64,000 nucleotides of DNA from Schizochytrium sp. TIO01 (taxonomy: Eukaryota > Sar > Bigyra > Thraustochytrida > Thraustochytriidae): contig SMSO01000036.1 of the NCBI GenBank assembly GCA_004764695.1, positions 144,001-208,000 on the forward strand. Reading direction: 5' to 3'. Of this stretch, positions 1 to 64,000 are shown piece after piece. The notes beneath the pieces were generated by a model. It did no database searches and was not told where the DNA came from. It worked only from the letters and a program-made list of their open reading frames with translations. The translations under genes and the position numbers were made by a program. Numbering within the stretch: position 1 is the stretch's first letter; the number at the start of each line of letters is the position of its first letter.

Positions 1-289
1 GGCGCGAAAGACCGTTGAATTTGGAGAGTCCACTGCTGCTTCGGTGGTTATTGTTAGCACTCGCATTGCCATTCATCATCATGTACTCCTCGTCATGGTG
101 TTCAGGTTCCGAGTGTTTAGCTGGGCACGATGCATTGGAGGACGCACCTCCGGAGGAAATGCGTTTACCTTCGAACTGGTTTGAGGTTGTGCAGTCAAGA
201 GAACTTCCTCGTTTGTTTTTGGTGACAATGTTGTGCGGGTTGTTGCAGTTTGAGCCGGCTCCAGTGACAGCACTACTGCTGATGTGGTC
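1..289 (-). CDS. Open frame running off the left edge (partial, uncertain)
   Basis: On the minus strand, the frame one base later than that of the neighbouring membrane-protein gene is open from about 290 to the window edge. It encodes a Ser/Asn/His-rich, low-complexity stretch with three consecutive Met codons near 75-67. The same frame is also open upstream, inside the end of the membrane-protein gene. The amino-acid style matches the disordered C-terminal tail of that gene, so this could be its continuation through a small intron or an indel, or the start of a separate gene to the left. No domain is recognisable. Another minus frame here (79-291) also opens with ATG, so the choice of frame is weak. 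Confidence 0.3.
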
Positions 290-1955
290 ATAGCTGAGCG
301 ACAAATGTCGGCTGAGACGCAGGCCGGGGCGTCCCAATATCCTCCGTCTCGCTCTCGCTTTGCTTCGAGTCTGGTGGTTGCTCAGATTCACTAGAGGAGC
401 CACGCTCAGAGCGTTGAAAATCAGAAGAAAAGATCGTGCGGTCATGCTTGCCAATCTCATAAGTGCCATCGCCAGTCGCAGAAGCTGACGTACCCGTTTC
501 GCTCTGGTCCGACGTGTCTGCCTCGTCTGCAGATTGAAGGCAATGAGAGTCCTCAAATTCAAATTCTCCTCCAAGTGATCCACGATGTGAAAGCTCAGTT
601 TCTTCGGACCCCTCCGTTGCATCCGTGCGGGGTGCTGGACTCAAGGGGCGTTCAAAATTATGTGGTGAACTTACTCGAAGAATGCTGTTAAGTACGCTCG
701 AGTTGAGAATTCCGTCTGAAGGCCGCGAGTAACGTACATTCGAAACCGATTCTCTTCGTCCTGTGCGAAAGCTTCGTTGTTGCCTTAAAAGTAAAAGCTC
801 ACGACCGCCTGCCATTTCAATCGTAAAGAATCGCATTGCGTGGCTAGGCACTGAGAGGTTTTGTGTAAGGAACTGAATGTGGTTATTTCGCCACGGGTTG
901 CGCTCAGATGCTCGAGATGTCTCAAGACGCGTGATAATTTGCTCGAGGCGTTTATGCAAATCAGGCATATCCACAGGGTCCAAAACATCCAGGAGGTTCT
1001 TGAGCTCCTCAACTGCAGTTCCTGTACTGGAGTCGTACCGTGGCAGGTTCGTCGACGGATTCCACTGCACCGTACGGCGGTTTGGGCGAGCTTGTGCGCG
1101 GCCGTTCCCATTGGCCTCAGCGAGCTTGCCCGGGGGAGGAGCGAGCGCCTCTCCTGTGACGAATCGCATGATGTCCTCTTTGTTAATGAAGAGCATGTGT
1201 TTACAGGTGCATATTAAGTTCGCACAAAAGACGAGAATTGCGGCGAACAACAGCGCGTTGCTGAGGGCGACCTGGCTATTATATACAAAAACAAGTCCGC
1301 AGAGGGTGTTAATTGAAGTAAGGCTCCAACATGCTGCCAGAGTTGGGAAGAGGCTACTGCGCCCAAACCCAGGGAGCAGACAAAGCCCGAGTGTGCCAAC
1401 GAAGGACAGACACAATTGTCCAAGACGTAGTTGTGCGTTTCGCGGGTTTTGATCTACGAAATCAACATCATCATATTTGTTTCCAAACGCTGTTTGTACT
1501 GGGATAGACACGTCTGCTGAGGTAACAACTGCAGCAGAAGTTGCGCCGGACACAACAATAAGGCTCGTCATGAGCACATCCCCAGAGTATATATCAAGGT
1601 TGCTCCGCCACGAGGTCTGAAGGTAAAGCACGAGGAGGCTTGCGGCAACACTGATTTTACATGCGAGAGCTCCCAAGGCAAGGTGGTTTTGAGGTACACC
1701 AAATGTTGTCTGAATGTTACCCAGAATCTCTAGAATATTCAACAGGAAGAGATACCCGAGCACGTCTACACGCCAGCCCAGGGTTGACCTCCACTGCCGG
1801 ACATCGCGCCCTTTGCAGACGCCCAGCGCATAGAATCCCAATTTGTTGAGGGGCGCAATCACCGTGCGCTTCCACCACGTGTTGGGTCGCTCAAAGTATT
1901 CCTCATCATCCCCTGGGGGGTGTTGACTTGTGATTGTATATGATCGTTTCGGCAT
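288..1955 (-). CDS. Multi-pass membrane protein with long disordered C-terminal tail, unknown function
   Basis: I do not recognise the family. From the first ATG the protein is about 555 residues. After a polar N-terminus containing a Trp-Trp pair come roughly six hydrophobic segments within the first 270 residues, including LGYLFLLNILEILGNI, a segment ending LLVLYLQT, and LLFAAILVFCANLICTCK. The remaining half is hydrophilic, rich in Ser, Glu, Arg and Gln, and probably cytosolic and disordered. The frame is open upstream of this ATG to a TAG near 2100, and those residues also look protein-like. A pyrimidine-rich stretch ending in TAG (about 2111-2099, minus strand) could be a splice acceptor, so an upstream exon is possible. 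The stop is TGA at 290-288. The frame change discussed for the left edge means the true C-terminus may differ. Confidence 0.72.
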   Translation of the reverse strand: MPKRSYTITSQHPPGDDEEYFERPNTWWKRTVIAPLNKLGFYALGVCKGRDVRQWRSTLGWRVDVLGYLFLLNILEILGNIQTTFGVPQNHLALGALACKISVAASLLVLYLQTSWRSNLDIYSGDVLMTSLIVVSGATSAAVVTSADVSIPVQTAFGNKYDDVDFVDQNPRNAQLRLGQLCLSFVGTLGLCLLPGFGRSSLFPTLAACWSLTSINTLCGLVFVYNSQVALSNALLFAAILVFCANLICTCKHMLFINKEDIMRFVTGEALAPPPGKLAEANGNGRAQARPNRRTVQWNPSTNLPRYDSSTGTAVEELKNLLDVLDPVDMPDLHKRLEQIITRLETSRASERNPWRNNHIQFLTQNLSVPSHAMRFFTIEMAGGRELLLLRQQRSFRTGRRESVSNVRYSRPSDGILNSSVLNSILRVSSPHNFERPLSPAPRTDATEGSEETELSHRGSLGGEFEFEDSHCLQSADEADTSDQSETGTSASATGDGTYEIGKHDRTIFSSDFQRSERGSSSESEQPPDSKQSESETEDIGTPRPASQPTFVAQL

Positions 1956-2465
1956 GATGCCTTGAAGAAATTTGCTGTTGGCGATGAGCCGATGTGTGTG
2001 GACGATAGAATAGTACAGGCGCGCGAGCAGACCGCCCTGGTCTACTCGCGGTTGAGCTATTTGTGTGTTTTGCTGAGAAATTGTTGCCGTCAACGCTTTC
2101 TAGGATGAAAAACCTGGGGTAGAGCGAAGACTTGAGAACCACAAGCCACGCCTCGTTCGGTATCAGAAGAGATCACAGCAAAAGAGATTACGTTTTCCCC
2201 TCGTTCAGAACTTACACGGGGTTGCGTATGTAGGTAATCTTGAGCTGCAGTGCGATCGTGCGTTGTCTTGATAGCAAGAAAACACTTCGTAATTAATTAT
2301 GAAGAGCCGCAGATCGATTGACCTTCCTTTCTGAGACGCGGTGGAAAACCCACACCACCACTATCACCAAGAGTTCCTGCAGTGGGTCTTGAATAAAGTC
2401 CACCCCAGCGACGAGCGAGTGGAGATCCTCTGTTGTTCTTGTCAGGCCCGAGCTGGGTACGGCGT

Positions 2466-2516
2466 TGTCTTGCTGTCTGTCTGTCTGTCTGTCTGTCTGT
2501 CTGCCTGTCTGTCTGG
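2466..2516. repeat. (CTGT)n microsatellite
   Basis: A tetranucleotide array of CTGT units with one CTGC variant unit, ending in CTGGCTGG. It lies in non-coding DNA just before the GC-rich island at 2560-2700. Confidence 0.9.
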
Positions 2517-2761
2517 CTGGACAAAAGACCGAATGGCCAGCTAACTAGCAAGCCGTGCGGATGACTCGATGGATCTTGAAGTGAACACGCCGCGAACCCG
2601 AGTCGATCGCTCCTCGCGACCGGACCCCTGGCTGGACCGCCTCGCAGAACCTTTGCGAAGCTCGGCTCCGGCCTCGCGCGCGGCGTAAGCGCGAAGCGGC
2701 ACTACACCAGAGCACAAGAGACACAGAACGAATGAACGAATGACTTTCAACAATCAATCAG

Positions 2762-3135
2762 TCAAAGAAAGAAGAAAGAAGAAGAAAGAGAATCAATCAC
2801 TTTCTCAATTTCTTTTTCTCTCTCTTTCTTTCTTTCTTCCTTCCTTTCCTTTCTTTCCCTCTTTTCTTGCAACGAACGATGAGAGTCCTCTCTCTTCAAA
2901 GAAAACTAATGAAACAAAACAATGATGTTTCAACAGCGCAGAAGAAGAAGAAGAAGAACTCCAAGAAAGAAGTCAGAAAGCAGGAAAGAAAGAGTTGTTT
3001 TTCAAAGAAGAAAGAAAGAATTCTCTATCTCAAAGAATTCAAGAACTCCACGAAAGAGAATGAATGAAAGAATGAGTGAAAGAAAGAAAGAATGAACGAA
3101 TGGGAACGAAAGAAAGAGAGAAAGAAAGAGAGACA
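2762..3135. repeat. Alternating polypurine and polypyrimidine tracts
   Basis: A run of GAAA/GAA purines (about 2762-2790) is followed by an almost pure CT run (about 2800-2870). A long, nearly pure AG stretch of GAA and GAAA units then runs to about 3135. On one strand the purine content flips within tens of bases, giving partly complementary arms and mirror symmetry. No coding function is apparent. Confidence 0.75.
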
Positions 3136-6100
3136 ACCTCAATAAGCTCGTCGCAGGAGAGATGAGGAGCGCTGCGGCGGGCGCTCGGCGATCAGAGCCG
3201 CGCCCGCCAGCCGTCCGCCTCGCCGCCTCGCCTGCTCCGCCGAAGAAAAGAGAACGGAGCTAAAGGAAGAACCTCAGAAAGAAACGAAGAATGAGAAAGA
3301 AAGAAAGCCAAGATTGAACTGATGAACCAAGAAAGAATGGACGAACCGCCGCCGCCGATCCTGCTGCAGAGACCTGGCTGGCCTCTGGACGATACCCGAG
3401 AACGCCTGCTGTGCGCGTGTGCTGCCGGGCCCCTTGCCTTGCTGCGCCGCTTTGTCTTTCTGCCTGCTTGTCTGCCGCGCCGCTGCTTCGCTCCGAGGAC
3501 AAGGCGGCGAACGGTGATAGAATAAATGAATTGATATTTATTGAAGTATCGTCAATGAACTTTCAATTGCGATCATTCATTTATTTTTTAAATGTTAAAA
3601 AATAAAAAATAAAAAAAATAAAAAGAAGAAGAAGAAGAAAAAGAAAAAGAATCATTGATCACTTCACTTCGCCAAGTAAAAAATAGAAAGCACAAACATA
3701 TTTATACGTACAGTAAGCAATTATTAAATAGAAAATAAAAAGTGGAAGAATAAATAAAGAAACCCGCTTTGTCAGTCATTGTAAGCATTCACGAATTCAT
3801 GGTAAATAACAAACAATACTCATACAATGCAGTAGAAGAAAGACTGACAGCCTTCTTTTCTCTTTCCATTTTTTCAATTCCTACTACGTCTACAAAACTA
3901 TGGTGCCAATGAAGTTATCGATGAATCGATCCAGTACTAGGCACCGTCCAAAAGAGGCGCACGGAGGCAGAAGAGGCGAGCAAGCGAGAACTCAATGCGT
4001 GCCAACACGATAGGCGCGAGTGTGTTTGCATGAATCTATATGAATGTGTGGCATTTGCTTCGCTTCTGTTTCTTGACATTTCTTGTCAACTTTGCTTCTT
4101 CAGTCTTCTCAATTAATAGGTATTTTCTTCTTTCTTTGCACTCCTTTATTTTATTCAAGAACAATACTTTTTATATTGGAAAAGAAATATATTTACTATT
4201 GCTATTTCGTTGATTAATTTAATTTTATTAAAAAACACAATACTAATAAAGCATTATTGTAATAGGTTACTGCTCCATCCATCTACAAGCACCGGAGCAA
4301 TCTGCTGTAGCCGAAGTTCTCCTCGTCTGTTTACGTGCAGAGTGAGCTTTCCTTCCCTCATTGGCAGCACCTCGCTCACCTTTTCCTTGCTGCATTTCAT
4401 CTTGGAAATCTTTTCCATCGATGAATGAACGATCGATCAACACTGAGGAATGGATAAATTGGTCGAGTTTGGCATCTTTCTATATTATTGTTTGTTGGAG
4501 AGGAGAGGACTTCCTTCATTCCTTCCTTGAATGTAGGTAGTTCCCAACTTGGAAGGGGAGGAAAGCAAGCAAAGGTAAGGAAAGCTTTCCACCCTACGAA
4601 AGTTTCGTTCTTCGGAACGACAAAACACATTTTCGTAAAATGAATTGCTAGTTTTCCCAAACACGGTCTTGAAGTTGAATGAACGAATAAAACACTACAC
4701 TCCCAACCTCCCGACCTTCGGATTGGGGTCCTGCCTGCCACAGTGACAGCAACCGACCTACTGAGCTCATAGCAAGTGCTCGCAAGTGACGCAGAACTTA
4801 TCACACTATGCAGTAGTTCTCCTCTTGTGGTCTACACAAGCAACTTGTGCGGGAAAGGACACGACAACGCCAGAAACTGCGAAAGCGCTGCGAGTGCGTT
4901 CAAGACAATCAAGTCATCAAGCCTTGTCTATTTGACCTTGATCACGTTTGCTCGCGTGCATTGAATTGAATGAAAAGTAGTATTTATTTCATTTTGACTT
5001 GGCACAGATAATGAAGGATGTCTTGACAGGGCAGAATAATCCACTTCCTGACTTTCATCAGCCTTTCGATAGTGAAACAACGAATTGCTCGCTCATTTAT
5101 GACTATTCTGTTATGCAAAAATGCATTCATACGTGTAGATTGTTGTCTTCAAAAGATGTCCTCGATCTATCTCATTGCTCACAGATGCACTGTTTCGACT
5201 GCTTTAGTTTTGTGACAATCGCCAGCAGGACAGAAGTTTGCCGGTCTAAGATGCTAAAGATTCACCATGAATACAATCATACATTGGCATCCCCTAAAGC
5301 TTTCCAAAACCTTCTTCTATAAATTGTTTGTGAAGGTCAGCTAATTTGAACGCCGATGTAACGGCTTATACCTACCTCTGTACCTGCACAATCACAACAT
5401 AAATCCACAGACTTTCTTGTACACTGCCTGGTAGTAACTACGGTAGAATGTCTTCAGAGGAGATACAATCACATTCGCTAATACAACTCAATCGCTTCGC
5501 TTCCTTCCTCGAGCTCATCAGAACCTTGGTAGTCAGCACATTATCGAAACTGAGCGCAAATTCACAATCGAAACTTCATAACTTTCAAGGATCATCATCA
5601 TCCGAACCCTGCGAGGCTTCAGTCTGCAAATCAGTTAGTATCAAGGCATGTGTTATGTGCGGTTCGTGTTTCACCATTACTGATCAAGGCGGAGGAGATC
5701 TATTGATACAACCATAAGCGTGAGGACACGACGATCGCCAATAGTTCATAGTAGCTACAACCAAAGTTTTGCATAACGAAACTGCAAGTTCTACGTAGTA
5801 GTACCTAAGAGGAAGCGAGAGGGCCTCAGGCGCCAAGTTACAAAACAAAAACAAAACAAAAACAAAACAAAAACCTGGAAGTCGAAAAGTACTCTTGATA
5901 ATAACAACAAGCAAGCTCTATCAACTTCATCAAATCAACTTTTTACACTAATTCTATTGTCCATTCTGATTTGAGATCGCGAGATTGGAACAAAACTCAA
6001 TAGACTATTCTATTACATCGGTGCCATCTCAATCTGCTCTCCTTTGGTGAGCCATCTCTGATGGTCTTGAATCTCTTCCCCTATGATCCAATTTATCACA

Positions 6101-6696
6101 AATTGCCAATTCAGGCAAACTTTCTTTAGGGCTCAATGGACTTTTTCATTTTTGATTAATACTTTTGTTTCATAGGTTTTAAAATTAAAGTATTGCCTTT
6201 GTTATTTCAATTGACTAATCAGGACAGTATTAACAAGAAAAAACGTTTAAAAGAAAATATATAACTAAGTCCAATATAATGCAATGAAACACTAAAGAAA
6301 CTAATTAATCATCGAAGAATTACAATTCCAAAAACCAGAAACGCAATGTAAATAAGGAGGTACTAACTAGGTAAGTGCATGTTTTACTTCCGTGTTTCCT
6401 TGCTTCCTTTCCTGCATAGCTGGGTCTATGTCCATATTCCTCCTCGGCCGTAGACACAAGAGGCTGCAAAAGAATGAAAGTTGAGCCGCGCCAGAAAAGG
6501 AAGTCTCTCTGCTCGTTTAGGAAAACCCCAACTCAATGAACGGAAAAGAACGAAGAAACAAAGTTTCCTCTTCGCTAATCCCTTTCGTCCTACTCTGTTG
6601 GTTACAATTATTCACAACGACGAAAATAAATCACGCTGTTCAAGCTCTTTGCAGATACAAACTCTAAAGATCAGTTTTGCTTAGGGTCTTCTTCTG

Positions 6697-6768
6697 CTTC
6701 TGTTGCTGCTTCTGTTGCTGCTTCTGTTGCTGCTTCTGTTGCTGCTTCTGTTGCTGCAGCGAGAATGC
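6697..6768. repeat. 12-bp minisatellite, six perfect units
   Basis: Six exact copies of CTTCTGTTGCTG. Read on the minus strand in one frame the unit encodes Gln-Gln-Gln-Lys. No long open frame with other coding signs surrounds it, so it is listed as a tandem repeat only. Confidence 0.9.
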
Positions 6769-9700
6769 TTGTCAATATCCTAGAACCTCTTTGGGTATCA
6801 AATAAAATTGAAATCAATCCACGACCAAATCTCCATTTCACATGTTGTGCTTCTCTCAGACTCCATTAATTTCAAGCAAACAAACCATCAAACACATGCG
6901 CAACAACATTCATTTCTTGACAAGCAACGCGAAGATCAACTTGAGCAGCTAGTTTCTGGCCAGGGCCATGGTGCAAAAGGTAATTCTGGCCGCCCCGAGA
7001 TGTAAGAGACGGCAACTTCGAATGAAAGTCAACCTATGATGTTCAAACTCCTCCATGTTATTTCAGTCTTGAATCTTGATCTGTCATCGCGAACCATAAT
7101 AGTCTTCTTCTTCTTCTTCTTCTTCTACCTTCTTGCCAGCTCGGTCCGCAATGCATGCGCCAACTTCGTTTTTTACTGTTGTAAATGCTGCAAATGTTGT
7201 CAATGCAGTACCTTTGCGAAAAGGTGGCGGGTTTCCTAGAGTAAAGCATAGGAGGACAGCCGTAAGCCTGCATATGGTCGTTTCTTGATCATCTTGATTT
7301 CCACGAGAGCTGATGCGTCTTCTTGCGCCATTGAACTGGCCAGAGCGCTTGCAGAGTTATGGACAATGGACAGAAGGTACTAAGGAGCAACCAGAGCCGC
7401 TGTGGACATCTTGGGAGGAATTTATGGCTACCCCTGGGCAAAAGGCACGCATACGACGCCTGTCCACGGCAGCCAGGCTTGTCTCGCTATGGTCTTAATG
7501 TATAGTAGATGGGTTCTACCGGATAAGAACGAGCAGTACACTCTTTCGTTGATTTATTAAAAATAATGATGACTTTTCCCACCTCATAAGCAAAAGCTTG
7601 AAACCCACAAAGGACTTTGAAAGGAAACTTCTTTGATGATATCAACTACAGAGAAAGAAGCCTTTCTTGTTTTGTTTTTTTAAAGATAAAGTTTCAAAAG
7701 TTATTACCATAGAACGATTGTTGCTGCCTTTCAAGTTTAGAAGAAGTGAACTTTTAGGTGAAAAAATGGAAGGAAAAGTAAAAGTAAAACATGAAAGCCG
7801 CGAGTGTTCCAGGCTTGTGAAGGAAAGCAAGAAAGTCGAGGGAAGGGAAGGGAAGGGTTCTGAAGAAAAGCGGCCATGATCATGCATGCCATGAAACACG
7901 TATTCATTGAATCTACTATCTGCAATGAAGCAGCTTCTTCGATGGTGTTGGATCCTGCCCATTTGGGAAATTCCTCGTCAGGAATGAATGAGCCGAAACC
8001 AAATTGCAGGCTAGTTAACCAACTGTGCTTCTCCTACCGGTCGTCTTGGCTGCATACGTATGCTCTTGTTTAATACGCTTTATCTGGTGATATCAACACA
8101 CAAAATCAACTTCCATGTCTTTTCTTACCAAAAGGGGGGGCGAGTAAGTCTCTATATGGATTGTTGTTTATTCCTTACAATGAGTTTCATTACTGATTTT
8201 GATTTTTAGGAAAAGAGGAGGAGTTAGACTTTTTATTTAACAAAGAATAAAGTTGAAATCAACACATTTATATGATACACAGCAAAACTAATGCCTTTTA
8301 TAATGGTTTGTTGTTCAACAATAACAAATAATTAATAAAATATTATACCCCGTACCTTACTGTAGATAAAAGCACCAAGAAATGTTCGAGGAGTGTGGCT
8401 TGCTCGATCTTGCAGACTTGCAGCCTGTTCTTTGATTAGCCTGATTGGCGGTCTCATTCTCCTTGTGTTCTGTTTCGTCAAGGTGTCAATTCATCGTCTA
8501 AAAGCCTGCCCTAGAAAAGCGTGTCTGTATGTGTGTTCTGCCCAAGCCTCTGTTCTTGGTTTCTCCTCTTGCTGTAAATGTGGCTGTGACATCACTCGAG
8601 ATCGTTTTGGTTGTATCTGTAGGACATTGTGCAAAATGCGATCGCAAGCAGCCAAAGCAATCCACCCATAAATCAGTCTGCAAACTTAAGGCGAAGGTTC
8701 TCCGAAGAAGAGTCAGCGAATAAAGCAGAGGAATTCTAGCCGGAAAACACACCGTCTGCGCCTGTTAAGTAATGATTATGAGAGCACAATTGTGGCTTAG
8801 TTATCGTGAATTAGTTGATTTACGTGGTGCCCTAAAATCATGGTGCGCCGATGCTCTGAATTGTGCTGTTCTTTCGTTTCTATGTTTTTCACAGATAGCT
8901 AGCTTCTTAGGAGAAACGGAACGTTTCACATTAAGGCAACTTGATAAAGTTGATTGCTTCTTTGCTGCAGGTGGGCAGATAAAGTTAATCTTAGGCACCA
9001 AACCTGTAGTTTTAGGTACTACTCTTTGCGTCTTCTGCTCCCGTCGAGAGTTCTTGTGCAATGAAGCAGATATCCACAAAGGTAATGAGGAGAGGAACTA
9101 AAGATGGAGTTTAGTAATCCTTGTCCAATTCAACAATCATTTGTTTTCAATGATTTTTAATAAATTTAATTTTAATAAAAATAATACTGTAGAAGTAAAA
9201 CTTTATTTTACTTTAGTATTTAGAAAGCACCTTTAAATTTTTTTTTTTTTTTTAAATAACACAATAATAATAATAATAATAATAAAATTCTGGCTTCTAT
9301 GATGATGTTTTGCTCCCCGGCAAGCCTCCGCGCTCGTTTATATTTGTTACCAGAGCACGTGTATGTCATGAAATACAGTATCTAATTGGTTTTTTCTTGT
9401 GTTATTATTGAACCTAGTTTCCGACCAAGGTAAAGGACTTTAGGCCGCTCGTCTTTTTTCTTTTTTTTTTCTTGGAGGGCATTGTGAAGATCGATCCTCC
9501 GAGTCGGCCGTATGCTTCTAAGTTTGCATACACATACATGGAATTTTAAAGCCTGCAAAGATATGACGAGCGAGGTGGTCATGAGCTTTTGGCATTCGAA
9601 GCTCGTGATCGAAGATGTTCTTGCAATTATTCTTTACTTTATCTACTGTTTTGTATATTTTAAATGAAATCAAACTTTCATAAATTAATAAATTAATAAT

Positions 9701-10218
9701 AACAATAGTAATAATAATAATACTATTATTATTAGAAAAGAATAAATTACCTATTTTGGAGAATAATGCTGTGCTGCTGTTTTCCTTAGGAGGCACCTAG
9801 TTCCCGGCTACTGCTGCGAAGTGAATAGAGTCTATTCTCAAACAAAGAACTTGATCTTCGAAGAAACAATTAAGTGAGCTCATCATCAATTTCCAGTACC
9901 TACTGTCCATAAGTAGGCACCTGCGCCGAGGGAGGAGGAGGTCGCTTAGGTGATGAACCAACTACTTATTGCCTGCCGGTCTATGCTTCTGCTTCTATTT
10001 CTTATTAGAATTATTATTATTATTCTGCTTGCCAGCAAGAAGCAGAGGAAGTCTCGGAGGTCCTTCCCCCCCTTCGTGCGAGCCACAGTCGGCGTTCTTC
10101 TCTTGAAACCTTCTCTCTCCTCTTGAAACCTGAAACTTTCTTGTTCTATCTCGTCTCGTCTCGTCAATCTTGAAAGAAGACTCTTCTTTAGCTGCGTCGA
10201 GATGCTTGCAAACAAAAA

Positions 10219-10290
10219 GCAACAGCCACTTCTTCAAAGTCTTTAAAGTCTTCAAAGTCTTCAAAGTCTTCGAAGTCTTCAAGGTCTCCA
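10219..10290. repeat. 9-bp tandem repeat (AAGTCTTCA type)
   Basis: About six to seven slightly diverged copies of a nonamer, with single-base changes such as TTTAAAGTC, TTCGAAGTC and TTCAAGGTC. The variation indicates an older array than the perfect ones elsewhere in the window. Confidence 0.8.
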
Positions 10291-10758
10291 TCTCGAAATG
10301 AACTCTTTGATCACAGCCCCAACCAAACTTCATGCATAAAGTAGTAGTAGTTTCATGTGTTTTGCATTTCAACAAACAAGGCGGCGATTGAGCGAGCAAG
10401 CTCCTTTCATGAATTCCTAGAATTAGTTGCACTGGTGTACAACACAACAAGTCGAGGAACTTCGATGAAGCCTCGAGCGGTTCTACTCCTTTCTGTACAA
10501 CTACTCTCTCTTCTCTTCATGATAGCTAGCAGCTAGCGCGGTTCCTGGGTGGGCCCAGGCCGTGAATGAATCCGGAGGAGCTCCCCGGCCTCCAGTTAGC
10601 CAGCTCTTTCCGTAGCCACCCAGCTACAATGAATTAATTATCAGCGAGGAATTCATTCATTATCTTGCGCCAAGAAGACAACACAACCTGCCAGGACTGC
10701 CTGGCGCTCTTCAGCAGCCTTGAGGAATAATTAAACTAAGTGATCCACCTGCAAAGCA

Positions 10759-10795
10759 ATGGATGGATGGATGGATGGATGGATGGATGTATGTA
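10759..10795. repeat. (ATGG)n microsatellite
   Basis: Seven or so ATGG units that decay into ATGT units and then TATATAA. Non-coding context. Confidence 0.9.
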
Positions 10796-11714
10796 TATAA
10801 CACCTTGACCACACATTGCAGTTGTATATCACAGTTTTCATGGGCAGGGAGCAAAGGCAAAGTGCTCTTCTGCTCCGACAGAACCTGAGAAGTACCGCGC
10901 ACCAGCCCATCGATGGTTGGCACTCACTGCATTGTCACAGGCTCACAGTGGACGGACTCGGCTCTAACCGGCAAGTGCGTGTGAATTGAATGAACTACAC
11001 ACACAAACTGAAGAAATGAATAATTGTCTCCATCTTCGTACGAACGGGTGCAAGTAAACAACTGCTGGGACTGCCACCCTCGCTTTCATGACGCTGCGGC
11101 CAATCGATTCGTGCTGCTGACCGTGATACGGCTGGTTCAGATCAACCAGCTTGCAAAAGGCCAGCAAGTCCATACATACATACACCGCCAAACTTTGGAA
11201 AGCTGTTGCAGCCATGCAGGTTCCAACATCTTTATCCTGCAAAGGTATCGAAGCGTGGCGGAGAGCCTGAGTCATCTTCAGCAACCTCTAACAACTCACT
11301 AACTAACTCGCGTGCAGATGAATGAATGAATAGTAACCCCATTCGCCGCAGCAGGCAACTCTGTGACGTAATATTTCTTGAAACAACTTTGGCCTCAGCC
11401 CTCCTGGTGCCAACCTAGCTAGGCACCTGCCTGCCTGCCCGCTGGCGATGCTCCAAATCGCTCTTTCGAGCTCCCTCAGCAAGACCTGGCTGGGCATGGA
11501 AGCAATGCAATTGACTCACCCATGGGCAATTAATTCATTGCTGCAAGCAAGTGACAACCAACATCAAATGCATACATACATGCATACATACATACATATA
11601 TACGCTCCAACAAGTTCCCTGCCTCCAGCCACACGCCTGTCTACCAGAGAGGCGGCAGCGCTGAGGTGAGGTTCCTGCGAGTGCAATCGCAATGACAATA
11701 ATGCTCTGCCCTGG

Positions 11715-11782
11715 CATGACATGACATGACATGACAAGAATCACATGAATCACATGAATCACATGAATCACATGAATCACAG
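11715..11782. repeat. Two adjacent arrays: ATGAC pentamers then ATCACATGA nonamers
   Basis: About four ATGAC units are followed immediately by about five ATCACATGA units. Both share an ACATGA core, so the second array may have grown out of the first by replication slippage. Confidence 0.85.
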
Positions 11783-12236
11783 AAATGACATCAGACATCT
11801 TTTCATGAGTTCGTCGTCTTGTTCAGGCTGAGGTCAGTCAGTTCGGAGAGCGCAGCAGTCCTTCTGTCAGTTAACGTCAACGTCAGTCAGCAGGGAGGGA
11901 GGGAGGGAGGGAGGGTGTACGTGGTCATTTGGGCACGAGCTCAACGCTTTTGTCCATGAATTACAAACTTAAGCACGATGATGAAATGAATGCCGCGGCA
12001 TGCCGGAATTACGTGTGCTTGTGGGTGCCTTGGGTGACCTGGTGCGGCGTGGGCTTTCTCGCCCTCGCGCCGTCGTCGCGAAGGTCCGCATCATTTCGTT
12101 GGCAGCAACCCTCGTACGCTCAAATCGTCGTTGGCGCTCTTCTGATGCATCCATGGACAAGAAATAAATCAATAAATAAATAAATAAACAAATCTCTGCT
12201 GGACGACGACGACGATGACGATGATGAAATCAACCA

Positions 12237-12270
12237 GCTTTGCCTTGCCTTGCCTTGCCTTGCCTTGCCC
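12237..12270. repeat. (TTGCC)n microsatellite
   Basis: About six perfect TTGCC pentamers. A related CATTGCACTG-type array lies at about 12620-12660. Confidence 0.85.
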
Positions 12271-12964
12271 GAGCTGAGTGGCGGCATTCCAAGATGCCCG
12301 ACTTCACTTGGAGGTTTCGAGACAACCAAATGAAGCAACCAACTCATGAACGGGACCCCATTGTCGTCGGTTTTCCGTCGTTGCAAACAACTTCAACCAC
12401 GCAAACTGGAGACCTCGATATGCGTTGGAATTCGGGACCTCGCAGCACTTGACCGGCTGGTTCAATCTCTGCATTCATTCATTCTCGCTACCACTTGGAG
12501 CGCGCAGTTTGCGCTGGGAAAGTGCAGCCAGGCGCGACAGCTTGACCGGCGTCGTTCTTTAGCGCGCAAGTGCAGAGTCAGCTTTTGCGTGCGTATGAAC
12601 CTCATGCGCAGCGAATTCGACTGCACTGCATTGCACTGCATTGCACTGCATTGCATTGCTTTGAGTCAACATAAAGTTGGTTTGATTGATTTGCTTCCTA
12701 TGAATAATTGAGGAGGATGAAAATTGGATCAGACAGCGGGAATTCAAGTGCCACGATCCGCACGGAATCCACGCATGCCGTCCAACCTGGAGCCGCAAGC
12801 AGCCACCTTCTGCTGAAGCACAGCTGCTATACACTCTCGCGCAACGACACGAGCACCAGCGACAGCGGACTTGAAGGCGATTAAAAATTGCAACCTGCAC
12901 TACTGCATGATTCAACATATCTTCATCTGTATTGTTTTATTTTAATTGATTCATTTCAAGAAAC

Positions 12965-12966
<2 letters not shown>

Positions 12967-13001
<35 letters not shown>
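12967..13001. repeat. (TA)n dinucleotide repeat
   Basis: About 17 uninterrupted TA units, ending in GTATGACAG. AT-rich, non-coding context. Confidence 0.95.
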
Positions 13002-13005
<4 letters not shown>

Positions 13006-13789
13006 ACAGTGGAGCTAGCAAGATGTGGTGGATCTGCAAATGTTGCGCGAGATCTACCGAAATCTCCAGCTAGTGTTTTGAACGTCGGCTGCGACAACAG
13101 CTGTTGATGGCAGTGCGAATCAGGATGTCCTACAAAATAACAAACAGAGAGAATTTTTTCAAGATGCCAGTTTGCAACTCTTTATGTAAATGTATAGCGT
13201 ATATCGAAAATAATATTCTAGCACCAAATTTTCACCGTAAATACATATGACCTATTTTCTAAAGTTGTACTTCATGCAGCAGAAGCAAGCACGTCGCCAA
13301 GCGAGAATCCAAGCACCCCTGTCATGAAGTTTGTGATTAGTTTTATTTAATCAGTACATATCTCCTTCTGATGTTTACATGTTTTAAATTGATGAAATTA
13401 ATTCGGTTATAAACTCTTTTTTTTTTTCCTTTTTTCCCCCTCTCTAACAAAAAAAAATAAAAATTATTTAAGTTAAAACTATTTTAAACATCAATTTAAA
13501 AAATAAATTGAAAAAAATGTCAGTGCATAGGGAAAAGTTGTTTGTTTCTTTTCACAAAACAATCATCACTCGCATCCAAGGCAATGATGATGCACAGAGA
13601 GAAAGAAACTTAAAGCGCTGGTCTTCTTCGCTCCCCAAGTTGAAAGTCCCTGCTGTTTCAGTTCACTTCACTTCTCTGCTCTGGATCCCTACGCAGCTTC
13701 AGCCCACTACACATACATACACGCATACTTGCATACACCAGCGACCACCTGCCACAACGAGAAAGAAAGTCGAAGCAATTGCAGAAAGA

Positions 13790-13790
13790 G

Positions 13791-13837
<47 letters not shown>

Positions 13838-13840
13838 AAA
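13790..13840. repeat. (GAAA)n microsatellite
   Basis: About eleven GAAA/AAAG units on the plus strand, following a shorter GAAAGAAAG cluster at 13760. One of several GAAA arrays in the window (others near 2770-3130 and, as TTTC, at 32364-32398). Confidence 0.9.
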
Positions 13841-14756
13841 AAGTTAAGTTTTCAGGTCACCCCACCTGGGTGTTCTTTCTGCGCGCTGTTCCACTGAATA
13901 AGGCGCGCCAGAAAAGAACGAGGCTCTCGGCACTTGTGTTCTCTTCTTTCTTCTGCGATGATAAATGATCGACGATCGTTTCCATCGACGAAGAGACGAC
14001 GACAACAACGATCCCCGCGACAGATGCAGTCAGCGAGCGAGCGAGCGAGCGGGCGCCGGGTAGGGCAGGCCTTCCAGGTACCCACCCGCCTGAGCGATGG
14101 GCGCCGCGGCACAACCTCTCGCAGCCACGATCGCCTCGAGCTCCAAGCCTTGAGAAGCAAGCACGCGGCATCCGAGTTGAAAGCGAACCATGCCGCGTGC
14201 TGCTCGCCCGCAACCCACCGGACTCCGATCGATCGATCGATCATTCAGTCGGTCGGCCGTCGGCCCGTTCGTGGACCGCAGCCGCCGCCGCCGCCGCCGC
14301 CGCCGCCGGGCTCGCTCGCTCGCTCGGGCCGTGGCTGCATCATGAGCGCTGCCCGCACGGCATGAGCGCCTCCATGAGCGCCTCCATGAGCGCCTTCCTG
14401 GCCAAGGTTGGCTCCAGGTATCTCAAGGACCACGGTAGTCGCTAGCTTCAGCGAGCCGGGGCCCAGGCAGGTTGTGGAGCAGCAGGAGGTGGGCCGGGTT
14501 GTGAGCATGGTGGCGGAGTTGGAACCAAGCAAGCGAGCGAGCGAGCAAGCGAGGTCTCCGGCACATGGCGGGCTCCACCATCCAAGAAGAGCAAGACCCC
14601 GAAGAGCAGCGCCGCCGTGGACGACCCGTGGAGCGTGGCGTCTTCGTCGAAGAAGACATCGAGGAAGCAATCGAGCAGGGCGCCTCCTCGCCTCCTTCGC
14701 GTCCGCCGCGACTGAAGAAGAGTGCCGAAGAGCGAGCCGCGGGATGGAACTGGGAA
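13841..14756. other. GC-rich island with GCC, GAGC and CGAT repeats
   Basis: Base composition changes sharply to GC-rich at about 14000. It holds GAGC repeats (14035-14055), a GATC/CGAT run near 14225, a GCC run of about ten units (14278-14308) and three direct copies of an ATGAGCGCCTCC-type unit (about 14360-14398). Several frames are open on both strands because stop codons are rare in such DNA, and none has a recognisable domain. The 268-codon minus-strand frame across this island is treated as an artefact of composition. Confidence 0.55.
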
Positions 14757-15056
14757 CTAATTCCAATTCCAATTCCTGTCGATGGCTGCCTGGAAAGGAC
14801 TCTCTCTCTCTCTCTCTTGCACATGAAGAAGCTGCCCGAGACCAGCAGCGAGGACGAGCAGGAAAACCTGGTCTTTGAGGAACGTCAAGACCTTGGGTCC
14901 CCAGTTCTCGAGCATGTCCTCGACTGAGAGGTGCTGCTGGTACCCGGCGATGAGGATGGAGATGATGCTGCGCGGGAAGAGCTGCTGCTGATGTGCAAGT
15001 TGTCCAGGTTGCTCTTGCTGATCCTCCTGAACATTCTTGAACCATCGGCATAAAGT
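14757..15056 (-). pseudogene. Possible gene fragment in a GC-rich island
   Basis: The minus strand carries a 99-codon open frame bounded by TAA (15059-15057) and TAG (14759-14757). Its amino half looks like real protein: alternating hydrophobic and polar residues (for example SIISILIAGYQQHL and VLTFLKDQVFLLVLAAG) and mostly C or G at third codon positions. It has no ATG before an internal Met. It then runs into a CT/AG microsatellite at 14801-14818, after which the sequence turns to Trp/Asn repeats and stops. Other minus frames continue downstream with similar composition, as expected if the fragment has suffered indels. I do not recognise the family. An exon of a gene I cannot assemble is the alternative. 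Confidence 0.25.
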
Positions 15057-15553
15057 TTATAAGTTTATTAGTATTATTATTATTATTTTATTTTTTATTA
15101 ATATAAATGAAAATTAATAAAACTGTTTACTTCGTGAAAATGCTTTCGTTCGATCGTTCAATGAATTTTAGTTTCTCGTTCCTCAACCATGAAAGGTGAG
15201 ATAATAGTAGCGGCCCTTAACAAGGGAAATAAAAGTCGTACAATCTAATCAACTAGAATAAATGCTATTTCAAAGACCCCCCCCAAATTAAAAATAAAAT
15301 TAAAAATTATATATATATGAATTTAAGAAATCATTTTAAATACGATTGATATTATTATATTTGATAAAGGAAGAACAAAACTTTCAAAAAGAAAATTGAA
15401 TGAAGAAGATTGATCGAAGAGAGGGGAAAGGAAGAAGGGAAAAAGAAAGAAAGAAAGTAAAGGGGGCCAACAAACGAAAGACACAAAAGCCGCAAACGAG
15501 CTTCGACTACGGCCGGAAGAAGCATGAATTCTTTCTTAGTAGGAAACTCATCA

Positions 15554-15592
<39 letters not shown>

Positions 15593-18500
15593 CAGCATCA
15601 GTAGCAGCAGTAGCAGCTACGATTGACGATCCCGGCATGGTCGATCAATCACGCTAGCTACGTATCCCCAACTCCGCCAATCGAGCGACCACTGGCCACC
15701 TGCCAATCGAGCGAGTGTGGCTTCCTGCCGTGAACGAAAGCGAGTTTTTCAAGCCCACAGATTTTACAACAAGACGAAACGATTTCCTCGTAGGTGCTAT
15801 TCGTTCATTCTACAAGCTATCTTCGTGGCAGATTGCTCAACCCCGATCAAGGGTCCATCTATGGATCCAGGCAAACAAACAAACAAACAAACAAACAAAT
15901 AAAAACAAAAACTTCGCTTTGCCAAGACCCATCTCAAAACCACCTTGCTTGCTCTCTTTGGCGTAATCCTCTTCTTCTTCAATGTAGACTAACTAGCTGC
16001 TTCGAAGCAGTTTAGCTCAACTTTTGAAGCCAGAACGTGGACGATGACGAGGAGCACTTGCTTGAACCTCACTACGCTCGATGGTGGTGTTCGTATTTAG
16101 GACAAATTTGTCCCGATCAGAAACCAAATCTTGAAATACGAGAGCGACGGTGGCCTGCAACTCTAAGTTGGCCCAACTTAGCAACGAAGAAACGCACAAT
16201 CCAACTAACCTCGACGTCGAACACTCACTTACACACGCACTCACTCGTCTGTGAGTTGTCGAGAAGCAGGAAAAGTTGCGGCTAAGCTCAATTCACTCTG
16301 CCCAGGGTCATAACGAGCAAACATCTCCAGCAATGCCATAGTACTAGCTAGTGATTCATTCATTCATTCATTCATTCATTCATTGCTTTATGGATTGATT
16401 GCTTCAAGTTGTTGCTTGAATTGCATTGCACTTGAAGACGCCGTCGACCTCCTTGGAAGTCCATGCCGTGAACATAGCTTCCATCCCGATGGTAGATGTG
16501 GCACTGTGGGGGGCTCCGCACTTGTCGGGAACATCAGCTCACGGTTCAGAAAGACCATAATGTCAAAACCATTTAGCAGAAATGTAGTTTTATTTGGAGA
16601 TTGCATTGATCACTCACTGACTGGGAGGAACTGACCAATTAAGAGTGAAGCAGGAGCTCAGGGCACCCTGCAGACTTAAGCTTGAATACGCGCCAAGTTG
16701 TTCTTAGATTCAAAGCAGACGCGAGAGAGACCAAGGTAACAGGCAAACGGTACATCAGCTTGTCAGAGGATGCAGAGCTCAGGATCTTGTAATCACGGAA
16801 AGAAGAGAATCTTCAAGTGCCCAGCTATACGTGAAAGAGAGTGGGTGCCCAACAGGTAGCGTTGTGATCACAAGAGTCTTCAAGTTCACCTTCGAATGAG
16901 GGAGAGAGTGTGTAGTGTAGTAGGAAAACAAATGAAGAACAGAATATCTGGTTTCGAGGACAACTCTTTCTTGCCTTGCCGCTTCCCGTGTCAGCGTCTA
17001 GAGCTGCATGACTCTGACATGCTCAGTCAGTTGCAGAGGGTCTCAGACAATAAATACCGTGGTTTTAGTGGCCTCATTGTCGGGTAAAAACGAACGAAAG
17101 TGGGACGCTCTCTTTCAGTTGTTCTCGTTAGTTTGTGTTTTTAATTGCTTACAGACTGGGGTACCCAGCACTAAGTATACAATAGTCGCCACCGCAGTAA
17201 TAGTCTAATGTTTTCTTAGTTGCAAACTAAGAATTGCCGGGGAGGGCCCATGATTACACTGGACTGCTTTAGATACTAAATCTAGCGGTTATGGGCCGCA
17301 ATCGATCAAGAACAGATCACGACAGCAGTGGCCTGGCAAGAAATATACAGAAAGGAGATTCTGCAATTGCCACGACTTGGGGTGCGAGACGCTTCGCCCT
17401 CGAAGCAGCTTAGCCAGCTTAGTCCTATGCACCTGCAAAAAACGTTAAGGCGCGTACGGCTTGCAGCATCGCTCAAGGTAGAAGAAGTTGAGGCATGCTA
17501 CAATCCGGAAGCAGGAAGAAGAGGTACGGTGTGGCATGAGCGAGACAGGGACAGAGAGGAGGATCCCAAAAACTTGTAGCATGAGAAGCTTCGCCCGCAT
17601 CGTCCTTTTCGGGGGAAACAAAACTGACAATTCTAAGCATGAGAATGTAATCTACCCAGTCATCGTTCGATCACACTGAGTCACCGCACGATTGTTACTT
17701 ACATCTGACTCTAGAGATTAATCTATATCATACGCACCATTGAACACTTGTCAAACCTTACGCTGTAGCATTCCTTGCCTAGCTAGAGAGCTACAAAAAT
17801 GAGACCAACGGCGGAATATTAGAGTTTGGGCCGCTCATTCGCAGAGCAGGCTGCTGCAAGTTGCTTGAATGCGTCGAGTGGAGAGATAACACACCTTCCC
17901 CCGTATGATTAATTTCTTGTACCTCTTGCGCAATTGGCATTTGGCCCGATAACTAATCACCTGCTCGCAGAGGCAAAACCTACTTTGATGACCATCAGGC
18001 AACATCGTGTTGTCTTTGCAACACTGGATCAAAATCCCAAAATACTGATGAGGTGCAAAAGAGGAATCGCATTTAGAAATCAAATTTGTGGCATGTATTG
18101 TGCCATGCGCACAGCATCTTCCTGCCACACGCAAATGGACCCGAACACCTACAGTTAAAAAAAGTACATCCAATCCCTCGCTCTGCGGCTTATCCTTCGA
18201 CCCAAAAGAACAGGTCAAAACCACCGTCGCATTTTAGACTCGCGATTAACGCCCTTGAATGATTTGACGCAGAAGCCACTCTCGGCAATAGTTACCCACC
18301 CATACACCCTAATCTTTCCTTCTGGCGTTTCGGTTCTCCGTTCGCGGTTTATAGTGTAAATCTTCAAAGTTAGAAGTGCTACTTCAAATCTCCTTTTCTT
18401 ATCTTGCTTCCTGACTTCAGGTTCCTTAATAATTCTCTTTAGTTACTTCAATCTTCTTTTTCCTTTTATTATTATTTATTTTTAATCAAATAAATATTCA

Positions 18501-20978
18501 CTTTAAAAGAAAATATCAAAATAATATATTGTCTGTCTCCTTTTTGAAGTTGAAAAAATAATGTTTAGCGAGGTTTCATTCATCCCTCCTTGCATCCTAT
18601 TCCTATAAACTATAACGTAACTTTGTGAGAAATAATATCACTTACTGCTCCTCCCCTCTTTAGTCGGCGAAATGTTTCTTCTTCTATCGAATACGCGCAC
18701 TACCATGTTAGTGAAGACGAGGCATGACTCCCTTTGATTTTAATTTTTCTATTCTATTTAAAAAGAGTTATCTAAACGAAAAGAAATAGCTAAAAGCTTT
18801 TCAATATTGGACTTTTCAAATGCATTTGCATTTATTCATGTCTTCAATGGAACCAGTTATGTTTTTTTTAATTAAAGAATTCTCTTCATAAGGACGGGAA
18901 AGAAGGTGAAGAAAGACCTTCACGGCATCTTCACGGCAAAAGAATAAATAATAGAAGAACTGCAATCTGAAGATGTTGAGTTGCGCTGCTCGGGCCGCTC
19001 GGATGCGGTTTCCACAACCCGCCTGATTGCTCGCTGCTCGCGACAGTCCTCAGGCAGGTCAATGGCGTTGCAGAACTATTGACTACTGCTGGCCTTGCTT
19101 TGGGTTGGCACCTCCCACGGAATGCGCGAGCCCAAGTTTAGCTGAGAACAACTCACAGACAACGACGGCGAATTGAGAACGCCCAGAAAACAACCCTCGT
19201 ACAGCTCTCTCTCTAGCTAAAGAAAATATCTTTGCTTTGTAGTTTCAAGGTCGGTTAGGTAAGCAGGTGGTGCCTTCCGACCTGCCTGATCCCAAAGACC
19301 CTCGCGCGTGAAGTATGAATCCATAAGCACGCGCACTCTCATTTGCGAACCAACTCGAGGCGAATCAGAGATGTGTCTACGTTGGAGATCGATCCTGGTC
19401 TCCGTGGCCCGTTTCGTCAAGATAATAGCAGTGTGAGCATACACATTCCAACGAGGGAAATTGCATAGCACTTATTTGCAAGATGGTGTTGCAAGCGCGT
19501 GCCGTAGCTTTCGAATTACGGTGGTTGGCCTCCACGCTTTATATGGTTCTCGAATGTAGAAAACCCGGCAGACACACGTTACGCCCTAAAGAAGGTATGG
19601 TGGCTAGCAATGAATGCATCAGGGAAATCTGCATGATTTTAATGCTCCACTGTATGAAATGCAGAGCTCCGATTTCCCGAAATAAGTATTACAATATTTA
19701 TGAGCTTTGCATGAGGAAGACGTTAATAAGTGCATGAATGAGATGTGTGTGCTTATTTAACCTTTCACAATTACTTTTTCTTGTCTAAGGACCCGGAGAA
19801 GGTGAGGACAAGATACTTTTATTATTGGCAAACCTCATGAACTGATGCAACTGATCAAGGCATCCATCTCGGACTTGCTCGAAGATTGTCAGGCAGCCTT
19901 TCACGTGCACACTGTGCCACGACCATGTAAAGAGAGAAACAGCACGATGGTCGAAGGAAATTCACCTAGGCAATAGAAGCGCACCGATTCCATAGAAAAA
20001 TAAATTCTGCGGCTATATCACAACAAAGACACGCGTCTCCCAAAAGTTAAGTTCCCTGTGAATCTGGGCCTTGGAAATCTAAATCATCATTGCTGCGAAG
20101 GCACCAAATATGAAAAGCTTCACAGATCGCATCATCTCTACCAATGAGCAGCTTTTTGTCCAATGTACACGGCCTATACTTGAGGAGGTTTGTCAGATGA
20201 TAAGTTCTACACCATGTCGCTCTCGAAGCATTGCGCATCACGTCATATGATTTACACAACACAAGTGCATTTTAAAGTCTCGCAGCAACCGAATCGCCCC
20301 ACCATCCATCGAGACGTCCCTACGTCCGGGTCCTGGCCCCTCAATTCCCTCAAAACCTTCATAGAACCCCAATCTCCCCTTCCAGCAAATTCAAGAATCG
20401 CTGCTTCACCAAGGCATTGCAATTTCGCGATCATACCGCTGACACCTCAATCTTACGTCCATACAGTCGCTCTGAAAGGTACGAATAGTTAGGTACTATC
20501 GCTGTGTCTAATAAGGTGAAGCTTACGTATCAATTGATCAGAAGCATGAAACCTGCACAAAATATGATGGATCTACCTGGCTATTATTGCAAGGAATCAA
20601 ACGACTTTGAAGGTGGAGCAGCTCATGCCGAAGCGGACCTCGTAGACAGGGACGCTCTGCCGAGCAATCGAAGAGATCGATATCATAGGTGGATAGGTAA
20701 TCAAAGTGGCTCTGGAGACGAAGCTACAACCTCCATATTGCAGCGTTGTTAATTAATGAATAAAATATGTTACTTATTACAACGCTGGGGTTCTTCGGAA
20801 AGATCCGCAGGGAATCGATAGTAGATATAGGAATGAAAATCTATAAACAGATAGCTATCCAAACAAAGATACCTGGGCACGCTTTGAGCGATAGAGAGTG
20901 GAATTCTTCGAGGTCTGCGCTGCTGCAGGGAGGTCTTGGGCTTTCCTTTTGAGACCGTACTTAGCCAAGCTAGACTCT
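15057..20978. other. Gene desert, mixed composition with microsatellites
   Basis: AT-rich DNA follows the GC island. Further on are a CAG array (15560-15589), an AAAC array (about 15872-15900) and an ATTC array (about 16350-16383). From 16.4 to 20.9 kb the sequence is of ordinary complexity, but open frames are short (100 codons or fewer) and scattered over both strands, and none carries a recognisable motif. Upstream exons or the promoter of the MEMO gene may lie close to its start. Confidence 0.55.
15560..15589. repeat. (CAG)10 trinucleotide repeat
   Basis: Ten perfect CAG units followed by TAGCAGCATCAGTAGCAGC variants. It lies inside a short 85-codon plus-strand frame (15400-15657) that starts with ATG and would give a poly-Ala run. 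That frame is otherwise Lys/Arg-rich and derives from purine tracts, so I do not call a gene. Confidence 0.9.
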
Positions 20979-21932
20979 ATGTCAGCCTTTGCGGATAAAG
21001 GCTATACGCGAACCGCGTACCATGCTGGATCCTGGTACAGCGATCGCTCATCTGCGCTGGCAAACCAGCTTTCGACGTGGCTTGCGTCTGCCAAACCTTT
21101 TGCCAAAATAAGCAGCAGTTCAGACTCTGAGAACCCCAGCAACCATAACCACAAAGATGACCGCTGCGTGGGCGTCATTGCGCCTCACGCAGGTTACTCT
21201 TACTCGGGGCCTACCGCCGCATGGGCCTACAAGAATGTAAACCCAGAGAATGTCAAGAGGGTTTTCATTTTGGGACCTTCGCACCACGTCTACCTGGAGA
21301 ACTGCGCCTTATCGTTAGCAAACCAGTATGCCACGCCGATTGGTGATCTTGAGCTAGACCACAGCGTGGCCCAAGAACTTCGGGAGAAGGCCCCTCCAGG
21401 AACATTTGGCATTATGAGTCGCCGCGTAGACGAGGACGAGCACTCTATTGAGATGCACCTCCCTTACATTATGCATGTTATGCGAGGCCATGAATTTAAG
21501 ATTGTCCCCATTCTCGTGGGGAATCTAAACCGCGAATCTGAAGAAGAAATGGGCAAGCTCCTGGCACCATATGTTTCAAGCAAGGAGAACTTTTTTGTCG
21601 TCAGTTCCGACTTTTGTCACTGGGGCAAACGATTCCGCTATATGCCTTACGACAGTAACGATGGAGAAATCTATCAACATATTGAAAAGCTTGACCGCCG
21701 AGGGATGGATCTCATTGCCAACCAGGATATTCAAGGCTTTAATAACTACATTAGTGAAACCCGCAACACTATTTGCGGACGCCATCCCATTGGAGTTATG
21801 CTTAATGCGCTGCACTTTGCCTCACATGACTATAACGTCACTTTTACGCAGTATGCACAATCTTCGCCTTGCAAAAGCAAAAGCGATTCCTCAGTCTCAT
21901 ATGCGTCTGCAGTTATTACATCAGACCATTAA
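20979..21932 (+). CDS. MEMO1: MEMO family protein
   Basis: The MEMO family has a fold related to class III extradiol dioxygenases. Members bind metal and have been linked to copper-dependent redox activity, cell motility and signalling in animals. The protein from this ATG is 317 residues, slightly longer than the human protein of about 297. Family landmarks are plain: AGSWY near the N-terminus, IAPHAGYSYSGP, LGPSHHVYL, EDEHSIEMHLPY, SSDFCHWGKRFRY and TICGRHPIGVML. These supply the His, His and Cys that form the metal site in human MEMO1. An in-frame ATG 81 bases upstream would add 27 residues. I prefer the internal one because YTRTAYHAGSWY then sits at the usual place. An insertion rich in Ser and Asn follows SAKPF. 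The gene converges on the metacaspase, with about 270 bases between the stops. Confidence 0.93.
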   Translation: MSAFADKGYTRTAYHAGSWYSDRSSALANQLSTWLASAKPFAKISSSSDSENPSNHNHKDDRCVGVIAPHAGYSYSGPTAAWAYKNVNPENVKRVFILGPSHHVYLENCALSLANQYATPIGDLELDHSVAQELREKAPPGTFGIMSRRVDEDEHSIEMHLPYIMHVMRGHEFKIVPILVGNLNRESEEEMGKLLAPYVSSKENFFVVSSDFCHWGKRFRYMPYDSNDGEIYQHIEKLDRRGMDLIANQDIQGFNNYISETRNTICGRHPIGVMLNALHFASHDYNVTFTQYAQSSPCKSKSDSSVSYASAVITSDH

Positions 21933-22202
21933 TTTATCAGCAACTTGACAGCTGCTAAATCAAATCGCAATGCTGAAAGAGTTTATAACACAAAAAAGTG
22001 CTCGTATGATTACCCAAGTGCAAATCTATGCAACATGTCATCCTCTGCATTATTTTGAACTCGTGACCAACACAATTCTTGATCGCCAAGACTTCACTTT
22101 GCATCCCCCTTTTTCTTACATGCAAATAGTGCCCCGCACTTCATGAACCTCTAATGGGACTTGTAACAAGAGATTAAAATATTATTTTAGAAAAAATACT
22201 GT

Positions 22203-22709
22203 TCATTTTCCAGCGGGGCGAATACGAGTGTGTTGGTAATACCCTTTCCACTTTGGTAAAGAAAATAAATTACTTGTCATGTCTTTCACAGGTGCCAGAT
22301 AATTCTGCATAGATGGCTCTAGCAGCTGCCAAGCGGGTCGCTTTCCTTTCTGAGACAAATTTTCCATTTGCTTTTTACCAGAGCTCTCATCTCGATCATC
22401 ACTCTTCATCCCTTTGTGCCCTTGAGGTTTTCTCATGGGTAACGAGCTTGTCTGGCTTGGTTTCTGTTGAGCGGATTTTACTGAGTTAGACATGTTCAAT
22501 TTTATAATTTCTTCTTCGCGTTTGTTGCCTGTAGCTACGTTCGAATTGATCTGTATATGGTCATTTTCATCTAAAGACTTAGGTTTTGTTTGAGTGGTCA
22601 AAACTACCCCATCCTTCCGTGCACCGGAGGTAGTAGCAATTGACTCTGTTTTAGACAATTTCGTGTTGTTTAAAGGTTTTAGAGACAACATCAATTTGGG
22701 GATCTCCAT
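22203..22709 (-). CDS. Second open frame overlapping the metacaspase 3' end (possible C-terminal extension)
   Basis: A 168-codon frame lies one base later than the metacaspase frame and overlaps its last 59 bases. The same frame is open further upstream within the metacaspase, so its ATG may not be a true start. The product is hydrophilic and Lys/Ser/Gln-rich for about 120 residues. It ends in an aromatic-rich segment (for example WQLLEPSMQNYLAP and FSLPKWKGYY) that looks conserved rather than random. It could be spliced onto the metacaspase by a short intron, joined because of a one-base error or frameshift, or be an unrelated frame. I see no convincing GT-AG pair that settles it. Confidence 0.35.
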   Translation of the reverse strand: MEIPKLMLSLKPLNNTKLSKTESIATTSGARKDGVVLTTQTKPKSLDENDHIQINSNVATGNKREEEIIKLNMSNSVKSAQQKPSQTSSLPMRKPQGHKGMKSDDRDESSGKKQMENLSQKGKRPAWQLLEPSMQNYLAPVKDMTSNLFSLPKWKGYYQHTRIRPAGK

Positions 22710-24927
22710 TTGAAACAGTAGGCACTGATTTTGACACAGACAAAACAGCAGATGAGGCGTACCAAGCCTCCATCCACCCTGACTTGCCAGTTTTTGCTGT
22801 TCCTAGAGTTATTTGTGGAACTTGATCCAGACCATTAATTGGATACGATGAAATCAACTGCCGCACTTGCCCTAGAAAGCTCTCCAGAGTTATAGTTTCT
22901 TCCATGTTTCCTTGCATGACCTTGCAAAGAGCCCATGTTAGCGCACCATTGCGCTGACCGTCGAATGTAGCATCCATTGAAGTCTGGTCGTCTTTGCAGC
23001 CGCTCAGCACAACAAATGACGAGCCTTGTTTAATGCGAGTGTTCACCTGCGCTCTTGAAACCAGTGTAAGCTCATTGCTTACACCTTTAAAAAATGCTCC
23101 CACAGCATGGAAGGTGGAACCTGGAGCTTGTCGGGACTTTTGCAGCTCTGACATTCGCTCAAACATTTCAGAGGACGGAGCAAGATATCTTGACTTAACA
23201 GACTTGTCATGTTGTGTACTACTTATATTGCTTTCAGTTTCGGTTTGGCTGTTTGTACCAGTTGCAACTACTTGTGATGTGCCTCGTGTTGCTCTTCGTA
23301 AAAGCTTTGCGTCACTTATGGTACCACTGTGGCAGCAGTCAAAGACTGCAGTTACATCTACGCCTTTTGGGATTTGATCAAAGAATTCCATACGCAGTTC
23401 ATCGTCGGTAATATACGATTTAGGGTTCTTTCCGTCGAAATCCATGGGTACTAGAATTTCATCAAAGCCATCCTTTTCATCCCCGTCCTCATCAGGTACT
23501 TGGCTTCCATGTCCAGAATAATGTACATAAAGAGCATCTCCGGCTACCGTACCCTCAAGTAACCAGCGAAGCCCTGCACGAATATTTTTTGACGTTGGTA
23601 ATTGCTGTTGACTGGCATTGTCTTCATCCATTAGAACACGCATCTCAGTGGTTTTGAAGCTTTGTTGAAGCAAAGTTTGGATCTTTCGAATATCGTTGTG
23701 ACATCCAGGAAGTTCTTGCTCAGATCCCGTGTACTTGATTCCAACCAAGAGTGCTCGACGTTTTGCTTTTCCTGCAGACACGGCAACGGTACCTGTTGAG
23801 CAAGTTTCAATGATATCATAAGTTGGCTTAAAAGAAAGCTGGAACGTAAGTTCGCCACAAGGTTGAACACCATGTTTGGTATCCATAAGCTCCTTAGTGA
23901 TACTTACGTCTTTATCATCCATTTTTTTGTTTTCAATTGGTGGTTCTGCAGTTGCAAGCCTCTTGACATCTCTTTCAATAACTTCGGCAACATCAATCCA
24001 CACGCAACCCATTGGTCGATTGCTTCGAATACGCATACCGTCGTAAACAGTCAGCCGCAATCCAAGGCCAAGATGCTGCCGAGCGACTGAATCAGTATCA
24101 AGACCAGGGTAAATCAATGACATTGGCGGTTCATTCCACACTGGGTGTAAGCCACCATCGACAATTGTTGATGTACGCGCCTCTATTCCCCATGGCAAAA
24201 GTTCGGCCTGCACAAATGGGTCTTCAACGCTTAATTTTGCAACCCGTCGCAGTTTGCGTGCTTCATGGACTGAAACATGCAATTGTCCTCGCATGGCTAA
24301 CGGCGACCATGGCTCAAAACACATTTCCAAGTCTATTGTACCATGCCCATCTTTGAGTGTACAAGTGGTAAGTGTCATCTTCGACGGTTGTTTCAGAACT
24401 TCTTCGAGAGCAATAAATCCTATACCAATTTTCCCCCTCTTCAAAAAGTTCTCGTCATCCCAAACCCGAACTGCAAGTCTAATTGGTCTGGTTTTTACCT
24501 TTGCTGGATTCCTACCGGGGAAGCGGAAGTATGTTGCGTTTGACCGCTGCCACTCATCAAAGTCATCATCTTTCCATACTGGGTTTATCCCTCCATGTGG
24601 GATAGTGCGTGTTCGCTGCCACTGCGATGAGCCAAGACAAATTTCCACAAGTTCTGCTTCATCGAGGGCACTTACATCCGTGTCACGTCCAAAGAACTTA
24701 TCTGAGAACTTCTGAACCAGACTTTCTTGGCGCTCGCGGGCTACAGCTTGTAAATCCTTGATACTTGCGAGAACAAGTGCAGTTTCCACGAATGGGTCTT
24801 GCTCACCTCGAATAAACTTCAAGTATTGCACATCATGCAACTTTTTGCCACTTCTAACACGAACGTTTAGTCTCCCTGGCAATGCCCAATTGATGCCTTG
24901 GGCATTGCTTGCCGCTTCGCTGGCCAT
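22651..24927 (-). CDS. C2-C2-metacaspase (type I-like, peptidase family C14)
   Basis: Metacaspases are Ca2+-dependent cysteine peptidases that cut after Arg or Lys. They act in protein quality control, clearance of aggregates and cell death in protists, fungi and plants. From the second in-frame ATG the protein has 758 residues (782 from the first). Two C2-like modules come first. C2-1 (about residues 15-200) has a long insertion, with QDPFVE, GGINPVWK and VRVWDDENF. C2-2 (about 215-345) has VEDPFVQAEL, GGLHPVWNE and LTVYDG. The caspase fold begins near 405 (RRALLVGIKY). The catalytic His lies in HYSGHGSQ (about 469) and Cys in FDCCHSG (about 530). The acidic DEDGDEKDGFDE loop resembles the known Ca2+ site. 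LSGCKDDQTSMDA marks the p10 part. There is no long p20-p10 linker, so type I organisation fits best. The C2 modules suggest Ca2+-dependent recruitment to membranes. The 3' end is uncertain because of the overlapping second frame. Confidence 0.92.
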   Translation of the reverse strand: MASEAASNAQGINWALPGRLNVRVRSGKKLHDVQYLKFIRGEQDPFVETALVLASIKDLQAVARERQESLVQKFSDKFFGRDTDVSALDEAELVEICLGSSQWQRTRTIPHGGINPVWKDDDFDEWQRSNATYFRFPGRNPAKVKTRPIRLAVRVWDDENFLKRGKIGIGFIALEEVLKQPSKMTLTTCTLKDGHGTIDLEMCFEPWSPLAMRGQLHVSVHEARKLRRVAKLSVEDPFVQAELLPWGIEARTSTIVDGGLHPVWNEPPMSLIYPGLDTDSVARQHLGLGLRLTVYDGMRIRSNRPMGCVWIDVAEVIERDVKRLATAEPPIENKKMDDKDVSITKELMDTKHGVQPCGELTFQLSFKPTYDIIETCSTGTVAVSAGKAKRRALLVGIKYTGSEQELPGCHNDIRKIQTLLQQSFKTTEMRVLMDEDNASQQQLPTSKNIRAGLRWLLEGTVAGDALYVHYSGHGSQVPDEDGDEKDGFDEILVPMDFDGKNPKSYITDDELRMEFFDQIPKGVDVTAVFDCCHSGTISDAKLLRRATRGTSQVVATGTNSQTETESNISSTQHDKSVKSRYLAPSSEMFERMSELQKSRQAPGSTFHAVGAFFKGVSNELTLVSRAQVNTRIKQGSSFVVLSGCKDDQTSMDATFDGQRNGALTWALCKVMQGNMEETITLESFLGQVRQLISSYPINGLDQVPQITLGTAKTGKSGWMEAWYASSAVLSVSKSVPTVSNGDPQIDVVSKTFKQHEIV

Positions 24928-27900
24928 TAGCTCCCGTTTCGGGGATGAGGACTTGCAATAGACAGCAATGCCTAAAGTAAAGTTAACAGAGATGTTCATG
25001 CATTCTTACAAACGTTATCAATGACTTTCTAACATGCTTCACCTTCAGTGTATAGAACAACGTTTAGGAATTCCTTTTCTTTGTATCTCTTCTTGTAATT
25101 TAAAAAATAAATAATTAATTAAAACTATTTCCTTTGTGTTTCTCAATACCTTTTTTAGATTACCTAGTATAGTATAATTAGAAAAGAACATGACCTAATT
25201 TCTTTAATTAAAAACCGTTTAATTGACTTATTAGTTTTAAAATTATTTAAATTGTTTTAAAATCATGAATGAAAATGAAAATGAAAATGAAAATGATTCA
25301 ACGGCTCTATCAAATTGTCAAATATCATAGAGCTTTTCTGCACTATGATATTTTTATCTCTCACTTTTTCGTTTTTGGCCAATCTACACTGTTTGATACC
25401 CATGATCAATTTACCACGGGCGATGGAAACCCAAATGTTTCAATAGGGTGTTAAGCCACTTGTTCGGGCAGCGTGCGACAGGCGCTGTAAATGCAAGAGA
25501 TGCCCTACTTCCCTACCTCGGCAAGCATGGATAGATGGCAGCCTTCATAACAATGTATCTGAGAAGGTCATGCTTGAAACCAAGCAAAAATCAAATTTTG
25601 AAGTTTTTCCTAAACAATCTGCATGGGGTGTCGTGACTATATAGTTTCTGCGCTCCAAAGGTTTCTGTAATAGTGAATAATTCACATTTGAATCTTGGTA
25701 AATCCCTTAGATTTATTCATGTCATTGATGAAGACATTGTCATACACCAATACTGCGCAGCCTCCTAAGATCATCACAATTTACCTTCATTTGGATTACT
25801 CTCTAAATTTAATTAGAGAATTCAAGATTTAGTCTTCAGAACAGTAGTAATATAGCTATCCCTCCAAAGCATCATTTTATGCAACCAGTAAGCCACACCC
25901 ACTGTTTTACTTGAGGCAATGTATTCAGGTCTTCATTACTTAAATTAACAAAGAATGTGTTGTGGTAGGCATTTGAGCTCATTCATGGGCTTGCTGGTAA
26001 AAAAACATCGAACATTAATCGATTCAAAACTTGGAATGAAAATGGTTGTTATAATGAACGTATTTTTTCTAGGAAGGATTTAATGCTACACCGACAGGAT
26101 TAGAAAACGAGAATTTTGCGAGGCTCGCCTCGCCGAAAAGGTTGTTCCGCGCAGAGAACAAACAAAGGAAAGTTTTATATTTAAAATTAAAAAAAAGCGG
26201 GCCTATACAAACTTTCACATTCAACAAGTAGAAAAGTAACGTCCCTCGTCCAGAATGAGATGGAGTAGTCGCCCTTTAGCGTGTGGCTCATCTCGCACTC
26301 ATTTGATGTATTTTGCCACGCATGTCACCGCCTGGCTTTCCCCGATCCAGAATATGCGTAGGTAACAGCCATCTTTCATGATGTAGCCATGGAGAAGCTT
26401 CATTAAGCAGGAGCTAGCCACTAAATATCTATTATATTGCATCACTCCTTCGAGTTTTTTTAAGTTCGTGTGTTTGTTCCACCGCTACTGGGTTTATGTA
26501 AATGAACGCCGGCGAAATCTCATGCTGGATTGTGTTTATATTTAACTTTAGGATCTTTCGACTATATTACATCCTTATAAACCGCAAAATGGGAACACGA
26601 TGTTTTGTGAAGCTAGAGATTTTGGCGCTGTATGGAAGGCGGGGGCGTCTCAGTTCAATCGAATTTCGTGCTCAAATTGAACTGATATTCAATCACACCT
26701 CCAAGATTCACTTTGTCATATTCTGATACTCTCAATGAAGCATGCTACTCATAGAAAGATACATGTTACTACTCATATGACGGTTTTGCCTGTCCATAAC
26801 GAATTAAACATTTGAATCTCATTATGTGTTGAGATGGTTTCATCTATTTGCAAGCTGCCAATAGATGATTTTATTTTATTTTCTAACACGATGCATAGCG
26901 CACTTCAGTCAGAACATAGATGCTACCCATTACAACGTGACAACTTTTGTTCTGGAGGTTCTTTAGATCAAAGCTTTGTTTATATGGTAAAACTGAAGTA
27001 AGAAAGTAATTTAAGGAGGATCATTGGGGGATGAATTGAACCGCCTTACCCTTAGATCGCTTGTGCACATGCATTTCTAGCGTTATTGGGTAAACATGTC
27101 TTTTTCGCTTCTCAATGTTACAAGGCAAACTACAAACCTCTCCGTTAAAATTTTCCTATATATATTCTTTTGTAAACAAGTAGTGCATGACACGAAGTTG
27201 GGCACCAGAAGAGGACAAACAACATCGACAATGGATTTGCATGTTGTAAGAATTGAGTGGGTATGGGATATGGTTAGCCGAATCATCTTACAAACGAACG
27301 AAGGTAAGGTTGCGAGGACATAAATCTGTGTCCACAGCAAAGAAGAAGAAACAAAATAAGAAGACTAGTATGCGAGCTCTTCTTTCCATGGGCAGTACCG
27401 TCAATGTGCATACAAGAAACTTGATTAGAATACTGGGGTTATCTTGTAATCCCACTCTTTTGTTTTGTTGTCTATTGCATATCTGTCAGAGTATGAATTT
27501 GAGTCCGATTATGCCAATGCTATATAGGGATCACGCACACGAGTATCGAATGATTGAAAATCTAATGCGCGCATACCGCCAAAACGAATGACGAAAATCT
27601 GGACACCGCCCGATGCTTTGAGGGGTCTGACAAAGTAAAGCTGTGGCCTCAGTGTTTCTGTTGCATACATTGTAAGTGCACTATAAAAGAATAAAGGATA
27701 GTATGCGCTGTAAGAATCAAAACATGAAAGCACGAGAAAGGTCGGATAAATGGTAAAGGAAGATTGCAGGAAGCTTTAGATTACGGGCGAAAATGCAGAG
27801 ATGGGGAAGAGTCGAGGGTCGGGCTCCATCGATAATGATGAAGGTGAGAAAGACAAGTAGTGCATGAAAGTGTAGTAGTGCCATCCCTTGAGTTTATGAA

Positions 27901-28347
27901 TGCTTGGCGTAGTTGTTGTCATTATTCTTAGTGACCAGCTACTTAACATGATCTGAGCAGGCTAACAAGCGAGCAAACATGCAAGCAGGTATATGACCAA
28001 CTTGTTATGCAGACAAAGTAAACGAGGTTTGCAGATATTACTTTGCAGAGTAAATCGCAGATGAGTGCTGTCAATCTGAATGGGGTGTTTACTCTGGTTG
28101 ATGTATACAAAACATTTTTTCGAGTACTTCTGACTGATATACGTGTGTTGTGCGGGGCATGTGCCGTCCTACGGTCCCTCGTTTTGTGTATCTTTACGCA
28201 TGTGGTTGAATTCGTTTTTGTTATCAAGATGCCGAAACATGACATTCATGCCAATGCAAAAACAGAAGTCGACAAAACATATAAATAGGGATGGCTGGTA
28301 CATGTAGGTAGGGCTTGACGTTGAGACCAGAAAGAAGAAGCTGGTCC
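24928..28347. other. Intergenic DNA between the metacaspase and Myb genes
   Basis: About 3.4 kb without a confident gene. AT-rich sequence (25080-25260) and an ATGAAA-type hexamer array (25266-25294) lie next to the metacaspase promoter. A 75-codon ATG-started plus-strand frame at 28061-28288 contains a hydrophobic segment (VLRSLVLCIFTHVVEFVFVI) and could be a small membrane protein, but nothing else supports it. Other frames are short and unremarkable. Confidence 0.55.
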
Positions 28348-29220
28348 TTAGTTCGCAGCCGTGTCCCAGCTCAGCATGTTACTACCACTGCTGTTAGTAT
28401 TGGATCCACGACGTCGTGTACCAAGGACCTGTGCGGCCCGCTCTTGATGGGAGGCAAGCCAGGATGCCTGCTCACGAGTTTTGGGCGTATCACTTCCTGT
28501 AGCGAGCTTGTGTTGTATCCTCGGTCTCAGAAGGATGGTAGCAGCAGCAACAGTACGCGGCGTGTGGCCTCCGGCTTGGTCCTCAGGTTTAGTACGCGCT
28601 GAGGCGCCTCTGGCAGTGGGTTTGGTAAATGTTGGAACGCGAATGGAGTTTGGCTTACGTGGCACCTGTTGGGATGGCGCTGTCGGCACTGGGGGAGTTG
28701 TTGCAGATGTGGATGTGGAAGCTGATGTGGATGTGGATGTGGGCACTGGCGGGGCTGGGCTGGTACGCCGTTTTGCCTTGGGGGACTCATCCCCAGCATC
28801 GTCGGTGTCTGAAGGGTCGGCGCCACGGCGCTTGCGAGCGGGGGGCCTGATAACGTCACCCTTCTTGCTGGTCGACATCACCGGCCCTCCTGTGGTCTTC
28901 GCGACCTTTTGAAAGTACTTCTGCGCGTGGGTTCGGATTTGTACAACGGTGCGGGTTTGGATCATATCTGCGATCTTTTTCCACTCCTTGCCGTGTTGCT
29001 TGAGGCCCTCCAAAAACACGGCGTGCTCCTCGTGGGTCCATCGGCCAGCATTGATGGCAGCGCTTCCACCACCAGAACCGGATTTGCCATTTTCATCGTC
29101 ATCATCTTCGTCGTGGTCTTCTATATCCTTAGCCTCAATGTCGTCTTCGGCAGCTGCGTCTCGCTGTGTCTTGGCTGGCAATGGCGAGCCATCGTCTCCG
29201 GATTGCTCATAGTCCTCCAT
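28348..29220 (-). CDS. Myb-related SHAQKYF-type transcription factor
   Basis: Single-repeat Myb proteins of the SHAQKYF class bind DNA motifs of the GATA-box or I-box type and act as transcription regulators, best known in plants and amoebae. This 290-residue protein has an acidic N-terminus (about 1-55). One Myb repeat follows at about 59-106: RWTHEEHAVFLEGLK, a Trp at 80 in GKEWKKIADMI, and the signature THAQKYF at 97-103, where Thr replaces the usual Ser. Basic stretches PPARKRR and KAKRR just after are probable nuclear localisation signals. The rest is Pro/Thr/Ser-rich and low in complexity, with a Thr/Ser/Ala/Pro tract near 160-185, typical of regulatory tails. It starts at a good ATG. 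An upstream minus-strand exon cannot be excluded but is not needed. Confidence 0.9.
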   Translation of the reverse strand: MEDYEQSGDDGSPLPAKTQRDAAAEDDIEAKDIEDHDEDDDDENGKSGSGGGSAAINAGRWTHEEHAVFLEGLKQHGKEWKKIADMIQTRTVVQIRTHAQKYFQKVAKTTGGPVMSTSKKGDVIRPPARKRRGADPSDTDDAGDESPKAKRRTSPAPPVPTSTSTSASTSTSATTPPVPTAPSQQVPRKPNSIRVPTFTKPTARGASARTKPEDQAGGHTPRTVAAATILLRPRIQHKLATGSDTPKTREQASWLASHQERAAQVLGTRRRGSNTNSSGSNMLSWDTAAN

Positions 29221-32200
29221 TTTCCTATGTTAGAATGTGTTATAGAAGAGAGAAAAGGTGGTAGTAGCCCGGGTGGCTGTTGCTATGATGGTAGGATTCT
29301 GTCGCTTCTTTGGGATAACTCTTTTGATTTCTTTCTAAGGAAATCAGGTCTTGACGTTTCAATGTCACTGAATATGGATGGAAATAGATGCTACGATTCT
29401 TGAGCACAACAAACGAACCAAACCGGATATTTAGACTCTCCTGTCACAAGAAAGAGAAAGAGCAAGAGAGAGAGAGGTCTTAACTAATTGCACTTTGAGA
29501 AACAAGCACGAACCTAGTGCTGGATGCCTCCCTTTGTCTACCAAAGAAGTAAAAAGCTCGAAAACCGTCCGTCAGAGGGCTAGTTTGTGAAAGAACTAGC
29601 AGCTGGAGACGCTCGAAGGATTCCAAGACACCGCCGCAAAGAGTGACCAAAAGCAGTCTTCGTTATGGAAACCTTTAGACTAAATGAAAGACAGCTAGAT
29701 TCTTCCCAGCCTGTTCTCCAACAAGACGGAAAATGGGCTAACGAAACGGAAACACCACTAAAGCCAGTGACGACACCCACGACCACAGTGAGGGAATTTG
29801 CCTGATCCCTGTGCAAGTCCTTACGTACACAGGAGTTCTCCGTTCCTGGTCTCCGGGCTTTGCTTTGCTGTAAACAGGTCCCTCGTCAATCCTCAACCAG
29901 ATGGATCTTTCCTCCCCTGCTTCCTTATCTTATCCTATCTTTCTTTCTTATCTTTCTTTTCTTCTTTCTTTCTTTCTTTCTTCTTATCGAACGATCGAAA
30001 GGGCGAAGAAGACCGGCGAAGCCACGGCAGCCGATGGATGCCTGATGCGGCGGCGTAGCGCAGGAACCGGGGTCGCCGCTGCCTCTCCGCTGCAGACCGA
30101 GCTTCCGCGTCGCGGTGCCGGCGGCGAGGCGCTCTCTGTCTCCGGGGCTGCTGCTGGGCACGTCGCTGGCGAGCGAGGCCGGCCAGGCGAAGGAGACTTG
30201 GCGAGAGGAGGTCTTCGCCTCCTTCTTATGATGCCGATGATCTCTCTCTCTCTCTATATATATATCTATATATGATATTTTTGACCTTTGACTTTTGACT
30301 TTTGACAATTCAATTCATTTTCATCTGTCTCTCTCTATCTTCGCCTCCTCCCTAGCACTGCCTACCGCCTGCATAGCACCTGCCTAAGTCCTCTTTTCTG
30401 TTTGTTTAAAGATAAAACTTTCTTTCTCTCCTTTCTCTCTCTCTCTCTCTCTCTCTTTAGAAATCATGAACCTTTTTAGTTTTAAAATGCCTGTCGCGGG
30501 GAATTGGCTATGACCTACATGGCGGAAACCTTAGGCATGCTTCGATTCCACTTTTTTTATAATTTATTTTAAATAAAATTTTAACTTTAGAAGAAGTGGC
30601 CGCCTCCCTTCATTTCTATGGGCGATCGACTTGGAAAATAGTTCTTTCTTCTTTTCTTTAAAATAGAAGATTAGCAAATACCTGGATAGCCGCACGACTA
30701 CGGAGTACCCTAAGAGGTTGGAATCTCCCTATTTTTTTCTTTCTTTCAAATACTACTAAAAGCGAGCTAGACCATAGGAGTAAGCGCTAGACAGGGCTAC
30801 CGAAAGATAGACCCGGAAAAAAAAAAAAAAAAGTTAAGTTTCATCTATGCCCTTTTCACTATTAGCAGTATCTATTGCGTAACTAAGAGTACGCGGACCG
30901 AGTGAAAGGAGTGGAAGGAGAGAGAAACTTAGTTGGATACGAGAAAGAAACAGTCATGAAGAAAGAAGGCTCTGCGGCCATTGAGGGCTCAGAGAAAGAG
31001 CACTCTTTCTGAGCACACCCTCCGTCGAATGGCCTCCTTTATAGATACACCGCGCGAATTGAGGGAGAATGGGCAGAGAAGCAAAGAAAGAGGGAAAAAT
31101 GCAAACTCTTATTTCATGCTTTCATGCTTTCTTTCTTTTCTTCTTTCTTCTTCTTTCGAACGGCAGAGGGGGAGGAAAAAAAAACTCTCCACTGCCTCAC
31201 AACACACTGCGCGGGCGCGCCATATCTTTACTGCAAAGCCTGCTCTGTCTCCAGACGGCACTATTAAACACTTCAGTTATGCCGAGAGGAAGCTTTCACA
31301 GTGGTGAAGAGTGGGCAGTTTGCAAAATTCATTCAGTGTCGTAGATATTCCGGGAGGAAGGACTCAGGATTATAAGTAAGGAATTAAGGGGGAGACTTTA
31401 TACAGTTGCGCTCAGTGAAGCAAGAGGAGCGTCCCAAGGATTGCGCAGGGCCAGCCAAAGATTTTCCTGTTGCTTTTATGATTCTTTAATCTTTCTGCAA
31501 ACTTCCTTCTCGTTCTTCGCTTTCTTTCTTGGCCACTCTCTCTCTCTAATTACATACATATACACACACATATTGCTTTACTGCTCCCAGATAGGACTTC
31601 ATTCTTGTATTAGCTAGGGCTTCTTTTCACGCTGTAATGATTCGCAGTCTCCTGCGACGTCTATTACACGAACGAAGGAGCGACATCTATCCAGTTGGCT
31701 GTCTTTATGACAGTTGTATTCATTTCGATTCATTTCGAGGCTCTCTCTCTCTCCATCCAATCTGTCTCTTCTGAGGGCTTCGCTACCTAGCAGTACCTAC
31801 TCGCCTCGCTAGGTACCTCTTCACTAACCGTATGATTCTTCTCTTCGCTACTAAACAGAGAGAGCTCAAACGAAAGAAAGAAAGAAATAAAAGTCTTCTG
31901 AGATGAAACAAACAAACAAACAGACAAATAAACAGACAGAAAGAGTGAGTGAGTGAGTGTAAGAATGCCTCGAGATTCTATCTTTTCCGCGCCGCCCCTT
32001 TGAGCTTTCTTTCCCTCCGCTTCTTCGTAGGCAACACGTGAGTGATCAGCGAAAGGCACAGACGGCCTCTAAAGAGGGCCTCCATCGCTATTCTCGTCGA
32101 GCTCAGCGCTTCTGCGTTCAAAAGAAACCCATCCTTCGATCGAATGAAGAAGAACTTACTTACTTACTATTTTACTTACTATTCTACTTTCTTACTATTC

Positions 32201-32364
32201 TACCTACTTACTTACCATTTTACCTACCTAGCGACTGCTACTGCAGAGCCTAGCCACCTGCTAGCGGTACGCTCCTCTATGATCTATCAGCGTTAACGAC
32301 TTAGGCGTGGGTTTTGCATAGATAGGGCTATAGCAGTCCTACTGTCTCCTCATTCCGCAATGGT

Positions 32365-32396
<32 letters not shown>

Positions 32397-33180
32397 TTGG
32401 ATTATGCGGAATAGAACGCTCATCGAAGCAAAGAACAGAACAGCTGTAACGATAAGCAGAAGCACTCTTCTCTGCGGATCGCGATTGGCTGCGTATCTTC
32501 TGCGCTCTCGGGCGGCCTTTCAAGCGCGGGAACTGGGGGGCGAGGGGGCTCTGCGGCGGCTTGGAGCTCCTCTGGCAGCGGCCAACAGGCAGCCCGCACG
32601 CAGGCAAGCCCGCTTCCATCCATCCATCCAAAACAGCGAATAGATAAACTCCTCGAGGCGGCTTCTTCTTGGACATTTGCTGCCTCCGCCTAAGAAGTCC
32701 TAGTGCCCACTTAGGCCTATCTCTCCGCCGTCGATGGAGGGAGCGCTTGCTTCTTCGGCTTCGCATCGATTGCAGTGGAGAAGAACCCTTGGACGCACGG
32801 AGGGCGGTGATAAGCCTGCCCAGGGCTGCCTCCTCCAGGCGCCTGCTCAGAGTTCTCCGAGCCGCAGCCAGCTTCGAAGAGGATCGAAGGGTCGAGAGCA
32901 TCGAAGAAGGGTCAACTTGCTTTCTTCTTCGAAACTTTGCACGATCTATCGAGAGCTGGGCCTAGGAGCTGGCTAAGAGAGTCCTAGGGACCTTTTCCTC
33001 GCTGATTCTTTCTTTTCTTTTTTAAAAGTTTTCACGCGGGACTAAGGATTGCTATGTAGCTACTAGACACCTTGCTTCCAGATACTACTGTTACTGGAAC
33101 TAGCGCTGGTACCAGTATCTTTCGTAGGGGCACTGGTAAGTAGCGGAACTGGTAAGAGTCGATAGAGCTGGCTACCGGAA
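29221..33180. other. Repeat-rich intergenic DNA with GC islands
   Basis: No confident gene. Pyrimidine tracts (29930-29985), a GC-rich island (about 30000-30235) ending in CT/TA runs, further CT runs (30430-30460), a TTTC array at 32364-32398 and a second GC-rich island (32460-32960) are present. In the latter a 183-codon minus-strand frame (32350-32901, ATG) and a 98-codon plus-strand frame (32669-32965) are both open. Arg/Ser-rich composition and the absence of motifs argue that both are compositional, with a decayed gene as the alternative. Confidence 0.5.
32364..32398. repeat. (TTTC)n microsatellite
   Basis: Eight or so TTTC units on the plus strand, the complement of the GAAA arrays elsewhere in the window. 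Confidence 0.9.
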
Positions 33181-33700
33181 AGGGAGGGCCAGGCTATACT
33201 GCACTTGCGAGAACGGATACTTCACTTGCGCGAGAGGGCGATAGTAGAGAATGGGGGCTATAAGCTACTTGTGGCTCGGTCGCTCATACGGGATTTGGGG
33301 GGTTTGCCGGCGCTTGCATTTTCAGGTTGCTCTGTCAAGAGAGACATTGAACGCATTCGTTCGAGGCGTGCTTCACATGCAGAGGACGTGCTGGCTGTGT
33401 GCTCTTGGCGTAGAGAAGCAACGTTGAAAAATGCAGCGCACAGGGAATTGATAAGAACTGAACTGCTGGAAAAAGAAGATGCACATTGAGGATAGGCCTG
33501 AGTGGGGATACTTTGCGCAATTTCTGGCCATGGAAGATGCTCGACTGAAAACCATTGTGCAACGGAAGACTTCTTTTTAGTTGAAGTCGCGTGGAAAACA
33601 TGCATGTGGCAGTCCCATTGCCATGACGCTCAAGAGCGCTTGGAGAAACGAATTCGCGAGGAGACTTTTAGTGAAGTAAACGATTCGATGCCTCGATGAT
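33181..33700 (+). other. Coding-like stretch with several short frames
   Basis: Composition here is less repetitive than its surroundings. On the plus strand three frames succeed one another. One ends at 33489 (no ATG, Arg/Leu/Glu-rich, helical in character). The next runs from an ATG at 33480 to 33581 (reads HIEDRPEWGYFAQFLAMEDA). The third ends at 33699 (ends in ERLEKRIREETFSEV). A pyrimidine-rich CTTCTTTTTAG at 33571-33581 looks like a splice acceptor. On the minus strand a single 115-codon ATG-started frame (33258-33605) covers the same DNA. I cannot decide between a spliced or broken plus-strand gene and the minus-strand frame. Confidence 0.25.
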
Positions 33701-36700
33701 TCGAAGATCGCAGCGCACAGCTTGTACCCACACTGTGGCGATTTGTATAAAACAAGGTTCGACTTTCTCTTCTCTCAAATGATCGTCATATCTAAGAGAT
33801 AGTTTACATTTCTATCTCTACCAAGGTGCAGGGCATTTCGATAATTTTGTACTTGAAAGAGCTCGTGTCTATGTCGTATGGTCAATCAACACTGGTTTAT
33901 GAAAGGGTATCTTTGAGAGCAGTGCCACTTCCACCTGAACAGCAGCAATCTCCTCACCTGCCCAAGCCTTTCCCAAACATATGATTGAATCTAATAAGAC
34001 CTTGGCTCCGGAGCAAGCAATCTTCAATTTACTCGTTGTAATTTAGTTGATCTTACAGCGCAGCATTTACAGAGGTGCGTTTGTTCTTACACTTGCGAGA
34101 AAGCACACCAGACCAAGACATTTCTTGAAGGGGAAATCTGCCTTTTAGTTTCCTTTATAAAATCAAAGAAAAACAAAGATAGTGCGAATCTAAAATCATT
34201 GCAAGGTCTCATGCAGGCATACATGTCAAGCACTACCGTCGGCTGGGAGCTACAGATTTTATGGAAACTGCTTGAAGCGGCATATCAATCGATATTGAAC
34301 ACCATTGTTTAGCAAAAATAAAACGTTAAGTACTTCATATGTACGTGAATATCTTCAAAAATTAAAAAAATGACAGCTGGAAAAGAGAGATATTTTCCTC
34401 TTTCTTTTCTTTAAATAAATACGTAAATAAATGGAAATTAAAGAATAAAATAAAATAAAGAAATAAAAATGCTACTAGGCCTAGTAGTAAGTCAATAAAA
34501 TCAAAAGTAATGAGTAAATCAAAAGTTTAAGGAGACAAAAGATTTGGAAGGATACGCGGACGTCATCTCATATGGGAACTGAGGTTAACTCATATGGCAT
34601 ATCCACAGGAATTATGCGACCAGGGGTATTATATATATATTTAGTATAAAAAAAAGAATAAAAAAGAATACACACCCTTGCGGGCGCGAGTCTTGCGAAA
34701 CTGCGCATGTACAACAAACTCACTTGAAACTTTACCAGCGCGAGCATTGCGCTTTACATTGATCAAACAAGCTCAGCAAACGCTTTAAAACCTCTCTGGG
34801 ACTCGAATGCTTGTCCAGCTTCTCGCGCCTCTCCTGGGCAAAGCTATGGAGAATGAGCCGAAACGTCTTGGAGGGCCAAACACAATGGTCACTCCGACAT
34901 TTCAGACTCGTATTATCTTCTGCGCAACACAATGCCCCTGGAGTTGTCGTCATTCAGTCTAAGCAGGGAACATCAGCTGCCCCTGCAATGTCAATACAAG
35001 TTTTGTCCTAGTGTGGAGCTACGAATAACTAGCGAAGGAAAGAGTATCTTTTGGGTACCCTTTTGTTGTACAGGTGTTCGTTACTGGAGTGCGGGCCCCA
35101 CATTGGATACAAGTATTATGAAGCCGCGATCCTGGCTGTAGAAGGATCGATTGATGATCGATTCTTTGATTGATGGATCGATGAACGGATTGGTCTGTGC
35201 TTTCCTGGACTCGGGACTACAGTCGCAGCTTCGTGAAGGTCTCAAGGACTCCCTTCTCAAGCTGCTGCCCAGCCTGATCGCCGCCAGGGCTCAAGGCTTG
35301 GAGCTTCAGGGGAGGCGCGAGAAACGCATTGATGGAACGAATCAACAAATTAAACAAAACTGTTATAAGTTTTCTAAATTAAAAATTAAATAAATCTTAG
35401 TAATGTTTGTTCCATACATAGGACTGCTCTACCCACTGCTAGTGGCGGCAGGCTCGAGTGCGCTGTACTAAGACCATAGTCATTACACATAGGAGTGCCC
35501 AGCGTGGGTATGCTAGCGTATACCTTAGGAGGCGCAGGTCCGCGACTTGTTCCAGGAGTTCCCATCAATCAGGCGCTTCGAAGAATTGAGGTGAAGAATA
35601 GATTAGATAAGATAAGATAATGTGTCATCGAGGGGCATCCATCGCCTCAGGTTGGCGGCTGGAGGGGGGCGCAGGAGGGCCTCCAAAGGCGTCTCCGGGC
35701 TGGCAGGCAGCCGCAGCAGGGCGCCCTCCCTCGCGGAGGTCTCCAGCGATTCCCAGCCCAGACTCGAAGAGAAGGGGAGCGAAGCAGGAGAAACGTTTTT
35801 TTGATGATTGTTTTCTTTTTGTTGTTTTAATTTAGAAAGTTTCTTTGTTTCTGTCTTCTTCCGATAGCGCCCTTAGCAGTTGGCTAGGAAGCAGTAGCAC
35901 ACTGCTACCCAGGGTAGGCGGGGTAGGACCGTCTTAGGCGAAGTGGTAGAAGCGCGAGGGTAGAGGAGGCGGTAGGGGGTCCTAGAGGGCGCGGCTGCAA
36001 GTGGAGTATAGGCGGAATAGTTGACTTTGGGCGGAGTTTGTTTCACTTGGAGGGGGGAATAGTGCAGTTGCGCAAGTGGAGTATAGGAAAGGGAGGGGGA
36101 GGAAGAGAGGGAGAAATAATCGAAGCGAGAAAGAGTAAGGAAGTCCATAGTTGCAATCAGAGCGCCGCGGCGACCCGCCTCTCTTCGTGCGAGCGAGCGA
36201 GCGAGCGAGCGAGCTAGCCTGCCTGCCTGCCTGCCTGCAAGCGGCACAGCCCTGCTGCTGCCGCCTGACAGCCACGCACGCGTGGAGGAAGCGCAGGCCC
36301 CCGCCCGCGACGCAGCAGCTCCCTCCGCAGCGCGCCGCTCCACCGGTGGCGGCTTCCCTCTCTATCTATCTATTATCTATCTATCTATCTCTCTCTCACG
36401 CGCTATAGCTTTGGCCCGCTCGCACGCGAGTGAGCGCTACCTCGACGCACGACGCGGCGTTTTGCGCAAGACTGAGGTCGCCTGCGCGGGCCCTGGGATC
36501 GAGAAAGGACTCGTTCTCTATCGCGCTCCCTCCCTCTCTTCGTGTGTGTTTGTTTGTGCGAGGATCGGGTGTCTCCACAGCACGGCTCGGAGCTTTGATA
36601 GTGGTGGTGCTTCATATTGACCGTGGATAAACGGCGGAAGGCGACAACCTGGACCTGGACCTGGACCTGGAAAAGCTGACGTCTGCTAGGTTTTGTGGAT

Positions 36701-37364
36701 CGATTTACGATTTGGCGGCTTCTCAAGAAGCACGGGTAGCTAGATCATAATCTTTTCACGAAGATATTTTTGTGCGGGAGTATCTTGCGGAAAGGGATTT
36801 CCGTTCTGCGATTCGGACCAGGTGAACGTGGTTTGACGACAGAAGAGAGTGCTAGATCTAGCTCATAGAAGCGACGCAGGAGACCAGGGTAAGGCTTACG
36901 ACGCCAATCCTGCGAACTACTGTGTCGAGCAATAATTGTAGCGCGTGAAGTACCGATTAATGGCAGGACTTCGCAACGCGATTGGTCAGCAGTGTAAAAT
37001 CATAAGGTGGAAACTCCCGCCAGGACGTTGATAGTCAATTAGCCAGCAACCGAGCTGGCCGCAACACAAGGCTTTCACTCTTTCACGGCCGAGCGAGCCG
37101 GCGAGCGCCCCCGGCTGGGCGCTCTGCACTTCGTCTCTCTCGACTTGCGTTTTGAGCCGACCTTTTGATCTCAGTCAGCTTGATATTATCACACTCAGTG
37201 GATCATCTCCTTGGGCTCACTAGAACTTTAATACTTGCTCTTGAGGAACCGTTGATCAGTTTTGCGCATCATAATTGCTTGAATAACAGCAACGCGAAAG
37301 AAGACAAAACAAAACAAAAACAAAAAAAGGGATTTTTACGGAAATAAAAATAAAAATAGCCACG
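33701..37364. other. Intergenic DNA upstream of the TPS-like gene
   Basis: AT-rich DNA (34130-34680) is followed by islands of GC-rich, partly coding-like sequence. One is an ATG-started frame of 79 codons at 35154-35393 with a Leu-rich helical segment (reads LREGLKDSLLKLLPSLIAAR). Further on lie GAGC and CTGC arrays (36185-36240), TATC/TCTA repeats (36360-36395) and a TGGACC-type hexamer repeat (36647-36672). The last 700 bases should contain the promoter and 5' leader of the TPS-like gene. No gene is called. Confidence 0.5.
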
Positions 37365-40300
37365 ATGCCGTATCGTAGCTCACTAGGTCCCACAATGGAA
37401 GACGAGGCTCCGCAGCGTCGACCGCGCCTCATCATCTGCTCCAACGTTCTCCCTGTGATTCTCACTAAAAATGAACAAACCGGTATCTGGAGTGCAGAGT
37501 TCGATACTAAAAGTCTCTTTGAGGATGGACCCATGTACGTAGGCCTTCGTAACGTTGATCCCAACACTCAAGTGCTCTACATTGGCGTTCCCCGTGCTTT
37601 TATTCCAGATGGAGACCGTGGCCAAGTTACCACTTTGCTGGCAAACATGGGCTGTTACCCCGTCTACTGTGACCCTGTGCGAGCCCACAATCATTTCCAG
37701 GGCTACTGCAAGGGCATCCTTTGGCCCACTTTCCATAACGTTATCGACCTTTACGCACGTGCTGGCAAGGGAAGCAAGGTTTTTGAAGATAGCACTCAGC
37801 CAGATCCCGAGCACCAGTCGAGCAGCAAACCTGACCAGAACTGGGCGCCTGCACGCTCGTGGAGCCCCATGGAGGCAGAGGCCTGCTGGCCGGACTACTG
37901 CGCAATGCAGGGCCTGTTCTCCCGCAAGGCTGTGGAAATCTACTCTGAGGGAGACACTCTCTGGGTGCACGACTACCATCTCTTGGTTCTACCAAGTTAT
38001 CTTATTCGCAGAATCCCCAATGCTAAGATTGGCCTCTTTTTGCATGTCCCGTTCCCTTCCTCAGAAATCTTTCGTACACTGGCAACCCGTGAGGAGATTC
38101 TTCGTGCAATGCTCTGCGCTGATCATATCGGGTTTGATCTCTACGAGTACGCACGTCACTTTCTCACTGCCTGTAACCGCATGCTTGGTCTTAAATACGA
38201 GCCCAAGAAGGGCGGTGTCTTGGTGCTTCATAATCACGGCAGGGAAATCTCAATCACGTGCTCGCACATCGGATCCCACTCCTCTTTTGTCCACCGGGAG
38301 CTGGAATCTCACGAAATGCAAGCTATGGCCCGTCGCGTTGCGCTTTCACAACAGACAGCTGGCCCAATCGGAGGCAGTATGGAGCGCAGGCAAATGATTT
38401 TGGGTATCGATGAGGTTGAAGGCCTCCGCGGTCTTGGCCTTAAATTGCTTGCTTTTGATCGTCTTTTCCGAGACTACCCATATTTGCGTGACCGCGTCTT
38501 CCTGCGCCAAATTGGTCTCCGTCTTGACTCTCGCCCAGATGACTACAACCAGTGTCATGATGAGGTCCTTGGTCTGATTGCCCACATGCAACAAAAGTGG
38601 GGAAAACATTCCGTGGAGTACGAGGAGCGCGACAGTATCGACCTCGCAGAACGTCTTGCCATTATGCAGAACGCCGATGTTTATCTTAATACTTCCGTTC
38701 GCGTGGGTATCGACATGCTTCCGTTCGAGTATCTCATGGCTCGCCGCAATCCAGCTGGATGTGTGATCCTATCTGAATTTTCAGCCTGCTCTCGTGTTTT
38801 ACACGGGTCTCTGCGCGTAAACCCGTTCAAGACTAGTGCCTTGGCCGCAACCATTGAAGAAGCATTGTCCATGTCTGTGGCAGAACGCACCGCGCGCTGT
38901 GCTCGTGATCTCGAGCACATTGAACGCAACACCCTCCAAGCGTGGGCCAGCCGCATGCTCGAGGACATCAACGATGCCCACAATGACACTCGCGAGCCTG
39001 TTACCAAGTTTGGTGGTGGCTTTGGGACACGTCTTCTCATTCGCGCCAACGAGGTTCATAAGCAGCAGGAGCTCGACCATGTTGAGTTCTGCGAGTCATT
39101 CAAGTCCTCAAAGCGCCGTATTATCATTCTTGACTACAGTGGCACGCTTGTCGAGACCACAAGCATGAATATGTACATGAAGCGTGGTGGTACAGCACGG
39201 ACTTGGCACTACGAGAACGGTGGTTCCCGACGCCCCGGTGGCTGTCTGGAGACCCGTGACCCCATCTCCGACACCACTCGTGGACGTTTGATCGATCTCT
39301 GCCGTAACCGCTCCAATGTGGTTGTGGTCATGAGCTCTGACCTGCGAGACGAGCTTGCTCATGCCCTTGAAGGTATTCCTAACCTTGCTCTCATTGCTGA
39401 AAATGGGTTCGTCTTTAGAGCTCACCCTGGAGCACGCTGGGTCTCTGCGGTTGATGAGGAGGCAAGCGGTGGCGGTGACTGGTACGGTGGTAACTCGACC
39501 TCAGGCTTCTACGCGGCAGAAACTGAGCATCGCAGCACCACAAGCTCTGCAGGTGGCAGCGGAAGCGCTCACACCGACACCGATTCCATTGGCGGTGACT
39601 CCTCCGACGCGGCATCCCTCCCGGATGGAGCTCAGCACGAGATTCACGGCTGGCAGGAGTCTATTCGCAATATTATGAACAAGTACTCAAACCGTACGAA
39701 TGGTTCGTTCGTGTGGGAGAGTCCCTCTGCAGTATCTTTTAATTATGTCCTTTCGGACCCTGATTTGGGCTCGCTGCAAGCCTCTAACTTGCAGCTTGAG
39801 CTGGAGCAAGTAACCATTAGCATGCCTCTGACTGTTGAGTCAGGCAAAGGCGCCGTCACAGTTCGTCTGCGCGGTGTGAACCGTGGCACCGCTGTGCGTG
39901 AGCTGCTTGCTTACTTGGAAATGCACCCATTTACCGAGTCAGACTATTCGCCGGACCCCAAACATGCTGATGCTCACAAGTCTATTGACTTCTTGGCTTG
40001 CTTCGGTGACGACAACGAAGACGAACGTGCGTTCTCTGCTGTTAACAAATATCGTGGACAGAAGACCTCACATGTGACTTCATTCTCCGTCCGTGTAGCA
40101 AGCTCTGCCCACTCCAAGGCTAAGTACTTTGTACATGACACCGAAGAGGTCACTGAAATACTTGGAGCTCTGGTTGAGGCATCTACAACCCATAAGATTC
40201 GCCGCAACTTTAGTCAGGGTGGATTCGGTGCTGAGAACCGCAACGAGTCCAGCATCATGGGTAACTTTCGTACCAAGCAATCATATGTGACACTTTCTCA

Positions 40301-41120
40301 GCATGCTGAAAATGTCGCCAATAATGTACCCCGTGTGGACAGTGTGAAACCCCGAGCTACTTTGCCTCACACAATGTCATATGTTGCTAGCAGCGCTGAA
40401 CTCGCTGACATGTTCCAAGGTCAAGATACCATGCTCTCCTCAACGCCTTCACCAGCAACAATCCCCCCGTCTGCATCAGCCGGCCCGCCGATGGATCCGC
40501 GGCACATACCTCCTACTTCTCCTGCTCGTGAACTTGATACTGACATGGATGATGATGACTTTGCCAATGAAGATGATGCTGAAAGTGACTTTGGCGGCGA
40601 CATTGGTCAAGATCATGGCTACACCTTTGGTGATGACGATGATGATGATGATGCTGCCAATGGTGGTCCTTCTGGCGGTTATAAGAAGAACCTCAATCGC
40701 AGTACTGACGATGAGGGCGATAATGAACACACGGACGACGATGATGATGAAGGGCGTTATGGACAGGACAACCGCGTGGTGCGAGAATCATCCAATGGCG
40801 AACTGGTTGTTGTGGAAGATGGCAAGCGCAGATTGAATTCAGGAAGCCGCATGGCGTCTTCCAATGGCTCGCGATATAGTACCGATACGCTGGATTCAGC
40901 CTTCCATAAAGTCATCTTTGCGCCTGAAGAAGCTTCAGAAGTCCCTGCCAACAAGCGCCCACAGAGCGTCAAAAGCACGCCTTCACGTCGACCCAAGAGC
41001 GAATCCCAGGATGAGAGGAACCGCTTAGACGGCCATGATTTTACCAATGAAAACATCAAGCTGTTGTTGGCAGGACTTGCCGGAGCCTCTTTTACCTATG
41101 TGTTTCTGAAGTCAAGATAA
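37365..41120 (+). CDS. Trehalose-6-phosphate synthase/phosphatase-like protein, both active sites altered, C-terminal membrane anchor
   Basis: The 1251-residue protein has a GT20 (TPS) domain at about 25-555 and a HAD-type trehalose-phosphatase (TPP) domain at about 582-930. The fold is clear from LWVHDYHLLVLP, LFLHVPFPSSEIFR, DVYLNTSVRVGIDMLPFEY and GCVILSEFS. Key TPS residues differ. SNRLP is SNVLP, the GGL loop is absent, and the VDRLDYIKG segment that supplies Arg and Lys for UDP-glucose reads IDEVEGLRG (about 346). These changes recall plant class II TPS proteins, which are regulatory. The TPP motif I DYDGT is DYSGT (about 588), SGR is SSD, and the motif III Lys is Arg, while GDDNEDE remains. 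A long acidic Asp-rich linker (about 1060-1130) follows. A hydrophobic segment, LLLAGLAGASFTYVFL, sits at the extreme C-terminus and suggests a tail-anchored membrane protein. I infer a sensor or scaffold rather than an enzyme. Confidence 0.93.
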   Translation: MPYRSSLGPTMEDEAPQRRPRLIICSNVLPVILTKNEQTGIWSAEFDTKSLFEDGPMYVGLRNVDPNTQVLYIGVPRAFIPDGDRGQVTTLLANMGCYPVYCDPVRAHNHFQGYCKGILWPTFHNVIDLYARAGKGSKVFEDSTQPDPEHQSSSKPDQNWAPARSWSPMEAEACWPDYCAMQGLFSRKAVEIYSEGDTLWVHDYHLLVLPSYLIRRIPNAKIGLFLHVPFPSSEIFRTLATREEILRAMLCADHIGFDLYEYARHFLTACNRMLGLKYEPKKGGVLVLHNHGREISITCSHIGSHSSFVHRELESHEMQAMARRVALSQQTAGPIGGSMERRQMILGIDEVEGLRGLGLKLLAFDRLFRDYPYLRDRVFLRQIGLRLDSRPDDYNQCHDEVLGLIAHMQQKWGKHSVEYEERDSIDLAERLAIMQNADVYLNTSVRVGIDMLPFEYLMARRNPAGCVILSEFSACSRVLHGSLRVNPFKTSALAATIEEALSMSVAERTARCARDLEHIERNTLQAWASRMLEDINDAHNDTREPVTKFGGGFGTRLLIRANEVHKQQELDHVEFCESFKSSKRRIIILDYSGTLVETTSMNMYMKRGGTARTWHYENGGSRRPGGCLETRDPISDTTRGRLIDLCRNRSNVVVVMSSDLRDELAHALEGIPNLALIAENGFVFRAHPGARWVSAVDEEASGGGDWYGGNSTSGFYAAETEHRSTTSSAGGSGSAHTDTDSIGGDSSDAASLPDGAQHEIHGWQESIRNIMNKYSNRTNGSFVWESPSAVSFNYVLSDPDLGSLQASNLQLELEQVTISMPLTVESGKGAVTVRLRGVNRGTAVRELLAYLEMHPFTESDYSPDPKHADAHKSIDFLACFGDDNEDERAFSAVNKYRGQKTSHVTSFSVRVASSAHSKAKYFVHDTEEVTEILGALVEASTTHKIRRNFSQGGFGAENRNESSIMGNFRTKQSYVTLSQHAENVANNVPRVDSVKPRATLPHTMSYVASSAELADMFQGQDTMLSSTPSPATIPPSASAGPPMDPRHIPPTSPARELDTDMDDDDFANEDDAESDFGGDIGQDHGYTFGDDDDDDDAANGGPSGGYKKNLNRSTDDEGDNEHTDDDDDEGRYGQDNRVVRESSNGELVVVEDGKRRLNSGSRMASSNGSRYSTDTLDSAFHKVIFAPEEASEVPANKRPQSVKSTPSRRPKSESQDERNRLDGHDFTNENIKLLLAGLAGASFTYVFLKSR

Positions 41121-41597
41121 TTTACTAGATTTTTTTATCATTTCTCTTTTGCTCCTTTTATTACTTTCTAACTAAGCTTTCTTTCTTATCTTTGTTATTG
41201 GTTATGTTTTTCAGTTTAAAACCTTCCTTTATAAAGAGAAAGAAATCGCTGCCACTGCTGATGCTTTTCATTGTTTTGCAAAAGAAGAATCGCAAGTTGT
41301 TTTTTTTTTCGCATAATGTCGCCTCTTTGGCGTGCTATTCACTTTCTCTTGTAAATTCGATCAAACTTTTGCCTGAAATTTCGTCTGGAAAACGTAGACT
41401 CCTTGTCTGCTCAGTTAGTGTGGAATCGTAATTGCAGAATTTTGTTTAGAAATGACTTTTATGCATTTAAATTGCTACTTTGTCTACTTTGATCTGTGCT
41501 ATATCAGCATTCAGCAATGATCCAACTACTCCCCAGAGTGAAGTTGTGCGTAAGACATTTTTGCACCGAACGTGTTTCGTTTATTTTAGTTTACTAA
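41121..41597. terminator. Shared 3' region between convergent TPS-like and HIT genes
   Basis: T-rich, 477-base stretch between the two converging stop codons. It begins with TTTTTTATC just after the TPS-like stop and should carry both 3' untranslated regions. No distinct element is recognisable. Confidence 0.4.
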
Positions 41598-42101
41598 CTA
41601 GAGCTTAGCAGTCACCGTTGTAGATGTATGTTGATCATCTGAAAGCTCTTCGAGGAGGTCCGAAACTTGCTTGAACTGGCTTATATGCATAGCAGACGCA
41701 TGGACGCCCTCCAGGCGCATCGGCCAGCTGATACAGTGCATGTGCAGTTGCATTTGGGTGTTGAAAGGCGGTGTCATAAATCCATAAAACACCTGAAGCT
41801 CCCCACCGCCCTGTTGTTTGATTACCTCTTGGCCCACCTCATACATATGCTGTACCAGCGGAAGGTCAGTCTTCTTTAGTGAAGTCCACGCACGAATTCG
41901 TCTCTTGGGAATTACCAGATAATGGTGGTCTGCTGCTGGGAACTTGTCTTTAATCACAATGAGTGAGTCGTCTTCATATAGAGGATCTACAGGAAGCATC
42001 CCGTCCAGCATCATTACAAACACATTTGGTTTGAGTTGGCAAAGTGCCCAGTTCACCCAGACCGTTGTTAAGGTCGTGTAGTGCGAGACGACAGAGCCCA
42101 T
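41598..42101 (-). CDS. HIT-domain (histidine triad) protein
   Basis: HIT proteins are nucleotide hydrolases or transferases. The closest look is to the HINT3/aprataxin-like branch, which handles nucleotidyl conjugates such as adenylated intermediates. The 167-residue product has the strand and helix series of the fold: DDSLIVIKDKFPAADHHYLVIPKRRI, a helix ending VGQEVIKQQ, and the triad segment QLHMHCISWP near residue 119. The middle His, the nucleophile in known members, is present, and so is the third. The first His of the triad is Gln. The N-terminal 25 residues are not typical, so translation could start at a later Met (residues 31, 32 or 36). The gene converges on the TPS-like gene. Substrate cannot be inferred. 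Confidence 0.85.
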   Translation of the reverse strand: MGSVVSHYTTLTTVWVNWALCQLKPNVFVMMLDGMLPVDPLYEDDSLIVIKDKFPAADHHYLVIPKRRIRAWTSLKKTDLPLVQHMYEVGQEVIKQQGGGELQVFYGFMTPPFNTQMQLHMHCISWPMRLEGVHASAMHISQFKQVSDLLEELSDDQHTSTTVTAKL

Positions 42102-43845
42102 CGCACACAGAATCGCCTTCTCAGTCTCTTCCTAGATACGTAAAAGACCTTTGGATCACTTATTGCGCAAGAGTGTCTATCGTTTGCCTTGGTAAGTCTA
42201 CCTATGACGTCAATCGCGATTTGTTGGAGCTCTGGTGTCTCAGAAGACGGATTCGTCGAGAGCGCTCATTGACGGGTTTGAGCATTCAATTTTTAGTTTT
42301 CTCAGATTTAGGCAAAAACTGCTAGTATGTATTATTGGTTTATATAATGTGTTTTGGCCTTTATTTTTTATAATTCGAAGAGTACTTTAGCAGTAGACTA
42401 TAGTGCATGTCATTTCCCCTACAAGATCATTACACGTGAGGACAGCTTATGTTCTCCCTCTTCCAAGAAATAACGCAAAAAAATTCACTCGTTGGTGTTG
42501 CTGCGCAGATCTTCACTTCTGAGAGCGCAGTTTAGTATCCCTCCATCATCTTTTCAATTCCTAACTTCGCTCCTTTTTTTTCATCTTTTTGCCCACGTAA
42601 TTTTTAATATTTATTTATTCATAATCAATTCTTGACTCTTATTTTAATTAGAATAAATGAATAAATATATATATAAATATACATATATATAAGTAATGAA
42701 TACAGGTGCAAACTCTACCGGTGGTGGCTGCAAGACTAACCCCCTCCAGAAGTACTTCCTTTTTGGACAAGGTCGAGTCTTTGGAGATTTTGCAGTAAAA
42801 GCTGTAGGTCCAACTAGTTCGGCAAATTTCGTCAAAGAAGAAACTGAACGGTTATACATACTTACTTCCTTACTAACTGTCTTATTTCAAGCGCCGAGTT
42901 TGCAGTGGTTACTATCTGTTGCACACACTAATTACATCCATTTTGTTCTCCACGCTCCAGGCCACTCGACCTAGCTGCTGTCACAAAGCTTCAGGAACAG
43001 CACTGGCAGCGGCCTGATGTTGATCACCGTTGCAAATACTAATCAAGAAACTGTTGCAACGAAAATCATGCATTCAAGTGTTGTCACTTTTGACTAGCTG
43101 CTTCGAGCAGCAAAGAACGAAAACTCGATCGACGCCCTAAAGCGCGGAGATATCAAGTGGGGGAACTTGAATAGTGGCACCTCTGCTGATATGGGGAACC
43201 TGCTTCAAGGGACGGAATCCAACTTCAGGTAGATGAGACCGCGTAATGTAACTAGCTAACCTGCGGCCACGCTGCAACCACAAATGTCCGTTGAAAGCGA
43301 CGACCTAGATAAACTAGCACACAGTAGGCCTAGTACAGACAATAGATAAAAGCCTCTGCAAGAATATGAACGATCCAGAAGTGGAGCTGTCAGTGGTGTC
43401 TCTCATGCTCACTGACCAGAACCACGCCGCAGTATTTCAAGACGAACTCAGAGATTGATCCCACTAGCGAACCTTTCCTGCCAGGACATCCTGCTTTCAA
43501 TTGAGGTCAGCAAGCTTGGCGCTTCGGACCTTGTACTCGCGGTGCTGCGATTCATGTGGCCACTGGCGGTCCGAAGGCGCTGCGCTCATGCACGTTTAAC
43601 GTTCACAAAGGAAACCCGAACACAAACTTGCAATAGGAGTGGGGACGCTAGCCAGACCGGCCGCCCGCCAGCTCTCTTCACGCAATTCTGTTGTGTAGAA
43701 CCATCAGTAAATCACCGAAGTTGAAAAACAAGTGAGTAGGGGCTGTTGTAAAAGCAAATTGAGATCTCCTGAGGGTGCCTTATTCAATCGCAAGCTTTGG
43801 ACACGTGGCCTCGCGCAAGGCAACAACACATCCGAGTTTTCGGAT
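42102..43845. other. Intergenic DNA between the HIT and kinase genes
   Basis: Divergent promoter region of 1.7 kb, AT-rich around 42580-42690 with a TATA run. It includes a 92-codon ATG-started frame at 42696-42974, listed separately. The kinase frame is open without an ATG from 43711. The sequence CAAGTGAGTAGG at 43729-43740 resembles a splice donor, so a leader exon is conceivable. Confidence 0.45.
42696..42974 (+). CDS. Small hypothetical protein
   Basis: A 92-codon frame from ATG. The first half is Gly/Lys/Phe-containing and reads like globular protein (for example QKYFLFGQGRVFGDFAVKAV). The second half is hydrophobic (LYILTSLLTVLFQAPSLQWLL) and could span a membrane. A minus-strand frame of 71 codons overlaps it. 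No family is recognised, and it could equally be chance or part of a spliced transcript. Confidence 0.25.
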   Translation: MNTGANSTGGGCKTNPLQKYFLFGQGRVFGDFAVKAVGPTSSANFVKEETERLYILTSLLTVLFQAPSLQWLLSVAHTNYIHFVLHAPGHST

Positions 43846-45891
43846 ATGGCTGGAAGGCTGAAATTGGGGTTGGCTGATGGCTTCTTAGGTGAGCATCACG
43901 AATTAGCAAATGAAGACGAGAAGGAGCAGTCTATGCCTAGTCACCGAAGTTTCGAAAGGGGGGACTCATGTCGTTCTTCATGTGAACCACATTTCATTCG
44001 GTTGGACCTCAGCAAACTTACACAGAGTGCGCCAACTTTGCCATCTATGCGGACTGGGGACAGGATTCGTGTAAATTGGAGAGCAGCTCTCGAAGATGAT
44101 GCGTCTTGTGAAGCACTGCTTATCGATCTTGCAAAATCTCAAAATGCCCGTGAAGTGTTGACGGAACAATGTGGAAATGTTTTTCAGACACTAGGCAAAG
44201 CTCTTTCGAACCGATCAGCATCGAAGATCATTAAGAAGGCTGAACACGGATCTTCTAGGCTAGTTAACGAGCAGCAGCACGGAGTACAGAATCAACAGGA
44301 AAAGGTAGAAACAGAACCTGTACATTCTCCTCAAGAAAGTTCTCAGAACATAGGTACAGCGCCAAATATACCAGGATTGACTTTGAACCGGTTGCGGCTC
44401 TCCCTCGTCCTTCCGCAAGCAAGTAGCAGAGAAGCAACTCCACCGCCCCGAAAGGTTGAGCGTAACGATCGAGCAGCATCGATTTGCATTGCTCTGGTAA
44501 TTGAGCGACATGGGCGGGGCATCTTTACTGCGGAGGACATTCCTTGGACAGAGCTGCTACACTACTTTTGTCGTCCCGAAGTAAGGTCGCTGCGTTGGGT
44601 TCGTTGGGTGGATCAGAATATCAAAGGGGCATCAGTTTTACTCGAAATCCTCACGCCGTCGTGCCCATCTCTATATGGAGATCATCTTGGAGCTGGTAGA
44701 CATGGAATTGTTCAAAGTATCGCGGGCTCTCCTGGAAAAGCTTTGAAACGTTTTGTAGTAAAGACCCGGCGCCTTCGAAAAGAACAGATACCTCGTATCT
44801 TTAATGAAATTGCCGCATTGCGAGCTTTAACTGAGGCACAAAACAAGGACCCAATGTCTCCATGTTATGTCATTCCGTTGTCAAACTTTGGGCGTTTCAC
44901 AGACGAAGGGCGGGATATCTTCATTACTTTAGATCGGGCTCCGCTTAGCCTATGCGAATGGCGAAGGAAAGTTCAAAGTCAGAAATCTCGTAAATGGCTC
45001 GCTCAGGTTATTGCATTCTACTCTGATGTAGCTCAGGCTCTAGACTTCATTGCATCTCATGGAATTACGCACAACGATATTCGCATGGACAACATCCTGC
45101 TCGTGCCTTGCCCTAAAAAGAATGGTTATTGCAATATGAGAGCAGTGCTGGCTGATTTTGGTGAATCTTACTGCACAAATTTGTCTACTTCAAGTATGGG
45201 TGAAGTAGAGAATTTTCAATTTGAGACGCGTGGAACTGAGTGCATCATGGCTCCCGAAATGCTCACTGTATGCGATTTGAGTCGAGCTCAAGAGCGTGAA
45301 AACTTTGATCGACTTCAAACCTTTCGATGGGGTACGTCGTCACCAAGTGACGTCTGGGGTCTTGGATGCCTTATGTTTGAGATGACTACAGGAAGCTTTC
45401 TTTATGAAGAAGCTCTAACGGCCTGGGCAACATTTTTCGCACGTCTCACTCGTCAGAAAGAAGCTGATGCTCTACCATTGATTCCTGAAGAAAAAAAGAC
45501 ACAGTTCTGGGAAGCCTGCTCAAATGAAGGTCAAGCTCAAGAGATTATGTCTTTGCTTATTGTTGGAGCTCTTGAGACTGACCCTCGCCGACGTCCAACA
45601 GCAGCTGCAATGAGGGACCGAGCAAATAAATTATTGCAGGATCAAGCGCCAGAAGACCACCATGACGATGATGATGAAGATAATGCAATGACCGCAGTCC
45701 TTAGTATAGTAGGGGAAGTTACCAACAATCTTGTTTTATCCGGTGGCAACAATTTATGTCAAGAACAACTTGAAGGGGAGTTTCATTCACCTGACTCTCC
45801 GTGTACAGTCATTTCGTCCAGTGGGCTAAGCGGACCGCACGACCTTTCCTACCCAGACATGTCAAGGTCAGAAGCAGACATCCAATTTTGA
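43846..45891 (+). CDS. Protein kinase (Ser/Thr-kinase fold) with long N-terminal region
   Basis: A 681-residue protein from the first ATG. The region upstream of it is open only from a GTG. Residues 1 to about 270 are Ser/Glu/Gln-rich with no domain I can name. The kinase domain spans about 278-600: glycine loop LGAGRHGIV (near 281), VVK for the ATP-binding Lys, FNEIAAL for the helix-C Glu, ITHNDIRMDN for the catalytic loop (near 405), ADFGES (near 437), GTECIMAPE (near 468), SDVWGLG, and the closing Arg in RRRPTAAAM. The catalytic Asp and the metal-binding Asn and Asp are all present, so it is probably active. HRD is HND and the following Lys is Arg, which is unusual. An acidic DDDDEDN patch and a Ser-rich tail follow. 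Substrate and pathway are unknown. Confidence 0.88.
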   Translation: MAGRLKLGLADGFLGEHHELANEDEKEQSMPSHRSFERGDSCRSSCEPHFIRLDLSKLTQSAPTLPSMRTGDRIRVNWRAALEDDASCEALLIDLAKSQNAREVLTEQCGNVFQTLGKALSNRSASKIIKKAEHGSSRLVNEQQHGVQNQQEKVETEPVHSPQESSQNIGTAPNIPGLTLNRLRLSLVLPQASSREATPPPRKVERNDRAASICIALVIERHGRGIFTAEDIPWTELLHYFCRPEVRSLRWVRWVDQNIKGASVLLEILTPSCPSLYGDHLGAGRHGIVQSIAGSPGKALKRFVVKTRRLRKEQIPRIFNEIAALRALTEAQNKDPMSPCYVIPLSNFGRFTDEGRDIFITLDRAPLSLCEWRRKVQSQKSRKWLAQVIAFYSDVAQALDFIASHGITHNDIRMDNILLVPCPKKNGYCNMRAVLADFGESYCTNLSTSSMGEVENFQFETRGTECIMAPEMLTVCDLSRAQERENFDRLQTFRWGTSSPSDVWGLGCLMFEMTTGSFLYEEALTAWATFFARLTRQKEADALPLIPEEKKTQFWEACSNEGQAQEIMSLLIVGALETDPRRRPTAAAMRDRANKLLQDQAPEDHHDDDDEDNAMTAVLSIVGEVTNNLVLSGGNNLCQEQLEGEFHSPDSPCTVISSSGLSGPHDLSYPDMSRSEADIQF

Positions 45892-46318
45892 GGATAATTT
45901 CGAAAACAAGATCGACTTTTTGCATGTAATTATAAATGAATTTTAATACACACTTCTATAGAAAATTAATTGACGCAAAGCAAAATTCTTCGGTCCAAAT
46001 TCAGAAGGTGGAAATTAAAGTGTTTGTTGACTTGGTGCCCTATAGACGAGGCGGTAAAAACACTGCACGGCAGACTCAAATCGATAAGCACCCAACTCCC
46101 ACACACGCAGCTGGGAGAGAATGAGCTTGTAAAAGGTACAAATAATTGCTATCCTGATGAACATTCAAATCTTGTAAACCTGCAACAGTAATCGTAAGAT
46201 GCGTTTACAAAGAAGCGACGTTTCCTAGTTGTAAACAGAAAAACGAAACTGTATAGACGTAGTAAAGTCGAGGACCAGGAAGAATCGAACAGGGATGCTA
46301 TTAAAGCAAAGGTTTTAA
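45892..46318. other. Short intergenic region between convergent genes
   Basis: The 3' ends of the kinase and histidine-phosphatase genes face each other across about 430 bases of AT-rich sequence. Small open frames of 60-70 codons here have no recognisable content. Confidence 0.4.
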
Positions 46319-47158
46319 TTATAAAGTTGACTTTTTCTCACCCTTAGAGCTCGAAGATTCTCGCTTGGAACGTCTACGTTCCTTTTTATCCTCCTCAAGA
46401 TCTGCAATGAGGCTATTCCACACAAGGCGATGAGGGTCCCTAAACCCCCATGCAGAGGTAAACTCATCGTTTTCTGTAATGTAAGCAGTGTTTACATCTC
46501 CATTGGAGATAAGTTCCCAGCGTCCGTCCGTATCTGGACTGCACTCAAGCTCGAAGATACCACAGGGGGCAAATTTGAAGGAAAGATCGTCAGGAAATGG
46601 TAGATTGAGGATCCCCGCCACGAGGCACACGCTAGCAGCATGCGTGTAACACACTACTGTCTGCCCTTCGAACTCTTGCGCCAGCTTGCGCCCCACTACC
46701 ATCATACGCCGCATGTAAGATTCTGGGTACAGCTCCGCCGGCACGCCAAATTCCTCTGCATCTGCCTCGATCACATGCATCGGCTCATAGGTCTCGTCGA
46801 TCTCCGGAAAGTAGGCAAATCTCTCTCGCGCAGATGGTAAGACATTTGGACAGTGGTGCGTCTCCGAGAGACCTTCTTCGATAAGAAGACTCTCTCCAAG
46901 TTTGCGAGCTAGAGGTTGTGCTGTCATAATCACGCGGAGGTACGGGGAGACAAGAATGGCATCAGGCTTCTCTTGGAGCTCCTCTAGGCGCTCGGCGAGC
47001 CTTACTGCTGCCTGTTCAGCCTGGCGTACGCCCAATTCGGAGAGAGGAGGGTCTCGAGGGTTGAGGCCCAGGCTTGCGGCGCGGGGAGCCCAATCCGGGT
47101 TCGCGTAGTCAAAGCGAGCGCCGTGCCGAACTACGATGATCCGAGTTGTGGTGCCCAT
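46319..47158 (-). CDS. Histidine phosphatase superfamily protein (phosphoglycerate mutase-like)
   Basis: The 279-residue product begins with IIVVRHGARFDYANPDW. The RHG motif carries the catalytic His, and RHGARFD is the form seen in the UBASH3/STS-like and related eukaryotic branch. LSELGVRQAEQAAVRLAERL, AILVSPYLRVIMTAQPLA (its Arg binds phosphate), EEGLSETHH and VVCYTHAASVCLV (second catalytic His) complete the active-site set. Family members remove phosphate from proteins or small metabolites through a phosphohistidine intermediate. The exact substrate is not visible. The C-terminus is Lys/Arg/Ser/Glu-rich and ends in a basic tail, perhaps a localisation signal. The start is the ATG at 47158, eight residues before the first strand, so the domain is complete. 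Confidence 0.9.
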   Translation of the reverse strand: MGTTTRIIVVRHGARFDYANPDWAPRAASLGLNPRDPPLSELGVRQAEQAAVRLAERLEELQEKPDAILVSPYLRVIMTAQPLARKLGESLLIEEGLSETHHCPNVLPSARERFAYFPEIDETYEPMHVIEADAEEFGVPAELYPESYMRRMMVVGRKLAQEFEGQTVVCYTHAASVCLVAGILNLPFPDDLSFKFAPCGIFELECSPDTDGRWELISNGDVNTAYITENDEFTSAWGFRDPHRLVWNSLIADLEEDKKERRRSKRESSSSKGEKKSTL

Positions 47159-48614
47159 AGTTTGTGTCTTAATTGATGGACAAAGGTGTATTTGGGTTTG
47201 CGTCCTGGGTGGTGAACCAGTTCGTGTGGTTTGGCGAACGAGCCTCGTGCGCTAAAATGTAAAGTTCGCAGTCACAGGTGAGTGGGAATTATAGGTCCCC
47301 GAAGTGAATGTTACACGTGTTGGAACAGTAAAGGGATATATCGATGATTCACTCAAAGATTATAACGTAGCTATCTCGATGCCAGTGGAAGCGAATCCTT
47401 AACCTTCTCCGCGTAGTTCACGTCTTACGTCAAAGCTCTGTGTGTGTGACGAAGTTCTGTCCTTGCTAAAAGCCCTCCTCAGTGAACCCTCGTTAGACTC
47501 TGCTTACTTCCTCGACCAAGTCCCTGGCGCAGTTTGCGATGCAGTTCCTTTAATGACCGCCACGCTGTGGCTCTCCCTTGCCGCCGTTGCGATTCCCGAA
47601 ACGACCTAGTCCTAGCTCGCTCACTCGTTCAATCTCCACGTTGCAGGAATGCTGCTTCTTCCACCCTGTTGGAAGGGTGACGCTCTTTTCAGAGCTTCTT
47701 CTTCTTCTTCCTCGTCTTTTCACGGACCAACTACAAACTGATGCCTGGTCAGCAGCAGTCAAATCTACAGTGACTGTATGCCTTGTCTTCAAACGTGAAG
47801 GGTCTTTGGCCAACGCGTTTTTGTGCGTAGGTACCTATGTGCTCATGCTCACGCAGAGCTCATCGATCCTCGTCGTGTGAACTTTTCTTTTTCATTTAAC
47901 TACTACACTACTGCTACTGCTTACTAAGTACTATCTACCTTCGTAGGTACTATAAAACCAAAGCAAACCAAAGCAATGCAATGCAAAGCACAGCAAAGCA
48001 AAGCGAAGCTAAGTTGCCGAGAACCTTCGATCCAGGCACATTACCGCACACTGAAGATCGCCACGTACCCTCGCAATCATACCTGTTGGCAGCGAAGTAT
48101 GGCGATGTCCACTCACGGAATGACACACGTTCTGGGCACCGAGGTGCTGCGATTCTCGTTCATTCAAGTTCTCGTAGAGACGGGGAAACAATTCCAATGC
48201 TCTTTAAATCAAACAAGACTCGGTGTAGCAGAAGGCCCGACAAGGCGCCTCCCCGTTTGCTGCAGAAATGGCAGCAAATCGGGCCTGGCACCACAAAGAA
48301 ATATCATTGTGTGGGGTGGAGGATGATACGGGACAAGGAGAGGAATGCGAAGGGTTTTGCTGCCGATTTGGCGGTAAAACAGGGGTACCTGAAAGAAGGA
48401 CTGGAAGTGTCGGTTTCGTGGTCCCATGGATTACGGAGGGGCAAATTGCAATTGATGAGGGCGATTCTGACAGAGGAGCTTACGAAGGGAATCAAAGTCG
48501 TGGATAAAGGGATGGAGATGGGTTGCCTGATTCGTGAATAGAAACCATTGACTGAAGTGGGGTGGAGAAAGCATTGGGGCTTTGCAGAGAGGCGAAGGAA
48601 TTGTTGAAGAACGC
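47159..48614. other. Divergent intergenic region with short unplaced frames
   Basis: Between the phosphatase start and the basic coiled-coil gene. It contains an AAAGC-type repeat (about 47958-48010) and an ATG-started 186-codon frame at 47981-48541 on the plus strand. That frame is Lys/Arg-rich towards its end (reads WRMIRDKERNAKGFAADLAV) and ends just before the next gene. It might be an upstream exon of that gene or chance. A 137-codon minus frame overlaps it. Confidence 0.35.
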
Positions 48615-49328
48615 ATGCCGGGGTTTCACAAGGTGGAGAGAACGGGATTTCAGGGAGAAGAAGATGGATCGGTGAAGCGCTGCGGGTTTCATCGCCATGA
48701 GGTGTTGCCGTACCCATTCGAGGACGAGTCTCAAGCAGCGCAGAAAGCTTCCCGTCGAGCTGCGGAATATGAAAAGAGTAAACTCAAAGAAGCATTAGAC
48801 TTACGCGAAAGGGAACGCATGTCAAGATGGTATAACAAAGCAGCTCATCGCAGAGACACGCGTACCAAAACGAAAGCACCTGTGGGTGGACCAGAACGTG
48901 CAAAAGCCCGGGTGCGACAATACCGCCGTGCCAAAGCAGCCCACGAGCAAAGTCAGAGGGAAGCCGAAGTCGCAGAACGGTGGTATCTCCGAGACCCTAC
49001 TCGAAAGATGGCGGCGAGTGCTGTAGAACAAGCTCAGGAATACTCATCTCGATTCTTTGAAAGCCAACGCAAAGATGAGGAAGTTCAAAAACAACTCAAG
49101 GCTGAACGGTCCCAGGTTCTTGAGGACAAATTAAGCCAGATATTTGCGCGGAGAGATCGAGCATTTTCTGTATCGAAATCCGAGACCATGGAAGCCTTGA
49201 GAGCGGGGCATGCATTACCCGCGTTTCGACCAGGTGCATATGTTAATGATTTTACTGCTTCATATGCAGTGCAAGCTTGCGGTTCTCCACGTCGGTTCTT
49301 CTCTCCTTCTGCAAGCTCGCTTTTGTGA
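48615..49328 (+). CDS. Basic, coiled-coil-rich protein of unknown function
   Basis: From the first ATG after an in-frame TGA (48549-48551) the product has 237 residues. It is rich in Arg, Lys, Glu, Ala and Gln, with long helical stretches, for example SQAAQKASRRAAEYEKSKLK, ERERMSRWYNKAAHRRD and DEEVQKQLKAERSQVLEDKL. It ends in a Ser/Phe-containing tail. Such sequences are common in cytoskeletal and ciliary proteins, but I cannot name a family. The frame has TTG but no ATG between the TGA and 48615, and a CTTTGCAG at 48580-48587 could be a splice acceptor from an upstream exon, so the N-terminus is uncertain. Confidence 0.65.
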   Translation: MPGFHKVERTGFQGEEDGSVKRCGFHRHEVLPYPFEDESQAAQKASRRAAEYEKSKLKEALDLRERERMSRWYNKAAHRRDTRTKTKAPVGGPERAKARVRQYRRAKAAHEQSQREAEVAERWYLRDPTRKMAASAVEQAQEYSSRFFESQRKDEEVQKQLKAERSQVLEDKLSQIFARRDRAFSVSKSETMEALRAGHALPAFRPGAYVNDFTASYAVQACGSPRRFFSPSASSLL

Positions 49329-49818
49329 ATTTCTCCACAACGGCATTGACAACAGGAAGAGATCATTTTTCAACAATGCAAACCCTTGCTGGAGCGAAGC
49401 CTCCATAGTTTAACGTTAAGCTCAAGCGTACCGTTTTTATAAAATAACTATAACCATAAGATATTTTGTGCATAAAAGAAGAGGATATGTGTCTCTTGAG
49501 TTTAATAATAAATGAGTAGTAAAACAGTCGTCTACATGATGAGTTGACAAAACAACAACACAAAAAAAAAATAACTGAACTTTTAAAGTCTGTTTATCTG
49601 GAGACGAAAACAGAGCAAGGAAACTCAGTTCCAGGTTAAAATTAAGGCGCCGCAGTAAAAGTTGGCGCCTAAACATTGTAAAGATGAACTTATTTATATC
49701 TACGATAGTCCAGCAAACATCCAGCTTCGAAAGAAGGGGATGAGAAGATCCTTGCCTCCCCCCCCCCACATACCACCACCACACACACATCTCTCTTCAG
49801 AAACACTAAGGGAGCAGA
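49329..49818. other. 3' region between convergent genes
   Basis: AT-rich DNA with a short C-run followed by CA repeats (about 49757-49790). It should hold the 3' untranslated regions of the coiled-coil and F-box genes. Nothing else is seen. Confidence 0.4.
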
Positions 49819-51387
49819 TCAAAAATGTACAAGGGAGAGCAACAGACGGTCTCTGCGCGCTTGCAGCCGCGCCACGTGTTCTTGGAGAGCCTCCTCTGTG
49901 AGCACGCGTCTTCTTGGTCGCGCGATAGATATGAAACAAGGGCATTGCGTTGTCCCGACACTGCCAAAACGAAACCAGTACTTGAGTGGACTCATACAGG
50001 CGTCTGATTGCTGGTCCTCAGCAGTTGCGGCGTAAACATCAAGGGCACAGCTACGCACGAACGAAGGGAGCGCACCACAGGCCCTTGCAGCACTCATGTC
50101 TTTCCCGGTGGCCCAAAACGTAATATTTTTGTACGCCGCAAGTAAGAAGGTGTATCGCATGTACTCTTCATCTGCATCAAGGCGCAACAAATTGACAGCG
50201 TAACCTAGGAACCCGGGAGCATCAATGTGCGGCATGGCTATGGACGGGTGTGGTGAGAGCAAGGTCGATATATTATCCTGTGAGTAAAACGAGACTGGAC
50301 CGCGGTAATCCGTCCTTTTCCTAAATAATATTGCGTCGTTTGACCTTGACAGGATCACTGTCGACATTGCAAACTGTCTATGATGGCTAATCGCCAGCGC
50401 CATGGCCGCATTCTCAAAGTACCCGATATTGCTCACCACCCTCACCACCGATCCTTTCGGCATTTGGCATAGAGCTGCTAGCAATCTTCTCTGCGTTAGA
50501 AAGTGTCTTAGCTCTGCCTCTGTCTCCAGCAGCTTCAACCGAATGTACGCTCGCTTCACTACGCCATGGCCTCCACTTCTCTTGCTCAAAGCCCCAGGAA
50601 CTCCTTCATCTCCATAGCTACCAACGTCAGCCGGGCCAAACTCACGCACACACAGCCTCCGCTCCGCCTCTTCATAATGTCTTCGAAATAGCGCATTTTC
50701 TCGCACAGTCTCTCCGCAGAACCTCGCCATCGTTTTACAAGAAAGCCCGAGCGTGCCAAGAGATGCGGGGTCAAGAAAATCGAGGACCCCGTGAAGAACG
50801 TCGAGATCTAGGCTTGCAAGGTAGCGGAACTGAGGCCTCTGGCGAGGCACCGGCCGATAGCTTTCGCCGGTAGAGCGCAACCTTGCGCCCTCCGCAGCAA
50901 CGGCCTGCCAGAGTTCGCCAAACTGGAGATGTAGTGCAGATGCACGAAGTTGGTACTCAGTAGGCATTGCAGACATGACGGCTGCACGCGCAGATGCAGG
51001 CCCTGCAGCGAGAGCGGCGCCAGCAGAACGCCAAGAAGAAGGGTCTAGCGCCACCTCAGCCCCACGCAGCCTCCACGCAGCAGCGTCCAGCGCCGCGAAG
51101 ACCGCGCCGGCGGCGCCGGACTCGCGTCTTGCGGAACTGCGAATGCTGTCGCGATTCTGCTTAGAATCGCTACTTTGGCCACGCCTAGGCCCTCCTAAAG
51201 GACTCCTATTGCTATCAGGGGTCCTATCGCGAGGTAAGTAACTGCTACTCTCACCGCCATCGTGATTATCACTGTCAAAGATCTCGCTTTGATTGCCATC
51301 GTTGTCGTCGTTGTCGCTGAGACTTTCATCTTCGTTGTCGAAGGGATCGTCGTTGAGATATTCAACGAGGGAAGATAAACTCCACAT
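49819..51387 (-). CDS. F-box-like protein
   Basis: F-box proteins link substrates to SCF ubiquitin ligases through Skp1. In this 522-residue protein an F-box-like helix set lies at about 190-235 (LDVLHGVLDFLDPASLGTLG, then LSCKTMARFC). Before it is an acidic, Ser/Asp/Asn-rich region (about 10-85) and an Ala-rich helical segment with a Trp-rich start. The C-terminal half (about 260-522) is globular, with HFLTQRRLLAALC, VRVVSNIGYFENAAMALAI, FLGYAVNLLRLDADEEYMRY and PLKYWFRFGS. It does not show WD40, Kelch or leucine-rich repeats, so the substrate-binding module is of unknown type. It starts at an ATG, and upstream DNA contains a T-rich minisatellite. The F-box call is by pattern and could be wrong if the helix pair is coincidental. 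Confidence 0.7.
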   Translation of the reverse strand: MWSLSSLVEYLNDDPFDNEDESLSDNDDNDGNQSEIFDSDNHDGGESSSYLPRDRTPDSNRSPLGGPRRGQSSDSKQNRDSIRSSARRESGAAGAVFAALDAAAWRLRGAEVALDPSSWRSAGAALAAGPASARAAVMSAMPTEYQLRASALHLQFGELWQAVAAEGARLRSTGESYRPVPRQRPQFRYLASLDLDVLHGVLDFLDPASLGTLGLSCKTMARFCGETVRENALFRRHYEEAERRLCVREFGPADVGSYGDEGVPGALSKRSGGHGVVKRAYIRLKLLETEAELRHFLTQRRLLAALCQMPKGSVVRVVSNIGYFENAAMALAISHHRQFAMSTVILSRSNDAILFRKRTDYRGPVSFYSQDNISTLLSPHPSIAMPHIDAPGFLGYAVNLLRLDADEEYMRYTFLLAAYKNITFWATGKDMSAARACGALPSFVRSCALDVYAATAEDQQSDACMSPLKYWFRFGSVGTTQCPCFISIARPRRRVLTEEALQEHVARLQARRDRLLLSLVHF

Positions 51388-51449
51388 GGGTTTCGAAGGG
51401 AGGCGTTGAGCGAAATATAAATGGACACTCAGGTTCTTCGTAGCTTGAG

Positions 51450-51513
51450 TTTTTTTGTTTTTTGTTTTTTGTTTTTTGTTTTTTTGTTTTTTGTTTTTTA
51501 TTGTTTTTGTTCG
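51450..51513. repeat. (GTTTTTT)n minisatellite
   Basis: About eight copies of a T-rich heptamer with small length changes, in the promoter-proximal region of the F-box gene. On the minus strand it reads as A-rich AAAAAAC units. Confidence 0.9.
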
Positions 51514-52643
51514 ATTGATTGAAATGAATGAAATGGAAATCGTTTTTTGGTCTGATTCTGTTGATTTTCTTTCTTTCTTCTGAGGATCGATTTCCAGCGC
51601 TTATTAGCCTGAAACGAGTCTTTCTTCTGCGCAAACGCGACGATTGACGGGCTCCAGAGCGGCCTTCTTTGCCGCACTTCGTACTCTCGTTGGTCGCTGT
51701 GCTCGTTTGTGTTGATGTCTGTCCTCTGTTGAGAACTAACTGGCTTCGTATTGAGCAGAAAACCCGAGTGCGCAAAAGTAGTAGAACTCTGCGACGGCGA
51801 ACTTTGACAACCACACGCACGCTCGAACTCTCTTGCTGCGCAGGGATCACGAGCAGACTCTACGTGAGTTCGCCCTGGCTCTGAAGGGCGCCAGGCGGCA
51901 GAAACAGCTTGCGCAGGAGCTTGAGTTGGTTCAAGTCACTCGCGCGCTTTGATCGTTTCCAGCACGTACCAAGATGGAGGGTCGTTTTGACCCTAAAACT
52001 TGGTCCCAAGATTTTTGCTCCTAGAGCCGCGAAGGTCGAATTCTGTTCGCAGCAGCTGTAAACCTGCGTCTGCATACCCTGCTCTGCAAATGCCCTTTGA
52101 GGAATATCGCCAAGAACTCGCACAGGTTGCCTCCAAAACGTGCGATGGAACAGCGCCTGGGAACCTGCCTGCTGCTCTCGAGTGTTTGATAAAATAAATG
52201 GAATAGTAAAGGCGCCTTCTTCTATCTCAAGGCAAGTACGAGAAACCTCTGCCGAGTTGAAGCCAAAGCAGCTTGTCTGCACGGCCTTCAAGCGTCTGCA
52301 GCTCTCCCGGCGAGGAGCTATTCCTGTATTGTAATTTGCCTTTCGAGCCGCGCGTATTTTCAACCCTATTCAGATAGAAGAACTAACTAATTCGCCACGA
52401 TGCTCTGAGAGCGAGCTAGCGAGCTAGACTCGCACGGAAGCCTCCTGCCGTCTTTCTGCGGCAGCCATGCGGAGCCGAATACGAACTGCTTCTCCACGCC
52501 CGGGTTTCTGTCAAGCGAAGGCGCCGAGGGCCAAGCAGGAGTCTACGTCATGCTGCCATCGCCGCCATGACGTGGTCTCTCACGTAGGACTCAGTACGGT
52601 TATTTATTCATTTGCTATGGAAACGACCCAAAGACTGAGTGAG

Positions 52644-52916
52644 TCATCGATCCGAGTTCCAGCTCCAACCAAAGCAGTCGAAGGCCTCCTCTTGCGGAAC
52701 GCACAAAGGCCAAACTGCCTCAAAATCCGGCCCAAGACCAGCTCCGAAGACTGGATTGCGAGCTTTAACGCCAAAGGAGGGTCCGCAAAAGCGCCACGCG
52801 CCGCCATCAAAGGTCTCCTTTGCTACGGGAAATGTGCCTATGGTGCCAAATACTTTTCCTAATACTGTGAAGTATGGATACGCAAGTGCTTCTTGTGAAG
52901 TAGTCCACTTGGGCAT
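52644..52916 (-). CDS. Small hypothetical protein
   Basis: A 90-codon frame from ATG. The product is rich in Phe, Gly and Trp and reads like globular protein (YFTVLGKVFGTIGTFPVAKE, then GGAWRFCGPSFGVKARNP). No family is recognised. Two plus-strand frames overlap it, one of them ATG-started (52467-52862). It lies 230 bases upstream of the divergent acyl-CoA oxidase gene, so it may instead be part of an untranslated leader. Confidence 0.22.
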   Translation of the reverse strand: MPKWTTSQEALAYPYFTVLGKVFGTIGTFPVAKETFDGGAWRFCGPSFGVKARNPVFGAGLGPDFEAVWPLCVPQEEAFDCFGWSWNSDR

Positions 52917-53148
52917 ATCAAAGGACCTCGCGTCGAGGGCGTCGAGGCGCTGGCTGCAGACCTGCAACGAACTGCAGATAGTAGGCCTCAAGAAGAGCAG
53001 ACACCTCTGTCGGGGAGTAGGACGGGCAAGAGGTGATCAACTAAGCAGAAAGTACGACGACAGTACAGCAGCTTTCAGCAAGTTACGGCTTTAGACAATT
53101 CTCAAGCTAATCTTGTGAACTCGAGATTGAGACAAATCTAACGACATC

Positions 53149-55308
53149 ATGGATCTAGCAAAGTATAAGGAGCTTGTGGAGCCGGGTACAAAGGCCAGCT
53201 GGAAAAGCGGAGGTACGGCTGGAGAACTCCCCGCAGAAAGAGCGCAGGCTAGCTTTGAGGTTGAAAAAATGACGAATTTCATTGATGGGGGGTTGAAGCA
53301 GACACTGCAAAGGCGCTGGATTACTGGATCGACGGAGGAAATGGAGAACTCTGCCAGCCACGACCGCTCACGTGGTGGAAAGAAAGGAGCGCTTGCCAAG
53401 AACTTCAGGGACTTTATGACTATTCACAAAAAGCACCTCGACCGTTTCTACACACCCAAGGGCAAGGACATGATGTACATGAGCATGGGTCAAGTTGGTG
53501 GCGGGTACCCTGGTTTTGGTCTCTTTCTAGCTACAATTGTTGGACAAAGTTCTGCAGAGCAAATGAGCTGGTGGCTTCCTCGTACATATACCATGGGAGT
53601 TACAGGATCTTATTCGCAGACTGAGCTTGGCACCGGAAGTAATGTGCGCGGCCTTTGCACCACAGCAGTCTATGACAAAACGACACAGGAATTTGTACTC
53701 AACACTCCTACCTTGGCGTCTATGAAATGGTGGCCAAGTTCTCTAACTACGTCGACACATACTGTCCTATATGCACAGCTCATAATTGACAACAAAGAGT
53801 ATGGGGTTCATCCGTTCTTTATGCAGGTGCGTGATGAAAATCTCGATCCGCTGCCTGGAATCGAGCTTTATGATCTTGGAACCAAGGTTGGAGAAAATGA
53901 GGTCGATATTGGCCTTATGCGCCTTCGTGATGTGCGTATCCCGCGCCGCCACCTTTTTGAAAAACGGCAGCATGTAGAACCAGATGGCACCTACGTAAAG
54001 CATGATCTTGGTGATACCAAGGAAAACTCAGGCAAAGGTCATTACCTTACCATGGTCACGGCACGTGTAGGTCTTGTGTCTACCGCGTGTGTGTTTTTGT
54101 CCAAAGGTGCAACTATTGCAATCCGTTATAGTTGTGTGCGGCGGCAAGGTTTTGTTGATTCTTCGAAGGGACAGACCTACAAGGCTGAGCAAAACAAAAT
54201 TATTGATTACAACATGAATCGCTTTGTCCTTCTGCGTAACCTGGCCTTAGCCTTTGCTATTCGCTTCACGAGCAATTGGCTTTCTGATTGCCTTGATGCA
54301 ATGCAAAACAGGCCGGAGGAGGCCACTGTTGATATTGCCGAGCTTCATGCCTCTGCAGCAGGGCTCAAGGGTTACTGTTGCAATGCCACAGCCCTTGGTC
54401 TCGAGGAACTCCGCAAGGCTTGTGGCGGTGCAGGTTATCTCAAAGCGAGTGGCATCGCTGCTCTTGAGGCAGACTACAAATGGCGAGCTACTGCAGAGGG
54501 CGACACAAACGTGATGCAGCTTGAGACTGCGAAATATCTTATGAGAGCCTATGATCGCGTGGTGAAAGAGCAAGAGCAACTTACAGGCCTCTCCAGCGCT
54601 CTCAATGTCTTGCGAGATCACACCTGGGACCCCGCCCGGTGCAGGCCCCAATCCCCTTCAAGCATTCAAGAGCTCTTGTCAGTTGACACTCTCTTAGAAT
54701 GGTTTCGCTATCGGGCTGTGGTGCAGGTTAAGCTAACCAAACAGTCTCTTGATGCGCAAATTCAAGCAGGGTCCACTTTTAATGAAGCATGGAAGTCCCT
54801 TACCCTTCGAGCCATTTACACAGGACAGTCCTACGTTTTGTACTTCATGCTTTCCAAATTCTCGGAGGTAATCAAATCATGTGAGGATCAGGCCTGCCAG
54901 CTCGTACTACAACGCCTTTGTGTGCTTTTTGCACTGAGTGATATGATCGATGGCCGCCAATGGCACGGGCTTTTTGATATCACCATGGCGACCTTTGTCG
55001 AAGAGGCATGTTCGAGTGTCTGCGCAGAGCTTCGCCCCGATGCTATTGCGCTTGTCGATGCATGGGATTACACTGATGCTGCTCTAGGCTCTACGATTGG
55101 CGCCAGAGATGGTAATATTTATGAGCGCCAGTATATTGCGGCACTTGAAAGTGAGGTCAATCAAAGCGGTCAACGTCCGGAGTTCCTTGATGTCATTGCA
55201 GAGTTTGTGGATCACGATTTTCTTAAATTGCACAATAAGCCTGACCCTTCATGCGATCCCGACGATACCTCTTCGTACCCCGCACCTCTTCACCAAAGCA
55301 AAATTTAG
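53149..55308 (+). CDS. ACOX: Peroxisomal acyl-CoA oxidase
   Basis: Acyl-CoA oxidase is the FAD-dependent first step of peroxisomal beta-oxidation. It turns acyl-CoA into trans-2-enoyl-CoA and gives electrons to oxygen, producing H2O2. The 719-residue length is normal for the family. Visible signatures are GSYSQTELGTGSNVRGL (FAD- and substrate-binding region), PTLASMKWWP, LTMVTARVGLVSTACVFL, YSCVRRQ, RKACGGAGYLKASGI and AEGDTNVMQLETAKYLM, which carries the catalytic Glu (EGDTNVM). The last residues are HQSKI. The C-terminal tripeptide SKI is a conservative variant of the SKL-type peroxisomal targeting signal 1, which fits location in peroxisomes. The start is an ATG with DLAKYKELVEPG. No intron is needed, because the frame is open throughout. 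Confidence 0.96.
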   Translation: MDLAKYKELVEPGTKASWKSGGTAGELPAERAQASFEVEKMTNFIDGGLKQTLQRRWITGSTEEMENSASHDRSRGGKKGALAKNFRDFMTIHKKHLDRFYTPKGKDMMYMSMGQVGGGYPGFGLFLATIVGQSSAEQMSWWLPRTYTMGVTGSYSQTELGTGSNVRGLCTTAVYDKTTQEFVLNTPTLASMKWWPSSLTTSTHTVLYAQLIIDNKEYGVHPFFMQVRDENLDPLPGIELYDLGTKVGENEVDIGLMRLRDVRIPRRHLFEKRQHVEPDGTYVKHDLGDTKENSGKGHYLTMVTARVGLVSTACVFLSKGATIAIRYSCVRRQGFVDSSKGQTYKAEQNKIIDYNMNRFVLLRNLALAFAIRFTSNWLSDCLDAMQNRPEEATVDIAELHASAAGLKGYCCNATALGLEELRKACGGAGYLKASGIAALEADYKWRATAEGDTNVMQLETAKYLMRAYDRVVKEQEQLTGLSSALNVLRDHTWDPARCRPQSPSSIQELLSVDTLLEWFRYRAVVQVKLTKQSLDAQIQAGSTFNEAWKSLTLRAIYTGQSYVLYFMLSKFSEVIKSCEDQACQLVLQRLCVLFALSDMIDGRQWHGLFDITMATFVEEACSSVCAELRPDAIALVDAWDYTDAALGSTIGARDGNIYERQYIAALESEVNQSGQRPEFLDVIAEFVDHDFLKLHNKPDPSCDPDDTSSYPAPLHQSKI

Positions 55309-56818
55309 AACCCGAGCCAACTTTTTACTTTCGCTAAATTAAAATTGTCAAGTCAATCATTTCATTTTGTTATTTTATCTATATGCATCTCATCTCGGAA
55401 CTCTCCAAGACTGCTCTCACGTGAGATAATAACAACCATCAGAGTCGAAAATGCATGTGTCATTGATGCAAGATTCCTTTTGCGATAGATGTGTTAATGG
55501 GTTGTGGGTGTGGGTTGCGGGTTGCGCGGTGCTGTAGACGCGTGCTGGTGGGATTTTGAGCAGCTGCTCTAATGCCTTGGGTTGTTTAAGCATTTCTCGG
55601 GAGCGAGCTGAGGTACCGTGCTGAGGAGCTGGATTTAGAGCTGGTGGCCTTTGAATTGACCTTGCGGCTTTTGTATTGCTCAACTGTTGTCTTTATGTTG
55701 CTTTACAATGTCAGGGTTGGTCGCTAAGAATGCTTGTTTGTAAGCTTGGAAGTCTGTGTCAGAGTGTTTCTGAGTACAGTTTTGGTTAAGACGTGCTTTG
55801 TCTTGGTTCCATGTGAGGAAGTCATGGTGTTTTTTGCATGCTGGACAGGTGTCAGTGTTAGATGACGCGTTGTGAAGGTATGTGCCCTTTGCCGGTCGCG
55901 ATGCCGGTGCGCCTCCGTGTAAAGGCTTTCTTGGAGTTGCTCTTTGTTCTCGTTGTTGATACCCGATGAGATAACCATGTTGAGCGATGGATTGTTTACC
56001 ACTCCGTCTCTTTATAAGACCGAGACGCAGTTTATAAACTGTCGTGACCCCTGGTCAACTGAAAGGCAATCGCGGGAAAGAAAGGAATCCGTAGGAGGAT
56101 AGGCTAGCCTTCAGAAGGGTGAACGAAGAGGATGCCTGCGTGGAGCGCCGTCGCAACTCTTTGAGAAAACTGAGCTTGTGAATAATTTAGGTAATTTAAG
56201 CGGGGCGGTGCCACCCTGGTGGCTATGAGTAGCCAGGGGTTTTGGGTTTGCTTACCTGTAAGGCTTCTTACTTAAGAGGTGTGCGATTGATTTCCTTGTT
56301 GCACAAAAGCGTGCACGATAGGAGGACGTCTTTTATGTCTAAAAGATTTCAATTAAAAGGTTTTCTTTTTACTTTTCTTTTTAGTTAGAAAGTTAAAGAG
56401 ATTTCTAGCTTGAAATGAGCGAAAGTTTTCTCTTTTATCTTTTTTACTTGATATAGAATGTTGGGGCAGATACATTCATTAGGCAGCTTGCATAGAAATA
56501 GCCTAGAGGGCCAGGACAGTATTACTGCTAGACTAAAGTATCAGTTGTGCCCAACGGCAGTTCATGTCTGCGGACCCCAACTACTTTGGCAAAACCAAAT
56601 AGGCATACGCATCGCGTATAGGATCGCGCAGCCTATCATTGTCATAGCTCCCGCGTTTTGCAAGGCAAGGGTATGAAAAGCACTTACCTAAGTTTGCATA
56701 ATAGTGAAGGAGGCACACCGCGCCCGCGCTACGCAAGCGCTGTTCTTGAGCAGTGGCTGCAGGCAAGAATCACGGTATATAGAAAGGCGAAGTTTTAGTG
56801 AAAAATAGGGTTCCTATA
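55309..56818. other. Intergenic DNA between acyl-CoA oxidase and sulfatase genes
   Basis: Apart from the minus-strand frame listed separately, the stretch holds an imperfect hairpin at 56214-56239 (CCCT, then GGCTA, TGAG loop, TAGCC, AGGG, with a three-base bulge). A minus-strand donor-like CAGGTAAGC lies near 56260, and an acceptor-like pyrimidine-rich CAG near 56060. These signals suggest a transcript on the minus strand. A 72-codon plus-strand frame at 56458-56676 has no content I recognise. Confidence 0.4.
55680..56054 (-). other. 124-codon open frame with no ATG, protein-like
   Basis: The minus strand is open from a TGA at 56057-56055 to a TGA at 55682-55680, 124 sense codons. There is no Met, GTG or TTG start signal to mark it. 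The translation reads like real protein: basic and aromatic at the start (YKLRLGLIKRRSGKQ), a CPACKKHHDF segment with a CxxC pair and later Cys/His residues, then a helical Gln/Lys/Phe-rich end (DFQAYKQAFLATNPDIVKQ). After the stop, two other frames both continue in protein-like sequence. It could be an internal exon, a gene broken by indels, or a retroelement remnant with a zinc-knuckle-like piece. No function is claimed. Confidence 0.35.
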
Positions 56819-59598
56819 ATGCCGGCTCGATCATCATCGACGAGAAAACACTTCTCGCCAATCACTCTTCTGGCCATAGTATACACAATCAATATCATCT
56901 GTGTTTTACCAAGTACTGCCAAATGTACGAATGAAGGCATATGTGGCCTCGTTCCTACTACGTTATGCGAGGGCAAAGTGTCCAAGGCGGAAGCAGAAGA
57001 TCTCTGTGCATCATATGGTGGTAGATTATGTACCTCAACAGAGCTTAAAAAGCAAAGGCTTGTGAAACGAGAACTCAAGTCTTTCTCCTGTCAGGCTGAT
57101 GACACCAATTTCCTCAAAGAGTATCTTTGGACTTCAACAAGTTGTACTAAGAATGGGAATCAAGGCAGCTACATATATCGATACAAAAGGAGCAAGAAAC
57201 TTCAATGTGAAGTTGACACCGACACGACTTATAACTATTTCGCTTGTTGCGGAGAGAAAGATGATTTGAACGAAAAATCGGATAGCGTTACTGAGGATGA
57301 TGGTACGACTGAAGACACGTGCGCAAGCATACAATATAGTCGCTCTGCGTGTCAATCAAATCCACTTTGTGTGTATTATTTTGACACGTCGCCAAGTTCA
57401 GGAAAAGCGTATGGTTGTCATGCAGCACTAAGTTTTTGTGAATTTGAAACATTTGACCAATGCCAATCTCGTTGCAATATATGGAGATGTGAATGGGTCA
57501 ATGGGTCCTGCAAGACAAGGAATGCCACATACCCTTCTGTCTCTTACGATGCGAATCTTGAAGATGAGAGCAACTCACAATGTGCCATTCTTGGTCTAGG
57601 TGAAACTGTTGAAGCTGCTGCAAGTGCCTGTAATAACAATACAGGATGTAAGTTTCTTTGCGACCGTTGTCGTGCAGCACCCCAAGCCCAAGCGGCCTCT
57701 GAATCCAGCTCCCAGAGTAAACCAAACATAATTTGGAGCGTTGCTGATGATCTAGTAAGTTTAACCGCGCAGAATGGCCGCCAAACGCTATTCGGAGGAA
57801 TAAAACAATCGCGACTAACAGCTGCCTTTTCTTTTGGTTCTTTTCTTTTTGAACTTTTATGGGAAAACCTTGTGAAATATCGTCATAACAGGGATGGAAT
57901 GATATAGGCTACCACAACAACGCATTTAGTACTCCGACTTTGGACAAATTGGCTGGAGATGGGGTGAAGCTAGATCGTCATTATCAATATAGATTCTGCT
58001 CTCCATCGAGGTCTATGATGTTGACAGGGACTTTTCCATGGCGGTACGGTCAACAAACTGATATTAACTTGAACCCTTATGATTCCTTACGATGTGGATT
58101 ACAAGAGGAAATGACAATGCTGCCTGAGCTCTTGAAAAGCGCTGGATATGCTACACACATGGTTGGCAAGTGGCATTTGGGCCATTTCCAAACCAAGTTT
58201 ATTCCTACTAACCGAGGCTTTGACTCCTTTGTGGGATATTTTGGAGGTGTGCAAGGTGTTACAGTAGATGATCGTGAAGTATTTCAAGCAACACGGTGTT
58301 CATGCCCGGCAAATAATGCCTTGACTACTTGTAAATGGAGCAAGTTCACTAACTGCGCCACAGCACGGCAGCTCTTCAATGCATCATCAAATTCCGCGCT
58401 GACCTCTGTTCCTAGAGCTTCATACGCAGAAGACTATGACTACGGAGATATTTTTCTTGCTTCTGAAGCGGCTCGGGTCATTCGAGCTCATGATCAGTCA
58501 AGTGGCCCATTTTTCCTCTATGCTGCCTGGGATTCACCCCATGATCCACATGAATCCCCTGAGCGCTTTCAAGCAACAAGCACTATTAAAAATAACACAT
58601 GTGCGCAAAGAACTCGACGTAAGGTGGCAGGGATGGCAAATGCTCTAGACACTGCGAATGGAATGATTCTTGAAGCTCTAAAAGAAACAGGCATGTGGGA
58701 GAATACTCTCTTTGTGTTTGCAAGTGATAATGGAGGTCACAATAAAGGCCGCAATCACACGTATTGCCCATCGTCTTACGACGAACAAGTCGCCGCAAAC
58801 AACTATCCTTTGCGAGGATCCAAGTTCACATTCTGGGAGGGTGGTATCCGCACGGCTGCATTTGTGGCGGGAGGATCTAATATACTTCCTTCGGCCGTTC
58901 GTGGAACGGTATATCAGGGTTTGATTTCCTCGGCAGATTGGTTTAGCACTTTTTTGAGCGCTGCTGGAGTGGAGTCCAAGCAAACTCAAGATGGCGCAGA
59001 TAGTGTGGACCATTGGGCGACTCTTACATCAAAAAAATCTATTGCTGCATCATCATCTGCACGAACAGAGTTACCTGTGCAGGTTTGGGGGGATGCAGAG
59101 CGCTACGTTTTCATAGCACAGGTAGAGGGAAGCTTGATTAAACTGCTGAGGGGCTATCCTGGATATCTCAATGGGATGGAATGGCTCCGCCCGTCCAAGT
59201 CAAAACGCCAAAATAACGATTGGGATTCGATTCACATTCCGATTGAACTTGACACAGAGAGTGATTCTGAAGCGCTTGTCCTAGAGGCGGCACAAAGCTT
59301 CAAGTGCGAAAGCGCCCCCTGTCTGTTCAATCTTACTGGAGATCCAAGCGAAACAACGAATTTGAACGGAAATGCCGACCTGCTTGCTCGCATGGAGATT
59401 CTCCTAGAGCCCTACTTATCTTCAGAACTCTCTTTCGAGAATTCTGGGTTGTGCGCATTTCAGAAAAAGTTTCTTGCGTATGACACACGAGCTATCTCGC
59501 AAGCTCGTCGTTGCGGATCCTTTGCACCTTGGCTTCAGGCAGACGGAAGTACTACCGCTCTTCTCGCTTGCCCAGCATTAAGTGCTACAATCTCTTAA
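56819..59598 (+). CDS. Secreted sulfatase (arylsulfatase B/I/J-like), two exons 56819-57754 and 57892-59598
   Basis: Sulfatases hydrolyse sulfate esters with a formylglycine made from an active-site Cys. The spliced product has 880 residues. The frame is open upstream to a GTG, but the first ATG gives a signal-peptide-like start (hydrophobic ITLLAIVYTINIICVL). A Cys-rich region of about 280 residues follows (GGRLCTSTEL, further CxC-type pairs, N-glycosylation sites) that I cannot name. The sulfatase domain begins at PNIIWSVADDL, whose Asp pair binds Ca2+. The intron falls directly after it, and exon 2 opens with GWNDIGYHNNAFSTPTLDKL. The formylglycine motif is CSPSR (about residue 346). VGKWHLGHF, FASDNGGHNKG and RGSKFTFWEGG match catalytic and metal-binding blocks of the arylsulfatase B-like family. 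The likely site of action is outside the cell or in lysosome-like compartments, on sulfated polysaccharides. Confidence 0.94.
57755..57891 (+). other. Spliceosomal intron in the sulfatase gene
   Basis: 137 bases, phase 0. The donor is GTAAGT directly after codon CTA of the ADDL motif. The acceptor follows a TTTTCTTTTGG/TTCTTTTC-type pyrimidine-rich stretch and ends ATAACAG. Splicing joins ADDL to GWNDIGYH, restoring the contiguous sulfatase N-terminal block. Read through, the intron frame continues to a TAG at 57905-57907, so unspliced RNA would give a truncated protein. Confidence 0.93.
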
Positions 59599-61414
59599 AT
59601 TTAGTGAAAATAAATGTCGGTATCTACTTTTAGTATATCCTCTGTAGGACATAAATGTTGTACTCTGGAACTTCAGTTGCTAATGTGTTGTAGAGAGCAC
59701 TCTAGTTCTTCGTCTAGACCTCTACGCCCGGGACCATTGCAAATATTACGAGCCATTTGAGGTACCTACTATTGTTCTTTGACTTTGCAAACATAAATTT
59801 AGTCTCAACTAGAGAGCACACCACGATTTGGTACGACTTCAAGTCATGGAATTAATTGAATTAATTGAAGCAAAAGTTTTGCTGCGATCAGTACATCTCT
59901 GGTTGGCGCAACTGCACGAGACTCCGCGACCTTGCAGGCTTGCTGTGGTTTTGCTATTTGCATAATGTTATATCAAGTGCGCCCTATTCGCTTGCATCTG
60001 CGTACTGGATACTCGGTTCTACACTGATGCAGCACTTCGTATTTTCGTCATTTGCTTTGGCCAGCCACCACGCCGCATCGGACTTCATTCGCGCATCAGC
60101 CGACTTTCACCATCGCCATCCTTCGCCACATCACCTTAACTCATCGCCTCAGCAAACTTGTCCAAATCAGCGGTGCTTCATTTTCGACCGCCTCCTTAGT
60201 CCCAAGTTCGCTCGTCCCAAGCCGTTAAGAGGTTTTCTGCTTTTCAACAAAAAAAACAACAACCACCACACAGCGTCTGCTCTCTTCAGACCACGTTATC
60301 CGTCGTGCGATTCTCATCCTCGGCCTCGTCTTCTGTTTCTCCAAAGTGCTCAAGAGCAGCACATTCGCACTCCTCGAGCGATCGCCGCGTTTTCCACATC
60401 GACACACACCACTTTCTATGAACTAAATACTTTCGTTTCGGGTCTCCACGTTATTGCAAATAAGTTCTTTCATGAGTGAAACCAATCCATATATTTCATA
60501 ATAGTACCCTCACTATACTATGAATGAATGGGTCGCTCCTACTGCTACTGCTAACTAATTCTACTCCCCACAGTAACTACCCACAGACTTTGAGCCTTCC
60601 ATTAACGAGTATGAAAGGCCTCGCTGTCCCCTCGATTTCGATTTGGTCTTCAACTTCATCTTCAACTTCAACTTCATCTTCATCTTCGTGCGCAGAAGAT
60701 AGCGGACGATCTACAGCACCGCCCATGGGCCCATATATGCCCTCCCCCCGCCCGCCTCCGGCTAACCCCGACGGCCTCCGTTCACAGACGAAGAGACGGA
60801 AATTACGATTCTCCTCTTTTATTTTCTGCCCCTTTCTTGTGATATGTTTATTTCTTTTTAATTAAAAAGTTAGAAAATTGAAATGATACTCTTTTTTTCT
60901 TCCTCAGGAAGCGTTTAAGAGGGCTATTTTAAAAAGAGGCCTAAGAGAGAAAGAACGGATTAGAACGATGCCTACGGGAATGCGTGGGAAGAGGGATAGG
61001 CGTTCCTCGGAGCTTCAGAACAAAGTTCGATACTCTCGCACTGAGTCGCGCCCGCCCGCTCCAAGGACCTCGGCAAACCACATTCGAGTTGACTGCGAAC
61101 ACCACTCGTGGATACCAGTCGCTGCCAGGAGGTCGTTGACGCTGCCAGATTGCCAGATCTTGGTTGCCCAGCCCCGAGTCTGTCTCTGTCGCAGAGTCCC
61201 AGAATTGCCGTACTTGAGCCCGGGATCTGAAGATCTCCGGTCTGCGTCATTCTAAATAGAATAGAGAAGGACCTTGAAACGATAGGTTTGCAACGTCGAA
61301 CGCCGTGCCGTTTAGTCTTTGGCGGAGAGTCTTTGTAGTGAACTTCGCAGTGGGCTTGCTGCTTACCCTTTGGTGAGCGGCATCGAGTGAGTTTCTCTTT
61401 GGAGGACTTTGAGA
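59599..61414. other. Intergenic DNA between sulfatase and four-helix membrane protein genes
   Basis: About 1.8 kb. Two ATG-started plus-strand frames occur: 150 codons at 60027-60479 (Ser/His/Pro/Phe-rich) and 113 codons at 60524-60865 (Ser/Thr-rich with a CTTCAA-type repeat, ending in a hydrophobic FCPFLVICLFLF). A 95-codon frame lies at 60968-61255. All have low-complexity or Arg-rich compositions and no motif, so I do not call genes. The promoter of the downstream gene should be within the last few hundred bases. Confidence 0.45.
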
Positions 61415-62323
61415 ATGACAGCACGAACTGGACCTGAAGAACATGTTCCGGAGGCAAAGCCCCTTCGCCGCAAAGAAGCACGTCCTGGCGCAGGCGCTTT
61501 CGCGTGCGTGTCTGCTGTTCTTGCTGCATTTGCAGCTTTATCTTCGTCGATGCTGGTGTCCACTACAAGCTCAGAACAATACTCTATGGGCGCATTCGAA
61601 GTATCTAGCGTGAGACTTGCTGCCACGTCTAACAGTGGCAACATCGTCGTAGTCAGCGGTACGTCAACTTTTCGTTCTGTCGGAGACACTGCCTGCGTTG
61701 ACGAGACTGTGAATGTCACGATTGCTGGAACGGGAACAACGCTTGTTGTAAATAACTATCAGGATTGGGGTCATAGGTACGGGTTCTGCGATGAGCCTGG
61801 GAGTTCTGCACAGGTTCCACTTGAAGCGAGCCTCATCGAGGCTTTCGTTATCCTGCTTGTTTTGTTTGCTCTCACTAGTACGCTGCTTCTCTGCGGAACT
61901 TTCTCATTTAAGCGCCGCTCGCGCCCGTTCTCTATTGCTTCAATTACGTCCGCGTGTGGTGGATTATGTGGCGTGGTCGCCCTTGCAGAAATTGCAACAT
62001 GGACTTACACATCAGACCTTCGGGCTGGCATTGCTTGGATGCCTGTGCAAGTTGGGGAGAATATGTACGCCTTGGAGACCCAATCATCGTTCTCCTTTGG
62101 TACAGGTTTTGTTGGACTCGTTGCTTCTACAATTTTGGCATTTGTGACGGCGTTCTATGCTCTGTGTGTCCGCAATGATTTGCGCCGTGACTTCGCTGAT
62201 GAAGAGGACGTCCTCCCCCCGATTCCTGGTCTAGATTACGATAGTCGACGTGATTCTATGTATGACTTTACAGATGATGTTAAGTCTCCTACTCACCGTA
62301 ACTCATCGCTCTCTGTGGTCTAA
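61415..62323 (+). CDS. Four-transmembrane-segment protein (tetraspan topology), unknown function
   Basis: A 302-residue protein from the first ATG (a TTG two codons upstream is not used). Hydrophobic segments lie at about 27-49, 139-161, 173-197 and 228-251. The loop between the first two is about 90 residues, Ser/Thr/Val-rich, with Cys 94 and Cys 125, which could form a disulfide outside the cell, and possible N-glycosylation sites. A basic stretch (KRRSRP) between helices 2 and 3 and the polar ends place both termini inside. The C-terminal tail is acidic with PPIPGLDYDSRRD and several Ser and Tyr residues that could be phosphorylated. The layout recalls claudin/PMP22-type or fungal SUR7-type proteins, but I see no diagnostic motif, so the family stays open. 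Confidence 0.75.
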   Translation: MTARTGPEEHVPEAKPLRRKEARPGAGAFACVSAVLAAFAALSSSMLVSTTSSEQYSMGAFEVSSVRLAATSNSGNIVVVSGTSTFRSVGDTACVDETVNVTIAGTGTTLVVNNYQDWGHRYGFCDEPGSSAQVPLEASLIEAFVILLVLFALTSTLLLCGTFSFKRRSRPFSIASITSACGGLCGVVALAEIATWTYTSDLRAGIAWMPVQVGENMYALETQSSFSFGTGFVGLVASTILAFVTAFYALCVRNDLRRDFADEEDVLPPIPGLDYDSRRDSMYDFTDDVKSPTHRNSSLSVV

Positions 62324-62725
62324 ATCGTTTAAACGCTTTCTCTGCGCATCGTGCCCTTGTTGTGCGCACACAGAAGCGGACGTCACCAAAGATTTTATAC
62401 AAACATGATACTTTCGTAACATGTTTCTGACTCTTGACAAGAGTTAAGTAGTCTTTCTATGAGATGCCGCGCCTGCCCTTAACATGCATCCATCAAACAA
62501 CTATCTGGGTCGAACTAATAGCATTCTTCACTTGCAATACGGGATTTTATTTTTTCTAAATGCTACTAAAAATCCCCCTTTTAATGTAAACGACCCCGAT
62601 TCTTTGTAAATCATATCTTTCATCTATTTCTATAAAGTATACCATCAAAGTCATTATGTGTGCTATAAATCTCCTTTGTTCTTGCTTATAAGTTATTAAA
62701 CCGGGTTTAAAGAAGAAAAGTTATA
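62324..62725. other. Intergenic DNA
   Basis: About 400 bases of AT-rich DNA with T-runs near 62543-62560. It should include the 3' region of the upstream gene and the promoter of the small frame that follows. No element is recognisable. Confidence 0.35.
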
Positions 62726-63094
62726 ATGAGTAATAAGTCTGCTGTCTCAGAGTTATTGAGCGAACTTAATTGTAATTTGGATGCTCCTTTCCCCGTGGTG
62801 TTCAGTTACTTCTACAGGTTAAAAGAAAAAAATATATATATTTCGTTAGTAAGTCTCTTGCAAGAAGCAGGTTCAATTGACGAATTTGATAGAAATAGAT
62901 CGTTTCAAGTGGGTAAGCCAGAACTTCCTTGGGCTCATTTCGTGCCAAGCACAGGCCTTTGCTATAGCATTACATCAGGAATACTTATTTGCACTTATTT
63001 TTTGTTCAAAAAATTTAACAATAGAAACGAACGCACTCCTGCAGACGAAATATCTCCACCAGTTTTCAGGTGCCTATATGCTCGCTCCCCTTGA
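62726..63094 (+). CDS. Small hypothetical protein with one possible membrane segment
   Basis: 122 codons from ATG. The N-terminal part is ordinary globular-looking sequence (SELLSELNCNLDAPFPVVF, SLVSLLQEAGSIDEFDRN). Near residues 78-94 a hydrophobic stretch (LCYSITSGILICTYFLF) may span a membrane, followed by a basic patch. Possible splice signals occur inside (GTGGGTAAGC near 62910), so this may be the first exon of a longer gene. No family is recognised. The 94-bp tandem duplication begins shortly after the stop. Confidence 0.4.
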   Translation: MSNKSAVSELLSELNCNLDAPFPVVFSYFYRLKEKNIYISLVSLLQEAGSIDEFDRNRSFQVGKPELPWAHFVPSTGLCYSITSGILICTYFLFKKFNNRNERTPADEISPPVFRCLYARSP

Positions 63095-63116
63095 GGAGTG
63101 AGGCAGTGGAACCTGA

Positions 63117-63304
63117 GTGATCATTTTGATTCGTATAGAGCGCAGACTACGAAAGTTATCCTTAGTTAGGCTTTCCCTAGTTATAATGGTCCACAGGTTG
63201 TTTATGTCATGTGATCATTTTGATTCGTATAGAGCGCAGACTACGAAAGTTATCCTTAGTTAGGCTTTCCCTAGTTATAATGGTCCACAGGTTGTTTATG
63301 TCAT
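63117..63304. repeat. Perfect 94-bp tandem duplication
   Basis: Positions 63117-63210 and 63211-63304 are identical over 94 bases. The unit starts GTGATCATTTTGATTCG and ends TTTATGTCAT. A third copy begins at 63305 with GTGACCATTTTC, one base different, then diverges. Perfect identity indicates a recent duplication or active homogenisation, or possibly an assembly artefact. Confidence 0.95.
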
Positions 63305-64000
63305 GTGACCATTTTCGGGCTCTTCGTTGAGAAAGTGTTGTCTAACTAAACTCTAGAATATCAACGAGATCGAGGAGTCCTAAGATGCGAAAATGCTAGT
63401 TAAAGTCGAAAAACTTAACGGAGGAAATTCAATCAAGTGGAACAAAGGGGTCTCGAAAATCGAGAGTAGGCTACATATGACATCTCAACGAGAAACAAAT
63501 CTGAGTGCAGATCTAAATAGCAGGTAAGAGCATTGGGAATGAACAAGACCCTCAAGGAGTAACAATGTGATGCCAAATTTCCGATGAAAACAAATTACAC
63601 TTCTTTAATAGGCACTTGTCTCAATTAAAATGGTGACTTGTTGCATCAGAAACCACGAAAGACTTCATTTTTTATTCGGGAAAATGGGAAACAAAGGGTC
63701 TATATTTGAAGTGCAAGGGCTTCATCGATGAAGCAAAACAAATCATATCAACAATTTACGAAGCTAGTAAGGAGATACTAGAAGTGCAATGTCTACTACG
63801 CCTTGGTGTCATGGTTTTTAATCTACAATAAATTTCTCAGAATGAGCACAAATGTGCATACGCCAACAGTACGACAAGGACAAGCGTGGACTTTTCAGAA
63901 GGAAACTCGATGTTGATATTCGACCCAAAATTAAGCAAAAGGTGATAAAACAAGTTTAAATTCTGCCCACTTCCAACGTAGCATAGAGCCGATTAAGCCG
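63305..64000. other. Right-hand end without a recognised gene
   Basis: About 700 bases of AT-rich DNA following the tandem duplication. Open frames are short, and nothing of known function is visible. Confidence 0.45.

Follow-up and report, generated by a model that had tools for sequence, protein, structure and literature searches.

The window, the 64,000-nucleotide stretch of Schizochytrium sp. TIO01 contig SMSO01000036.1 analyzed here, carries a gene of one open reading frame in which a GT20 synthase domain is fused to a HAD-type trehalose-phosphatase domain. A stop codon lies in frame at 37284, ahead of the ATG at 37365. Both Pfam profiles pass their cut-offs, PF00982 with 343.9 bits (cut-off 32.5) and PF02358 with 111.4 bits (cut-off 27), while the equivalog profiles score below theirs: NF011071 (bifunctional TPS/TPP) reaches 351.5 bits against 634, and TIGR00685 (trehalose-phosphatase) 62.8 bits against 68.05. 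In the predicted two-domain structure, 492 of 945 residues have a pLDDT of at least 90. Active-site positions were compared with those of 70 bacterial or archaeal TPS-TPP fusions; those of the synthase follow OtsA numbering. The features of the locus are as follows.

37365..41120, + strand: gene of a predicted TPS-TPP fusion pseudoenzyme, one open reading frame of 1251 aa, ATG start and TAA stop
37422..38984, + strand: GT20 (OtsA/Tps1-like) domain, residues 20-540; the model retains the fold
37440..37454, + strand: SNVLP, residues 26-30; OtsA R9 replaced by Val28 (R in 69/70 fusions)
37689..37706, + strand: NHFQGY; OtsA Y76 (Candida Y89) replaced by Phe111 (Y in 68/70 fusions)
38406..38432, + strand: IDEVEGLRG, residues 348-356; Arg262 replaced by Glu350 (R in 69/70 fusions) and Lys267 by Arg355 (K in 70/70)
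38514..38528, + strand: GLRLD; the place of Arg300 taken by Asp388 in the alignment with the fusions, a less secure assignment, with an Arg two residues further on
38697..38720, + strand: VRVGIDML; Asp361 replaced by Val447 and Asn364 by Asp450 (D and N each in 70/70 fusions); Glu369 kept as Glu455
39051..40181, + strand: HAD-type trehalose-phosphatase domain, residues 563-939; the model retains the fold
39132..39146, + strand: DYSGT, residues 590-594; nucleophile Asp590 kept, acid/base Asp (70/70 fusions) replaced by Ser592
39330..39341, + strand: MSSD; motif II SGR replaced by SSD, residues 657-659 (R in 70/70 fusions)
39876..39887, + strand: VNRG, residues 838-841; motif III Lys (69/70 fusions) replaced by Arg840
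40005..40025, + strand: GDDNEDE; motif IV (metal site) kept in the alignment with the fusions
40530..40754, + strand: Asp-rich stretch, residues 1056-1130, with 26 D and 6 E in 75 residues, disordered in a low-confidence model
41046..41117, + strand: C-terminal helix, residues 1228-1249, with a hydrophobic core and a Lys-Ser-Arg end, a candidate tail anchor from a low-confidence model and hydropathy

In the synthase domain, the residue set of an active TPS (Arg9, Tyr76, Arg262, Lys267, Arg300, Asp361) reads V28, F111, E350, R355, D388 and V447, and the GGL loop reads GPM (residues 55 to 57). The equivalents of W85, D130, H154 and E369 are retained in the alignment with the 70 fusions. The Candida Tps1 counterparts of the OtsA active-TPS residues, Arg9 excepted, are given in PMC5527307. 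Activity was undetectable in the Candida Tps1 mutants Y89F, K285A, D379A and E387A, of which Y89F showed the mildest phenotype in vivo (PMC5527307); the window protein reads F, R, V and E at these places, the last being the kept residue. The Lys267-to-Arg change is conservative, and the Candida mutant at that Lys is a K-to-A mutant only.

The phosphatase domain has further lost four polar columns that are near-invariant in the fusions, now Trp784, Ser786, Val795 and Thr832. An active TPP (HAD IIB) carries a DxD motif I with the acid/base Asp, SGR, the motif III Lys and GDDxxDE; in the window protein D590 and GDD are present, but the other positions read S592, SSD and R840. Both folds are retained in sequence and model, and both active sites lack residues near-invariant in the 70 fusions; overall, 66 of 113 near-invariant columns are retained. 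Given the active-site comparison with the fusions and the Candida Tps1 mutants, the protein is very probably dead as both TPS and TPP. A preliminary description had read the locus as a TPS/TPP fusion with two dead-looking catalytic sites, naming SNVLP, the lost GGL loop and IDEVEGLRG on the synthase side, DYSGT, SSD and the motif III Arg on the phosphatase side, and a long Asp-rich linker. All of these are present, 32 of 75 linker residues being acidic; the losses are more numerous than it named, and the structure prediction it proposed as a check retains both folds.

The same description had suggested looking for a second, intact TPS in the genome, and profile searches of this assembly reveal no intact TPS or TPP. 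PF00982 and PF02358 both match the same three genes, and the two others (C13 and C24), both CBM20-TPS-TPP fusions, are changed at central residues as well. In all three genes the acid/base Asp is replaced (by S, A and G), as are Arg262 (by E, E and D) and Asp361 (by V, E and S), and all three keep the nucleophile and the metal motif. They depart jointly at 21 of the 113 near-invariant columns, where a crude independence estimate gives 5.4. Both paralogs retain the Tyr76 and Arg300 equivalents; C24 also retains all four polar phosphatase columns lost in the window protein, and scores above the TIGR00685 cut-off (105.1), with C13 below it (58.7). The window protein has no CBM20 domain, and an overlooked CBM20 exon upstream of the reading frame was ruled out, the only two CBM20 matches found in the genome sitting on the paralogs. 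The coding pattern DRLD[YF]xKG, in which DRLD must be followed by Tyr or Phe and which tolerates no internal intron, has no match in the genome. Plant class I enzymes have Met after DRLD; the pattern would overlook such an enzyme and therefore only backs the profile searches.

Other parts of trehalose metabolism are likewise without a match in the genome: GH37 and GH65 trehalases, and TreS and TreT. Synthesis of trehalose by another known route was set aside on the TreS and TreT results, from searches that did not specifically target a GT4-type trehalose phosphorylase. TIGR02456 (TreS) has matches in 13 of 14 control genomes, three of them over the cut-off, and none here; GH13 enzymes therefore seem to be absent or too diverged in this genome. 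No glycogen phosphorylase was detected in the genome, and two scans of viral contigs found no relatives. A search limited to the beta subunit of AMPK found one gene for it in the genome. The genome also has a PUFA synthase of PfaA type that scores above its cut-off, a mark of thraustochytrids among eukaryotes and the ground for placing this genome, with probability, in that group; part of the synthase matches two solved structures at E 1e-100 or better, both polyketide synthases. Trehalose has been measured in Schizochytrium sp. MYA 1381 (PMC6858700), which is a poor fit to a lineage that does not make it, unless through uptake or other synthesis.

At the C-terminus, an uncharged 16-residue core (LLLAGLAGASFTYVFL, residues 1233 to 1248) has a mean Kyte-Doolittle hydropathy of 1.91. 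None of 3971 windows of 16 residues from the two paralogs and residues 1 to 1225 of the window protein is as hydrophobic, nor is any of the 70 tails of bacterial or archaeal fusions. Among 10,000 random 30-mers matched to its own composition, 41 reach this value. The hydrophobic tail occurs in neither paralog. A tail anchor was defined as a single hydrophobic segment at most about 30 residues from the C-terminus, with none elsewhere; the segment may be such an anchor, with odds somewhat better than even, but it is short and borderline. Of the membrane anchor in the preliminary description, the hydrophobic C-terminus stands, but its strength is marginal: the best 19-residue window reaches only 1.46, with 0.98 the next best elsewhere in the protein. 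Separately, neither the 14-3-3 pattern matches, all of them inside the synthase domain, nor the single AMPK-like site of the tail region is convincing.

To judge by titles and the opening lines of abstracts, none of the papers listed on TPS or trehalose in thraustochytrids or stramenopiles, trehalose with CBM20, class II TPS or tail-anchored TPS describes the window protein. Its likeness to plant class II TPS (Arabidopsis TPS5-11, maize), which had been suspected earlier, gains support from the TPS-TPP fusion and from an acidic residue in place of the UDPG-phosphate Arg (E350 here), a change found in maize class II together with other substitutions at the UDPG and G6P sites (PMC4203130). Plant class II proteins occur in the cytosol and, for some, at the ER, and are associated with SnRK1 (PMC12589705). 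Most of them keep the phosphatase boxes, unlike the window protein with its altered motifs I to III. Alongside them plants have TPPs and active class I enzymes, and neither kind was found in this genome; the acidic linker and hydrophobic tail are extras of the window protein. Class-II-type fusions are likewise said to be the sole TPS type in apicomplexans, dinoflagellates and ciliates, a family affiliated with stramenopiles and plants (PMC2935371). Those fusions are, however, read as active enzymes, with trehalose in Cryptosporidium oocysts (PMC2935371). The two paralogs have the architecture of the CBM20-TPS-TPP proteins of red algae, a diatom, a brown alga and Toxoplasma, whereas the window protein lacks CBM20; in Toxoplasma, phosphosite mutants of such a protein alter the share of amylopectin-stained vacuoles (PMC11414933). 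Bacterial bifunctional TPS/TPP proteins (NF011071) match the window protein in domain content and order, but Asp361 and the acid/base Asp are present in 70 of 70 fusions. In Candida albicans Tps2 (N-terminal domain, 5dxf) the phosphatase half is active, whereas that of the window protein is changed too.

The window protein has a slightly better than even chance of being a class-II-type TPS/TPP pseudoenzyme that acts via protein contacts and is possibly tail-anchored. Its retained fold, phosphatase nucleophile, metal motif and H154, D130 and E369 equivalents could instead serve a sugar-phosphate sensor, one that binds UDP-glucose, G6P or T6P, does not turn it over and signals via the tail. A sensing role has been suggested for the class II proteins of maize (PMC4203130), and in all three genes a nucleophile and metal site without the acid/base Asp could trap a phosphate ligand. 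The loss of most synthase-side phosphate contacts weakens this idea and makes it unlikely: the G6P phosphate holders (Arg9, Tyr76, Arg300) and the Arg of the pair at the UDP beta-phosphate are changed, near-invariant polar columns of the phosphatase have become W784, S786, V795 and T832, and the C24 paralog, with all four intact, would be the better candidate. Of the membrane-tethered regulator or sensor first suggested for this gene, the tethered regulator thus stays plausible and the sensor loses ground.

It is quite unlikely that the protein is still an enzyme, using some UDP-sugar and a sugar-phosphate or glycerol-phosphate acceptor, even with the W85, D130, H154 and E369 equivalents, the nucleophile and the metal motif retained. 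An Arg-to-acidic change, to Asp in this case, also occurs in PhTPS4, a CBM20-TPS-TPP protein of the red alga Pyropia. PhTPS4 has moreover a deleted Arg at what the spacing marks as the Arg300 place, yet it is reported to act on other substrates as a low-rate (iso)floridoside phosphate synthase (PMC6642608). The only candidate enzyme for the trehalose of Cryptosporidium is a class-II-type fusion, and rescue of a yeast tps1 mutant is attributed to AtTPS6 (PMC2935371). PhTPS4, however, keeps D562 and N565 of the sugar-binding loop (PMC6642608), the Asp and Asn found in 70 of 70 fusions, where the window protein has Val447 and Asp450, and a phosphatase half without the acid/base Asp would be unlikely to complete such a pathway.

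A regulatory subunit that activates or stabilizes a catalytic TPS or TPP partner is less probable still. Yeast Tsl1 and Tps3 and Aspergillus fumigatus TslA and TslB resemble the window protein in having both domains, the catalytic residues of both gone, and a regulatory role (PMC5405227), precedents for two dead sites that the preliminary description had left unmentioned; Tsl1 and Tps3 are interaction partners of Tps1 and Tps2, and TslA of the phosphatase OrlA (PMC5405227, PMC9635654). These proteins act beside catalytic subunits, but no such partner was found in this assembly, where all three PF00982/PF02358 genes are changed at central residues; tagged TslA localized to the cytosol (PMC5405227), whereas the window protein has a candidate membrane tail. 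Functionless decay, which would account for catalytic residues missing from all three family members, is scarcely credible for an open frame of 1251 codons with domains well over their Pfam cut-offs, 492 of 945 model residues at a pLDDT of at least 90 and 66 of 113 near-invariant columns retained.

The balance tips marginally toward a role of the window protein as a scaffold or regulator. It would yield neither trehalose-6-phosphate nor trehalose and would work by binding proteins, for example the two CBM20-bearing paralogs or the AMPK/SnRK1 complex. The C-terminal helix would fix it to the ER or the mitochondrial outer membrane, on the cytosolic side, the acidic linker would act as a flexible tether, and its partners would thereby be recruited to the membrane. 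AMPK binding is proposed only by analogy with the association of plant class II proteins with SnRK1. A broader and doubtful extension is that the thraustochytrid TPS/TPP family consists wholly of pseudoenzymes, none making or removing T6P, and that the three paralogs, two starch-binding and one membrane-tailed, scaffold AMPK-type energy signaling at a membrane of an oil-storing cell, one where searches for trehalase and glycogen phosphorylase detected neither.

Because the window protein and the only two relatives found in the genome have lost key residues, the TPS/TPP family in this genome may comprise regulators or scaffolds. The non-catalytic job of class II TPS proteins is an open question in sugar signaling, and the plants and fungi studied also have active enzymes. 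If the present reading is true, it calls for caution in inferring 'trehalose synthesis' from a TPS annotation in stramenopile genomes, and a culturable unicell with dead versions alone would part the non-catalytic role from T6P.

The window spans G000:C35:144001-208000 of an assembly of 64 Mb and 37 contigs. The gene for the TPS-TPP fusion is one open frame, preceded by an in-frame stop at position 37284. Its product scores 343.9 bits for a GT20 domain and 111.4 bits for a trehalose-phosphatase domain, with no further Pfam domain up to E = 1. Profile searches of the genome contigs with PF00982 and PF02358 (six-frame, introns ignored, best candidates only scored) each match the same three genes only, all intron-free:

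Window 37365-41120, plus strand: TPS-TPP fusion, 1251 residues (window protein)
G000:C13:5550327-5554316 (locus L007:328-4317): CBM20-TPS-TPP, 1329 residues, catalytic residues changed (C13 paralog)
G000:C24 (locus L008:1148-5536), minus strand: CBM20-TPS-TPP, 1462 residues, catalytic residues changed (C24 paralog)

Elsewhere in the window, an ORF downstream of the TPS-TPP gene (43732-45891) encodes a protein kinase domain (Pfam, 64.2 bits), a 782-residue ORF on the minus strand (22651-24999) combines C2 and caspase (C14) domains and is possibly a membrane- or calcium-linked metacaspase, and a nearly perfect tandem repeat lies at 63117-63315 (94-base unit, 2.1 copies, 99% matches).

The three proteins were aligned with E. 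coli OtsA and OtsB and with 70 bacterial and archaeal TPS/TPP fusions, namely those with frames of 700-900 residues among 80 loci. Near-invariant columns, with one residue in at least 95% of the 70 fusions, number 113, and the window protein keeps 66 of them (46/81 in the synthase part, 20/32 in the phosphatase part). Every substitution named in the preliminary description is present at its motif. In OtsA numbering, the synthase changes are Arg9 to V28, Arg262 to E350 and Arg300 to D388 (each R in 69/70 fusions), Tyr76 to F111 (Y in 68/70), Lys267 to R355 (K in 70/70), Asp361 to V447 (D in 70/70) and Asn364 to D450 (N in 70/70). The equivalents of Trp85, Asp130, His154 and Glu369 are kept. The Lys267 replacement is mild, and an Arg two residues past D388 might stand in for Arg300.

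The Candida albicans Tps1 study reports that Tyr89, Arg318 and Asp143 contact G6P, that the Arg280-Lys285 pair serves the UDP beta phosphate and Asp379 with His171 the glucose, and that Y89F, K285A, D379A and E387A have no detectable activity, Y89F giving the weakest in vivo phenotype (PMC5527307). Of the changes tested in Candida, the window protein thus carries one unaltered (Tyr to Phe), and at a second tested position it has a different substitution (Asp to Val).

The phosphatase domain retains the nucleophile Asp590, Ser657 of motif II and the GDDxxDE metal motif. In place of the acid/base Asp, present in 70/70 fusions, it has Ser592; SGR is SSD, the motif III Lys is Arg840, and a further four polar columns that are near-invariant in the fusions hold other residues (W784, S786, V795 and T832). 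The earlier view that both catalytic sites look dead holds up in its sequence changes, and on these residues the protein is very likely inactive as both TPS and TPP.

An intact TPS elsewhere in the genome, which the preliminary description had asked about, was not found among the three genes, all of which have changed central residues. The replacements in C13 and C24, respectively, are E and D for Arg262, E and S for Asp361, N and F for Arg9, and A and G for the acid/base Asp; both have R for Trp85 but retain equivalents of Tyr76 and Arg300. The C24 paralog also keeps SGR, Lys and GDD, and scores 105.1 with the T6PP equivalog profile, above the cut-off of 68.05. All three genes depart jointly at 21 of the 113 columns, against 5.4 expected if departures are crudely taken as independent, with the same replacement in all three at five of the 21. 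The pattern is suggestive, though not proof, of a decay of the family that started before the duplications.

The degenerate pattern DRLD[YF]xKG, blind to other residues at the Tyr/Phe place, has no match on either strand of the genome. Six-frame searches gave no match to the trehalase families GH37 and GH65, the TreS profile (GH13), TreT or glycogen phosphorylase. The N-terminal CBM20 domains of C13 and C24 are the only two found genome-wide. PfaA-type PUFA synthases are linked with thraustochytrids, and one lies at C4:608161-617209 (L094-L096; one-frame joined matches 1157.4 bits, cut-off 1010.1, reached in 0/14 control genomes). Together with the three intron-free TPS genes in a genome of 64 Mb, it suggests that the organism is a thraustochytrid. 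The ORF at the AMPK beta match locus (G000:C31, L097:1426-2637, minus strand) begins MGN, which resembles an N-myristoylation signal.

Among thraustochytrids, a model of Schizochytrium limacinum needed gap-filling before it could use trehalose, though growth on trehalose is recorded (PMC4609125); glycoside hydrolase families including those for trehalose decomposition are reported absent from thraustochytrids (PMC6050695); and a cold Aurantiochytrium transcriptome is reported to give no evidence for altered trehalose synthesis (PMC4585886). What counts against a trehalose-free cell is the trehalose measured in Schizochytrium sp. MYA 1381 (PMC6858700).

The window protein has an acidic stretch (26 Asp and 6 Glu among the 75 residues 1056-1130), and residues 941-1251 modeled alone (pLDDT 48) are disordered save mainly for a terminal helix (1228-1249). 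The 16-residue core of this helix (1233-1248) has a mean hydropathy of 1.91, reached by 0/3971 other windows in both paralogs and the rest of the protein, 0/70 fusion tails and 41/10000 random 30-mers; both paralogs lack the core. The best 19-residue window at the C-terminus is 1.46, below the usual membrane-segment threshold of 1.6. A short core flanked by basic residues is the form of mitochondrial outer-membrane and some ER tail anchors. The helix is a likely candidate for the membrane anchor proposed earlier.

The reading that we consider marginally probable is a class-II-type TPS/TPP pseudoenzyme with a scaffold or regulatory role; the kept fold argues for function, and of the possible mechanisms we favor a protein scaffold. 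Maize class II TPS proteins, with Asp in place of the UDPG-phosphate Arg, are reported to lack TPS and TPP activity, and most class II genes to retain phosphatase domains (PMC4203130). Plant class II proteins are described in cytosol and ER, associated with SnRK1, and may retain this kinase at the ER (PMC12589705). Fungal Tsl1/Tps3 and TslA/TslB are reported as regulatory subunits with both sites absent, TslA also binding chitin synthase (PMC5405227, PMC9635654).

The strongest catalytic alternative, an enzyme with changed substrate, is improbable. Slow synthesis of (iso)floridoside phosphate is reported for Pyropia PhTPS4 (CBM20-TPS-TPP), which has Arg replaced by Asp and the Arg at the Arg300 place deleted, but it retains the sugar-loop Asp and Asn that the window protein has lost (PMC6642608). 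The class II grouping is reported to include stramenopile and alveolate fusions; apicomplexans, dinoflagellates and ciliates reportedly lack discrete enzymes and depend on class-II-like genes, Cryptosporidium oocysts contain trehalose, and one plant class II gene, unlike others, reportedly rescues a yeast tps1 mutant (PMC2935371). Cryptosporidium trehalose and the above-cut-off C24 score slightly lower the likelihood of inactivity, of the pseudoenzyme reading and of a family made up of pseudoenzymes, and slightly raise that of the catalytic alternative. Class II likeness alone is thus no proof of lost activity, and genomes with class-II-type genes alone have precedents; the case for the window protein rests on its residues. 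The sugar-phosphate sensor envisaged earlier is weakened, since tight sensing by the window protein fits poorly with its changed phosphate contacts.

The C24 paralog, with phosphatase motifs kept bar the acid/base Asp, might bind T6P without turnover and act as a sensing partner. The genome also carries a gene for an AMPK beta subunit. That the whole thraustochytrid TPS/TPP family consists of pseudoenzymes forming a membrane scaffold for AMPK-type signaling is a rather doubtful extension. Doubly inactive TPS/TPP proteins are already known in fungi, so double inactivation by itself has precedent. The unusual features are the loss of central residues of both sites in all family members found in the genome and the probable membrane tail of the window protein.
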